A stretch of 64,000 bases of DNA from Malus domestica (lineage: Eukaryota; Streptophyta; Magnoliopsida; Rosales; Rosaceae), in NCBI RefSeq assembly GCF_042453785.1, contig NC_091664.1:29932501-29996500 (forward strand), given 5' to 3'. Made by a program: the position numbers and the translations under genes. Under the pieces are notes generated by a model. That model did no database searches. It was not told the origin of the DNA and worked only from the letters and a program-made list of their open reading frames with translations. Of this stretch, positions 1-64,000 are shown in pieces (the first letter of the stretch is position 1; every line of letters begins with the position of its first letter).

Positions 1-175
1 AATCAATTTATGGTACCAACAAAAGCTTCACCTATAAAGCTTCAACCCCAAAGCTTTGCCTATAAAGCTTTAACACCAAAAGCTTCACCTATAAAGCTTC
101 AACCCTTCAACACCAAAGCTTCACCTATCAAGCTTCAACCCCAAAGCTTCACCTACAATACAAAATTTCAACACC
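1..175. repeat. Tandem ~34-bp repeat rich in AAGCTT
   Basis: About five imperfect copies of a unit built around AAGCTTCACC-TATAAAGCTTCAACCCC follow one another from the left edge. The spacing between AAGCTT sites is regular. It is probably an internal repeat of the surrounding LTR element. Confidence 0.75.
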
Positions 176-589
176 AAAACATATAAAAGCTTCACACACT
201 CTTCATCAAGATAGTGCGAAGCTAATTCAAGTTTTGTGTCCTAACAATAGCTTCAACTAGTCACGCTATATACCCAAGCAAAAATCTATAGTCAATAAAC
301 CTTACCTATTAAACTATTTTCCAAACACAAAACCTTGTGGCAAATAAACAAATTTTGTTCACAAAACCAAGATTCTCTTGAACTTGTACAATAACACATG
401 AGTAAACACAAACATTTTTTGTTTTACATCCGCAATATCCCTATCATAAACAGACATACAATTATATAAAATCCAACCCAAGCAGCCTTTTTCTCCCTCT
501 CTCTCTTCCGCCTCTTTCCATCTATCAAATTTCTGCAACTCCTGCTCTTCCTCAGTGGAACTGAATTTTGGACATCTTATAGTTCTTGA

Positions 590-1010
590 GCAGATGAACA
601 ACTTTCACGAAGGAAATGTTTCTATTTGAGCGACGGAAGTTAGAGTGTTGAAGCTCCAAACATGACTGGTCAGATTTCTGCAAGCTTCAAAGCTGCTGCG
701 GTGTTTCAAAGATTTGGAAATATTCCACCGTTAGTTTGGTCTGAATTTTTGATATGTTATGGAAGAGATGATGAGGAACAACTTCGATGAAGAAAGTATG
801 TTGATCTGAACAAGAGAAAATGAAGTTTCGAAGCTCACAATAAGTCTGACGGGTTAACAGAAAAATGATGAACAGTCACTCATCATACCTAAATATCTGG
901 AGTTGTACTACTCCGATGGATTTCAATTTTGAATATGTTGTAGTTGACAAGCTAAGGAACAATTTTCATGAAGACAACCTTGCGATTTGAGCTACAGAGA
1001 ATGGTGTTAT
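590..1010. repeat. Degenerate repeats inside the LTR element
   Basis: Three related stretches, around 590-650, 765-820 and 950-1000, each read roughly GGAACAACTT-CATGAAGA followed by a TTGATCTGAAC-like motif. They are spaced about 180 bases apart. No coding function is visible. They are part of the repeat-derived interior. Confidence 0.5.
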
Positions 1011-1652
1011 ATTGAAGAGCTACCGCTCCCTCTACGTTAACTCCTTCCTTCACTTCCTTGGCTGCAAACAAATGAGCAGTTTTGGGCTACACAAAAATTT
1101 TAGGCCCTCGCAAAGCTAAAACCAGCTTGAAATATTTTTGGATAAGGCATATAAGAAGGTGTGACATCAAAATAAGGCTTCGTTACTTTGACAAATTAGT
1201 AGCAAGCAAGACACCTCATTCGGCAACTCTCCTCGCCTGAAGACTTGGGGGACTCCCACCATATGCTACTGCACCTTGATACTCGGAAGTCTCACAACCA
1301 CTCAGTGACTTGGATTTTTCAAGTCTCCAACCGAGAAGTTTTCCTCACTCAGGAAATTAAGGGAACACTACCTCAAACTACATGCTTCACTCACAAAGCT
1401 TCAACAATACAAGTTTCAACAAAAGAAAAAATTCAGAGAACTTTCTGAAGAAGGCTTTGGTGTATTTAACACAATACGTTGAAATGAAGCAAAGCTTATT
1501 TATTAATATTTCCGATAAGTTACAAGTATGTACATATACATGAGTCAAAATAAAAAACAAGATGGAGCCTTCACAAAGGTTGCTTAGGGGAAGTCTCAGC
1601 AGTCGGTATTGCCACAGAAGGAGAAAGCACCGGAGGGTGGTTATCTGGAGCC

Positions 1653-2195
1653 TCAGTACTGGACAGAACCCCAGAAGGAGGAAAGTAATAAATGTCTTTG
1701 GAACAAACCCATAAACCTTTGATGATCAAGTAAAGCCTGACCATCAGATTCCTGCATCTGGTCAAGTTTCCTATTCATGTTTGTAGCATAGTCATGCGCG
1801 AGCCTGTGCAACTGATTATTCTCATGCTTGAGCCCTCTAATCTCCTGTTTGAGACTTATCACTTCAGCCGCCAATGATTCAACTTGGCGGGTTCTAGCAA
1901 ATAGGCGTTGGGCCATATTAGACACAGAACCTGCACACTGAATACTCAGAGCTAGAGAATCCTTAACAGCCAACTCATCAGACCGTTTGGAAAGTAGTCT
2001 ATTATCTTTGGGAGTGAGAAGGTTCCTGGCCACCATCGCAGCGGTCATATCATTCTTCATCACGGAATCCCCAACGGTAAGAGGACCAGTAGGGGATAAG
2101 AGGGATGAGCGCCATATGTTGTCTGGAGAAGGCGTGGCTGCCTCTTCAACAAGGTTCAAATCAAAACGACGGTCGGAGAGGCTAGACATTTTCAA
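1653..2195 (-). CDS. Repeat-associated 180-residue protein, coiled coil, function unknown
   Basis: This is an open frame starting MKMSSLSDRRFDLNLVEE. It has a charged N-terminal half and a heptad-like helical region at about residues 95-150 (RQVESLAAEV...LKQEIRGLKHENNQL), then a proline-rich tail outside this frame. From memory, closely similar frames occur many times in apple and pear genomes in repeat contexts; I cannot search to confirm this. It lies on the strand opposite to the LTR promoter at 4698. It is not a known gag or pol domain. It could be a captured host gene fragment or an antisense ORF of the element. It is part of a fossil element and I claim no activity. Confidence 0.45.
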   Translation of the reverse strand: MKMSSLSDRRFDLNLVEEAATPSPDNIWRSSLLSPTGPLTVGDSVMKNDMTAAMVARNLLTPKDNRLLSKRSDELAVKDSLALSIQCAGSVSNMAQRLFARTRQVESLAAEVISLKQEIRGLKHENNQLHRLAHDYATNMNRKLDQMQESDGQALLDHQRFMGLFQRHLLLSSFWGSVQY

Positions 2196-4569
2196 AGGTG
2201 TTGAAGAGAGAAGAGGTTGGATAAATCAAGATCTTAGAAGTGCAAGAAATGAGCTTCTACTGGTAGAGATTCAAGTGTGCTTTGGAACTTAATGTCAACC
2301 TCTATAAAAATCTACACTCGACGGAGCTTCAGAAATCGAAAAGGCGTTTGCTTTCTCAAAAGTTGGGCTGCTCAGAGACCATGAGGGCCGATCTCAGAAA
2401 TCGAAGAGGCACCAGTTTTTTTCAGCCTTGTCAGCATCACATGCACACTTAGCTTTGCTGAAATTACGGGCATTCTGTTGAAGATTTTTGGTGAAGTAGA
2501 AAGCACGTGAATCTTACTGTTCAATCATCCACTCTCTACACACAACATCAACTCATCGGGTACCACATATAACTTTGCCAAAGATCTCTGACAAAGTTTA
2601 GGCACGAGAATTTCGAAGTTCCAGCTACCCTACTATTACCCACAAGAGTAAAGGAACAGCACCACTGCTTGACAACTGGAAAGTCCCTATGTGTGTCAAC
2701 CTCCGTGTTCCGTGGCAAGACAGACTGGCAAGAACGTCCAACATTTACTCACATTCGAGAAAAGACTCCCAACATAATTACTTTCTCAAAAACCGAAACG
2801 GCTCCGCTTTCTGAATCTCGAGAGCCAGACTCCCAACAGGATTACTTTCTTAAAAACCGAAGCGGCACCGCTTTTCGAATCTCGAGAACCAGATCCCCGA
2901 CGGGATTGCTTGTTCGAAAACAGAAGATGCATAGCTCTAAGAACTTCGAGAGCCAGATTTCCTTAGATAAAGCTTGTCTGTAATCTTCACACGCAACATT
3001 AGCTTTCCAGATACCACATACCACTTTTTGAAAGTGCTCTGACAAAGTTAAAACACGTGAAGCTGGCAGCTCCCACTACATTGCTGTGACCAAGAAGGGT
3101 AAAGGAATAACATTACTACTTGCTATTGGGAAATCTCTATATATGTCGACCTCCCTCTTCCACGGACAGGCAACCCTACAAAAATGCTCAACCCTTTCTC
3201 GCATTCGAGAAGGCACCCTCAACATAACCTCTCGAAATACTCAGCTTTATTTCCCCCCTATAATACCTCAGCAAATAAGCCACACCAAGAACAAGAGTAT
3301 CTCATATCATCAGGGTCGAAAGCAAGAGTATCCCATATCATGCTTTCTCCTTGTCCTTGTCTTTATCCTTGTTCACACCTGCAGGACAAGGAAAAAGAGA
3401 GCAGTCAGTCGGAACCTCCAATCTGGAACTGACTGTCTGGGACCTTTGCTTGGTTGCTTACTTAGCATTGCTCTCGAGTACTCATCCTCAACTGCTGTCA
3501 AGATCATGAATTCCTCCGGTAAATACCTCATGACAGTTGATCAGATATTGGTTCTTTACACTGAAGCTGCCAAGCATGGATGAGTCACTATGAAGGAATG
3601 TTCTGAAGGACCATTTAAATGCAAAGGTTGCACACCACTTCTGCCATGCAAAAGATTGAAGCAGAAGGTTCAACGATGAGCTGAAACAGATCACTACAGC
3701 ACGACACCTTTCCATACCACATTCATTATTCTGTCAACAGCAAGAGTATCCCATATCATCAGGGTTGATCATACTTTAGATTTGATGGACTTGTTCTGAC
3801 CCTCAAATTCTTGAGTCGACTCACTAAGGCGTCGTGAATTGCACGTGCCGATTCACCACTCTTGAATCAAATCCTTAAAGATCAAGCCACCAACGGTCCT
3901 TGAAGATATCACAAGCCCGATTCAAGATCAAGTGTCCACCACCCTGAATCAAATCCAGCCTAGTTCAAGAATAAGCCTGTGGAAAGTTACTTTTTCAAAA
4001 GCAAAAGTATTTCATATCATCTCTTCTCCATTTGCTTCTCCTTATCCTTGGTGCTATTTACGACACAAGGAGAAGGAGAACAATCAACAGGAAGCCGAAG
4101 TCGAACCTCTGATCCAGGTTGCTTGCTTGGAAGTCTGATTGCTTACCTTGTCTGTTACCTCATTTGGCAAATCTCCTAGCTCGGCGACTTGGGGGACTCG
4201 TACTATAGGGTTTGTATCGCACTTGACCAAGCCCGAAACTACAAGTAAGCTTCAAGTGAAATTGATACATTACCTTGTGCATCTTCATCGGTTAAAGATA
4301 TCACCCCTAGATGGAGGAAAAGTACTTCCAGAGAAGATGCCACATCTACATATGAGACAGATAAGGTAAGTGAAAATGATACCACACTTCGGTACTTAGA
4401 AGTTTCGTGATTACTCAATGAATTGGATCTTGCAAGTCCCCAACCGAGGAGCTTTTCTCACTCGGGAACTTAGGGGAGCACTATTTGTACCATACTTGAC
4501 CAATCCAGAAACTACTGAGCACCAGTCAACGTTATACCGTCAAGAACCCAGAAGAGCTTCCCTTCAACC

Positions 4570-4710
4570 AGGAGGCTAATCACAATGCGACACGTGTCGA
4601 CATCAGAAGCCAATCACAGCGCGACACGTGTCAACATCAGAAGCCAATCACAACACGACACGTGTCAATGTCAGAACAAAACTAGAAACCCTCTTCTATA
4701 AATAGGGATC
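4570..4710 (+). promoter_or_regulatory. LTR promoter: three CACGTG repeats plus TATA box
   Basis: Three consecutive ~34-bp units carry ACACGTGTC (a palindromic G-box core) at about 4590, 4625 and 4659. Each is preceded by AATCACA-RYRCG and AGAAGCC. A TATAAATAG box follows at about 4698. G-boxes of this type are bound by plant bZIP and bHLH factors (for example in ABA and light responses). Arrangement and position are seen in the sequence; any responsiveness is inference. Confidence 0.65.
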
Positions 4711-4949
4711 ATTCTCCCACGATAATCTCTAATGTCATTTTGTACTAAACTATTCACTAGAACTCACAAAATGAGAGCTTGAACCTATGTATTTGTGTAA
4801 ACCCTTCACAATTAATGAGAACTCCTCTACTCCGTGGACGTAGCCAATTTGGGTGAACCACATATATCTTGTGTTTGCTTCTCTGTCTCTATTCATTTAC
4901 ATACTTATCCTCACTAGTGACCGAAGCAACCAAGCGAAGGTCACAAAAC

Positions 4950-5778
4950 CTGACACTTTCTATTGTACCAAAGTCCTCACTGATTTTGTGCATCAACAAA
5001 AGTCAATAGACGAACTTTGGAAACATTTGCATCTGTTTGCTAGGATAATTAAGTCCAATGGATTAGTTGTCTCTGCATCTAAGATCAAGTTGTTTCAAAC
5101 CAACATTAGATTTTTAGGATACAATATCCATAGATCTACCATCCAACCTATTGATAGAGTTATTCAATTTGCTGATAAATTCCCTGATCAGATTACTGAT
5201 AAAACTCAACTTTAGAGATTTCTTGGCTCTTTAAATTATATATCAGAATTTTATCCTCATTTACGTCAACAATGTAAACCTTTGTTTGATCGACTCAAAG
5301 ATAACCCTTCATCCTGGTCTTCAGTTCATACTTCTATTGTCAAACAGATAAAAACGCATGCCAAGACTTTGCCTTGCCTTGGCATTCCAACTCCCAACTC
5401 ATTTAAAATAGTTGAAATTGATGCTTTTGACATTGTTCTCCTCAAGCAATCAACTTCTTCCAACTCTTCTGAACAAATTGTTCATTTCCATTCAGGAGTA
5501 TGGAATTCTGCACATAGTAATTATAGTACTATTAAGAAAGAAATATTATCTATTGTATTATGCATTAGCAAATTTCAAGATGATCTATTAAATTAAAAAA
5601 TTTTAGTTTGTGTCGATTGCAAATCCGCAAAACATGTTTTACAAAAAGATGTTCAAAACATTGCATCAAAACAGATTTTTGCACGATGGCAAGCCATATT
5701 AAGTATTTTTTATTTTGATATTGAATACATTAAGGGCAGCAAAAATTACATCCCCGATTTCCTAACCAGAGAATTTTT
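4950..5778 (+). pseudogene. Caulimovirid polyprotein remnant: RT end and RNase H
   Basis: The reading shows the thumb/connection region of a pararetroviral RT (FLGYNIH; FLGSLNYISEFYPHLRQQC) and an RNase H part with FHSGVWNSAH-NYSTIKKEILSIV. The C-terminal end reads RWQAILS-FDFDIEYIKGS and PDFLTREF. These are hallmarks of Caulimoviridae rather than Ty3 elements, which usually end in PDALSR. It is a broken fossil. Confidence 0.75.
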
Positions 5779-5789
5779 GCAGGGGAAGA

Positions 5790-6719
5790 ATGTCAACCAA
5801 CAAAAGCAATAGCCAGATGAGGCTTTCGGACACTCTACCACCACCACTAGTAAAACATGAATCTATTCCTGGTTCCTCATCGGCCCTAGCCGTTACCAAC
5901 CGTTTCACACCATTAGGATCCACAGTTGGCAACTTTCGGCCAAATTACCAAACACCTAGACCAAATTATCAAACGGCATTAGCCAACCCTTATGATCCAT
6001 ATTCATCTCCAACCTATCCCACTTCATCCCAATCTACTAGTTATACCAAAACATCCCCATATGTTAATAAAAACCCAATGGAATACCTTTTCAGTATCCA
6101 TTTCAATATCAACCAAGAACAAGCCCTCGAAAAAATAGCCAAAACAGTGTTTCCACCAAACTTCCATTACCAACCCACAGAATCATATAAAACACTCAAA
6201 TATTACCAAGCCATTCTCATGGAGATAGAATCCATCTCTATCAAACCAATCTTTAGTAAAATCCATGAAAATAAAATCATTTACCATTCCCTTCACATTG
6301 GAAAATTCCTCACTGAAACAGAATGGAGACTCCCTTTTTACCAGCTAAAACCCATTCATTCTCAAAATACATCACTACCCAATAACACTTATGATTATTT
6401 TGATTATATCCAAGCATGGACTAATATTTTTCTTCACCAGACAGCAGACTTTAGTCATTCATGGTTCATAACTTTTGATAGAAATTTCAAATTGAATTTT
6501 CCAGCATGGTTTCCCAAATGGTGGTCAGTTCACAATCTAACAGCTAGTTTGCTACTCGAAGAATTAATGTCAGTTCTTTCAAATGGTTTCCAACAAAAAT
6601 TTGATCGCAGCAGATTCAACTACAGGATTACACTACTCCCATTGTTCATGGCCAAGTACAAGATCCCGTGGATAATGAAGTGGAATTATGAAGTTGAAAC
6701 TGGCGAAGTCTATAAATAG
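5790..6719 (+). pseudogene. Second ORF of the caulimovirid fossil, function unknown
   Basis: This is a 309-residue frame starting 10 bases after the end of the RNase H code. The N-terminal third is rich in Pro, Ser, Tyr and Asn. The remainder is globular with many Trp and Phe residues (for example HSWFITFDRNF and WFPKWWSVHN). Related sequence continues for about 250 bases in the same frame family. Its position after the RT/RNase H frame matches the second ORF of Florendovirus genomes, whose function is not established. It is part of a broken element. Confidence 0.6.
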
Positions 6720-6999
6720 CGAGCAGTCAAATGGTGGGACAAATTCAACCTCGAAAAGATCATCAGTTTGGTCCAATCAGAATTTCCTCCCACTCTAGTT
6801 CAAGTAGCTATTCCGGCACAACCAATCCAAGCTATTCCAGCATAATCAAAGAAGGCATTGCCAAATATTCCAAAACAATCTTTATCAGACATTAGTATAT
6901 TATCATCTCTTAAAGGCACTACCAAATCGTTCAAATCTACAAGTTCAAAAAAGAAAGAAAAATCCTCTTAACTTAAAGATTTGGCTTAACAACTAATGG

Positions 7000-7745
7000 C
7001 AGAAGCAGCTCTCTTCACAATGAAGAAGAAGACTCAAATTCAAATTCATTAGATGCATCATCACAACATCTAATCAAGCCAGCTAGCTAGAAGACCCCAT
7101 GGGCAGATTATCAAGATTCTCAAGACCCATTTGATTTGTAATTGGCAAGTGAACGCATGTGAATAAACAGTTTTACCATGTAATAATTGCCAGTAGACGA
7201 CACCAAAAGACAGTAGTCATCATCAGCAATGATTCCAGACAGTTTACTATTCATGAATAGTAAAATCATTTTTTTCACTACTCATTAGCAGTAGCCATCA
7301 TTTCATCTCAGAAAAGAAGACGCGTGATTCACAATGTTCCGACAGCATCATTAGTCTATGGTACCTTTCCAGCCCACAACACATGCAGAGCGGGATTTTC
7401 TCTTCAATCTTCAATCATGACATCTCAAGGCCTCTCGGCTATATCTTCAATCATGATATCTCAAGGCCTCTCGGCTATATCTTTCAAGCTCATTTCCCTT
7501 TCTGGGAAGGCTAAAACTTCTGCGTATTCTCTAGAACCAAAACAGAAGCAATACTCAGCTGAGAATTATCCAGTCAAAATTTGTAAACACTTTTATTTTC
7601 AAAATATCAAGGATGCCTGCGAGCACCATTTCATTTTCCATTCTCAACAATTGTCATTAGACAAAAATTGTAGGTCTACATTTGATTTTCAATAAATCTA
7701 TCTTCAATATCTATCTGCATCATTATTTTTAATTCATTATTTTCA
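7000..7745 (+). promoter_or_regulatory. Viral intergenic region of the caulimovirid fossil
   Basis: This is a non-coding stretch after the second ORF. It holds repeated CAGTAG and CATCAT motifs (7180-7300) and a perfect-looking ~31-bp tandem duplication at 7408-7482 (CATGAYATCTCAAGGCCTCT twice). An AATAAA polyadenylation-type signal lies at about 7692. Caulimovirids carry their promoter and poly(A) signal in this region. The role here is inferred from position. Confidence 0.45.
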
Positions 7746-8094
7746 TTATGAAGAATATTTTCATAACTACTGATTTTGAATGGCATAAGATTTTAACTCC
7801 AGATCAATTCATTGAGTACCTCAAATTCAAGGTAAATACCGATCCTTCATTGAATTCTTCCATGTTGTATATAGCCTTTGGTATGATATCTGCAAACCCA
7901 ATGATCATAATGACTGTAGTCTTGACTGTTGTCCCCATAATTTCTATCATCTTCAATAGATATAGCTTCCGCACCCATTTGACTACATATATATATATCG
8001 ACGTAATGAAAAACTGATCATTTAAAAATGAGATTATCATTTTTGTCCAATTTTTTAGCAATCATCGAACTTTTTATTTTATTTTATTTATTAC

Positions 8095-8400
8095 AGAGAA
8101 ACAATAGAAATTTCATTGATAATTAAAGAAAGATCAATACAAGTTAGCAAGAGTTAGCCTCTGCCAGAAGAAGGTTTAAAATTAGACAAGGAGGGGTCGA
8201 AACCCAAGTACAGGACTGACGAGTATTGAGAACGGACTGAGCCAGTTTGTGGGCAGCTTCGTTGGCTTGCCGGCAAACGGAAGAAAAGAAGCTTCAGTGA
8301 CTGATGGAAGGAGGGCCTTCAAATCCTCTATAATCGAACTTATTTCGTGACATTTCTTCTTCCATATACTATTAACTTCTAGAAATTCATGCGGAATCAC
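8095..8400 (-). mobile_element. 3' end of a LINE-like retroelement (RNase H tail)
   Basis: On the minus strand one frame reads VCRQANEAAHKLAQSVLNT and then VSTPPCLILNLLLAEANS before a stop. This is the typical last segment of the plant RNase H-like (RVT_3) domain. An A/T-rich tail with AATAAA follows towards 8080. The RT and endonuclease parts are absent. It could alternatively be a processed fragment of a host RVT_3 gene. Confidence 0.5.
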
Positions 8401-8608
8401 CTGAAGATGTTTTGACCCCCGATAGAACTCTTCTAGTACTTATTTTCATTGTTTTAGCTTAAAAAATCATTACAAATACTTATGTGACTCAATAATTGGT
8501 AAGAATGATTTATTAACTTTTCTTGTTATGCACATGAAAGATTGGGTAATGCGGAGACTAAATTTCTAAATTTAATTTTGTAGATCAATTTTTTCACGTT
8601 ATTTTTAT

Positions 8609-8655
<47 letters not shown>

Positions 8656-9025
8656 TTCATGTGAAACTTGATATAAGTCCAATTTTTTAACCAATATTAG
8701 GAACAGTCCAGTTTCTTAAAATAAGTCAAATCCCTTAAATTTAAAATTATTTTATTATCAATAAGTATTATTTATTGATAAAATTAATTATAAAAATTAA
8801 TTTCTTTTTAATTATCCCCTTAATTATTTATTTTTTCTGTTCCAAACCCCAGTTATAATTTTTTTATATTTTTATAATCAACCTATGTCATAGGTTAATT
8901 GTATTTTTCCACCTATATGAAAGATTCATATTTATGTATCACTGCTTAGTGTATCTTACTTGTAGGTATTAGATTTTTTTTTATTTTGTAGTTAGGTTTT
9001 ATATCTCACTTATAGATAGTACGTT
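8401..9025. other. AT-rich intergenic DNA with a TA microsatellite
   Basis: No gene is visible. A (TA)n run of about 39 bases occupies 8613-8651. The rest is very AT-rich with no clear repeat ends. Confidence 0.6.
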
Positions 9026-9785
9026 TGATGCAAGACAGGTTATCCTGCAGAGAATAGGAAATAGAAGCAGCTAGCAATAAAGCAATTGGAAGCAAATAGA
9101 GTTCTTTGATTGATAAACTCATAGAGTTATATTGTCTTATCTCCAAAAACTCAATACATCTCCTGCTTCCAGCAAACTTATAGGGAAGAAAATAAGACAT
9201 AACATTACAATAAAGGCAAAAAAACAAGTCTCTAGGCATAACTTAATAACCACCAGTTCTAAAACTATTGAATAATTAATCTTGAAACTTGATGGGTCTT
9301 TTAATGTCTCTTCTTGGTTTGTCTTTTGCAATGTTATGTGACCGTTCAAATGGTCCCTCATCATTCCCTCCTAGCTGAAAATGGCTCGCCATCGAGTCAG
9401 ACTTTTACTCCAGAATGTCTTCATAATATGGCTGCAAATCAGCCACATTAAAAGTTGCAGACACTTCCATGTTACCAGGCAGCTCTAACTTATATGCATT
9501 CTCACCAATTCGCTTCATTAATCGAAAAGGACCATCAGCTCTATCATGAAGTTTGCCAAACCGTCCACGTGGGAACCTTTCTTTGCGAAGATTAATCCAC
9601 ACCAAGTCACCTTCTTTGAACTCTATGGGTCTTCGATGTTTATCTGCTGCAGCCTTATACTTCTCATTGCTCTCTTCCAGAATTCTTGTGACTTGAGAGT
9701 GTAGGTCTCTAATGTGTACTATCATATCATTGGCATCTCCGCTAAAACGGTCAGTTACTGGCAGAGGAATCAAATCGAAAGGGCT
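9026..9785 (-). mobile_element. Ty3/gypsy remnant with one LTR, minus strand
   Basis: A 338-bp LTR (9026-9363) reads on the minus strand from TGATGAGGGACC to CTTGCATCA, with a purine-rich tract just inside it (near 9364-9374). Next to it, 9405-9773 encodes the end of a gypsy polyprotein: KYKAAADKHRR, then EFKEGDLVWI and RFPRGRFGKLHDRADGPF, ending ATFNVADLQPY. This is the C-terminal integrase and tail region. The rest of the element is missing and it is a broken fossil. Confidence 0.75.
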
Positions 9786-9789
9786 TTGA

Positions 9790-10386
9790 TGTCGTTGATT
9801 GTACTATTTTGCAAATCTGGTTTGATGCCTTATGTGATGACTTTTCGTTTATTATTTTGAAGATATATTTGGCCCAAGTTGTTAATGCTCAAGTATTTGG
9901 AGAGCCCAAACAGTTAACATGTTGGACAGGTCGAAAACCTAAATTCAAATCAAGATTAAAAAGATGCAAACTTGAGGACGAGTTTCTGAGAAAAGGAGAA
10001 TGATGCAGGAGGCAGGCCTTGAAGAACACAATTTGAAACCATTAATATGCTTTGGAATAACAAAGGTTTTGTATTTTAATTAATTGGGAATTTGTTAAGT
10101 TATTTTGGAAGTTGTAAGGGTATTATAGAATCCTGAGGTCAATTAATTTGTAAACCCTTATAAATATTGTACTAGAAAGTCTTGAATGGTAGACTTAAAT
10201 GAATTAAACTATATTTGCTTAGTGCAATCGAAGTGAGTTGTTTCTCATTCTAAAATCAAGCATTTGGCTTGGTCGTGTGAGCGAATTCACGATTAGCGAC
10301 GTGAACGAGCTCCATTGCCCTTGGTTGAGTGATTCTCAGGCCATCTATCCCTTTCTCCTCGAGAACCCTAGGCTTGTCTTGCATCA
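9790..10386 (+). mobile_element. Second Ty3/gypsy remnant with 3' LTR, plus strand
   Basis: A 386-bp LTR at 10001-10386 runs from TGATGCAGGAGG to CTTGCATCA. It is preceded by a polypurine tract (GAGAAAAGGAGAA). About 200 bases upstream encode a C-terminal tail (SRLKRCKLEDEFLRKGE). It faces the previous remnant tail to tail with the junction near 9785. The LTR ends resemble those of the neighbour but the bodies differ, so these are related, separate elements. Broken. Confidence 0.65.
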
Positions 10387-10830
10387 ACATTTAAGTGTGC
10401 ATCTACCTATGTCATGGGTTTTTGTTCATAGTCTACCTATAACACATTAATATATTACATATTTTATTTTTTTTATAATATACTTTATCACAAAAGTTAA
10501 TGAATTTAAATTTTTTTATCTAAAAATACAAAATTAAATAATTGATACAAAAATATGTAATTAGATAACTAGATCCAGTCCCAAAAAAACATGTGCCCCT
10601 ACTTTTTTTTTTTCTGTATTTCTTTCATGTTACTTTATAGTTTCTCCCCCCCCCCCACCCCCACCCCCACCTTCATTCCTACATTTGAAACAATTATATG
10701 GATCTCTCATTATGGTGATTTCAAATTTTTTTTTATTATAGCAAATTCACCGTCACGTACATAAATATAATAAAAGTACGTTCGCTTATATTGGTAAGTT
10801 TGGTTACTTAATATGAGTACCTTTCGTTTT
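10387..10830. other. AT-rich intergenic DNA with a C-tract
   Basis: No gene is seen. There is a C-rich run at about 10640-10672 (C8 then ACCCCC units). Otherwise the sequence is AT-rich. Confidence 0.6.
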
Positions 10831-11858
10831 GGCAAAATAGTCAAAATGGTCCATGAGATTTGCATAACTTATCACTTTAGTCCCTAACATTTCAAATCGA
10901 TAAAAGTAGTCCCTGAGATTTTCCACCATCCATCATTTGGTCATTTCGTCAAAAACTCCGTTAAGTGTCTCGAAGCTCTTGGTCGGAAGTTTGGGCAATT
11001 TTCAAAGCTTCGTAACTCAATCGTTTCTTAACCAAATTCAACCCATAATATATCAAAATGAAGATAGGAAAGTGTAGAATAAGATTATTTCTATTTGGAA
11101 GCCCAATGGCTGCCAGAGATAGCCGAAAAATAGCCTCAAAGTTAATTGGTCCAAGGGAAAACTGGAAAACTCGCTGGAAACTGGGTAAACTTTAAACGTT
11201 CATAACTTCTTCAATCCCCAACAAAATCAAGTGACTCAAAATAAAAAATCATACTTCTCGATGAGAAAAAGAGAATGGTACCTTTGTAGACGGCTAAATC
11301 ACCGTGGTTTGGCCGAAAAACGGCTCGAAAGTGGCTAACTCGACACCAAGACAGCCACTTTCGAGCCATTTTTCAGAAAAACCACGGCGATTTAGCTGTA
11401 AAAAAAAGTACCATTATCTTCGTCTCATCGAGAAGTATAATTTCGTTTTTGAATCACTTGATTTCGTTGAGTATTGAAGAAGTTATGAACGTTTAAAGTT
11501 TACCCAGTTTCCGGCGAGTTTTCCAGTTTTCCTTCGGACCAGTCAACTTTGAGGCTATTTTCTGGCTATCTTTGGCAGACATTGGGCTTCCAAATAGGTA
11601 TAATCTTATTCTACACTTTTCTATCTTCATTTTGATATATTATGGGTCGAATTTGGTTAAGAAATGATTGAGTTACGAAGCTTTGAAAATTGTCCAAACT
11701 TCTGGCCAAGAGCTCCTGGACACTTAACGGAGTTTTTAGCGGAAGGACCAAAATGATGGATGGTGAACAATCTTAGGGACCACTTTTATGGATTTGAAAT
11801 GTTAAGGACCAAAGTGATGAGTTATGCAAATCTCAGGGACCATTTTGGCTATTTAGCC
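10831..11858. mobile_element. Foldback (Mutator-like) element with ~500-bp inverted arms
   Basis: The left arm begins GGCAAAATAGTCAAAATGGTCC and the right arm ends with its near-complement (GGACCATTTTGGCTATTTAGCC). The two arms match along nearly their whole length. They meet around 11335-11352 with only a short loop (about 15 bases). Flanking 9-mers TTTCGTTTT (10822-10830) and TTTCGATTT (11859-11867) differ at one base. A 9-bp target duplication and long inverted arms are typical of Mutator-like elements. No transposase is present, so it is non-autonomous. Confidence 0.85.
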
Positions 11859-11867
11859 TTTCGATTT

Positions 11868-12899
11868 ATGGTACATTTAAATTTTCGGTACATTTGGCTT
11901 CTTTTTTTTTTTGGAAACTACATTTGGTTTCTTTGTACATTTGAAGACTACATTTGGTATTTTTTGGAAATTACATTTGGTTTCTTTATACATTTTGTTT
12001 TATGTTTTAGTTATGTTTTTTTATTAGTAGTCGTAAAATTCTGATAACTTAATAAAGTTATTTCTTTATTTGCTTTTAGCTAATGAGGGATTAGTTTAAT
12101 TAATTAATTTTAATAAAAACAATCACAAAAATTCTACACAATTAGTTACGAGACTCATATTCCACATGGCACTTTTTGAGTTTGATTTTTGGTAATCACA
12201 TGATGGTGGTCAAAGAGAGGCTGAAATGCCTTCGTGAGTCCTACTCACCCCTGAAAGAGTGGACTGTCATGACGAAGCCACCAACTCCTTTTTCTTTTCT
12301 TTTTTTTCAAAAAAAAAAGCATAAGTGAATATATATTAAATAAATACAAAAATGATGAGGTGACAATTGATCAAGGGAAATGATAAACACACACCAAAGT
12401 CCTGGTTGTTGATTCCGTTTTACTTATTCAATCTAACGACCAAAAATCAAGAGAGATGTGTGAGAAGCAGAAAGAGGTGTAGGAAAATCACCTCCCTTAA
12501 TCAAAATATCTTAATCAATCTAGAAAATGAATAGATGTTAAGTTTAAAAAAGTTGAAAAAACTATAATGAGCTCTAATTTCCTCTTCCTCAAATTTTTAT
12601 TTTTCCTCACCGATTGTAAGTTTTACTTCCAAGGTTCCTTTCCTAGGTTCATCCTCTTGTATCAATATATGGAGTTTTGGACCCTATAAAATCAAGAAGG
12701 AAATGTTCTTGTTTTAACATAAAGCATGCAATCCATTAATTCGTTAAAAGAGGAAGCCCCTAGCTAATGGTGCAATCATCCGCATGATCGTCCATATATT
12801 TCTCAAAAGATTGAAGTACATTGATCTCTAATAATACTTACTGTTGTAATACAATGAGCAATTCCGCTTCAATTTATTGCCAACACTAGCGATGGAAGA
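11868..12899. other. AT-rich intergenic DNA
   Basis: No gene is recognised. 11880-12000 has several imperfect ACATTTGGTTTCTTT repeats, which create a long low-complexity frame that I do not believe is coding. Confidence 0.6.
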
Positions 12900-15800
12900 T
12901 GAAAGCTTAGAAATCTAAAGAGAGCTCGAAAAGAGAGAAAGAAAATCTGCAACAAACTTTTCTTATTACTGTGAATGAATTACTACAAGAGTCTATCTCA
13001 CTATAAATACAAGTCAGCATAACTAACTCAACTTATACAATCTATTGACACCTGTCACAATCCTGACCACTAATATATGCTAACATTCCCCCTCAATCTT
13101 ATGTCTAAGTGGAACCAAGCATAAGATTGGAACATTGTGTTGTAAACAAAGGAGAACATAAGCCTTTAGTGAAAATGTCTGCATATTGGTCTGTTGAAGC
13201 AACAAATTGCAGAGAAATGAAACATTGTTGAACTCTTTCTCTAACAAAATGACAATCCACCTCTATGTGTTTCGCTTTAGAGTGCAAGATAGGATTAGTA
13301 GTTAAAGCCATGGGGGAAATGTTGTCACAATGTAAGAATGGAGGAGAAAAAGTGTCAATATGAAGGTCTTTCAGAAGTTGTTACAGCCAAACAATTTCGG
13401 CAGTGGTGGTTGTCATAGCCCTGTATTAAGCTTATGTCGAGGATCTGTTAACTATGTGTTGTTTCTTAGAACTCCATGAAACTGGATTGGAGCCTAGAAA
13501 TACAACAAAACCTGTAGTAGAACGCCTATCATTGGGATCACCAGCCCAATCAGCATCAGTGTATGCTTTTAAAACCAATGAACCAGGTCTAAAACAAATG
13601 CCCCAGCCTAAAGTACCTCTGAGATATCATAAAATTCTCTTGACAGCAACATAATGAGATTCCAGAGGAGAATGCATAAATTGGCACATTTGATTCACAG
13701 AATAGGCAATGTCAGGTCTTGTAAAAGTTAAGTATTGTAGGGCTCCTAAATGCTCCTGTAGTGGGTAGGAATCGAGTAACTAGGACTACCATGGTTCAAG
13801 AGTTTCTAATTAGGATGACATGGTGTGGTACAAGGTTTACATTGTAGCATATATATCTTTTGTAACAAATCTTGAACATACTTTGACTGGTGTACAAACA
13901 ATCCCTGAGACAGATAGTCAATTTGCAAGCCAAGAAAATAGTGTAAAATCCCAAAATCCTTCATGTCAAACTCTGTGGTTAACTTAGATATAACTGACTG
14001 AACACAAGTATCCCTATCTCAAGTAAGGATGATATCATCCACATAAAAAAGTAAAACAACTATGTTGTTGCCATCATGCTTAACAAACAATAAAGGATCG
14101 GCATAGGAAGATTTAAATCCCAATGAAAATAAGATAGTAGTGAACCCTTCATTCCAAGCTCTTGGAGCTTGTTTGAGACCATAAAATGACCTTTCTAATT
14201 TGCAAACACACTCTGGGTGGATCTTGTCAACAAAACCTTGTGGCTAGGACATATAGACCTCATCTTCAAGAAACCCATGTAAAAACGCATTCTTGACATC
14301 AAGTTGCTTAAGTTTCCATCCCTGAGTTGCTGTTAAAGACAATATAAGTCTCACAGTGGTTGGTTTCACCACTGGACTGACTATTTCATAATAATCCAAT
14401 CCAACCTCTTGAGAGAATCCTTTGGCCACTAATCTGGCCTTATATCTGGCAACTGACCCATCTGGATGTCTTTTAACCTTGTATATCCATTTACAACCCA
14501 CCAGATTTTTACTTGCAGGTAATGGAACAAGTTGCCATGTGCGTTGCTGCACTAATGCATCCATTTCTTCCTGCATAGCTGATTTCTACTGTGGAGATTT
14601 AGAAGCTGCAGTATAATATTATGGTTCTTTAATGGAATCAGAATGAACTGTAGTATGAAAGACATGCTTCTTCTTAGAAATCATAGATTTAGATCGGGTC
14701 TGCATTGGGTGTAAATTCTGAGAATGCAAGGGTACAAGTTGTAACTCAGTGGCTTGAGAAATAGTAGTATCTGGATGCATGTCTGTACCCCTGGAAGAAT
14801 CTGAGACTAAATTCATTGAGGAATCTGAACTCATAGAAGAATCTGAGGTTGAACTAGAGATGGCAAGAGTTGTGGAGACAACATCACCTTGATTGAGAGT
14901 AGTTGACTGAGTAACATGACTGGTAATGGGTGTGAATGCAGGCACAAAGACACTTGGTAAAGGAATTAGAACTATGGAATGATGCTCAAATGAATTTGTA
15001 TGAGACACAGAGGTTGGTATAGCTGAGGACAAAGATGAGCTAGACTTTATATGTTGTAGCTTTGCTGAACCAGGGAATTGACTTTCATCAAATAATACAT
15101 GCCGTGGCATAATTAATTTGTTATCTTTGACAGAGTAACAAATATAACCTTTGTACTGAGATGCATAACCCAAAAACATGGTCTTGGGATCAAGTTTGGT
15201 TGTTCTATAGGGTTTCAAAGAGGGAAAGCAAGCACAGCAAAAAATGCGTAACTGATCAAGTCTTGGAGTTGATTGCTACAAAGTTTCAAAAGGAGATCTC
15301 ATTAGTAATGTAGAGGTTGACATCCTATTTATGAGATAAGTGGCAATAGTACATGCATGATACCAAAACTTAGAAGGTAAGAAAGCTAGCTACAATAGAG
15401 TAATTGCAGTTTCTACAATATGCCTGTTTTTCCTCTGTGCTAACCCATTCTGCTCAGGGGTATACGGGCAAGATTTTTGATGTGTTATACCTTTCTCCCT
15501 AAGAAATGATTGACAAATGGCATCAATGTATTCCCCACCCCCATCACTCTGTAGAATCTTAATGTGAGCAGCAAAAGAATTCAGTACAAAGGAATGAAAC
15601 TGAACAAAGTGATCAAACACGATAGCTTTATTGATTATTGGAAAAATCCATGTATACCTAGTACAGTCGTCTATGAAAGAGACATAGTATCTATACCCCT
15701 CAATTGATATACAAGGTGCTAGCCCCCATACATCGGTATGTATTATTTCGAATGGAATTACAGATTTTGAAGCATGTAAAGGGAATGGAAGTTTGGTGAA

Positions 15801-16105
15801 TTTGCCTTCCAAACAAGGAATACAAGTCTGAGGTTGTGAGTTACAATGATAAGGAATTGAAGACTTACTAAGTGTTGTCTTAATTATGTGATTAGTAGGG
15901 GTGACCCATTCGACAATGCCACAATGTAGAAATCTAGAGAGAGAGCTCGAAGAGCGAGAAAGAAAATCTGCAACAAACTTTTCTTATTACTGTGAATGAA
16001 TTACTACAATAGTTTATCTCACTATAAATACATGTCAGCATAACTAACTCAACTTATACAATCTATTGACACCTGTCACAATCCTAACCACTAATATATG
16101 ATAAC
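12900..16105 (-). mobile_element. Shortened Ty1/copia retrotransposon, minus strand
   Basis: Similar ~180-bp LTRs lie at 12900-13085 and 15925-16105 (ending ...TAACA on the plus strand). A polypurine tract, read on the minus strand as ATTGAGGGGGAA, abuts the left one, so the right LTR is 5'. Inside, in minus-strand order, are GAG-pre-integrase and integrase (15390-15850; HTDVWGLAP, ILQSDGGGEY, PYTPEQNGLAQRKN), a variable linker (14619-15218), reverse transcriptase (around 14244-14576; [27 protein letters not shown]) and the RNase H end (13105-13311; KHIEVDCHFVRERVQ, DQYADIFTKGL). The gag region is lacking. It is a broken fossil; the LTRs differ at several sites, so it is not recent. Confidence 0.85.
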
Positions 16106-16196
16106 ATTTATCTCATGGTGAAGCTTATTTATTAGTATAATAATTAAGTTCACTACTAAGTTACTGAATTAATTAGGGGGTTATAGCAGGCTAAAT

Positions 16197-16900
16197 TTAG
16201 TCGTCGCAGTCGACAAAGTCGTAGTTGACGATAAGCTGGCCGGATGCGTAGCCACTGCCGTCAGTGTCAATCTGGTTAAACATACTCACATTCAGTTGGC
16301 GAAGCTACATGAGGGCAAGGAGTGGCGGCCGCCCCTCCCTTCGCCGGAAAACACGCTTAGGAGCGCTGGTTCAGCCCCTCCACTCTTGTCGGAAATGAGA
16401 ATTCCTGCTTCGGTGGGGCGGATCTATTAAACATACTCACATCCAAGTCTAGCCCTCCGTTGCTGCATTGATCAATAATTCTCACCACTGTTTGTGCTCA
16501 TGTCCCAGTGTTTGTCAGCTGCACATTTATAAATTCATAAAATAAAAAATTGGCGTTCTAGTGCTAATAAGCTAGTATTTTAAGGTAGGAGCGTTCTAGC
16601 GCTAACAAACTAATATGTACCAAGAGGCACTTTCCGCAGGCATCTTCTCCGTTAGGGTCAGCAGGTCTGCAAAATGTAGTCAATCCGTATTTGCTGCGCC
16701 ATTCATAGGATTGATCAGCATCCCATGTTGATTGTTGAGCAGAAGGCACTTACAGCCCACAAATCGTAATTGATTTGGTCAGGATTGTAGAGGTGGTATA
16801 TGGATCTCACACTAGCACTTTGTCCCCATGCACTTCTCACAAATACACAGATAATGACCGAAAGTAACAACATAAAGCATGGTGCAATCTTCCCTGCCAT
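16197..16900 (-). pseudogene. PR4: PR-4 (barwin) pseudogene A
   Basis: This is a two-exon barwin gene copy: exon 1 16621-16900 (MAGKIAPCFMLLLSVIICVF signal peptide, then [22 protein letters not shown]), exon 2 16197-16518 ending [10 protein letters not shown]. It is broken. A 7-base insertion after AFCSTIN shifts frame in exon 1, an in-frame stop follows TNTGT in exon 2, and a 135-bp foreign piece (16292-16426) interrupts exon 2. The RNase/chitin-binding-linked His of GHLIVNY is Gln here (GQLIVNY). It is transcribed away from the intact minus-strand copy at 22.1 kb in the same orientation. It is the oldest-looking member at the left edge of the cluster. Confidence 0.85.
16292..16426. mobile_element. 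135-bp insertion with 16-bp target-site duplication
   Basis: TTAAACATACTCACAT occurs perfectly at 16276-16291 and again at 16427-16442 around a GC-rich 135-bp insert. Removing the insert and one copy restores barwin exon 2 homology. A 15-16-bp duplication points to LINE-machinery (target-primed) insertion, as for a SINE or a 5'-truncated retrotranscript. No A/B box or poly(A) tail is obvious, so the source is unknown. Confidence 0.75.
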
Positions 16901-17050
16901 TTTGTGATTTGTGTGATCTTTAATTAGGTTGAAGTTAGAGGCCTAGTGTTGTAGTTACTAATCTAGCCTTTGGGAAGTTGGAATTGTTTGGCCTGCGTGA
17001 GTTAATTGGCTACCACTACCACCTTCACGACTCAGGACACAACTGAAGGA

Positions 17051-17676
17051 TGTCACATTCGGCCCAGCCCCGACCACATTCCGGGCTCAACTCCATCGTG
17101 GATCCTGTAAGCCTTATATGTATATTCTCATTTCTACCTAATATGAGACTTTTTGGGAGCTCACTGGCTTCGGGTTCTATCGAAACTCCGAAGTTAAGCG
17201 AGTTGGCGCGATAGCAATCCCAGGATGAGTGATCCATTGGGAAATTCACATGTATATTCTCATTTCTACCTAGCATGAGGCCTTTTGGGAGCTCACTGGC
17301 TTCGGGTTCTATCGGAACTCCGAAGTTAAGCGAGTTCGCGCGAGAGCAATCCCAGGATGAGTGACCTATTGGGAAGTTCTCGTGTGAGTTCCCAGAAACA
17401 AAACCGTGAGGGCATGGTCGAGGCCCAAAGAGGATAATATCGTGCTACAGTGGAGTCGAGCCCGGGATGTGGTGGGGGCTCGGGCCGGGATGTGACAATT
17501 TTGGTATTAGAACCAATCTCTGGCCGGATGTGTGCCGACGAGGATGTCGAAACCCTAAGGGGCTTGGATTGTAACATCCCACATGTGAGCTCCCAAAAGG
17601 CCTCGTGCTAGGTAGAGATGAGAATATACATATAAGACTTACAGGATCCACCCCCTAAACGATGTGGGATGTTACA
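17051..17676. mobile_element. Cassandra TRIM element, rearranged, with two 5S-like domains
   Basis: Outer ends read TGTCACATTC at 17051 and GATGTTACA at 17676. They are flanked by the 5-bp duplication AAGGA (17046-17050 and 17677-17681). Inside are the Cassandra LTR hallmarks: 5S rRNA-like segments (AACTCCGAAGTTAAGCGAGT ... CAATCCCAGGATGAGTGA) at about 17185-17245 and 17315-17390, in tandem units 132 bp apart. A primer-binding-like TTTTGGTATTAGAACC lies near 17500. The outer ends are in the opposite orientation to the central part, so the copy is a head-to-head composite. Cassandra is non-autonomous and non-coding. Broken. Confidence 0.85.
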
Positions 17677-17714
17677 AAGGATGAGTTTTTGCATCTGCTT
17701 TGGATGCAATATAT

Positions 17715-19175
17715 AGAGGTAGGGCTGGGTTCGGTTCAACACGGTTCGGTTTCGGTTTTTTTCGGTTTTTTTTTTTTTAATGATGTAAATGGAAGGAATA
17801 AATCTCCCACTTCTCATATATCAATGGAGCCTGCTCCGCCCAACATCGTCTTCCATTACCTTTTCTACATCACAAATCTCTAATCCTTTGGTTAAGACTT
17901 TTCTAGCCTCTTCCCAATTTTTTCTTCTCCAAAAGTACAAATCATACAACTATTCCATCATAAACAAAATAAGAGATGCAAAAGAATTTAATTCCCTTTT
18001 TAAGACTACACAGAGGAAGAACCATATGAAAATCCCAATGGGTCTTTGCTAAAACTTTACAACAAACCGAAAAACTTGAACTCAGCAATTTTAGGTACTA
18101 ACCTTTCACCTTCATGCATTTTCTCACTAACCAAACATATACATTTTCTCACCTCAAAATCCCGAATATATTCAAGTAATTCAACTACTTATGATCAAGC
18201 AGATCGAGTTCAAATTTTCAAAACTTAAGCAAATACAGAAACATATATTCTTCAAGTACATCGCCAGGATTCAAAATTCTAAAAATTTAAAATTTACAAA
18301 ATCATGAAATAATTCAACAAATTAAGATGCAGATCGAAACAAAAAAAAAAGCAAATAGGTTCGTCTAAATGTCATAATCGGACTCCAATATCGCATGCCC
18401 AGTGCCCACATTCAAATTCATAGTCAAGTCCACAATAGATCTAGAAAATTCCGAAACATATTCAAAGAAAAATACAAACTTTTTCACCTTAAATTACATA
18501 AATTTCAAATGGGTAACCATAAAATCGCCATGATCATAAAATTAAAAACCCATGAACTGACAAATAAATAAAACCCACAACCTTTGCTGCAGGGAAATCG
18601 CCATGATCATCGCAAGCTCTAATCCTCTTTTCGTCGAGTCTCGAAAGGGGCGAGCGAAAATCATGATTTGGAAAAAGGAATCCGTGAGGAGGACATGAGA
18701 AGACTAGAGAGAAAGTGATTTGGAGGAAGAGAGGAAGGAGAGGGAGAGGGAGAGAGAGAGGGAGAGAGAGAAACTGAGGAAGCAGCGGACGGAAAAAGTG
18801 TTTGAGATCTGAAATGAAATGGGAGTGAGACGGCTAGGGTTTGTAAAGTTAAGAAATTTTATAAAGCATTAAACATAAGAAACCTATAAATATATTACTG
18901 GTACAATTACAACAACACAAAGCCTACAGTTAAGTTGGCTAGCAGCACCTTACCCCAACCCGCAGGTCAGGGGTTCAAACCTTGACGCGGCCAACATGAT
19001 TTTTTAGTATTTATATATGATTTTTTTTTCGGTTCGGTCCGGTCCGGTTCGGTTTCCGGACCTCAAAAACCGAAACCGAACCAACCAGATTCGGTTCGGT
19101 TCGGTTTGGCAGTTTCGGTTCGGTTTTTTCCGGCCTCGGTTCGGTTTGGTTTTCGGTTTTTTTCGATTTTCGGTG
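17715..19175. repeat. Region bounded by CGGTTCGGTTT-rich blocks
   Basis: Blocks of GGTTCGG/GGTTTCGG repeats stand at 17718-17775 and 19021-19165. The interior (17785-18860) shows no convincing gene. A GA-rich run is at 18735-18778, and a tRNA-like B-box (GGGGTTCAAACC) is near 18968. The left block begins TAGGGCTGGGTTCGG, similar to the ends of non-autonomous hAT-like plant repeats that start TAGGGTGGGCACGG. Clear terminal inverted repeats are not proven. Confidence 0.4.
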
Positions 19176-19224
19176 ACAGCATACAGCAAATCCGCGCATT
19201 GTGAAATGTACAAAAGAATATACA

Positions 19225-19227
<3 letters not shown>

Positions 19228-19297
<70 letters not shown>
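19228..19297. repeat. (GA)n microsatellite, ~70 bp
   Basis: An uninterrupted GA run, directly after the CGGTT-rich block. It is likely length-polymorphic. Confidence 0.95.
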
Positions 19298-19299
<2 letters not shown>

Positions 19300-20889
19300 A
19301 GAGCAACTGAGTGAGTTGTGTACTACCAGAAAACTAGAGAAAAACAGATTATTAAAATGATGTTTTGATTAATCCCACTTGATCGATTAAAATTATTTGA
19401 TCATTTGAATTATTCACATATGTACATTATAATATTTGTAAATTGTAGGTGGTCATTTATCTATTTAAATGACAAATGAAATCTAACGTTTTTGAACTTT
19501 GACATTACCCCAACAACGATTGACATCTATTAAAGCATTCTGAATAATATCAGGCGGCTGCTCAAACTATTAAACATTCAACTTGTTTGGGATGCTTTCT
19601 TGCTATTTAAGAGCTCTCAAGTACTTGGAATTGTAGGAGAAATTTTTTATGTATACCGAAAAACCAAGTTATGCAGTGTATCATTCTACGTATTATTATA
19701 GCAATGGATGACATGATTGATTATGTTTCACTTTTAGAGTATATTAATTAAAAAAAAACAATATATGTATTATAATTTGAATAGAACACATCACCGCAAG
19801 CCAATTGAGAAGAAAGTAAAAAAATTCTCACATGCTATACGTCTTTCAAATTGTGTTATCTAGGTAATATACTTGAAAACTCCCACACGCAAGAGAGCGA
19901 GAATGTGTAAAAATGTCCTCACAAAAAAAGAGGTCGCACAAAATTAATTAATGTATGAAGAAATTAATGAGCCACTTCAATTAAGCAAATAGCTTAGTCT
20001 AGAAACAGACATGAAAACACATATTCCATTTGGAATGATAAATATTTCCTCTGCAGCCATGCACCTCTCTCCACGCCATGACAATAGTTTGGCTTGACCC
20101 AAGAGCCTTTTCAAGAGAGGCATTAAATAGAGTCTGTAAAACCGTATAGTTCATATATATAGGGGCAAAAGGCTTCCAATGAATTTGAATAGAAGTTCTC
20201 AAAGTATCTTAATATATAGGGACTCGTTAGATATTTCAAAAAAAAATTTAAATATAAATCTGATATAGGCACTTAAAGGGTGACCCCATATTAATTTTAA
20301 GTGGGAATGATGTCGCTCTTTATTTTTTTTTTTCCTTGTTTTTTGAACCCATCCATGTGGGGCAGCTTCTCATTTAATTTTGGAAACTTTGACGAAAAAC
20401 TCCTGATATTGTTCACTTTAACGAAAAACCATATTTTTACACTAAAAAGTCAATTCTGGTACTATTCATTTTATCATTTATTTTGTCCTTATCGTTAAAA
20501 CTCAAAGTTTTCAAATCATTTTTATTAGTTTTCTTTTTAATTTTCTCATGTAATTTTTTTTTCACTCTTGAAAAATCAATGGGCATTTAGGGGCATCAAA
20601 AGAATAGTCGAGTTCCTAAAAGAATATTATCTGCAATGGAAAATCCTTATACTATAATGCCTTAATGTAGGGACTAAAATATTAAAAAATTATTGTTCAT
20701 TTTCTTGAAGTATTGTGACCATTGTAAAAGTAAAAAACTATCTCTAGCAGCACCGAAACCGAAACGGCACTATGTCATGTTTAGGTTGTTTGTTAAAGTC
20801 CATACATTTAGTATGGTCTCAAAACCACACTAAAATGTCATCCCTTTCCACCCTATTTGACATACTATCAAATTATCCCTTAATCCACA

Positions 20890-20892
<3 letters not shown>
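19298..20892. other. Intergenic DNA, no gene seen
   Basis: AT-rich. Short frames here lack family similarity and codon bias. A TTTGACGAAAAACTCCTGAT-type segment (20388-20520) resembles a dispersed plant repeat but has no defined ends. Confidence 0.55.

Positions 20893-20985
<93 letters not shown>
20893..20985. repeat. (CT)n microsatellite, ~93 bp
   Basis: A perfect CT run. It is the reverse complement of the (GA)n tract 1.6 kb upstream. Confidence 0.95.
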
Positions 20986-20988
<3 letters not shown>

Positions 20989-21236
20989 ATTCATATGAGA
21001 ATTCTTGCTGTGATCAAATGCAAATGAATCTCTGATCAAATAATAAGCCATATCACTCCATTAGGGTGCTTTTTCCTACTCACAAAGTCTATCATTTGTG
21101 CAATTAGCTAGCTAGGCTAAACTAGTTGATTACATCTCATAGAATTCTCATGTGGGTTGGTTAATTAATGTATTATGTGGAAAATGAGACCGTCTTATAC
21201 GTAGATAAGTGTAAATTTTAAATTGTACATTTTTTC

Positions 21237-21397
21237 TTAAAAACCGAACGAAACTGTTTGAAACCGTATCGAACCGAACCAAATGGTTTGGTTGCATTTC
21301 GGTTTTGGCTTTGAAACCGCACCGCAAAAAATTTCAGTTTTGATTGTGGTTTCACTCAAAACCACACCGAACCGAACCGTGCCCACCCTACACTTAA
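21237..21397 (-). repeat. ACCGAACC-rich element end
   Basis: On the minus strand this starts TAGGGTGGGCACGGTTCGG and carries further GGTTCGG/GGTTTGG motifs. It mirrors the block at 19021-19165. It is probably the end of a non-autonomous DNA transposon; no transposase is visible. Confidence 0.45.
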
Positions 21398-21409
21398 TTA
21401 GTTTTACCT

Positions 21410-22017
21410 GTTGGAAATTAAATATTATAATATGAAATATTGTAATATATAATTTTAATAATTGAATGAAAATAGTGTTAACCAATTTCTTAGAAAGATT
21501 ATGTTGTTTAGGTGTATTCCCTTGATAAGTGATGTATACTTTTGGATGAAAAGTTACATCTCTTTAATAAGTGGAAATTGGATTCTATATAAACCGATGA
21601 GACCATTGGTATTAAATATAGAAAATTAAAGTTAATTTTTACTCTTGAGAAATAGGGTTTCCCCACTTTGTTTCTCAAATGATTCGTGTGTCAAATTTCG
21701 AGTCGTGTCTTGAGAGTACAGAATATATAAAGTTCGCCAGAGTCCGAAGATTGAAGTGCTTTGACTTCGGATTATAGATTGTTGAATCCTGGGAGATGGA
21801 CGCCTATCGAACTACAGGCACAAAAGTAGGGACGAAATTCTATCTTTAGGACATTGCATTTATGCAAGCATCAATCTTCAAGTTTGTCAGTTTTTCTAAC
21901 TTTATCTCTAGTTGTTTATATTAATCTCATATATAATTGATGTTGTGAAATTTCTTTATGATTATTATCATTGAAGTTCTTGTGTTATTTTTCATATTTT
22001 CTAATATTGCTCCAACA
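21410..22017 (+). mobile_element. Solo LTR (copia-like), 608 bp, TSD TTACC
   Basis: It runs from TGTTGGAAATTAAA to GCTCCAACA, with complementary TGTTGGA/TCCAACA ends. A CTATATAAACC promoter-like box lies at about 21584. Flanking 5-mers TTACC at 21405-21409 and 22018-22022 are identical. No internal region exists, so this is a solo LTR left by recombination. It sits about 120 bp downstream of the intact PR-4 gene on the minus strand. Confidence 0.9.
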
Positions 22018-22139
22018 TTACCATGAGTGCTCTGCCATCCATAACCACTAACACAAGTTATTAAAGGGAGCAGTTTCCATTATTTATTAATCCCTTATGA
22101 CTATAACCATAAGATACATGAGAGTAGCTAGTGTATGGT

Positions 22140-23046
22140 TTAATCGCCACAATAGACAAACTGGTAGTTCACCATAAGGTGGCCTTGGGCATAGCCTTTC
22201 CCATCAGTGTCGAGTCGTTTAAACACACCCTCGTCCAAATCTAGGCCTCCATTACTGCACTGATCAACAATTCTCACCTTTGCCTGAGCTCCTGTCCTCA
22301 CGTTTGTCACCTGCAGTGTAACCGGTCAAATGAAATTAATCATTTCCACACTTTAAAAAACATGGATTAGGTGGTAATATTGTTTGTGATGCCCACTTTT
22401 CCAGACGTGCTGTATGGCATAAATGACACGGACAGTGACGCTAAAATTCGTAACATATAATTAAATGTGACGAATTTTCACATTACGTGACAAATATTTG
22501 TAGTCACATAAACTTGTTTTCTTGTAGTGCCAGTAAAATCTAATTGTGCACATGTCTTTGTTGGAAAAAAAAAAAAAAAAAAAGAAGAAGAACAAACTTA
22601 GTTAATTACATTATAACGTGTCATTATCACTACAGTCTTATAATATTCTTATTCACTCAGAGGTGGAAGATCACACGTTCGATTTGGATAACAATACTTT
22701 ATCTCATATCCCACGTAGATTATCATCAATTATATCACAAAAAAATTATGTATGGACGTACCCTTAAGCACTTGCCACAAGATGCTTGGCCCCGAGGCCC
22801 GACGGGGCCGCAAAAAGCAGTCCATCCAAACTTCCGACGCCATTCCAAAGGCTTATTAGCATCCCAAGTGGCGCAATAAGCACCTGCTGCGCTCAAGCTC
22901 CATCCTATCTTCTCTGGATTGTAGATATGGTACGTCGATCTAACGTTACTCGCACTTTGGGCGCTGGCACGGCCCATCATAATAACACAAACCAACAGCA
23001 GCACCACCGTGCATGATGCAGATGGCCTAATTGTTAACTTCCCCAT
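22140..23046 (-). CDS. PR4: PR-4 (barwin-domain) pathogenesis-related protein, intact copy B
   Basis: A secreted defence protein of the barwin family; class II PR-4 proteins bind chitin-like sugars weakly and several have RNase and antifungal activity. Two exons: 22762-23046 and 22140-22310, joined at KCLR|VTN with GT-AG ends, 151 residues. The signal peptide is about residues 1-29 ([16 protein letters not shown]). The barwin core from [13 protein letters not shown] has six Cys (AYC, FCG, SCG, KCL, DQC, VYC) and both conserved His residues (TYHIY, GHLMV). No hevein domain precedes it. The 450-bp intron holds a CACTA transposon end. It is divergent from copy C at 25.8 kb, with a 2.8-kb gap between. 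The start is fixed by the signal peptide; no other Met fits. Confidence 0.93.
22430..22529 (-). mobile_element. CACTA (En/Spm) transposon end in the PR-4 intron
   Basis: On the minus strand the sequence begins CACTACAAGAAAAC, the canonical CACTA terminus. It continues into sub-terminal repeats of GTGAC/CGTCAC type (TTTGTCACGTAA, GTGACGAATTTT in inverted copies) characteristic of the family. The other terminus is not found within the intron, so only an end fragment or tiny derivative remains. A DNA transposon relic. Confidence 0.6.
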
Positions 23047-25640
23047 TTTTATCAGGAATTTGTATCTGTTTTACAAGGGATGATATGGTCTGCAATATTA
23101 GCTAAGTGTTAATTAATTTATAGTGGGAATCTATGGTTAATGTTAAATTACGGTAGTGTTGGAAGAGCCTGACTGCTTTTGTGGAATATGACTGTCTAGA
23201 ATTAAAGCAAGTAGTGCGGATTCTTGTTTTTCCATACCAAATGTACGTAGTCAAGGCCAAAAGTCAAGAAAGACTTATCCCTTTGTTTTTCTGGTTAATC
23301 TGCTTCGCGTTTGCTCATATACATATGAGAGAGAGAGTTTTATATAAAGGTGGTGGAGGGTCCATATATGGGCACTATTGTGTGTCATCTGGTCAAAAAA
23401 TGTGGCTAGTGGATGAAGAAGAAGAGAAAATTGGACTGGAAAATATAAATAGCACACATCTCATGATAAGATTTTTGACCCCCAAAATCCTGGCCAGATA
23501 GAAAACATACGCGTCCAGATTAAAAAGTCTTACATTGAAGAAAAGAAAAACATTCAAGTCTTTATAAGAGATTATGTCACTTCTCATATTGCCAATAATT
23601 TTATGATAGAAGCTCAACTTTCTTTATAACATCAGAGCATGTTGTTTAATGTGTGAATCTCAACTGTCAGACGTGCTTTATGTTACTTGATTTGTATTGT
23701 CCACATATTAAGCTTAAAATTTCACCACATCTGAAGATGCATGTTGAGAGTATTCACATCAAAGAAAGAAGGGACCTTGCATATGCTTATAAGTAATTAG
23801 ACTATTCGTCATATTCTCTTTTATCTTCACATCCTTACACAGAGCACGGTTCTAAAAATAAAAAATTTAAAAGAAAATTGAACCAAATCACACATGCTCA
23901 GTTTCATTTTAATTCGGTCTATTCATTTGGGCCTTATCAAATTCAAGACCCAAAGAACATTATATAAAACTAACAATATCTCCGGAAAGTTGAACATGAA
24001 GTTTAGGAAGCTTATGGTGCGGCAATAGGTTTCAATTTAAACGAATTTAAAATATTACTAATTGGGTCAGAACAGTTAGAAACTTAGAATGGAGATTCGT
24101 CGTCAAGAACATCTCTAGAGTGCCCAAATAAATTTAAGGTAGCTTGTGGTGCAATGAAATTTCCTCGAAAATGGATTTGAAATGGTTTTTACAGAGTTTC
24201 GAAAACCAATTAAAATAAGTGTTGACCTTTTGCAAAATCTTTTAGGATAATCATAGGAGGCCAAAATTTTAAACTAAGTTTGTAAACCAAATTATTTGTC
24301 ACTAATATGAAACACGTTAATTAACACTTAAGTAATAATTCAATTCTGCCACTTAGTACTACGGTTTTGTGGTATTCATCTTCACTTAAAAGTGGGAGGT
24401 ATTAAGTTCGATTCTCGTCCAACGCGAATTTGAATCGCATTATTGTTAGCCTCTTGTGAGACTAAACTCTTCCCCCTCCCCCTTAGTAGATAATATCGTT
24501 TTTAAACTTCTAATAAAATAGAATGAGATTAATCACAAAAATTGTAGGAAAAATATTTAGTTAAATTCTTAAAAAAGAATAAAAGTTTCATATAAGAAAT
24601 TAAAAAACAAGGCGTCTAAATCAAAACGTCTAATTTTTATTGATCTGTCTATGTGATAACGTGTCATGCATATATTATTGACATATAAGCTATGTACATA
24701 CACATTTTTGTTTGTGTTTGTCTCTGTAGAACTTTCAACTGATGAAAAGCCTCCCTTATCTTCAAAGTCGTCTACTACCTTAATTTTTGCCGTGATTAAT
24801 GTCTAGATAGTCCATGTACCATTCTACAAATCCAAGTACCGGATAGCTCCTAAACATTATTAATTCTACACAAGTTCAATGTTCTCGGGCATTTGGTTTT
24901 AGTCTAGGTATAAAATTAGACTTCATTTTAGGTGGCGTGGCTCTTCTCTTGGCTCGGTTTTCTTCGTTGATCTGCCTAATTTTATTTACTATAGGTTGAA
25001 AAAGCACGAGTGTAAATTTCAAGTCGTCTCCTCACGCTTGTATTTTATTACCTAGAATATTATAATTAATATACTTAAGTGAATAATGTAAATTATCAAA
25101 TTAAGATATGGGTTATTGAATCATTTTAATAATCAATTTTTCTTTACTTTTTTATGTTGTGAACAAGTTAATTAGTTTCTCAATGTTGACACCTCGCTCT
25201 CTCATTGGAGATATTCTTGTGTTGGGAACCCGAAATGGGGTAAGTGCCAGAGAAGGGATGCGACCAGAAGGAAGTAAATCGTAGGTGTACATGGTGTTTT
25301 TTATCTTTGGAAAAGGGTTCCCACTGGATCATATTTTTTGGGATTTCGAAGATCGTGTAATTATATCTATTCATCGTACATCGTACGATTATAAATTATT
25401 TAAAATTTAAAATTAAATATAAATAGTACCTAACAAAAACTGACCGTACAATATACGATGAACGAATATGATTACACGATCTCTAAAATCCCAAGAAAAG
25501 GATCCGGACCTGTAGAGATAATTGTTCCGGTAATTGGACTTTAGAATTTCTCCTCTCACTACACGTGTACTATATATTTCAGTCAAGGTTTGAGTCGGTC
25601 GATCGTGGTAGGCAATTTACATACGCCATATATACAATTC
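23047..25640. other. Divergent intergenic region between the two intact PR-4 genes
   Basis: No gene is visible. It should hold both promoters. For the minus gene the sequence just past 23046 is AT-rich without a clear TATA box. It contains a probable SINE (24345-24505) and, at 24245-24330, a MITE-like ACTAATATGAAACACGTTAATTA segment related to 52795-52885. Confidence 0.5.
24345..24505 (+). mobile_element. tRNA-derived SINE-like repeat
   Basis: The body runs CCACTTAGTACTACGGTTTTGT (A-box-like), AGTTCGATTCTCG (B-box-like), GCGAATTTGAATCGCATTATT, then a T/A-rich end after TAGATAATATCG. The order and wording match a SINE type I recall as widespread in Rosaceae. Target duplications were not clear by eye. 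Confidence 0.55.
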
Positions 25641-25679
25641 CAACTTCCAAAAGGTTAGATCAGTAATTGCAACACCAAA

Positions 25680-25805
25680 CCTCCGGCCTATAAATTCAGC
25701 CCTAATATATCTCCCCTACATATCCTTGTGTACCAAAGCCTTCCAAGAACAACAGAGATATTGTAGATTATTGCCTGCTTGATTCGGAAAATTACATATC
25801 ACAAC
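25680..25805 (+). promoter_or_regulatory. Promoter/5' leader of PR-4 copy C
   Basis: CTATAAATTC at about 25688 is a TATA box placed about 118 bp before the ATG. It is followed by a leader ending ATCACAACATGG, a good plant start context. No W-box cluster is evident in the last 150 bp. Confidence 0.5.
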
Positions 25806-26347
25806 ATGGCCGGGAAGATCACAGCAAGCTCTGTGTTGTTTGTTTCGATCATGATCTGTGGTTTGGTCGGCAGTGCATTGGGACAAAGTGCGACGAATGT
25901 GAGAGCCACATACCACCTCTACAATCCACAGCAAAACAATTACGACTTGCGGGCAGTAAGTGCCTACTGCGCAACATGGGATGCCGATAAATCCCTCGAA
26001 TGGCGCAGCAAATATGGATGGACTGCCTTTTGCGGACCTGCTGGCCCTACTGGGCAAGCCGCATGCGGAAGGTGCCTCTTGGTACGTATTAACATACTAG
26101 CTGATTAGTGATGGAACGTTCTTATGCAAAATGTGTTTGTGCAAATATTTAATTTAATGAATTTATGTATCTGCAGGTGACAAACACTCGGACTGGAGCT
26201 CAAGCAACGGTGAGAATTGTTGATCAGTGCAGCAACGGAGGATTGGACTTGGACGTGAATGTTTTTAACCAAATTGACACCGACGGCAATGGTTACCAAC
26301 AAGGCCACCTTATCGTCAACTACGACTTTGTCGACTGCGGCGACTAA
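25806..26347 (+). CDS. PR4: PR-4 (barwin-domain) pathogenesis-related protein, intact copy C
   Basis: A secreted barwin-fold defence protein like copy B. Exons 25806-26081 and 26177-26347 join as CLL|VTN (GT-AG, 95-bp intron), 148 residues. The signal peptide is about residues 1-26 ([20 protein letters not shown] ... ALG). The mature core starts [21 protein letters not shown]. All six barwin Cys are present, as are the RNase-linked His residues in TYHLY and GHLIVNY; it ends DFVDCGD. The family is usually about 140-150 residues without the hevein domain, so this is full length. Copies D and E to the right derive from a copy like this one. Likely wound- or pathogen-inducible (family knowledge). 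Confidence 0.95.
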
Positions 26348-28029
26348 AGCCTGTAAACCTTAATTTTTTCAATAGCTATATAGTTCTCTACTTCCAGTAT
26401 TGGTAAGGAACTTAACTATGTATTACTAATAAATAAGCTTCACCATGGAATAAATTGAAGTGGAATTGCTTCTTGAATTATAACAAGAAGTATTATATTA
26501 TATAGATTGTATAAGCACTTCAATCTTATGATAAATGTATAACTGCACCATTAGCTATGTAGGGGCTTCCTAATTTAAGAATGAATGTTGCATAATTTAA
26601 AACGGGAACATTTCCTTCTCATTCAGTGAATTTCAAAGGAACCAACCATGGGAAGTGGTCCAGCAAAAATACGGTAGAATTCCAATTTAGATTTGCTTCC
26701 TAGTTTTGGGTTTGAGAAATGAAGCTGGCAAAAACTTGAGTGATTCTTTAGTTAAAAGCTTTGAAATGATGTTTGTCATTTGACTAAGGCCAGAGATGAG
26801 CTGAAATGCCCTTAGCTTTTCTAGAGTCCATTGGAAATTAGTCATACCCTTCTTAAAGTGGGATACCTCAGGCTTTGGAAAAAAGAAGAAGAAAGGAACC
26901 ATGAAAGTCAAGACTACAATCGATGGAGAAAAATAAGGACTTGAGCAATAAACTAAAAATACAATCAATGGAGAAAATTAAGGACTTAAGCAGGGTCTTT
27001 TCTCCTTGTTCTGTTTGCTTGTTTCAAGTTTGTTGCTCTACTTTGCTTTTTTTAATCTGTGTTAGTCCTCTGTGGGAACTTTCCTTCGTACTCACCTTTG
27101 GTGGATTTCCCTGTTTTGTGGAAATTTCCAGTTCAACAAAGAAAAATAAAAGAAGGAAATAATTAAAAGTAAATTCGTTTTAATAAGCCATGCATTTTCT
27201 TGTTTTGTTAATTTGACCGATTCTTAGATGAGATAGGATGGATCCAAGAACCCAAATACCTAAACATCATAATGTTACGTACAATACAAGCATATATATC
27301 CAACATCAGATATTTGGCGTTGATGTTTGTCATCTTAAAGTAAAGCCAAACAAAAATGTATTATTCCTATTGAATAATGAGTTCCACACAAAAACGGGAG
27401 ACTAAATGATATACTTGTGTCACCAATGTCTTTTGCGATAAAAATCACATTACTGTCTTGTTATGTAGGTGGTAAAATGCAAGTTGAAAGACAATATTAG
27501 CTTGGTTAATAGTGTACGGTTGACATTTCTGAAATGAAATCTTGACAATTCCAAATGGACATATGCTATATATGCATCCTTGCTGCTTCTAGATCAAGCA
27601 CTTTGAATGATAAGGTACGTTTAAACTGCGAACTCATTCATTTTCTCCCATCAAAGACTGCCACCCGTGAAACTAAGACTTTGGGTGGACAATTCTAATT
27701 TATATTTCATACTTTTATTCGTGTGTCTTAATGTAATTAGTCCAACATTCAAGATGGAAAAGACTACGTACCTTTGTATCTTATCTTATCTTAACTTATC
27801 TTCAAATTTGTATACAATTTAGGTGATACAATTCCAACATATCCAAGGCTAGCTTGGTAATTGCAACACTAACCTCCGTCCTCTAATTAATTCAATCACA
27901 AGTATTCCCTGATCATTTCTCACATCCATATTGGTCCGTATACCAAGCTGTCAAGTACCATGAACAATATTAGTTAATTCATTATTAGCCCTAGCTGCAG
28001 AGGAGAAATTACAAATAATTAATCAAAAA
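26348..28029. other. Intergenic DNA downstream of PR-4 copy C
   Basis: No gene is supported. 26455-26620 (GAAGTATTATATTA ... GCACCATTAGCTA) is similar to 29800-29950, part of the local duplication. 27820-28000 resembles the promoter of copy C. Confidence 0.55.
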
Positions 28030-28575
28030 ACGGCCGGGAAGATCACCACACCGACACCGTGCTTTGTGTCGTTATTAGTTCGGATCATGATCTGTGTGTT
28101 GGCCATGGCAGGCAGTGCATGGCCGGGAACAAAGTGCGACGGGTGTTACAGCGACAAGTTTGCCCTACAATTAATCCACAGCAAAACAATTACGATTTGC
28201 AGGCTGTAAATGCATACTGCTCAGCATTTGACGCCGGTCAATCACATGCATGACGCAGCAGATATGGATGGGCTAGCCTTTTGTGGACCTGTTGGCCCTA
28301 CTGGACAAGCTGCATGCGGAAGATGTCTTAAGATACGTAGGGCGCTGCTATACACAAATAATCTTATGCAAAATGATGTATGTTTGCATGCGCAGTTGAC
28401 AGACACCGAGACTGAAGCTCAAGCAACGGCAAATTTGTTGATCAGTGCAGCACAGGAGGCTTACACTTGGACACGAATGTGTTTAACCAAATTGATCAGT
28501 GCAAAACCAACGGAAATGGCAATGCCCAAAGCCGCCTTTTCGTCAACTACGACTTTGTCAACTGTGGCGATTGAC
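28030..28575 (+). pseudogene. PR4: PR-4 (barwin) pseudogene D
   Basis: A tandem copy of the barwin gene, clearly decayed. The start codon is ACG instead of ATG (ACGGCCGGGAAGATC), exon 1 is frameshifted, and the donor GGTACGT has become AGATACGT. Recognisable pieces are [34 protein letters not shown] (28270-28335) and exon 2 from 28397 ([10 protein letters not shown]), ending in sequence equivalent to NYDFVNCGD. The frame breaks several times in exon 2. It is the left partner of the RING-only DRIP copy in the duplicated unit. Confidence 0.88.
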
Positions 28576-28739
28576 TAGAGCCTCTAATCCCAAACCCCCA
28601 AATTAACTAGAAGTTTAGCATTGCTCTCTAGCTACTTACATTATTAGCAAGGGAATCACTTAGTTATTACTAATGAATAAGTTTCACCTTAAATTGCTTC
28701 AAAAAAATTACTAATATTGACCGTGAACTATATATCTTC

Positions 28740-29340
28740 AACTTTATGAACAAATGAAGTCATGGTATATGAGTTTTTGTTATATACTTGAGATGGGACT
28801 GGGAGCATGTAGACTGCTTATAAAAATGATTTTCCATTTACAATATCCTCCATATAGTGATAATATTATTTTAAGGGATTCTACAAAGTATATTAAACAA
28901 GTTGATTCTCCATATATAATCGATTCTCTTCTTACGTGATGTGTCACATAATAGGAGAAATAGATATTTGTCCCATGAAAAGAGAAACAAGTATATGACT
29001 ATTCTCTAATCTTGGAGATTAAAGAGTGGCTTGAATTGGGGAGGGGATTGGATTTGTGCTTGTGGAGACAAACTTAAGGCTCCTCTAATCCTTTCTTTGC
29101 CAGTTACCATCCCTCTTTCAAGCTTGATTAGAGATTATTGGACCTTAATTGGACTTGAAGGCGTAGGGAGGCAGGCTCTCTCGTGTGGGCCATATCTTTA
29201 TAAAGTGCAGGGCTACTAATCACCTTCTACAGTTATCCACTTTGGGTTTCTTCCTCGCATTTCTCACGGGATGACCTTCTTTGGTCTTTGGTCTTCGGCC
29301 CTTATTCAATCTCAATTAAGGGGCAAAAAAGTGAAAAGGT
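28740..29340 (+). repeat. Duplicated PR-4 downstream flank, copy 1
   Basis: This matches 29990-30345 and 36700-37110 in order. Shared motifs include TGTGTCACRTRAGGAGA, AGATTYTATRATCTTCTTGG and TTTGTGCTTGTGGAGAC. It is a segmental duplication, with no coding potential seen. Confidence 0.75.
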
Positions 29341-29469
29341 GCTTTTGGCTGACAATAATACTATTTGGACAAAATAAAACTACTGAGTGATGATCTTCTC
29401 GCATCCCATTTTACTTTATGCATACCTTTTTTAATTATTTAATAATTTTTTATGTGGTAATATATAGTA

Positions 29470-29660
29470 GGGTTGAGCACAGCTTGGGTTGGTTCAGTTT
29501 TGGTTCTAAATCACGAACCAAAACGCACACTTTGGTTTTCCTAAATTTCATATCACAACTGAACTGTAAAAGCTTAAAAATGATGTAATTGGTTCACTAA
29601 TATTGCGGTTTGATTTGGTTCGGTTTGCAGTTTAACATGTTTAAACGCAATGTGTTAAAG
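29470..29660. repeat. GGTTCGG/GGTTTGG-rich element
   Basis: It begins TAGGGTTGAGCACAGC and contains TTGGTTCGGTTTGCAG. It is of the same general type as the blocks at 17718, 19021 and 21237. Probably a non-autonomous DNA transposon relic. Confidence 0.4.
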
Positions 29661-29989
29661 ACAAAAACTTTATCCACCAATATAATTCACCACTTATCTC
29701 AACTCAAGGATTGAGAAACACCCCTATTCTGGCACACTGAACAAAAAGAAAAGCTGCAATGATAATTTAAATATCTCAAATAACTATCCTGCAAAGTGAA
29801 GTTGCATGCATCTTGAAGATATAACAACGAGAAGTATTAATAGTGATTGTAAACTACTTCAACCTTATGAATAAATATGATCATCGTGAAAAGTTGCGCC
29901 ATTAACTAATTTAGGGTGCTTCCTCTTTTAAAGAATGTAAAGTTGTATATTGGATTGTAAAGTTGTTACATTAGCTAGCTTGGTATATA

Positions 29990-30345
29990 TGAGTTCTTGG
30001 TTTCATATTTGAGATTGGAGAATGTAAAATTGTAAACTACTTAATAATATATTCCATTCAAAATGTCCTCCACATGGTGACACTATTACTTTAAGAGCTT
30101 ATCAGGCAAAATGTATTTGAAACTCGTTGATTTCACATGTAATTGTCTCTTTTTCTTTATGTAATGTGTCACGTGAGGAGAGAAATAGATACTTATCATG
30201 TGTGAAGAGAGACATATGTAAAGATTCTATGATCTTCTTGGAGATTTAAAAAGTTGAATTAATGAATCGAAAGAGGGCTGTCAATTTTGTGCTTGTGGAG
30301 ACTGGCTTAGTTAAGGCTTCACTAGTAGTTTATTTTCCAATTACC
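29990..30345 (+). repeat. Duplicated PR-4 downstream flank, copy 2
   Basis: The second copy of the 28740 flank, about 1.2 kb further on, without its PR-4 gene. 29800-29950 just before it matches the downstream flank of copy C. This indicates a PR-4 copy was lost between, or that the flank alone was duplicated. Confidence 0.7.
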
Positions 30346-30379
30346 ATCGCTCTTTCAAGTTTGATTAGACTTACAGTGC

Positions 30380-30960
30380 CGCCAAAACCTAAAACGATCC
30401 ACAACGTTAAACAATTAGTACAACTCCGCCTTTTTAAAATGACTCACAATGTTAAACAATTAATACAACGTCACCAACTTAGAACGTTTCACAATGTTAA
30501 ACAATTATGACAGTGCCTCAACTTTTATTGATTCATAAATATAGACAATGATGATGGCGTCACAACTTAAAAAGATTCACAACTTAACTAAATAAAGTAC
30601 CGCCAATTTAAAATGATTCACAACTTAACTAGTTAAAATGCCGCCAACTTAAAATGATTCACAACATTAAACAATTAATACAACACCACCAACTTCAAAC
30701 AATTCACAACGATAAACAATTATTATAACACAACCAACTTAAAACAATTCACAAATCAACTTGTCAAATGGTATTATTGTCGCAACAAATAAGGTCACTT
30801 TCATTTTTGGAAATAAAATCATTCTTTGGATAAGTATGCCACCAAAAACCCTTCAAAACATTAAACAATTTGTACATGGCTACGAACATAAAATAATTGA
30901 CAACGCTAAACAATTATTATAGCGGCACTAACACAAAATTCAAAAAATCAAGATGTCACA
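30380..30960. repeat. Minisatellite of ~35-45 bp units
   Basis: About ten imperfect units of the form CACAACGTTAAACAATTA followed by YACAACRCCRCCAACTTAAAA. The same array, shortened, lies at 37570-37860 in the paralogous position before the full DRIP gene. Confidence 0.8.
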
Positions 30961-31199
30961 AGATATATATTATTGTCACAACGAATGGGGTCACTTTCTT
31001 TTATGGAAATAAAATCATATTTTAGATAAGCATGCACCCAAAATGGTTAGAAATCCATAATTTTCCAAAATAACCTTACCCCAAAGGAAAGAGCATTAAA
31101 CAAAAATGAAATATAGGAACCTCGACCTATTGAGTGCAGGGCTTAATAATACTCACCACATGTAAAGTGTATGTTACAGAGTTGGTAAATCAAAACCAA

Positions 31200-31210
31200 G
31201 GTTATAAATA
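31200..31210 (+). promoter_or_regulatory. TATA-like box of the short DRIP copy
   Basis: TTATAAATACTCGAACTCGG about 105 bp before the ATG aligns with TATAAAAACTCGAACTCG (38513) of the full-length copy. The two promoters are duplicates. Confidence 0.55.
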
Positions 31211-31309
31211 CTCGAACTCGGTCTAAGGTTTTTGTTGCAAGCACAAAGACACAACAAAAAAGCATTGTCTTTCTAAGATAATAAGGATTAAGAAGGAGAG
31301 GAGGAAGAG

Positions 31310-32413
31310 ATGGCGACTGGTGGTGGTAGTCAGGTGGTGAAAGTGAAGAGGGAGGCAATCGAGGCATGTTTGAAGTGCGGTCTTTGTAATAAGGAGTCGG
31401 AGGAGGCTACAACCATTTCACTTTGCCTCCATACGTGTGAGTTTCTTTTAATCTTCTATTCCCTTAATTGAAAAATGACATGTGTGATTCTTTTGTCTTT
31501 GTTGATTAACAAGGGGACGTTGCCAAAATTCGTATCATTCCTTGTGATTTTTTAAGAAAAGGGTTTTGTTTTCCTATAATTTTTTCGATTATTTCTGTAA
31601 TTCAATGCTGAATTTTGTAAAATGTGGATTTGAAACCAGTTTGCAGGAAGTGTATCTTCCAAAAACTGTCGGAGGAGGAGTATGACCAATGTCCCGTTTG
31701 CGATACTCATCTCGGCAATTTGCCTGTGACAACACTCAGGTAATGTATTCTAATGGTAAATGCATCCTGTCGTTGGTTCCTTGGTTCGTTAACAGGGACT
31801 TACCAAAATCTTTCGAAAGTAATTAAACTGTGAAATATAATTAGTGGTAGTCACATTGCCTTTCTTCCCAACCTACCATAGGGCAGATAATAAGTCGATG
31901 CTTGTTTATTATCCAATAGCAACGGGGAAACAAAATAGATTTGGAAATATGGTTTTAGAAAAAATCATGACGTAACTGGTGTTTTGCATAGAAAATGTTA
32001 ACAATATACCATTTCTGTAACTAGGGTTCCTACTTGCATCGTTGTCATACGATTTTACGCAAGTGCGTAGTTTTTTTTTTGTTGTACTCTAGTTTTCCGA
32101 TCATAATGTTGTAAATGTGCACGGGAGCTTTTCGTTTGAAATGTTCTTACACATGCTTAATTAGGATGTCATTTATATGATCTGCAGGCCAGACTTTAAT
32201 TTGCAACACATTATAGCCACGATATTTCCTGCTAAAGAAAATACAGTCAATGCACCAGAAGTTAATATGGACTCTAAAGCTAACGATCCTGATGTTCCAC
32301 CTTCTTCATTGCCCGTGAAAGGGAAGGAGAGTTCGTCAGGAGGATGTAGTTTTTCTGCTGAAGACCCTGCCAAAAAAGATGATTCTACAGAAGAGTATTC
32401 AAATAAACTCTAG
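31310..32413 (+). CDS. Truncated DRIP-like RING protein (RING only)
   Basis: The first three exons of a DRIP-type E3 ubiquitin ligase: 31310-31436, 31640-31739, 32188-32413, 150 residues. The start MATGGGSQVVKVKREAIEAC matches the full copy. All RING ligands are kept (CGLC, CLHTFCRKC, CPVC). Exon 3 continues as GCSFSAEDPAKKDDSTEEY and ends in TAG exactly where the full-length gene has its exon 3 donor (…NKL-stop|GTAAAC versus …KSQ|GTAAAA). Part of exon 3 encoding the KRKERSLSSLVVSTPK basic region is deleted. The rest of the gene, including the C-terminal RAWUL ubiquitin-like domain, is absent. It could be a recent pseudogene or a short RING protein; the open frame and good splice sites favour at least transcription. 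Confidence 0.65.
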
Positions 32414-32554
32414 GTAAACGGGGGCAGGATTTTGATTATTTGCGCTTTTATCTTAGCGTTATGGCTTCCAACATATTCAAGGGCATATTAGTAATTCAAA
32501 CACTAACCTCCCGCTTATAATTAAATTCAACCACGATTCCTTGACGATCGATTC
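32414..32554 (+). other. Junction of the two duplicated units
   Basis: Just after the truncated DRIP stop, sequence passes within about 50-60 bases into PR-4 promoter-like DNA (GGGCATATTAGTAATTCAAACACTAACCTCC-type wording also seen before copies C and D). This marks the unit boundary. Confidence 0.55.
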
Positions 32555-33506
32555 ACAAAATGGCCGGGAAATGTTCAGACCATGATCTGTGTATTGACCA
32601 TGCCGGGCAGTGCATGGGGATCAATCTTATGCATGGCGCATGCGGCATATATGGGCTACCTTTTGCGAGATTTTTAATGTATCTAGAATCCGTGAGTACA
32701 TAATAGGTTATTACACGAGTGGTCTTTCATGTGTTTCTCTACTTGTATAATAACATATGACGTATGTACTTGTGTTCCGGACACTGAAAAATCTATTCCT
32801 TTGTAGATTTGTTGGCACTTGTTAGAATAAACATAAACCAATAACAAGTTATATGAGCTACTGTTATCAAAACACAAATCATTGTTCATTAAACCAATGT
32901 ATGGAGAAAACCGTACCTGCAAATGAACCAGAACCGGACGCCATGCTCGATTTCTGCAAGAATTCTGCAGTGCACCTTCTCTTCTCTTCAATGTTCAAGG
33001 TTCTCAACTAATAATAGGTATTAGTTCTGAGTAGAGTACACACACTGCGAGAACAGAGGCCACCATATATATACTACATAATCCAAGCCAAATTCTATAA
33101 GGAATTCCCTATTAAAAACCATATAGAAAACCAATTCCTTTTAAATAGTAGTTCAGTTACAATATGGATTCATAAATCCATTCTCAACAAGGCTTTCAGT
33201 TCAATCTCTAATCCTATAACCAAGTTTACAGGTTCATACTCATGCTCATATTCTTACATTCTCCCACTTGAGCAAGTATGGACAAGGAAAACTAGTTCGA
33301 TTAAGATTATAATAGGGTGATCACTAAGCCCTTTGAGCCACATCATAATCAATCAATATGTGCATTTCAAAACACAGAATCTAAAAGCTTACAATCACAA
33401 CCAAAATGCAACTAATGCTTCCAGATTACATATGTTCAATCTACACTTATAACATTATGATCAAACTGATATTAGTGGACCTATATATCCACTCCCACTA
33501 TTTCTA

Positions 33507-33510
<4 letters not shown>

Positions 33511-33555
<45 letters not shown>

Positions 33556-33670
33556 ATATATCCTTCTAATTCACATGAATGCAAACAATTGCTCGAGTCA
33601 AATCACAAAGATCCCCAAGGCATCAAATTAAATTCACAATTACATATATATATATATATATATATATATC
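33511..33670. repeat. (TA)n tracts inside the LTR element
   Basis: TA runs at about 33511-33547 and 33645-33669 in the non-coding part between the captured gene and the 3' LTR. Confidence 0.85.
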
Positions 33671-33877
33671 AGATCAATCAATTACAAAATCAAATCTCTT
33701 AATACAATAAACTAGCTAAAACAGAAAACTTAACTCAAGAGAAGAACTTCATTGCTATACCAGCTCTTTGAACTTCACAATAGCAACACTTTTCAACTTT
33801 ATTATTGCAACTGTCTCTAATAAACTAACACTACTCCCACTGATCAAAAGACTCGAGCACACCCAATCTAGATATCA

Positions 33878-34985
33878 GTTCGTCAGGAAAAAAAAGTCCT
33901 GAACTCCCTCAAAAACTCGTTTCAGATAAGGAACATCCTCAATGTCAGGACAATCATTGCTAATTTGGTCAAAAACTTGAGCAAGAGCAGACCCACCTAA
34001 CCTCTGCTTTCCCTTTGCCAAAACAATGTGAAGCAGCACGCCATCATCCTTGAGCTTTAAATTTGAGGTTACTGTTTTTGTTATGTCAGGAAAAGTGCAA
34101 TAAACACTCATTACAAGATTGGCAGGTGCCTTAACAAACTCGCCTGCAACATGGGCTGCCATGGAAAGACTGTCCCTCCCACCATCAATTGCAATACCAA
34201 GTTCGATCATTACTTCTGAAAGAGCTGTAGCAACATCATACATAGCTGCTCCTTCCCCATTAAGCTTGGTTGCATACATCTAATTCTCGTTGGCTTTAAC
34301 ATCAGATAGAGAAGTGACCTTTGCCCAAACAAGAGTTGTGAGTGCTTCTCCAACAGCTAATCTCGCCATTGCTTTTGGATCCAACAAACCTTTGATTGGC
34401 TGCTCCCCAATGGCACATGCACCTCTAGTCACGTCAGTAAAAGTCTGCACTATTACTGCAACATCAAAGAGAGGAATTTGCAAGGGCCCAACAGCTTGTT
34501 GTTGTGCTACAAGACCTGTAACACACCTGTCTACTTTGGATGTCAAGAAGCGCTTTGAACAAACAGATGGAAGTCTTAACACCCTCTTAAGTGAATCCAT
34601 CACTATTATTCCAGGAGCAATATCAAGTGGTTCTCATGCATCAATCATCCTATGGAATTCAAAACTTTTCTGTGGCATATCACCAAGTACTTTCTCTAGC
34701 TCCAAATCGACGGCAGGAAGAGGGGGAGAGATTCCACTAGATTCACATTTTTTAATAGCTAAGCTATCAATTAAAACAGCATGTCCTTCACCATTTATTG
34801 TTCCAGTAACAGCCATAGAAACCCTTTCTCTTTCACATATTGACTGCAAGAGGTGGCGGCTTTCAGGCTTCACCAAGATTGCATCTTGCTCCTGGTATTC
34901 TGCACCCCATATCTCCAAGACAGACATGGTGTGATCACCAACTACAATTGCCCAGATATCAATATGGCCGCCCTTGGGGTATATA
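33878..34985 (-). pseudogene. Captured FGAM synthase (PurL-type) fragment
   Basis: On the minus strand the pieces read, in gene order: GGHID then VVGDHTMSVLEIWGAEYQEQ; RERVSMAVTGTINGEG; DLELEKVLGDMPQKSFEFHR; SLKRVLRLPSVCSKRFL; DRCVTGLVAQQQAVGPLQIP; GLLDPKAMARLAVGEALT; ELGIAIDGGRDSLSMAAH; QRLGGSALAQVFDQI; VPYLKRVFEGVQ. This is the middle of phosphoribosylformylglycinamidine synthase, the fourth step of purine synthesis (about 1,400 residues in plants). Roughly 370 codons are present with no intron visible, as expected if it came through RNA. It lies inside the LTR element, abutting the copia RT piece. Broken; no function is claimed. Confidence 0.9.
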
Positions 34986-35154
34986 ATTTCCTTAATTTGC
35001 AAACCATATTCTCCTTCCCCCTTTCAATAAATTCAGGGGGTTGAACCATGTAAATGTCTTCTCGAAGATCACCATTGAGGAAAGTCATTTTAACATCCAT
35101 TTGATGCAACTCTAGATCAAAGTGTGCACAACATACAGTGAAGAGATGTCTCAT
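34986..35154 (-). pseudogene. Ty1/copia RT remnant next to the captured gene
   Basis: CCAHFDLELHQMDVKMTFLN and GDLREDIYMVQPPEFIERGK, then MVCKLRKLY, identify the copia reverse transcriptase N-terminal part. It stops where FGAM-synthase code begins. It lies about 630 bp from the primer-binding site, so the region normally holding gag and integrase is gone. Part of a broken element. Confidence 0.8.
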
Positions 35155-36699
35155 GCATGATAACCATCATTCATGGTTTAACAGAAAACATAAAGGTGCA
35201 TTAGCATTCTGCAGATTACAAAATAACTGCAGATAACACATAATTGAACACCCAAAGTCTAAATTACTGCAAAATAGTTTCAATTCAATTGAATCCATAT
35301 AGTTTTGTTATCATAATAAACCTCGACTCAATCATCGGATGAATATTTAAGCAGACAAGAATTATTTATTTATTTATTATTATTTTTTTTTTTTGCAATT
35401 TATGAAGCATACCTTACACAGATCCTTATTTTGAAACAGCGCTGCGGAAAAATTATTCAAATCGATCATATCAATCGCAAGGTTGATGAATTCATAACCC
35501 AGAAGCATATTTTGATGATTGATGTTATTAATCGAAAAACCCCTAATTTGGAAAGAAGACCCTTACCAATGGATTTGCAGGAAATCTAAAGGTCACCAGC
35601 TTTTCCTTGTTTTTTTTTTCTTCAGGTTTTGTCGTTATTCACCAAACCTATATGCCAGAACCCGTGTTCGATTTCCCAATCCTGCAACAATGGTATATTT
35701 TCTTAAATATTATTCATGCTTTTGAACCTATTGGTTTTAATCACATAACTCATAAACTTATAAACCAGGCTCTGATACCACATGTTAGAATAAACATAAA
35801 TCAATAGCAAGTTATATGAGCTACTGTTATCAAAACACAAATCATTGTTCACTAAACCAATGTATGGAGAAAACCGTACCTGCAGATGAACAGGAATCGG
35901 ACACCATGCTCGATTTATGCAAGAATTCTGCAGTGCACCTTCTCTTCTCTTCAGTGTTCAAGGTTCTCAACTAATAATAGGTATTAGTTTTGAGTAGAGT
36001 ACACACACTGCAAGAACAGATGCTACCATATATATACTACATAATCCTAACCAAATTCTATAAGGAATTCCCTATTAAAATCCATATATAAAACCAATTC
36101 CTTTTAAATAGTAGTTCAGTTACAATATGAATTCATAAATCCATTCTCAACAAGGCTTCATATTCAATTTCTAATCCTATAACCAAGTTTACAGGTTCAT
36201 ACTCATGCTCATATTCTTACAGCACTACCTAACAAGCTGCTTGCAGAAGATACATAAAGTACATATTTACATATTAATTGGTTACGCTTGAGTGCAACTG
36301 TATATACAAAATCTTATCTAAATGTATGTATGCATGTATGTGTAGGTGACAAACACTGGGATTGGAGCTCGAGGAACGTCGAGGATTGTTGATCAGTGCA
36401 GCACCGGAGGGTTAGACTTGGATGTACGCTAAAGTGCTTAACACCGACGGGAATGGCAATGCCCAAGGTTGCCGTATCGTCAAGTACAAGTCTACAACTT
36501 TGTCGACTGCGGTGCACTTCTTACATTATTATTAGTAGAGGGAACTTAGTCCTTTTTTGTTGTTGTTTGTTGGTGTGTGTCAAGAACTTAGTTTATTTCT
36601 AATGAATATGCGTCATCGATCTTCCGTTGATGGAATAAATTGAAGTGATTTTGTTTTTTTATTTATATTAATTTAATTTTCCTTGCAAACAGTATGAAA

Positions 36700-37110
36700 A
36701 TCTATACTAAACTAACATAGTGACAATATTACCTTAAGTTAAGGGCTTATTGGGCCATGCATATGAAACGAGTTGATTTTTTATAAAATTTTGTATCTTG
36801 ATGTGTCATGTGAGGAGAGAGATAAATTTTTATTATGCATGAAAAATGATATGTGTAGAGATTTTATAATCTTCTTGAAGGGTTAAAGAGTTGATTGAAA
36901 TGGAGAAGGGATGTGGATTTTGTGTTTTTGGAGACTGACTTAGTTAAGGGTACCATCCCTCTTCGAAGCTTGATTAAAGATTACAGGACCTTAATTAGGC
37001 TGCTAATTACCTTCTAATGCTTTGGGCTTCTTTTTTGCTCTTCACACTCGATACCCTTCTTTGATCTTTGGGCTTCGGCCCCCATTCAATCTAATAAGAG
37101 GGCACATAAA
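36700..37110 (+). repeat. Duplicated PR-4 downstream flank, copy 3
   Basis: It matches 28740-29340 and 29990-30345 (GTGTCATGTGAGGAGAG, ATAATCTTCTTGAAGGG, GAGACTGACTTAGTTAAGG, TTGGGCTTC). It follows PR-4 pseudogene E in the same order as copy 1 follows pseudogene D. Confidence 0.75.
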
Positions 37111-37224
37111 TGATAAGATGTATCGGGATAACAATAAAACTATTCAGACAAAAAAATCTACGCTCTTTAATAAAGGAGGATTCTGTTTTTATATATGAAT
37201 TTATCTATATTAATATTAATATTG

Positions 37225-37331
37225 GAGTAATATTAAGAAGATTATCTATTATTTAAGTGTTGATTAACGTCATGATTTTCTATTAATGACACGTCGCATG
37301 GTTTGTAAATTTGGTCTACCTAGTATTACTC
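37225..37331. mobile_element. Small MITE-like element
   Basis: The ends GAGTAATA(T)TAAGAAGA and TCTACCTAGTATTACTC are imperfect inverted repeats around 107 bp of AT-rich DNA. The wording resembles a widespread Rosaceae MITE type; the target duplication is unclear. Confidence 0.45.
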
Positions 37332-37569
37332 TAAATATTTTGTTAGTAGCAAATAGTAGATATCCTATGTTTAGGATCTCCTTCTTCAACCTACTGTATT
37401 TCTAGTTCAAATCCTCAATTTCTCCTAGTGTTGTTTAGAGTAGAAATATCTCTTGTAATAATAAGGTTATAAAAAATGTGTTAGCAAGTGCAACACTTTT
37501 TGAGTGTTCAAATAACTTTAACTTATTTAAGTTAAAACAACAAATGTTACGAATCTTCTCATATTATAA

Positions 37570-37860
37570 TTACGTAACAATAATTACCCCGCCAACTTGA
37601 CAGTATATTCTTACATTGTAAAGTTAAAACGATTCATGACATATCAATTTTTGCACCTAAACAATTATTACAATCGCCAACTTAAAATAATTCACAAAGT
37701 TGAACAATTATAATAGTTCCACCAACTTTAAAACAATTTACAACATTAAATAATTACTACATCACAGCCAACTTAAAACGATTCACAATATTAAACAATT
37801 ATTACACTGCTGCCAACTTAAACGATTCCGAAAATCTAACATATCACATGAATTACTGTC
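37570..37860. repeat. Minisatellite, paralogue of the 30380-30960 array
   Basis: About six units of CAACTTAAAACRATTCACAA and TTAAACAATTATTACA type. It has fewer units than the left array. Confidence 0.75.
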
Positions 37861-38084
37861 GCAACGAAGAGGCCTCTTTCTTGTATGGAAAAAATTTAAT
37901 AGTTTGGATAAGCATCCCACTAAAAAAGGTATCAAACCCATCATTTCCAAAAAAAAACCTTATTCTACAATACAACCCAAAAGGAAAGAAGCAATAAATT
38001 AAAGAAAATATATGAACCTAAACCTATTAGGTGCAGGGCATACTCACTACGTGTAACGTGTGCGTGTGTGTACATATATATGCA

Positions 38085-38465
38085 GGCCTTAGGGATCTCC
38101 ATTTTTTTTCAAAAAAGAAGATTAGGTGTGAGCTCATTTCACATCGAACTTCAATGATTCAAACTGTTTATTTTGTAAGCCTCGTTTTATAGATGATCCT
38201 TACAAAATTTCAATTCAATCTAAAACCATTTGTCTATTTAATTATCAAGATAAAATTTTATTATTTCTTATATAACAAAATATTCGTTAATTTCTTTGAA
38301 CTCAATTAGCTGTCTTAAACATTTCCGATTTGGCTAAAACTTAGTAAGAATGATCTATGAAGTGCAACTTAAAAAATAAACAGTTCAGATTGTTAAAACT
38401 TGATGTTGTGTGGACTACATAACTAATCTCTATTTTTATAAAAAAAAATTAAGAACCCTTCCATT
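38085..38465. mobile_element. MITE-like insertion in the DRIP promoter
   Basis: Compared with the paralogous DNA before the short DRIP copy (31130-31190), about 380 extra bases are present here. They are bounded by TTAGGGATCTCCATTTTTTTT on the left and AAAAAAAAATTAAGAACCC on the right, imperfect inverted ends. No coding potential. It lies 50-430 bp upstream of the presumed TATA box of the full DRIP gene. Confidence 0.55.
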
Positions 38466-38512
38466 AAAGGTTTCTTACATATACAAGGGAGTTGGTAAAA
38501 CCAAAGCCAGAG

Positions 38513-38520
38513 AGTATAAA
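38513..38520 (+). promoter_or_regulatory. TATA box of the full DRIP gene
   Basis: TATAAAAACTCG lies about 465 bp before the ATG. A CT-rich leader (CATCTCTCTCTCC, 38594-38640) follows, typical of plant 5' UTRs. Confidence 0.5.
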
Positions 38521-38977
38521 AACTCGAACTCGTTTAATGTTTTTGCGTACAAGAACACATGATACACAACATAAAGGCCTTGCCTTTCTAACATCTCTCT
38601 CTCCTCACATACGCACACATACTCTCTCCAAACTCTCTCGCTCATGTTTCTTCATCGAAGCTCGAATTTGTCCTGAAATCCCAACAAACCCAACGTGATT
38701 TTCCCGCAAGCAATCACAACCCATCTCTTAGTTTCGCCCCCAAAACCCGCCACTTTCTTCACTCCCCTCAGATCCGACACCACCAACCATCCGACACGTC
38801 CGATAAAACCCAAAACAAAGCCCCACCCTTTTCTTAATTTTCTCACTTAATTATCCGAAAACCTCTGGCTTTGCGTTTCTGTCGGGTCGGGCGTTGAATG
38901 TGGTTTGGGGGGAGAGGCAAGGGGGACATAGACACAGAGGTTCGGAGATTATAAGGGTTAAAGAGGTGGAGGAAGAG

Positions 38978-41900
38978 ATGGCGGCTGGTGGTGTTGGTGG
39001 TGGTCAGGTGGTGAAAGTTAAGAGGGAGAAGCTGGAGGCATGCATGACGTGCCCTCTTTGTAATAAGCTATTGAAGGAGGCTACAACCATTTCACTCTGC
39101 CTCCACACGTGTGAGTATCCGTTTTAATCTCCTCTTCCCTTAATTGTTTCTTGATTTTCTGCCAATTTTATGATCTGGGTCTGTTCTTGTTTTTCCATAT
39201 CTGCACAATTTGTTTTTTTGTTGCAAATTTTCATTTTTTTTTCCACAAACACTTGAGGACATTGCGAAATGTTCGCATTGTTCATTGTAATCTTTGTTAT
39301 ATTTATTTCTATTGCCATGCATTTCCATAGAATTGAAGAAAAGGGTTTTGTTTTCGAAGAATTTTCTCGATTATTTATGTAATTCAATGCTTAATTTCGT
39401 AAAATGTGGAATTCGAAACCAGTTTGCAGGAAGTGCATCTTCGAAAAGCTCTCGGATGAGGAAGGGGACTGCTGTCCCGTCTGTGAAATTGATCTCGGAA
39501 TTTTACCTGTCGAAAAACTCAGGTATTGTACCTATATTCAGAACTGACGATGCTTCATCTTCGCTTGGATTACAGTTTCACATGTTGCTTAGCTGGTTTT
39601 AGGTAAATGCATGGTGTTGTTGGTTCTTCCGATACTTAATTAGGGGATTACTGAAAAGTTTGGAAAGTAACTTTTAGAAATGAAATTAATGGACTCCTAT
39701 ACAGAGGTAGTGTTAGTCACATTGCGTTGTTTCCCAACCCACCCTAAGGCAGATATCAAACCGATGCTTGTTTATTATCGTCTAGCAATAGAAAGTTGAT
39801 GCTTTGTCAATCATCATAACAATTTGAAACTTTCCAGATTGAGATAAGGGCGGGCTTTTTACCCCATAATTAATGCTTTACTTAGATACCGATTTGTGTA
39901 ACTAGGGTGCCTACTTGCACGCTGTCATATGATTTTATACAGGTCAATAGTTTTTTCGTTTTACTAATTTTCCCGTCACAACGTCATAAATGTGCGCTGG
40001 AGCTTTATGTGGAAATGTTCTCACGCATGCTTAGGATGTCATTTGATGATCTTCAGGCCAGACCATAATTTGCAAGATATTATAGCCAAGATATTTCCCG
40101 TTAAGGGAAAGAAAGTTGATACACCAGAAGCTAACGTGCCCGAAGCTAATGATCCTGATGTTACACCTTCTTCATTGCCAGTGAAAAGGAAGGAGAGATC
40201 ATTATCTTCATTGGTAGTCAGTACCCCCAAAGTTCCATTACAGTCAGGTTTGACTGGAAAGAGATCAAGAGCTCTGTCAAGAAAGGGTGCTGTTTTACGA
40301 GGATGCAGTTTTTCCGCTGAAGAAGCTGCAAAGAGAGATGATTCTACAGAAGATCATCCAATGAGCTCCAACTCAACTGGTACTCTTGATGAATTCGCAC
40401 AAAATAAGAGCCAGGTAAAAGAGGGGGGGGGGGGGGCAGGATTTTGATTATTTGTGCATTATCATAGCGTTTATGTTTAGTTTCATTGCAAAACCAAACA
40501 AGTCCAATGCTTTATGTTGAGATAATAGTTAGAAAATATGATACATTCATCATGACTCTAACACAAGTTATTCACTTCGGAAATCAGGTCACACTCGTAA
40601 TCAAACTAGGAAACCCTATAAAAAAAAAAGGAAACCCGATATTCTTTTATGGTAGGAGATAAGATTTTCTAGCTGGTCTTAGTTCTTTATTCTTCAACAT
40701 TCTCTCTCAAGCTTGAGCGAAAATGATCAGGCTCTACCTGTTTCACGTCAATAACACCAAAGGTCTTGTTAGGTGCCTTGGCATTTATCGGTTGATTGAT
40801 CTAACTGTTGCACCATTTTGTCTTCCATGCGGATTCGGGGCAGCCAGGTCTGATTGTTTAGCAAACTTTGGTGTTGATAATACCGGGGTTTGTGGGTAGG
40901 ATTCTTGTCCTCTGGGCTCCGTGTATTGGTGCAGTTTTTTTCATGATCTTTTGGGGCTTCCAAATGTTCGCTTCTTTTAGGAATTGTTTCAATTTATATC
41001 TCATCCTCTAGATTGATTTTCGTTGTTGGTTTGAGCCGGGGTCCTCGTTTCCCACTCTCCCATTTCCATTCTCTGCTTCTAATGGCTTTTAGACACAATT
41101 TTAGGGTTTTGCTTCATGTCCCCTTAACTTATTGTACCGTTAAATTTTGTTTATCGATATATCCACAATGTCTTTACATGATAGCAATGCTGGAGTGGAT
41201 TTGACATTGTTGTTTAATAGACATAAAAAAGAAGTTAAAAACACCATAGAATGATGAGACACCTGCCCAGTTAAGGTAGATGATATGAGATGGTGATCCA
41301 TGGCCTACAATGTGTAATAAACTACAATTGTTCTGACCAATGAGGGATAAATTATAGAACGAAAAAAAGCCTCTCGAGGACAACATGGAAACATTCCTAC
41401 AATGTGACGTAGTGTCTGAGGCAATTTGTAGTCTGGTAGTATAAATGAATTTGGGAGACCTGATTACATTTGAAACCTGTTTATGAAATATATTTTTGCA
41501 TGTTTATTCAATTATGCAGGATTCGCCTGAGCATTCATATGAGCGAACTGCTAATAAATATATGAACAATGACGTTGAAATAATAGAAGGGAAAGCTGAT
41601 CTGTGGACGCCCTTAAACTGTCTCGTAGAGGCTGCTAACCGAACCAAGTCCTCGAAGCCAAATTCACAAGGGTTGCATGCCAAGTCTGATCCAACCAGTT
41701 CCCTTGATAGTGAACTTTATATGTCTCAAATTAAGGTAGAAGGAGAATTGCCAAATGCTCTGGACTGCATCAGGAATGCATATACGCCCAAAACCAAAAA
41801 AAAGGAGGCCGACCAGAAGGCAAGAGGAAAAAATAACAGTAACGGAACAGGGGCATCAGGACCAGTGAAACGTAAAAGGGTGCGCACAGCTAATCAGAAC

Positions 41901-43445
41901 AGGGTAGCTGCATCCGGGGAATCAAGTGCCTCAACTCAACTTATGCTAGATACATGTGGGGCCAAGTATAGAAATGTTCCTGTTTGGTTCTCCTTGGTTG
42001 CATCTGAAGACTGGTGAGATGTTCTTTTCGTTATAAAATTGTTATGGTTTATTTTATTTAATTTTTTTTTTGGGAGCCCGATTTTGATTTCTTTCATGCC
42101 GATCCCTGATTTTGATGGTAAATTTCTTCAGGAAAGGAGAAATTTCATTGCCACAGATATCAGCATGTTGCTTGAAAATAAAGTGAGTTTCTGTATTCCT
42201 TTTACTTCCTTTGAAGTTAGGCTATGTCGTTTTGCATTGATCCGTTGTCATATCTTAGCGATTTAATCATCTGAAGCGTGTATAGGATAGAGCAACAAGT
42301 ACCAAAATGGGGGTTCAGCTTTGTGTGTGTCTTGTCTACCGTATTTTTTTAGGGTTATAAATTATATATGTCTTATTCTTTTGCTGTTGTAAACTTGTCA
42401 CGTGATTTAAGTATAGCATCATCTGGTAAGAATGCTATACACCAGAAATGAAAACAGAACAGTGTTGAGTCAACTGCCCTTCCCAGATTTATATTTGAAC
42501 CACATATTTTCCCCAAGGCTTTTCCAAATCCATTCCAATTTGTGCATTTAGAAGAATTTCAATCTTCATGACTACTTTCCTGTTAGTGAGCAAGCGTAAC
42601 AACTAACTGGTTTCAAGATTTAGACTTAAGAAGTTTTGAGAAACTATTTTGATGGATCTTCGTCGATCGATGATAGAAAATGGTTTTGGTTGACACAAGT
42701 ATTAAATCTTGCAATATTTCTATTTTTTAATGGTTTTTAAGTTGCCTAAGCTTTTTCTGTGTTTATTCTGGTTTTGTAATGGATAATGAAAAAAAATATT
42801 GGGACTTAGTTGTATTGACTTTTCTTTTTCTTTTGCAGGGATGGTAAAATGCCCGTATCAACAATCCAGAAGTACCTTGCAATGAAACTTGAACTTAGCA
42901 GTGAAAATGAGGTGAGTATATTTTTGTTGTCTTCCTACAAAGCTGAGAAGATTTCGAGTTTTTGACGTTATACAAACTCGTTTGACATTACTATGGCTGC
43001 TCATGAAAACCTAGAAATTCATTTTCGCGTTCCATCTATCAAAACATAGTTTGACAGTGCAACCGGAGCTCTCTTCTGTTTCCTATCATACGCAAAGAGA
43101 GCATTTTCCCTGACATGGATGCTATGGGTCAAGTGTCATAACATTTTTCTACAAAACGCATTGGAACACTTTAACTGTTGTTTATTGCATGCCTTTTCAA
43201 TAAAAGAAGCGATAGGGCGTGGAAACATTTCCACTTACGCTTCAAGTTTTAATTTTTTTCCTTTCTTGCAGGTGGAGATACTGTGTCGGGGTCAGCCGGT
43301 GCTTCCAACATGGCAACTAGAATCCCTAGTCGAGTTGTGGTGCCGAACAGCACCAACAACAAAAAAAATACCGGTAACAGTTGGCTCCTCTGCTAAAGAT
43401 TTTGTGATGGTCCTCAATTATTGTCGTAGGGTTCAAACTCCATGA
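38978..43445 (+). CDS. DRIP2: DRIP-type RING E3 ubiquitin ligase (DREB2A-interacting protein)
   Basis: In Arabidopsis DRIP1/2 ubiquitinate the drought factor DREB2A in the nucleus. Seven exons: 38978-39110, 39423-39522, 40057-40414, 41520-42013, 42132-42182, 42839-42911, 43272-43445, all GT-AG, giving 460 residues (Arabidopsis DRIP2 about 420). C3HC4 RING: Cys25, 28, 41, His43, Cys46, 49, 62, 65. Then come KRKERSLSSLVVSTPKVPLQ (conserved basic block), DLWTPLNCLVEAANRT, a Lys/Arg-rich NLS region (KRKRVRTANQ), VWFSLVAS and a C-terminal RAWUL-like domain (MPVSTIQKYLAMKLEL, VEILCRGQPVLPTWQLESLV, SSAKDFVMVLNYCRR). The in-frame ATG at 38894 is less likely because homology starts at MAAGG. It is the right partner of the tandem duplication. 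Paralogue DRIP1 cannot be excluded. Confidence 0.93.
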
Positions 43446-43764
43446 AAGAACCAATAAAAACTCTTTTAATTAAGGTAAAACAATATAAGTTTCTCTTTTG
43501 TTGTTGTCGATCGTAGTGGTTTGAAATCTCTGAAAGAACCAATAAAATTATCTCATGTTGTCTTCATAGTTTACAACTCAAGATTTATAGTATTGGCGGA
43601 TTTTACTGGTGTTTCAACTAAGTTTATATGCTAGATCATGTGTTTGTTCTATATATTAAATTCTTTGGTCTCTGTTTTCTTATCATAATCATTCAGGGAA
43701 GTAATTTCCGATCATCCCTTACCCAAAATGCACACTCCTTGTTTATTTGTAGTCGTTAGATTGA

Positions 43765-44180
43765 ATCAGTCAAAAGAGACAAAAATAAACAAGGGTGTAG
43801 ATCATGAAAAATGGCGTGCGGACCCAGAAATTCGACCGAGTGTTGCTTCCGTAAGTAGCAACATTGACGTCCTCACTTGTAACTTCGGTGGCATTCATCA
43901 ACGTAGAACACAACAGCTTATGTCCTACATCTTCAGTATGGAAGAAGGCTTGTTTCGGTGTTATTTGCAATTTAACACCGCCGTCAAGATGCACCGTCAA
44001 TGTCGCCCCATTGAGATGTTCCGGTTTCAGACCAACTGCCTTCGTTACTTGTTCTATCAATCGGCCATAGAAATCCTGTTGTAGTATTGTCACTTACGTT
44101 CCAGAGTCAAGAAACATGCTCCCTTTCGAAACCGACCCCAATGAGTTAAAAGGCATAAATGTGTTTCCAACACCGATTAT
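43765..44180 (-). pseudogene. Aspartic-protease pseudogene fragment
   Basis: A C-terminal piece of a nepenthesin/CDR1-like protease similar to the intact gene at 46-47.4 kb: FMPFNSLGSVSKGSMFLDSG, then VTILQQDFYGRLIEQVTKAV, LTVHLDGGVKLQITPKQAFF, and ATYGSNTRSNFWV. The second catalytic motif DSGT is kept, but the frame is broken right after it. The N-terminal two-thirds and first catalytic Asp are absent, and a segment equivalent to the middle of the C-lobe is deleted. A dead tandem duplicate of its neighbour. Confidence 0.88.
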
Positions 44181-45951
44181 CAACAGAATGAGATATGCGC
44201 CCGACATTAACAGATGGTTGTGGACGCCAAGCTGGAGGATTCAATGTAGAAGTTGCTGTTGTAATGTTTGAAGCAATAGATGAATGTGATGTTGGAGATT
44301 CGGTTCCAATCCTAACTCCGCGACGTTGCTGGTCCCATTCTCCATAATACAGAACTTGATCAAATTCAAAAGAAACACGAGTGTATGGAGCAATCTTGTT
44401 TGAAATCTTTCATAGAAAAATTAGTTAAGGAGTGCTTACGTTTTATGCTACAATAAAGGCACAAATTCTGAATTGTGCCCACATATTCTTGTGATGTGTA
44501 AAGAAGTGGAATGATTTATTATTTATTAATATTTAGCGGCCACAATTTCTAAAAATAAATGAAATTTATAATGTATTAATATTCAACTGACATTTCTTTT
44601 CAAATTGTTTCATTTGCCTATCTGAAGTCACACCACACCTTTGTACGGTTGATTAGAGGATGAGCTTATGGACAATTTTTTGTTATGTGTGTCACGAGAA
44701 GGACTCAATACAGTAAAAAAAATAAACACTTATGATAAAGACAAAAATAATATAACCAAGCACAAAAAACCAACCTGGAGGAAGACAAGAATCTAAAAAA
44801 CAATTGAAAAGGCTAAGAATCTAACAAACCTTCATGGCAAATGGAAACGATCCATCGTAAATACAAAACACTGAATAGTAAATAAGCAACTTCGTACCAT
44901 TATTTACCACGATTTAATAGATTTAATTTATAATTTAATATTTCATGTGTGCTAGATGTAAAGAAAAACGAAAACAACACATATGGTTGTGCTTATTATA
45001 AATCAATTTTATAGACACAAAAAGCTTTTCGTGTATGTGTTCCGTCAAAAAGTTTTCAGGTCTATCCCATTCCACTCGGTTCCGTGCCCCTTAATGTTTT
45101 GTGTTTTTTGTTTCTTACATTGGGTACAGTATGTGGTGCCTGTATAGAATGGGCACTGTTCACCCTATTGGTGTTCAAGGAGACACAAAATCCTCATTTG
45201 TGTCCTCAATTTTGTACCCAAAGCCATTTTTTTGTAGTGTAATACTATTGCATGCTGCTGTACTGTAGATATGCAGCTGAATGGCATAGATAAATTAGAA
45301 AAGTGATTAAAATCATATAATTTTATGAAGTAGTAGTGTTTGCAGCTGCCATAAGAGAGATTAGAAGAGGGATTTAGATTGAAGAAGAAGAAAAGTACTG
45401 CAAAAATGGAATTTATTAAGAGAGTAGCAATGTTTGTTTTCAGAAAATTTGCATGGGAGAGGTTTTCAGGCCACACGATTTTCTGGTCAAAGCCTGCATG
45501 CGCAAGAACGTCATTTCTAGGGTTTCAAGTTCGTTTTTTGGTAATCAATTTTTCTTAATATCACAGTAATAATAATATCCATGTTAATTACTTTTTACAT
45601 GGTTAAATACTTGGCTCCTGGCTTGGAAAATTACTGGGTCTCCTGCCATCACCACCACACGATAAAAATCTACGTGATCATCATCAACTAAGGAGTCTAC
45701 TCTCCTAGTCCTACGTCGCATAGAAATTGAACTTCAGAAGGAACTGAATGAGGTTACAAAATAGCACAAGAGTGCATATGTAAGAGAATATGGTTAAGGA
45801 TACAAAATAACGCGCAACGTTTTAAACTCAAGTGATTAAGAACATTAATTTATCCATGCATCCGAGATCCTAAGTTCACTTCCCCCTCATACACGAAACA
45901 TTTTTATGATTCATGTTTTTTATATCCAAGCTCCTTCGGCTAGTTAATTTC
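44181..45951. other. Intergenic DNA, no gene seen
   Basis: AT-rich. The first ~200 bp may be decayed protease sequence. Short frames are without family similarity. Confidence 0.5.
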
Positions 45952-47421
45952 CTACAAGTACAAAATTACAATCAAAATAAAACTGAAAACGTAGTTGAAG
46001 AAATAAGAGAAATGAATAGCAAAAGCACTATTAGGACTAGGACTAGGGCTAGGACTAGTACTGCTAGTTTTTCTGCAGTCAACTGCCTTGAAGGAGACCA
46101 ACATTTTTTCAAGATCAAAACCAATCAAAAAATTTGACTGAGCATAGCTTCCATAGAGACCAACTCCTTCATCTATTGTATCACTTGCGTTAAGCATTCC
46201 AAAGCAGTGTAATTTATCTTGTTTGTTTTGATAGAAAGTTTGTGCCGGTGACAACTGCAATTTAGCACCGCCGTCGAAATGAACCGTCAATAATGGTGCT
46301 TTAAGATTCTCCGTGGTGTTGTAGCAAAGCACAGTTCCAGAATAGTCGTGTACTTCGACTGGTTTTAGCGATGAATTCATCACCTTCTTTACTTGTTCTA
46401 CCAATCTGCCGTAAAAATCTTGTGGCAGCATTGTCACTTGGGTTCCCGAGTCGAGATACATGTTCCCTTTTGAAATCGACCCTGATGAGTTAAATGGCAC
46501 AAACTGTTCTCCGACGCTGAATCCCTCAACGGTGACGAAATATTGGTTTTTGTCTGCTCTAGTGATCAATGCCGTCGAAACCACACCTTCACCCGAAACC
46601 TCACTCCCCTTCCCAAAACTCATGATGCTTGCATCATTGGGATGATCCGGATCGAAGGGTACGAGACAATGTGAGAATTTCTTGCCTCCAACGTGAGGAG
46701 CAAGTTGAGAAATAATAGATAAATTCCCGGCTCCAAGCCCTACTATTCCCATTTCATTTTCGGCGAAAGTTTCCCCGGTGTTGTTGTGCCCACAACCAAT
46801 CACAACGTCTTTGAATGAAACCGGCTTCCCGGAGCTGGATCCAAACGTGATCGTCTCTTTCGACATCACCCCTTGTGTAATGGAATCATCCATGTAAGTG
46901 TAATTGTAGTTGCAAACCTTTTGATCATCATTTGAGCAAGAGGTGTAGCCAGTGTCGTTAGCATAACTACATTCGTGTGCAGTACATGGAAGGGTAGCAT
47001 ACGATGAGGACTTCTTCGGGTCGAACTTGGGATTTTTTTGCTTGTAGCAAGTCGGACACGGCTCACATTGCGTCCACAACAACGTACTTCCTGTATCCGC
47101 CACTGCATAAATCTCATAGGGTGGAGTTCCAAGAGAGAGCTTCATAAGTTGTGCACCCTCACCGCCCTCCTTGTCACGCTTTAGTTCCGATTGTGGGGTG
47201 CTTTCTTCCATAAGACGTCGAGAAATTTTATGATTATGATTGTAAAGCGATGAATTTAGAGAATTTCGGCGAATAAGTTTGACACTAAATCCACCATTAA
47301 CATCAGAATTCCTCGCTTCTATAGCTGAACTATGGCATATGACTAGATAAATGATCAAAATCATAGCCACTACACCATAATTGTGTAAAAGAGAAAGACC
47401 TCTAGTGTCTGCGGATGCCAT
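45952..47421 (-). CDS. CDR1/nepenthesin-like aspartic protease with C-terminal hydrophobic tail
   Basis: A secreted pepsin-family (A1B) protease; the Arabidopsis member CDR1 acts in the apoplast in disease resistance. Single exon, 489 residues. An N-terminal hydrophobic segment (residues 16-33) acts as signal peptide. Catalytic motifs are DTGS (109-112) and DSGT (324-327). There is a Cys-rich nepenthesin-type insert at about 119-171 (CEPCPTCY, CTAHEC, SCSNDDQKVC). The core ends at LVSFKAVDC. After it comes an unusual SPSPSPSP spacer and a hydrophobic C-terminus (FAIHFSYFFNYVFSFILIVI), suggesting a GPI-anchor signal or membrane tail. The start MASADTRG lies just before the hydrophobic segment. 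Typical CDR1-like genes are intronless and about 430-450 residues; the extra length is the tail. Confidence 0.93.
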   Translation of the reverse strand: MASADTRGLSLLHNYGVVAMILIIYLVICHSSAIEARNSDVNGGFSVKLIRRNSLNSSLYNHNHKISRRLMEESTPQSELKRDKEGGEGAQLMKLSLGTPPYEIYAVADTGSTLLWTQCEPCPTCYKQKNPKFDPKKSSSYATLPCTAHECSYANDTGYTSCSNDDQKVCNYNYTYMDDSITQGVMSKETITFGSSSGKPVSFKDVVIGCGHNNTGETFAENEMGIVGLGAGNLSIISQLAPHVGGKKFSHCLVPFDPDHPNDASIMSFGKGSEVSGEGVVSTALITRADKNQYFVTVEGFSVGEQFVPFNSSGSISKGNMYLDSGTQVTMLPQDFYGRLVEQVKKVMNSSLKPVEVHDYSGTVLCYNTTENLKAPLLTVHFDGGAKLQLSPAQTFYQNKQDKLHCFGMLNASDTIDEGVGLYGSYAQSNFLIGFDLEKMLVSFKAVDCRKTSSTSPSPSPSPNSAFAIHFSYFFNYVFSFILIVILYL

Positions 47422-48142
47422 ATATTACATGGAATTTCAGGAAAGGAGATGTAAGAGGAGAAATTAAGTGTATAATTAGTGCTTAAATAAGGTGCTAGGG
47501 TTTATGTTAATGGCTAAAAATTCACTAGTAACACATGGAGTTCCTTTTATTCTAATCTTAGAAAGGGGGTGATAGTTTTTTTTAGAAAATTTGAAAGAGG
47601 CCACATTTTTGTGTGAAAAGCTCCATACCACTTGTTTTTATAGGTTCAGTTGTTGCTGTGGACCCTGGTCAAAGCTTGAACCTCATTTATTGGGTTTTCA
47701 AACTTCTGAATTCTCCAGGTTTCAACAGTTGATGCCATATTTAGAGACACGTTTTTTTTTTTTTTTTAAGTCACGTGATGAGTGTTGTAGAACGATATAC
47801 GTAATTTGTTGGTTATTTCTTAAAAATGTGCTAGGAAAAAAGTCTGGTACAACAAGTATCATAATATAAATTTTTGTTTTCATGTATCTAATCTCTTGTA
47901 TTATGACACGTACTGTATCGAATCTTGTCCCCGACACACTGAAAAATCCTTTTCAAATTTACATTTTCCACTTTGCACCTGAAGGCCCAAAATTGTATTT
48001 GTGCTGTTAATAGCCCAATAACCGGAATGGCTGACTGATTAGTCATAAGTACGGAAATACCCATTGCAACCTCTTGACAGACTTTACTCTTCACAGTTCA
48101 CTGAGCAGCTTCTTCGTGTTCGTTCAACGCTTTGAATCAAAT
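47422..48142. other. Intergenic DNA between the protease and prefoldin genes
   Basis: Divergent promoters are expected here. It has a T-tract at 47752-47768 and no further gene. Confidence 0.5.
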
Positions 48143-49741
48143 ATGCAGCAGGTGAATTCGAACCCTAATATTTTATTCGCATAATTAATTTCTCTGTACT
48201 TATTTACTTCGAACATTTCCCTGCAAAAAGATTTATAATTTATGTTATTTAACTTATGAGTTTTTGGTATTGGGGCAAAAGGGTGGAGGATCTGAGACGG
48301 AGGTGACATGGGAGGACCAGCAGAACATCAACAAATTTGGCAGGTTGAATAACCGGTTTCACGAGCTCGAGGACGAGATCAAATTTGCCAAGGTAAAATC
48401 TTTTGACTTTTTTTTTTCTCTTTATGTTTAAATGGGGTTTTTACTTATTTATTGTAAGTTTTATTTTGGTTTTGAAACTGAATTTCGTTGAATTTCTTGT
48501 GATGGGGTTCGATAATTCGTCCAACCCAAGTTGTAAATTTGCTTTAATTTCATGGGTTTTTGGTTGCTTAGATTTTTTGTTCTTCTTTCTGTTTAAAGAT
48601 CAAGTCTTTTTGTCCCTATACTTGATGTGATTGCAAAAAAATTGGAGAATGCCATGTTCTGTTTTTTGCCTTGAATTTGATAAAGTCAGAATTAAACTTG
48701 TTTTAATGGATTAGTGACAACGGGTTATAGAACTTGTACCATGTTTTGAATTAAAAGTGCGGGAAGTAAGGGGGATTGTAATCTGAAACTGCTGCTATGC
48801 TGAAGACGGATTGACTTGTTCGTTAGTCTTCTAGGTTTTGCGGGATTGTTTCACCAGGTGATTCTCAAACTAGCCCGAAAGCAACGAGTTTTATGTTGTA
48901 TAATTGGCATTGCTTTCAGAAAGTCGCTTTGACAAATGTTGATATCGGAATTGCATTTGATTCTATGGTTTTAGTGGATGGTTTAACATGAAAAACTTGT
49001 TGGCCGGTGTGGAATAGGGTTCCTGATATGTGCCAACTGACTAATCATCAAATTAATCGTGGTCCTCCATGCCGGGATTCTGTGTGATGATAATTTTACA
49101 TGTATCTTTATATCATAGTTTACTTTAGCACAATTGGTTTTCCTTGGGAGTTATATTGTCTCTTCAAGCAGGGATAAAGACCTATACATTTTGAATTTGG
49201 TCTACTTTTTTGGTTTTCCTTGGGAGCCTTATGGTCGATTCTCTAGTCCATTGATTAGTCGGTGATCATTTTGTGGCATAAATGTTCGGATATTGCAATT
49301 TTCCTCTTCGGATATTCCACCTTCAAAAAAGTTAATTCAGTTTCCAATATTGTTTTAACGTGTTAAAGTTACTTAAGAATTATATCAGATTGGTTCTCAA
49401 CTCTCAGTTATGGGTATTACTGTTAACAGTTGAACTTGAACACCACTTGTGCCTTCTTTTGATCCAATGCTGCCATCCAGGAATCAAAGGATAATCTGGA
49501 GGATGCTAGCAACGAGTTGATTCTCACTGATGAGGAGGTGGTCCGGTTCCAGATAGGTGAAGTCTTTGCCCACGTGCCGAAAGAAGAAGTGGAGAGCAGG
49601 ATAGAAGAGATGCAAGAGGCGACGAGCAAAAGTTTAGAGAAACTTGAAGAAGAGAAGGCATCTATTCTTGCACAGATGGCTGAGTTGAAGAAAATTCTGT
49701 ATGGAAAGTTCAAGGACTCCATCAATCTAGAGGAGGATTAA
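48143..49741 (+). CDS. PFD4: Prefoldin subunit 4
   Basis: A beta-type subunit of the hexameric prefoldin co-chaperone that delivers actin and tubulin to the CCT chaperonin. Three exons: 48143-48151 (only MQQ), 48282-48392, 49481-49741, phase 0 at both joins, 126 residues. The first coiled coil covers about residues 15-50 ([20 protein letters not shown]), the hairpin region has [20 protein letters not shown], and the second coiled coil runs to about 118, ending [10 protein letters not shown] as in Arabidopsis. A 9-base first exon is easily missed; the homology [16 protein letters not shown] fixes it. Intron 2 is about 1.1 kb. The length matches the family. Confidence 0.94.
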
Positions 49742-50604
49742 AAGCGTGACTTTGTTTCCGTAGTTCCGTTTCTCGAATGATTCGCTGTTGATATGAATTT
49801 CATTGTTCAATGTTGTTTTTAGAAGGAATTGTTCGCTTGTAGTTTTAATACATGAAGAAACTTGTTCCACTTCTTTATTTCAGAAAGTCGATTCAGATTT
49901 TGCATCCACTTCTTTATTTCAGAAGGTCGATTAAGATTTTTGCAGTAAAACCCTGAAATGCGGCAATTGTGGGTTAAGTTTGTTGGCCAAGATATCGTGC
50001 CTACCTCTCGGATTTTCCTTCACAAAGTGGCCAAGCTCGCGGCAAAGTAGGGAGGTATGTGATAATGTTTGGGTCAACAGACCCCCATGCTCCTTGTGCA
50101 TGTTCTGTGTAATGATAGTCTTTCTTATCCCCCTTAATCTCTTCTTGGTAGTACGAGGAGTGACTCTTTTTGCATTAGATGCGGTGTTGTTTGTACCTCC
50201 TTGTACTACTTCTCTCTAGTTGCTGTTATTTGCTTTTGCCTTGTGGTAGGCTTCTTTGTATCTTTAGCATGTGTCCGGATAATATATTATCTCGTTTGCC
50301 AAAAAAAGAAAAGTGGCCAAGCTTTGACCAGCTTTCGATTCTTACTCAAGGACTTGTAACTCAAATGGTTGAATTTCTAACATGCTTAAATCAAGGGAAA
50401 TTTTATTTAAACTCATGTAACCTATTTCTACACTCAACTTACTCTTTGCACCCATTTGATTTTTAACTAAACTATTAATATCTCTTTAAACCCTAATTTA
50501 CTACCTAATATACCCCCATAAACCCAATTCAATATGTGGATTTATTTTTACACCCATTTGATTTTTAACCCCATAAACCCTAATTTACTACCTAATATAC
50601 TACT
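49742..50604. other. Intergenic DNA downstream of prefoldin
   Basis: No gene. A duplicated segment CACCCATTTGATTTTTAAC ... ACCCTAATTTACTACCTAATA occurs at 50450-50515 and 50552-50600. Confidence 0.55.
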
Positions 50605-50990
50605 ATCTGCAAGTTTGTTTGGTTTTTTGGGGTGCAGTTTTTGTATTAGGACTTTTAGGCAATACTATTTGCACCAATAGCTACATTGATGCCATGATTT
50701 TGGGGTGTAGTTGAGAAGAAAAAAATAATATAAAATCATAAGAAGCAAATGAAATCCAAGATCCTTGCAATATCTGCAAGTCTTTTTGGTTTTTTTTGGG
50801 GTGCAGTCTTTGTATTAGGACTTTTAGGCAATACTATTTGCACCAATAGCTACATTGATGCCATGATTTTGGGGTGTAGTCACACTACACCGATAGAAAA
50901 GAAAAAAAATATATAAAAACAAAAAAGCAAATAGAATCCAAGGTCTTGCAATATCTGCAAGTCTTTTTGGTTTTTTTGGGTGCAGATGAA
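50605..50990. repeat. ~170-180-bp tandem repeat, 2.2 copies
   Basis: Units start ATCTGCAAGT at 50605, 50772 and 50953 and share GGGGTGCAGT, TATTAGGACTTTTAGGCAAT and GATGCCATGATTTTGGGG. No coding potential. Confidence 0.85.
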
Positions 50991-51357
50991 CAGTGGGAGA
51001 TCGACTGCAGCAATTTGCTATTGCAGAAAAATAAACAAACTATGTGGGATTGATTGAAAAAAAAAATTAAAACCAACTCATATTCTAAACTCTAAAAAGT
51101 TGAAATCAAACAAACAAAAAATTCATAAATTGAGTCATATCTTGGTTAGAAGATTTAAAACTTCAAAATCACCATCCATCACTTATTTTTCTCTGAGACC
51201 TATTAGGGGTTTTAGCCGAAATAAACATAGGATAAACAAAGAGTGATCGTAGGGTTTAATTATAGGAGTAATGCTATTCATACCATATTTTTGTGCCATT
51301 TTTTCATACCACCTTAGGTGGTATTTGATGAATATCATTAATCTAATTATAGTGTTT

Positions 51358-51546
51358 TTTTTTTTTGTACGACTAAGTCAAGGGTATCCCAAAGGCTTCC
51401 TAGGCCCAAAGGACTAATCCCTCCGCGCATGTGAAATGCTTCAACTGTGCATTGCAGCACAGTGCCTGCCCACTTTGACAGCTTTGGGGTTCGGCTGGGG
51501 AGCACCCCCAGCTACGCAAGAACCAATAGGTCACTCGACAGTGGTT
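51358..51546 (-). mobile_element. SINE, minus strand, with 14-bp target duplication
   Basis: On the minus strand it begins AACCACTGTCGAGTGACC (A-box-like GAGTGACCTATTGG), has AGCCGAACCCCAAAG (B-box-like) and ends in a poly(A) tract. Flanks TAATTATAGTGTTT (51344-51357) and TAATTATAATGTTT (51547-51560) differ at one base. About 190 bp, typical SINE size. Confidence 0.8.
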
Positions 51547-51560
51547 TAATTATAATGTTT

Positions 51561-52344
51561 GGATTTATTAATAAATTTGAGTTTTATTATTAATTTTATT
51601 TTGTACTTAATAGTAATTATGTAATCGAGTAAAACAGACAATTAACATTTAAAATTTTAAGTTGGGTGTAAAAAGAGGTTACATGGGTTTAATAAAAAAT
51701 TTCTTAAATCAACGATTCAAGCACATAAATAATGTTCCACATATCTTAAACTTTTGAATCAAAATTGTGGCCATTCAAATGGGAGTATGATTATCTTCCC
51801 TCCAAATTTTCCTATCCTTCATTCTCCGCTTATTTGAACGGTCACGATGAAGCCACGTTAACATCTAGTGTTGATTTTTTTACAAAGAGAAAAAGACATT
51901 TGACAACAAACAAAAAAAAAAAAAAAGACAAAGAGGAAAGTGAGTGGAGAAGGAATTTGGAGGGGAGAGAATCCTATTATGTTCAAATGAAGGAATCAAA
52001 ATTAACTTCAGCTTAGCTAAACAAAGAAAGTAGTAAGGTCAAAGAAAAACACAAAGTTAAACATGCGAGAATTCCTAATTAGTGAAACAAAAATGGGAAG
52101 AAAATGATAAATTTTTGGAAATAAATAAGTTTGATTTGGATTTAATCAGAAACAAATCTCAGAGTAATTGTTTGCTGCACGATTATATTAACGTCCATAA
52201 TTAATGGTAATTATTCGATCCCGCCATGAAATTTGCCCGTTACCATTCCTTCATTTTTCTGCATACATTTTCATGAAATATATAAGCATGCTTGATAAAT
52301 GTAGAGGCTCGGGATCACGATAATCCATTCTTTGCTTCTCACGC
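51561..52344. other. Intergenic DNA upstream of the pectinesterase
   Basis: No gene is supported; a lysine-rich frame at 51765-52016 is low complexity. It presumably includes the pectinesterase promoter. Confidence 0.5.
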
Positions 52345-54466
52345 ATGAGTCCATTGACGAAGATGAAGCTTCCCTGCCGTTTCATCTTCTTCACCATTTG
52401 CCTCTGTGCTCTGTCGATGAACACTTGTGCTAGTTCCATTGGCTCCCACTACAAAAACGTGCCTTCACCTGTGCTCGAAAGGTCACTGGACTCAACCATG
52501 GAGCTTGTACAAAATGTGGCCTCTGCCATGTCGAACATCCACATGTATGCTGATCCCGATGTCGATGCCGATGCCCGCGAAGATGATGATCGAAATCTGA
52601 AAATAGCTATTTTACACTGTGGATATGTTCTTGGTTCAACCTATGAAGCCATGAATTGGTCCCTTTCCACAATTCATCAAGGTCTGCATTCTTAACCATC
52701 TCTTAGTTTCTTTCATGAATTAGTGAGTACTTTTCCAAAAACCCAAATTAGAATTCGACACTAAACAAACAATTAATAAATAAATTATACGGGTAATGTT
52801 AGGAAGACTAAAATTTTAAATTAAGTTTACAAAAATGTGTCACTAATAAGAAATAAACACATTAATCAACGGAACTGTATCACACTAAACTTAAACAGAC
52901 AGTAAATCATATATAAACTAGGGTTTATTGCATTTTTTACTCTGATTAGAGAATGCTAATGAGACTCTCTCAAAAGTGGGTCTCACAACAATGGACTCTC
53001 TTTCACCTCTTGTTTTTTACACAATATTTTATAATGTTGACAAAGAAATTAACGTTAAACTAGAAGGAGACATAGAATCTCCTTAGCATTTCTCTTCTGT
53101 TTATTGTTCCTCCGATTATATTTTGACAAAAACTTGTAACGGGTTTTATTCACATTTTGTCTAGAACAATAACTAAACTACTCAAAGTCTCATTGATTTA
53201 CAGATTATAAACAATACAAAGGGAAAGGTGATGTCATTTCCCATGCAAGAACAAGGTTGAATGCAAATCTTGAGAGACAAAAGACATGCGTGGAAGCATT
53301 TGATGGTACCAAATACTCCATGATTACACAGAGCTTCAAGCAAGTTAGGTCATCAACCCAGGATCTGCTCAAAATGTTGCAAGCGAAACCTGGTCGTATT
53401 GAAGCTAAGGCTGGCCTGGAATTCTGGAAAACTCCGAACGTCACCGTTTCTCAAGATGGGAGTGGGAACTTCAGAACAATTACGGAGGCCCTGGCGGTGG
53501 CTCCGAGTCACAACCAGAATTACTTCGTGATTTTTGTTAAGAGAGGAGTGTACAAGGAGAACGTGAACATCGACAGCTCGAAGTGCAATCTGGTCCTAAT
53601 CGGTGAGGGCATGGACGTTACTACAATTTCCGGCAGTCGAAGCTTTCGTAGTGGTTGGGAAACATTTTATTCTGCAACATTTGGTAAGGCACCAGAATGG
53701 ACATATATATGGTTTGAGTTATCTAAAAATTCATATCGAATAACAGGCTGACAAGATAACATGTAACTGTGAACTTTCTATTTCAGCGGTTTCTACAGAT
53801 GGATTCATTGCGATGGACATAGGGTTTGAGAATACAGCCGGACCAGAAAACTATCAGGCAGTTGCGCTTCTATCCGGAGGCGATCGCGCAGTTTTCTACC
53901 GTTGCAAGATCAGCGGATACCAAGACACGTTGCTTGTGCATGCCGGTCGTCAGTTCTTTCGAGAATGCCAAATCAGTGGCAGCCTCGACTTCATCTTTGG
54001 CTACGGCGCTGCTGTTTTCCAAAAGTGTTTGCTCACCGTCAAGAAAACTATACCTGGCGTAATCAACACTGTCACCGCTCATGGTCGCTACGCCCCTAAC
54101 GACCCCACCGGCTTCTCCTTCCAGTTTTGTACCATCTCCGCTGACTCCGACGTAGCCGCCGCGTATTTAGGTCGGCCTTGGGGAAAGTATTCGCGTACAG
54201 TTTTCATGCAGTCGTACATTAGCAATGTTATACAGCCACAGGGTTGGATTGAATGGAAAGGGAAATCTGCACTCAACACTTTGTACTACGGCGAGTACAC
54301 GAATAATGGGCCAGGTGCCAGGCTTTCAAGCCGGGTCAATTGGCCGGGTTACCATGTGATTGAGAACCCGGCCGAGGCTGATGAGTTTACAACAGCCAAG
54401 TTTATTGAGGGGGACTCATGGCTTACATCTACAAATGTTCCATTCATCCGTGGATTGGAGGACTAA
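52345..54466 (+). CDS. Pectin methylesterase with N-terminal inhibitor-like domain (PMEI-PME)
   Basis: De-esterifies homogalacturonan in the cell wall. Three exons: 52345-52681, 53204-53683, 53787-54466 (GT-AG), 498 residues. Signal peptide about residues 1-30 (FIFFTICLCALSMNTCAS). The inhibitor-like domain, about 40-160, has only the second pair of PMEI cysteines (ILHCGYV, KTCVEAF). The catalytic domain, from about 180, has GVYKENV, QAVALLS, GYQDTLL (first Asp), GSLDFIFG (second Asp) and LGRPWG (Arg), so all catalytic residues are present. The usual basic RRLL/RKLL processing site between the domains is not seen; the linker is KMLQAKPGRIEAKAGLEFW. It ends VPFIRGLED. A second in-frame Met at 52363 is possible. 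Confidence 0.92.
52795..52890. repeat. MITE-like fragment in pectinesterase intron 1
   Basis: GTAATGTTAGGAAGACTAAA ... TGTGTCACTAATAAGAAATA resembles 24245-24330 and a common Rosaceae MITE wording. Ends are not resolved. Confidence 0.4.
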
Positions 54467-54815
54467 TTCGGTTATTAAACATAGATAAATGATTTCCATG
54501 CTCTTTTTCTCCTTCTACGTCATGCTTTACTTTTATCTCTTAATTCGTCTCTCATTTATTCAATCCAAAGATTAATAAATAATATGGATGTATAAAATTA
54601 GATGACTTCAATTAATATAGTGTTTATATTCTCTTACTCGATATTTGAGCTTCATATGCTTCGAGTTGTACAATGTTACACCTTTAGTAAGAAAGTTTGA
54701 TTATGTAGCTGGTCACACCATTCAACTTTCTATTAGTATAGTAGAGTGCCCAACCAAGCACTCCATCAAGCTTTTCCTATTGAAGATTTCTCAAACTTTG
54801 CTGCAAGCCAGCATT

Positions 54816-54908
54816 ATTAATACAACCAAGTAAAAAATAAAAATATATTAATACAACCAAGTAAAAAATAAAAATATATTAATACAACCAAGTAAAAAAT
54901 AAAAATAT
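54816..54908. repeat. 31-bp tandem repeat, three copies
   Basis: Unit ATTAATACAACCAAGTAAAA plus AATAAAAATAT starts at 54816, 54847 and 54878 with near identity. Confidence 0.95.
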
Positions 54909-54927
54909 GATATCTCTCTTATTTTTG

Positions 54928-56570
54928 TAACGACCCGTCTCTAAATATTACGGTTTTTATAATTTTATAACGTAAAATTACGAAAATGCCGAGGTAAAAA
55001 AGTTGACTTTTGTTGACCGCATTGTCGTGTCACGTAATATATGTTTTCTTGATGTATCCTTGTAGCACTCGTCGCTACGAGCGTGCGGTGGCACGTGTGG
55101 CGCCGCGTGGGGGAAACCTGAGGCCCCTTCTTAGGGTTTTCGACGTGCCGAATCCAAATCCGTCGTCCGTTTTCCCAAATTCGACCGTTTTGGTAGAGTT
55201 TTACTAAATGGCCTCTATATGTGTTTAGGTGCATCGGTGGGAAGTGACTCCATCCTCGCTAGCTCTAGCGGCTCCCAGGCAACAAAATATATGTGAGTGG
55301 ACCTCTTCTAAACTCGCATGTTTTTATAAAATATTAGGCTTGCATGCATTGAATATGTTTTATATTATATTTTCTGGATTTTTACATTTATGGTTTACGA
55401 GATATTTATGATTTGTCGAATTTACATTTTACTAAAGGTTATGAAATATTGGGATTTTCATATATGAAATTCTATGGATTTACGATTGTGATTTATTTGG
55501 ATTTATGAATATGGGTTATCATGGTTGCGATGAGGCTTTGAGCTGTTGAGCTCTGGATTTGATATGAGTTTTGAGGTATGTTTTTTATACTTATCTAGTG
55601 AGTTATTATACAACACATACATACAACCGGGTATGTAGACGTCTATGGCCATAGGACATAGTTTATGATATTGATGACATGCCCCCAGCTTCACTGGCTA
55701 GTGTTGGTGTGATATGTTATATGTATATGTTTCTTCTCTAGCGTAACTCGGAGGCATACAGCTTCACCTTCGGGTGATGCACCACCCTTCTTCTCTGGCG
55801 TAACCCGGAGTCGTACAGCTTCACCTTCGAATGATGAACCCATTGCATATACATATAATGTTATATCCTCTTCTCCGGCGTAACTCAGAGTCGTACAACT
55901 TCACCTTTAGGTGATGGACCATGGTTTCTTCACTAGCGTAACCTAGTGTCGTATAGCTTCGCCTTTAGTGATGGTTATACCTTCGGGCCACTATGATACC
56001 CCTAGAGAGTACATTATTGATGAGATTTACAGATTTACCTTCGGACGACGATAACACCATTATTGAGCACTGGTTTACATGTATTGTTTTACGAATGCAT
56101 TTCATGGCATGCTAGAGTTTTCAGAAAAACCTATATGTAGTATTATATATACGTTTTCAAAACAAGGGGTTAGTATGTTCAGAAAGAAAATGATTTTCTT
56201 ATCATTAGTATTATTATTATTATAAACTTTGGTTCACTCATCCTTGTGTTTTGCGCCGCTTTAGGAGTTAAATTCAAGACATACGATCCCGGTGTTAGGG
56301 CACTTCTGCTTAGGCATCTTCGAGCCTTCTCTGTATAGGTCCCATTCCTCGATTTGTACATTTCTAAAATAATTCTTTCACATTATTCTTAATTAGTTGT
56401 ATACTCTGAATACGGTTCTGCATTATTATATTTCTTTCTAATCATATGTTTTAATTCGCATGCCTGTTTAAAATGGTTTCGTCATTCTCGAGTATCGGTC
56501 AGCACGTGTCTATCCTGATGTTTGGAGATATCAGGATTGGAACGTGTCGATTTTGATCACGTCCAAGGCG
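54928..56570 (+). mobile_element. LTR-like repeat starting TGTAACGACCCG
   Basis: About 1.6 kb starting TGTAACGACCCGTCTC, an opening used by many plant Ty3/gypsy LTRs. It contains sub-repeats at 55733-55985 and a late TTGGTTCACTCATCCTTGTG motif. It ends near CACGTCCAAGGCG. No polyprotein, second LTR or certain target duplication is visible, so it is probably a solo LTR. An old fossil. Confidence 0.5.
55730..55985. repeat. Four sub-repeats within the LTR-like element
   Basis: TTCTTCTCYRGCGTAACYCGGAG followed by TCGTACAGCTTCACCTTCG-GGTGATG recurs at about 55732, 55789, 55870 and 55925. Spacings are roughly 55-80 bp and imperfect. Confidence 0.8.
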
Positions 56571-56572
56571 AA

Positions 56573-56648
56573 AGTTACTATAATCAAAATAGTCCTACTG
56601 AAGTCTCTCAAGTTACTATAATCAAAATAGTCCTACTGAAGTCTCTCT
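56573..56648. repeat. 38-bp perfect tandem duplication
   Basis: AGTTACTATAATCAAAATAG plus TCCTACTGAAGTCTCTC is repeated head to tail starting at 56573 and 56611. Confidence 0.95.
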
Positions 56649-57082
56649 TCTAATGTAATTTCAATCATATGTCCATCCGGGATTGTACAACATCTCAATA
56701 ACACTAAACTTCATGAAAAGTCGTAATAAAACATAATCGTCATAATATTTTTATATTTAACAGAACAAGAATTCGAACGACAATTTTATGTTGCTCCGAA
56801 GCATTCACGAAGTATAATATACACCGAATATACTAGAAAATACACCACAAACTGTTACAGAAGTAGTGATGATGAAACTTTACCAACCATTTGATATCAA
56901 AAACAAAAAACACAAACAATCAAACACCTTTGCCACTGCAATCGCTACATTTTCTCTCTACAATTTGCATCACAGCCCTCCAAAAACCAAAAAATTCCAA
57001 TTTTCCAGGTAAAAAATATCCAACCCCCTCAGTAAACTGTAAATCCGAATTATCCCGACAACCCGATTTTACCGGGTCCAAC

Positions 57083-57739
57083 TCAAATCCGGGTGTAAGA
57101 AGTCGGCGGGCGGAGGGTCTGCTGGCTAGAAACAACCGAGACCAACCCATTTTCCGCGGCGGTCTCCTCGTCGAGAAACAAGTCTTCCGTCACGCGAAAC
57201 GCCGCGTGGAGCCCAATAACCACGACGGCGACGATCAGTGCCACCAGCACGTTTAAACCCACGTGAGTGAATACCAGCCCCACGACAGTTACCAATCCCA
57301 GCACGACGGCGACGACCCTGTCGTCGAAGCTCTGATTGAACAGAACAACGGGGGTGGTGCGGAAGAAGTAGAGGGCGAGCCAGGCGACGAGGACGATGAG
57401 GAAGACGATCATAGAGATCGGGTGCCAGAGGAGGCTGCAGAAGACGATGAAGAGCGTCGCCATGACGTAGTTGACGCGGAAGTAGGCGGTGTTGCGCTTG
57501 ATTCGTGCAATTGCGTCGGCGTAGTTGTAGGGTACGGAGAAGGAGGTGAGGGAGAAGATCTCGGGCCATGGGCGACTCGTTGGGTACACGGTTTGGGAGT
57601 TGAGAGTTGGGTACAGGGGTTGGGAGGAGGTCTGGGGTACAGGGCGGGAGGTAAAGGTGAGGTATTTGGAGGTTTGCGGGTCGATTTGGGCGGCGGTGAC
57701 GGTGGTGCCGCCGTAACCCGCCGGTGTTTTTAGCGGCAT
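57083..57739 (-). CDS. PRA1 family protein (F-type)
   Basis: Prenylated Rab acceptor-like membrane protein of the endomembrane system, thought to help Rab GTPase delivery and vesicle traffic. Single exon, 218 residues. A hydrophilic N-terminus is rich in Thr/Pro/Ser. The PRA1 motif RPWPEIFSLTSFSVP at about 57-71 is followed by IARIKRNTAYFRVNYVM. There are two hydrophobic hairpins at about 93-127 and 142-182 (ATLFIVFCSLLWHPI, VVAVVLGLVTVVGLVFTHVG) and a C-terminal tail AAFRVTEDLFLDEETAAE as in plant PRA1.F proteins. The length matches. The overlapping frame on the same strand at 57126-57911 is a shadow. Confidence 0.93.
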   Translation of the reverse strand: MPLKTPAGYGGTTVTAAQIDPQTSKYLTFTSRPVPQTSSQPLYPTLNSQTVYPTSRPWPEIFSLTSFSVPYNYADAIARIKRNTAYFRVNYVMATLFIVFCSLLWHPISMIVFLIVLVAWLALYFFRTTPVVLFNQSFDDRVVAVVLGLVTVVGLVFTHVGLNVLVALIVAVVVIGLHAAFRVTEDLFLDEETAAENGLVSVVSSQQTLRPPTSYTRI

Positions 57740-58803
57740 TGTTGGTGGAAATTGGGGGAATTTTGGTGCGAGATGGGAAAGTTGGGCGGCGGAGGAAGAT
57801 TCGACCTCGATAAATTGAGAGGAGGAAGTTTTTTTTTTTATATATTTTTTTTGTTTTTTGTTTTTTTTTTTTTTTGTTTAAGTGGGAAAAAGTAGTTTGT
57901 TGTTGAAACACAACTGGAATTTTGCTTAAAAAATAGTGGTGCCCTTCTGTATCATAACGTCAAGTTTCAGTTTTTATTTGTTACCTGTGATGTGGCCTCC
58001 ACGTGGATGAAGAGGAAAATGGGCAAGTCATCAAGGTTTCAATTTCGTTGATGAAGAGTTCGATACTATATTATTGCGACTCGTCTATTGTGCTATTTTA
58101 GCCTAATTTCTTCTTTTTAGTGTAAAACTTAGATCAATTGGCGGATGTTATAACGAAGTTTGCATCAAACAAAGCATTTTACAAATGATGCACCAAGTCG
58201 TTTCAATTCCGGCTCGTACAATCGTTCATTGAAAAAATGCACGACGCCTCGTGACAATGCCGCTGTCAATAGGTCCCGGAAACAGCTCAAATCCAAACGT
58301 AATCGGAATCTCGCCATCGCCACCGTAGTAATGACAATGACATGTAGATAGTAGAGATGCTTTACAGTGACAGATATAGGGATGAGTTTAGATGGCTCTG
58401 TGATCAGCAGATGTTGTATGTTTTTTTTAACCGAAGTGATAGCGTTGTTGTCGTGGCTCTGTGATAGCGTTGTTTGTTGATGGTGTTGTATGTTATTCTC
58501 TAATTTAATGTTAGACGTGAGTTAAGTTAGTTGGTCTGTCCGCGATTTAGACGGGAGGAACAATAGGCAAATAAGGAGGGTACAAATTACTCAAAAACAC
58601 TACCACAAAATCACAAACATTTATCCCAAACAAAATTGAAGAAAGGAAAGCTACCGGAATTACTATAGCAATCTCAGTTTCTAATTGGAACAGCACACCA
58701 CTATGATGAAAGAAGGGGAAACGATCTCAATCCGGCATAGTAGCCGGTCCGCCTCCTGCTGACTGGTCGTCTTTGGATACAGGCATCCCAGGCATCCGGC
58801 AAA
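57740..58803. other. Intergenic DNA between PRA1 and TPR10-like genes
   Basis: A T-rich stretch at 57828-57880 belongs to the PRA1 upstream region. Nothing else is recognised; the two genes run in the same direction. Confidence 0.5.
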
Positions 58804-61800
58804 CTATGGTTTCTGTTTATCAGCGCCATGAAATTTCCGTCCAGCTTCAACCGCTTCTCTGTAAAGGGGCAAGCAGTTAGCACTTGAAAACCAGAGCAGG
58901 TGAACCAAGAAACCAAGGAGGAAGGATCCGAGGAGCTTTCGAATACAAACCTGAAAGCATCTACAAGTGCCTTGTTTTCGGGGTCCCGCCTCACGCCCTC
59001 ATAGAAAGAATTGGCAGCTTCATCAAACTTCTGCAGTAACAAATAATATTTCATGGAGATTGTTCTTTTTTCTTAGACAAATTATATTTGAATACGTGGG
59101 AAGATGAGTACATGCCTCCAACAGTCGCAACGCTGCACCTTCTCGGTACCAAGCCTTCCCCCATTCTGGCTTTAATTCCCGTGAGGTCTTTCCGTCAGCT
59201 AATGCATGCTCGGCTTGACCAAGACACATCCAACAAAGGCTTCGGTTAGAAAACAAAGTAGCATCGGTTGGGTCCAGATCAATAGCCTGAAAATACAAAG
59301 CCACCGAATTTAAGTAGCAGCATTTCGTAAGCAAAGCAGGTCGGTTGTTTTCCCCATTACGCACACTTCACAAAGCAGTCGTCTGAACTATTTTTCAATT
59401 GTACATCACAACAATCAAACGTTGCCCTTATACTATTCTATATCGAACAGGACCCACAGTAGTCCAATAAACTTGTCTTAACACAATTAGGAAAATGATT
59501 AATACTAGTAGCAGAGAAAGATGTATACTACACCTGTGTATACGCATCAATGGCTGTCTGATAATCCTTTCTTTTGAAAGCATCAGTTCCTCTTGATTTT
59601 GCTTCTGCAGCTTTCTTCTTCGCTTCAGGTGACACCTGAAGAAGTTGTTAAGACGTAAACGCAAAACAATTTAAATCTTAATGCTAATCATATTTCAAGA
59701 ATACACAAAGTATATCTATAAGCCAGTATGGTACGTTAAGTTACAGGGTAAAAGTGAGCACCTCAGGCAGATCTTTCTTCGGTAACACACAATCTTTCGA
59801 CACATTAAGTTCCTTAAAATTTCCCACTGCTTCCTGAAAATTTTGACATGCCAGAGGTAGCTTAAATGGGAGCCAAATCTAGAGAATGCTGTTATGTTAT
59901 GTGTTCATATACAAAACATAGATTATGAGGCAATATTAGGGCAAATCGAAGCAACCTATTATTATGTAGTTTTGTGGATGTATTATATGAAATGTCAAGA
60001 CCTTGGTACCTGTTGTCTACTTGTTTCAGACTGCATATACTCAAGTATGTCGTCAACTGTCCATTTTGGGATACTTTCAACTTTTGATGTCAAGGGAAAG
60101 AGAATCTCAACGGCACTGCGGTTCCCTCTTCCAGCTGCAACCTGTATTGGCTTCAAGCCATCCTGTGGTGAAATAAAAAGTCAACATCAATCTATGTGCC
60201 ACTAAAAGATCGGACAATCCAAATTATAGAAAGAAGGAAATCACCATTTTCTAATGATAAGAAAAAATAATTCATACGTAGGGATGGTGAACTACCTCAT
60301 CAGTGATATTGGGATCACCTCCACCTTTTAACAATAATTGCAAAATCTCTGGGCTCCCAATATCGGCAGCAATGTGCAAAGGGGATGCTCCACCAGCACT
60401 AATATTTACTTTGGCACCAGCCTATACAATAAAATGGAAAAGTAAATTGCAGGTAGAATGATTATATAAAGATTAATGTGTCCAGAATCCTTACCATCTC
60501 TATACAAATAAAAATTGAATTCACATTGACATACAAATTGTTAAAGCATACATAAATTCTCGTATCTGCCCCCGCCCCAAAAACAAAAAGGGTAGAAATC
60601 ATTTACTTGCCACTTGCAAACTCGTTTTGCTATATTACCGGAATACTAGGACATAAAACCAAACCTGAATCAATAATTCTAAGCATGGCAGTGAACCAGC
60701 AGCAACAGAAGACAGCAAAGGCGTAATATTGTCATCATTTTCAGCATTTGGCTGCAAAACAGAAACCAGATAAATGAACAACATACGAAAATCTCACCAC
60801 ATAGTTCAGTGACATTAAGAAAACACTTTGTTATAACACAATTATTAAGGAATTACCAGAATTACAAGTGAACAAAGTGTGAAAACAGAAAATCCACAAA
60901 AGCAAGTTGTAGAAATAAATATAATACTATATGATGTATAAAATGAGAACGTTTAGCAGATGAGGGCCCCATTGTTCATATGACAAATATGACGAGAACC
61001 GAGAGAGACCCTAAAAGCATGGGCTAGTTTCTGCTATCTTCATGAAGAGGTACCCATATTATAGACACTTCATCAAATAGAACTTCAAAAAAAAAAAAAA
61101 AAAGAAGCACGTATTTAAATATTCAAAAGCTTACATTAGCATTGTGTTCTAGTAGAACTTTCACGGCATCTTGTTGACCATGACCAGCAGCCCAAATTAA
61201 AGGACTTCCAGCGTCACTTTGTGAATTAACATCAGCACCTTTGGAAATCAAATACCTCAACAACTCAATGTCTCCTGCAAACAAGCACAAACCATTTATT
61301 GATGAAACGCTACTATGAGAGCTTTACATTTACAAAACTAAATTAGAGTTTAGAAAGCTCACCTAATCCAGCAGAATGATGAAGAGCTGTGGCTCCCAAT
61401 TCACTAGCTATCCCAGGATTGGCACCAGAATCAAGAAGGTATTTTGCAGTTTCGGTATGTCCTTGCCGAGCAGCATGGATAAGTGCAGTTTCACCTGCAG
61501 ACAGTATAAATTTCTACCAATTAGACTTATGGTATGCCAATAAATGCAAAGCTCTTAGATTAAAAGCATGTGTCCGCTTAAGTTTCTATATCACCCAAAG
61601 AGATTCTAAAGTCGCATTCTGGTCTCGTTAAACAAAAACATATACTGTATAACATAAGCACATACCGTCTTCATCCTTTGTATCAACGTCAAGTTTCAGT
61701 TCCTCCAGCAAGTACTTGCACACCTCAGTTTTTCCCTCTCTCGCAGCAAAATGAAGGGCCCCTCGCTTGTTGGCATCCTTAATATCAGCCACAGTTTTGG

Positions 61801-62288
61801 CCAAATCCTTCCCTTCATCAAGCTGCCCGGCCAAATCTACCCGAAACAAAACCCCAATAAAATTTAACAAATCATTGAGAAATTGTGGAACTATTCAATT
61901 ACAACCACAGCAAATTAAAACAAGCAAAAAAACCCAATTCGTCACAAGAAAGATAAGGCATTGTTACTCACTCTTTAAGAGATCAAGATTCCCAGTAACA
62001 GCAGCATTAAGAAATTGTTGAACTTTATCCCTCACTGCAGTAAATCAAAGAATTACTTTTCTATTTTTTATATAAGAGTAAAGGTGCAATCTTGAAATTT
62101 ACAAAATGATACGAATTCAAAAGAAATTGGGATTATGCATCAATATATACACATACATACGAATTAAAAATCATGGGCAATCATAAATTAGTGAACTTTT
62201 TGCCTCAGAAACCAGATTCAAAGAAAAGGGGTGAGTGATAAGAGTTGGAGAAGGAACCTGCAAGGGCAGCAGAAGCGTCAGCGGCCAT
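58804..62288 (-). CDS. TPR10: Ankyrin-repeat and TPR protein, TPR10-like
   Basis: The nearest family member I know is Arabidopsis TPR10 (At3g04710), thought to work with Hsp70/Hsp90 through its TPR domain. Thirteen exons, 5' to 3': 62258-62288, 61972-62034, 61666-61836, 61363-61494, 61135-61274, 60665-60751, 60296-60421, 60010-60162, 59762-59833, 59534-59635, 59116-59286, 58951-59030, 58804-58858, giving 460 residues. It begins MAADASAALAVRDKVQQFLN. About six ankyrin repeats cover residues 15-260 (NKRGALHFAAREGKTEVCKY; TALIHAARQGHTETAKYLLD; PLIWAAGHGQQDAVKVLLEH; PLHIAADIG). Three TPRs lie at about 325-440 (SRGTDAFKRKDYQTAIDAYT; DPTDATLFSNRSLCWMCLGQ; KFDEAANSFYEGVRRDPENK). It ends FHGADKQKP. 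The intron after exon 11 uses GC-AG ends. Confidence 0.93.
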
Positions 62289-64000
62289 GGGGAGGGTAGA
62301 GAGAAGAAGAAGTAGTTTATGTCGTTGGGTTTTTGAAGGTGCGAGCAGAAAGAGTTCAACTTTCGGTTGGGTTGAGACACAGAGAGACGCAGAGCCGGCG
62401 GAGGAGGAGCCAAGTGTTTCTGGGGTTTATGGTTTATGACTGCCACGGCAAATGGGAAACACAAAGAAAAAGGGTCAATTTATGCGGAGGCAAACTTTAC
62501 TTTTTGCTTAGTTTTTACTTAAGTGTAGTTAATTTTACCCCAAGTTACTCAATTTTATCGGGAAAAAAACTTTGATAATATTGTCTGACTATGTTATAAG
62601 ATATTTCTTACAAAATAATAAAACGTTTTATATTTTAATTCTACTTGACTTTTACTGTCTTAGTTAAAGAATTTTTCAAAATTTTTGTTTTCGCTCAATA
62701 TATATATTTTTTTAGGCAATATTTCTCGTTTTGATTTCACTTTAGTAAAAAGAAAAAGTAATCATCCATCTATGAAGTGATCAAGAAGACAATGCTCTTC
62801 CCAAAAGAAATGTTTAGGGTTGTTTTTCAAAGGAAAAAGACAAAATCGATGCTACATAGTTGACGAAGCTTTGGATACACTTAGAACATTCTAGGTTTAG
62901 AAAGAACGTAATACATAAAATTTTAAAAGTTAAAACTTATCTAGGACTCACATATTCATGTATCAATTATTTTCTAATACTAATAGGATTTTCAGTATAT
63001 TTTGTACCTTTCTAGTTTAAGGCAAATAACAATTTGGTTTTTATTTTTTTTTTTAATTGGAAAACAATTTCGTAAAATATTATTGGCCCCTCTTCCAGCT
63101 ATCTGTATAGTTTTTCTTTTAATGTAACCAGCACAATGTGCGATGCAGATTAACTCTTATGTCATGGATGAAAGTACATCAATTTTAATTAATATGAGTA
63201 CATCAATGTGATCATCATAGAATTTTCTCCGATCTTCTTGAGTAATAAGCTTGCAGTCCTTGTTGATTGATAGTAAAATTCACAGGTTGACCATAAAGAT
63301 AAAACCAAAGTAACAAAAGTAATATTTTCGGTGCCAAGAAATGAGTTGAGATACTCGCTCCATTTCTATGTTTGGAGCCAACAAACTAAGAAATCTAGAG
63401 CGTTTAAGAGAGAGAGATCTATATGGTTCAAGAGTTTGTTTTTGTATGAAATGGGCCAATAATATAAGCTAATAAAGGTCACATGATTTAAATTGAGTGA
63501 TCATAATATTTTGAACTGTCGACTCTGAACACAAAAATCTGGAGAGGATTTTTAATTCCATAGAAATGAGTCGATGCAATATGTATTGACAATTATCATA
63601 ATAAAAGTATTAATTTTTCTAAGAATATGAGTCTATTTATTAAAGGCAATTGTTTACATTCCTCCAATTCCACTTTCACATTCATCGATAAGATCGGATG
63701 TGCTACTAATGGTGTGGTTGCATGCATGTGAGATGTCCCCAATATTATACATCATCAAATTTCTCTGTGTCCCAAAAATGATATCTTACATGATAAACGT
63801 GCTGCGCAGAGCACCAAGAGAAATTTAATTGGATTCAAAACTAATGAGAAAATTAAGCAGATTAATCCTCCAATCAAACCAACCAAATCTGATGATTGTC
63901 AATAGATCCTTCTTAATTTGCAGTTTTTTGCATGCATGCATGCCACTAAACATGTTCAATCTCTCTGGTATGGTAACTAGTAGCAGAAATTAATCCAGAA
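62289..64000. other. Intergenic DNA at the right edge
   Basis: 62289-62450 is the TPR10 upstream/5' UTR region. Beyond it the DNA is AT-rich. I see no gene, LTR or RNA gene. Confidence 0.5.

Follow-up and report, generated by a model that had tools for sequence, protein, structure and literature searches.

A stretch of 64,000 nucleotides (the window), corresponding to C4:29932501-29996500 of the genome searched (651 Mb, 19 contigs), was examined in the present study. It contains a copia-type, non-autonomous LTR retrotransposon of 3,402 bp on the minus strand (C4:29965320-29968721), with LTRs of 439 bp each, TG...CA LTR ends and a 5-bp target duplication, in whose interior lies a coding segment of the purine gene FGAM synthase. 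The component features are listed below; position x of the element lies at 36221-(x-1) of the window.

32820..36221, minus strand: whole non-autonomous copia-type LTR element, defined by the LTR pair, target duplication, primer site, purine tract and two paralogous empty sites
32815..32819, strand not applicable: left target-site duplication, GCACT
36222..36226, strand not applicable: right target-site duplication, GCACT
35783..36221, minus strand: 5' LTR in element sense, from LTR comparison and the genome LTR family
35768..35780, minus strand: primer-binding site TGGTATCAGAGCC just inside the 5' LTR, recognised by sequence and presumably of tRNA-Met type
35129..35782, minus strand: 5' leader (x 440-1093), with no Pfam match in the scanned stop-free pieces
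34996..35128, minus strand: reverse transcriptase fragment (RVT_2, Pfam) of 133 bp (x 1094-1226)
33870..34995, minus strand: FGAM-synthase coding segment of 1,126 bp (x 1227-2352; host CDS bases 1847-2970), its frame broken by two stops and one 2-nt frameshift
33259..33869, minus strand: 3' part of the element (x 2353-2963), with two TA microsatellites and no Pfam match in the scanned stop-free pieces
33259..33269, minus strand: putative polypurine tract AAGTGGGAGAA, abutting the 3' LTR, its role suggested by place and make-up
32820..33258, minus strand: 3' LTR in element sense, from LTR comparison and the genome LTR family

The two LTRs align without gaps and agree at 415 of 439 positions, the differences being 16 transitions and eight transversions (K2P 0.057), and belong to a family with at least 41 matches in the genome (40 of 143 candidates scored). 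The right flank holds the remnant of a barwin-type gene (Pfam Barwin, E 3.2e-6), which we take to be PR-4-like, and a tandem copy of it lies near 26.2 kb (E 3.3e-25). Tandem copies near 28.3 kb and 26.1 kb of the window read across the insertion point with no insert. The 3.4 kb are missing, too, from a related stretch at 30.15 Mb on C12, which has no alignment at the point itself. The sequence-only reading had proposed a single LTR insertion at 32820..36221, and the LTR pair, the GCACT on both sides, the primer site, the purine tract and the empty paralogous sites confirm it. Under assumed rates of 1.3e-8 to 4e-9, on which the ages depend, the LTR distances of 0.057 in the window and 0.038 in a related C8 insertion correspond to 2.2-7.1 and 1.5-4.8 million years, respectively.

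The interior had been described as a short scrap of copia reverse transcriptase (RT) and about 1.1 kb of FGAM-synthase code, and both parts hold. The 133-bp scrap matches Pfam RVT_2 (E 5.9e-12), and the 1,126-bp segment (hereafter the cargo) matches TIGR01735 in three successive stop-free pieces (E 1.5e-36, 3.8e-49 and 2.3e-47) that together span model positions 503 to 885 of 1307. The cargo also matches FGAM synthases of known structure, as well as Pfam AIRS_C and the FGAR-AT PurM-N-like domain. It lies in the sense direction of the element RNA, preceded by the leader and RT scrap and followed by the 3' part. No other retroelement domain was detected in the element by a Pfam scan of all 17 minus-strand stop-free pieces of at least 30 aa, 12 of which match nothing in Pfam at E 0.1. 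With its RT limited to 133 bp the element lacks a complete gag-pol of its own, and it is most likely a passenger that retains its LTRs, primer site and purine tract and depends on proteins made by relatives. There are fuller relatives that have copia gag, gag-pre-integrase and RVT_2 domains; one on C10 (L045) has these together with Pol_BBD and SH3-like domains. A coding RT-FGAM synthase fusion was considered for the window copy and rejected, the two frames being out of register.

A search of the genome with a 117-residue piece of the cargo returned six places (6 of 6 candidates scored), comprising the window, two host genes and copies on C12, C8 and C7. One host gene lies at 2.45 Mb on C4 and the other at 27.18 Mb on C3; they have open frames of 1,415 and 1,414 codons, respectively, from stop to stop and encode proteins of 1,414 and 1,413 residues, both of which cover TIGR01735 positions 1-1306 of 1307 with scores above the cut-off. 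The window cargo, whose limits come from comparison with these genes, is 94.7-94.9% identical to them. The claim of a captured host-gene segment with both borders visible is supported. In both host genes the whole coding frame is uninterrupted, with no introns. The sequence-only reading was right that the cargo is without introns, but since both donor-type genes are equally intronless this says nothing about an RNA step, and the use of intron loss as evidence of mRNA capture fails. The cargo carries no mark of an mRNA (intron loss, poly-A tail) because the host genes are intronless and both cargo borders fall inside the coding frame. This case may serve as a warning that an intronless fragment in a retrotransposon proves no RNA intermediate if the donor gene has no introns. 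The same reading had set against itself an intronless host locus combined with occurrence of the segment outside LTR copies; the former was found and the latter was not, as the copies on C7, C8 and C12 adjoin element leader.

With the host CDS as query, all 22 candidates in the genome were scored and gave 28 matching stretches. These comprise the two whole genes, six stretches in the four element copies, one of 285 bp on C13, and 19 others, mostly short, distributed over C10 (n=14), C15 (n=2), C1 (n=2) and C2 (n=1). A collinear, degenerate FGAM-synthase remnant at 2304356-2305412 accounts for four of the C10 stretches. The element copies contain all or some of CDS bases 1847-2970 and nothing else of the host CDS.

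That further copies carry the same segment was confirmed by those on C7, C8 and C12, in which the cargo adjoins the leader of a window-type element, with a complete LTR pair only in C8. The C8 copy (L038:1675-4969) is a second complete and independent insertion, flanked by GTAAC at either end, its LTRs being 96.4% identical; at least two separate insertions (window and C8) therefore carry the FGAM-synthase cargo, and the chimera transposed after capture. In the C7 copy the LTRs are truncated and rearranged. The window, C7 and C8 copies have identical cargo start and end points (bases 2086 and 3209 of the C4 host locus, L035), the same RT scrap before the cargo, the same 3' part after it, and the leader/RT join in common. 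This join is intact in three of the 40 matches scored (window, C7 and C8), the remaining matches being C12, which has the leader side to position 80, four with the leader side only and 32 with the RT side only; as 297 candidates were available, further carriers are possible beyond the scored set.

No LTR was found in the C12 copy, which begins in the leader, and the leader runs directly into the cargo. The different cargo start raised the possibility of an independent capture. The C7, C8 and C12 cargos have in common a 141-base deletion between CCTGACAT repeats that is absent from the window copy, the C12 leader is 94-96% identical to that of C8 in three of four leader segments (88% in the fourth), and the cargo tree places C12 together with C7 and C8 (support 91). 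Based on this deletion, leader likeness and grouping, the C12 copy appears to be a truncated derivative and not a separate capture.

The C3 and C4 genes differ from each other at 19 sites in the cargo stretch, and the copies agree with C3 at some of these and with C4 at others. In the cargo tree, constructed without an outgroup plant gene, support for the host pair is low (48). On account of this and of the mixed siding, neither host gene can be singled out as the donor. Stops and indels differ among the copies, and only one change relative to both hosts is common to all four. This single common change, together with the mixed siding at the 19 sites, indicates that the donor probably predates the C3/C4 gene duplication, and we infer that the four copies separated soon after capture. 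The earlier wording, that gene capture had been caught at this locus, is accordingly right about the capture but overstated, given that there are four copies and that the capture appears older than the window insertion.

Changes in the window cargo, counted at sites where both hosts agree, comprise 15 synonymous, 31 non-synonymous and one stop, and the frame itself shows two stops. The corresponding counts (synonymous:non-synonymous:stop, again where the hosts agree) are 18:35:1 for C8, 7:33:2 for C7 and 5:9:1 for C12, and the neutral expectation is 28:69:3 percent. Over the same stretch the host pair shows 15 synonymous versus 4 non-synonymous differences. The cargo drifts neutrally, encodes nothing intact and shows no sign of protein-level selection.

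Segment identities show that the window element has the core of one subfamily between the LTRs of another. Its LTRs are 84-89% identical to those of C9, C5s (L041) and a second C8 element (L047) and 76-78% identical to those of the cargo-bearing C8 element, the latter being 96-97% identical to those of a C4 element (L046). The outer leader (x 440-600) follows the LTRs, with 89-91% identity to C9 and C5s and 80-82% to C8 and C7. The pattern is reversed in the inner leader (x 931-1090), where the window copy is 96% identical to C8, 95% to C7, 92% to C4 and 76% to C9. Of the 3' part, x 2353-2500 is 93-95% identical to C8 and C7 and 90% to C9, and x 2720-2840 is 94% identical to L047, 92% to C9 and 85-87% to C8 and C7. 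Two segments do not discriminate, namely x 761-930 of the leader, where about 70 nt align, and x 2841-2963 of the 3' part, which is 85-91% identical to every matching relative. Trees of the LTRs and outer leader place the window copy outside a C8/C4/C11 group (support 98 and 100, respectively). The tree of the inner leader, a short segment, places it with C8 and C7 at moderate support (76), and in that of x 2353-2500 the relevant nodes have support of 36-68, which does not settle its placement. From these comparisons, the cargo-bearing core appears to have been combined with the LTRs of two subfamilies, the window copy being the later recombinant. Exchange by recombination within a single family has been documented for Onsen (PMC5668417), and template switching for Triticeae elements (PMC1950507).

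The cargo borders were compared with the corresponding sequences of relatives. At the RT/cargo border the host gene has 4 nt (TTAA) in common with three of five relatives and 2 nt with the other two, and at the cargo/3' border 6 nt (ATCTCT) and 5 nt are in common with two of three relatives and none with the third. At the base composition of the window, a random join would show at least 2, 4 or 5 nt with a chance of 0.18, 0.02 and 0.006, respectively. Microhomology at the leader/RT join is about 1 nt. The border matches fit template switching, and matches of 2-6 nt arise in DNA end joining too. Microsimilarities are described as permitting template switching between LTR-element RNA and co-packaged mRNA (PMC5408686).

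We consider it probable that 1,124 bases from the middle part of a host FGAM-synthase gene entered an ancestor of this non-autonomous copia-type element by template switching on the gene's mRNA, and that LTR exchange followed later. Host FGAM-synthase mRNA would have been co-packaged with element RNA, and an RT supplied in trans by fuller relatives would have switched onto and off the mRNA at short matches. Subsequently, co-packaged RNAs of two LTR subfamilies may have been reverse transcribed so as to leave the core between different LTRs, and the window copy would then have inserted into a barwin-type tandem gene copy. The chimera could instead have been assembled at the DNA level, a copia element and a copy of FGAM synthase being brought together by end joining or gene conversion, with ordinary retrotransposition thereafter. 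We regard this as unlikely in view of the three joins in one interior (leader/RT, RT/cargo and cargo/3' part), the sense orientation of the cargo relative to the element RNA, and the mosaic of LTRs and core, which makes template exchange during reverse transcription plausible for this element family. In its favour, an intronless donor makes genomic DNA and mRNA look alike, short microhomology suits end joining too, and the leader/RT join has about 1 nt; template switching, for its part, has against it that one of three relatives shows no match at the 3' border. That a host-gene retrocopy came to lie by chance between two unrelated LTRs, so that there was never one insertion, is hardly credible; nothing was found in its favour, and it conflicts with the matching target duplication, the primer site and purine tract, the empty paralogous sites and the second full element, on C8, with its parts in the same order.

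The cargo itself most likely does nothing. Retention of the cargo for its action, either as a source of small RNA that would lower FGAM-synthase expression or as camouflage against silencing, seems improbable, as four copies were found, their changes match the neutral expectation, and any transcribed retrocopy could in principle yield small RNA. Such regulation, which the sequence-only reading had raised, is made no more than possible by exact 21-mers, which at 350 and 359 of 1,106 positions of the window cargo are present in the C4 and C3 genes, respectively; captured sequences of maize are described as siRNA reservoirs in a 2026 review (PMC13317346). More speculatively, the FGAM-synthase core might be a cargo module that moves between LTR subfamilies by recombination and whose copies tune this essential purine gene through small RNA; we hold this to be distinctly improbable, though if true the host would be unable to silence the element fully without harming itself. 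A useful truncated protein could be sought in the methionine-to-stop stretches of 223 codons in C8 and 164 codons in C7, and is very improbable considering the differing stops and indels in each copy, substitutions that are neutral against the 15:4 of the host pair, and the failure of the RT and cargo frames to join in the window copy.

Events of this sort are already known, the present one being a Bs1-like capture with LTR exchange. What the case adds is a resolved history, the four copies and the two host genes allowing the capture of one host-gene fragment, its amplification and the later exchange of LTRs to be traced. We found no open-licence PubMed Central paper joining FGAM synthase with an LTR retrotransposon, although the case may still have been published elsewhere. 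Du et al. (2010) reportedly observed that autonomous and non-autonomous elements of soybean had swapped LTRs; the present element is similar in having a like internal core between LTRs of different subfamilies and differs in that its core carries a host-gene segment. TRIMs are very small elements with short LTRs. Gene-carrying TRIMs are 1,172-1,449 bp long with 5-bp duplications, and 28 of 30 are reported to have two or more copies (PMC4717578). The window element shares with these the LTRs, host fragments and 5-bp duplications, but at 3,402 bp with 439-bp LTRs it is too large by the TRIM size test.

Maize Bs1 contains pieces of three genes, and its chimeric gene is reported as transcribed and translated (PMC13317346). 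Like Bs1, the window element is an LTR element with host coding sequence. Its donor gene is identifiable, and the chimera transposed after capture; unlike Bs1, it carries one gene, decayed and with disrupted frames, from an intronless donor. It also resembles LTR-mediated retroposition at microsimilarities (Tan et al. 2016, as outlined in PMC5408686) in its host segment between LTRs and short border matches, and departs from that scheme in having three joins in one interior and an RNA step that cannot be shown. In rice and sorghum, 672 and 1,343 LTR-captured genes, respectively, are reported, with a higher percentage of pseudogenes under neutral selection among those of rice (PMC3726574). As in these cases a host gene was captured by an LTR element, and in contrast to the survey the borders and later recombination of a single case are resolved here.

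In the C8 and C7 copies (loci L038 and L039, respectively) of the element, a G run of the RT scrap is one G longer than in the window copy or in the relatives aligned with it. Because of this additional base, the frame relation between the RT scrap and the FGAM-synthase cargo varies among copies. The C12 copy (C12:24292527-24293163 of genome G000, within locus L037) starts in the leader, the element part between the 5' LTR and the RT scrap, just inside the primer-site end, and is followed by a putative leucine-rich-repeat-like sequence on the opposite strand; no LTR of this copy was found.

Barwin/PR-4-like genes or remnants are arranged in tandem at about 25.9-28.7 kb and 36.3-36.5 kb of the window, and the FGAM-carrying element is inserted in one of these tandem units. 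Two further features were located in the window:

14619-15218, minus strand: retroelement polyprotein fragment with an SH3-like domain of retroviral-type polymerases, belonging to another element
5790-6719, plus strand: open frame of 309 codons, with no Pfam match at E 0.001

Additional FGAM-synthase sequence was observed elsewhere in G000. A degenerate gene remnant on C10 (C10:2304356-2305412, locus L056) comprises four collinear stretches, 78-89% identical, and looks like an old duplicate that has since been lost. A separate 285-bp piece on C13 (C13:21728918-21729202; L057:1501-1785) is 95% identical and corresponds to positions 2943-3227 of the host coding sequence (CDS). Element sequence was not found in the surrounding locus L057, and the carrier of this piece was perhaps a mobile element of a different kind. 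Shorter blocks also recur on C1, C2, C10 and C15: one of ~50 bases (CDS 1458-1506) is present at seven genome places with 94% identity, and pieces of CDS 1428-1627 are repeated on C10.
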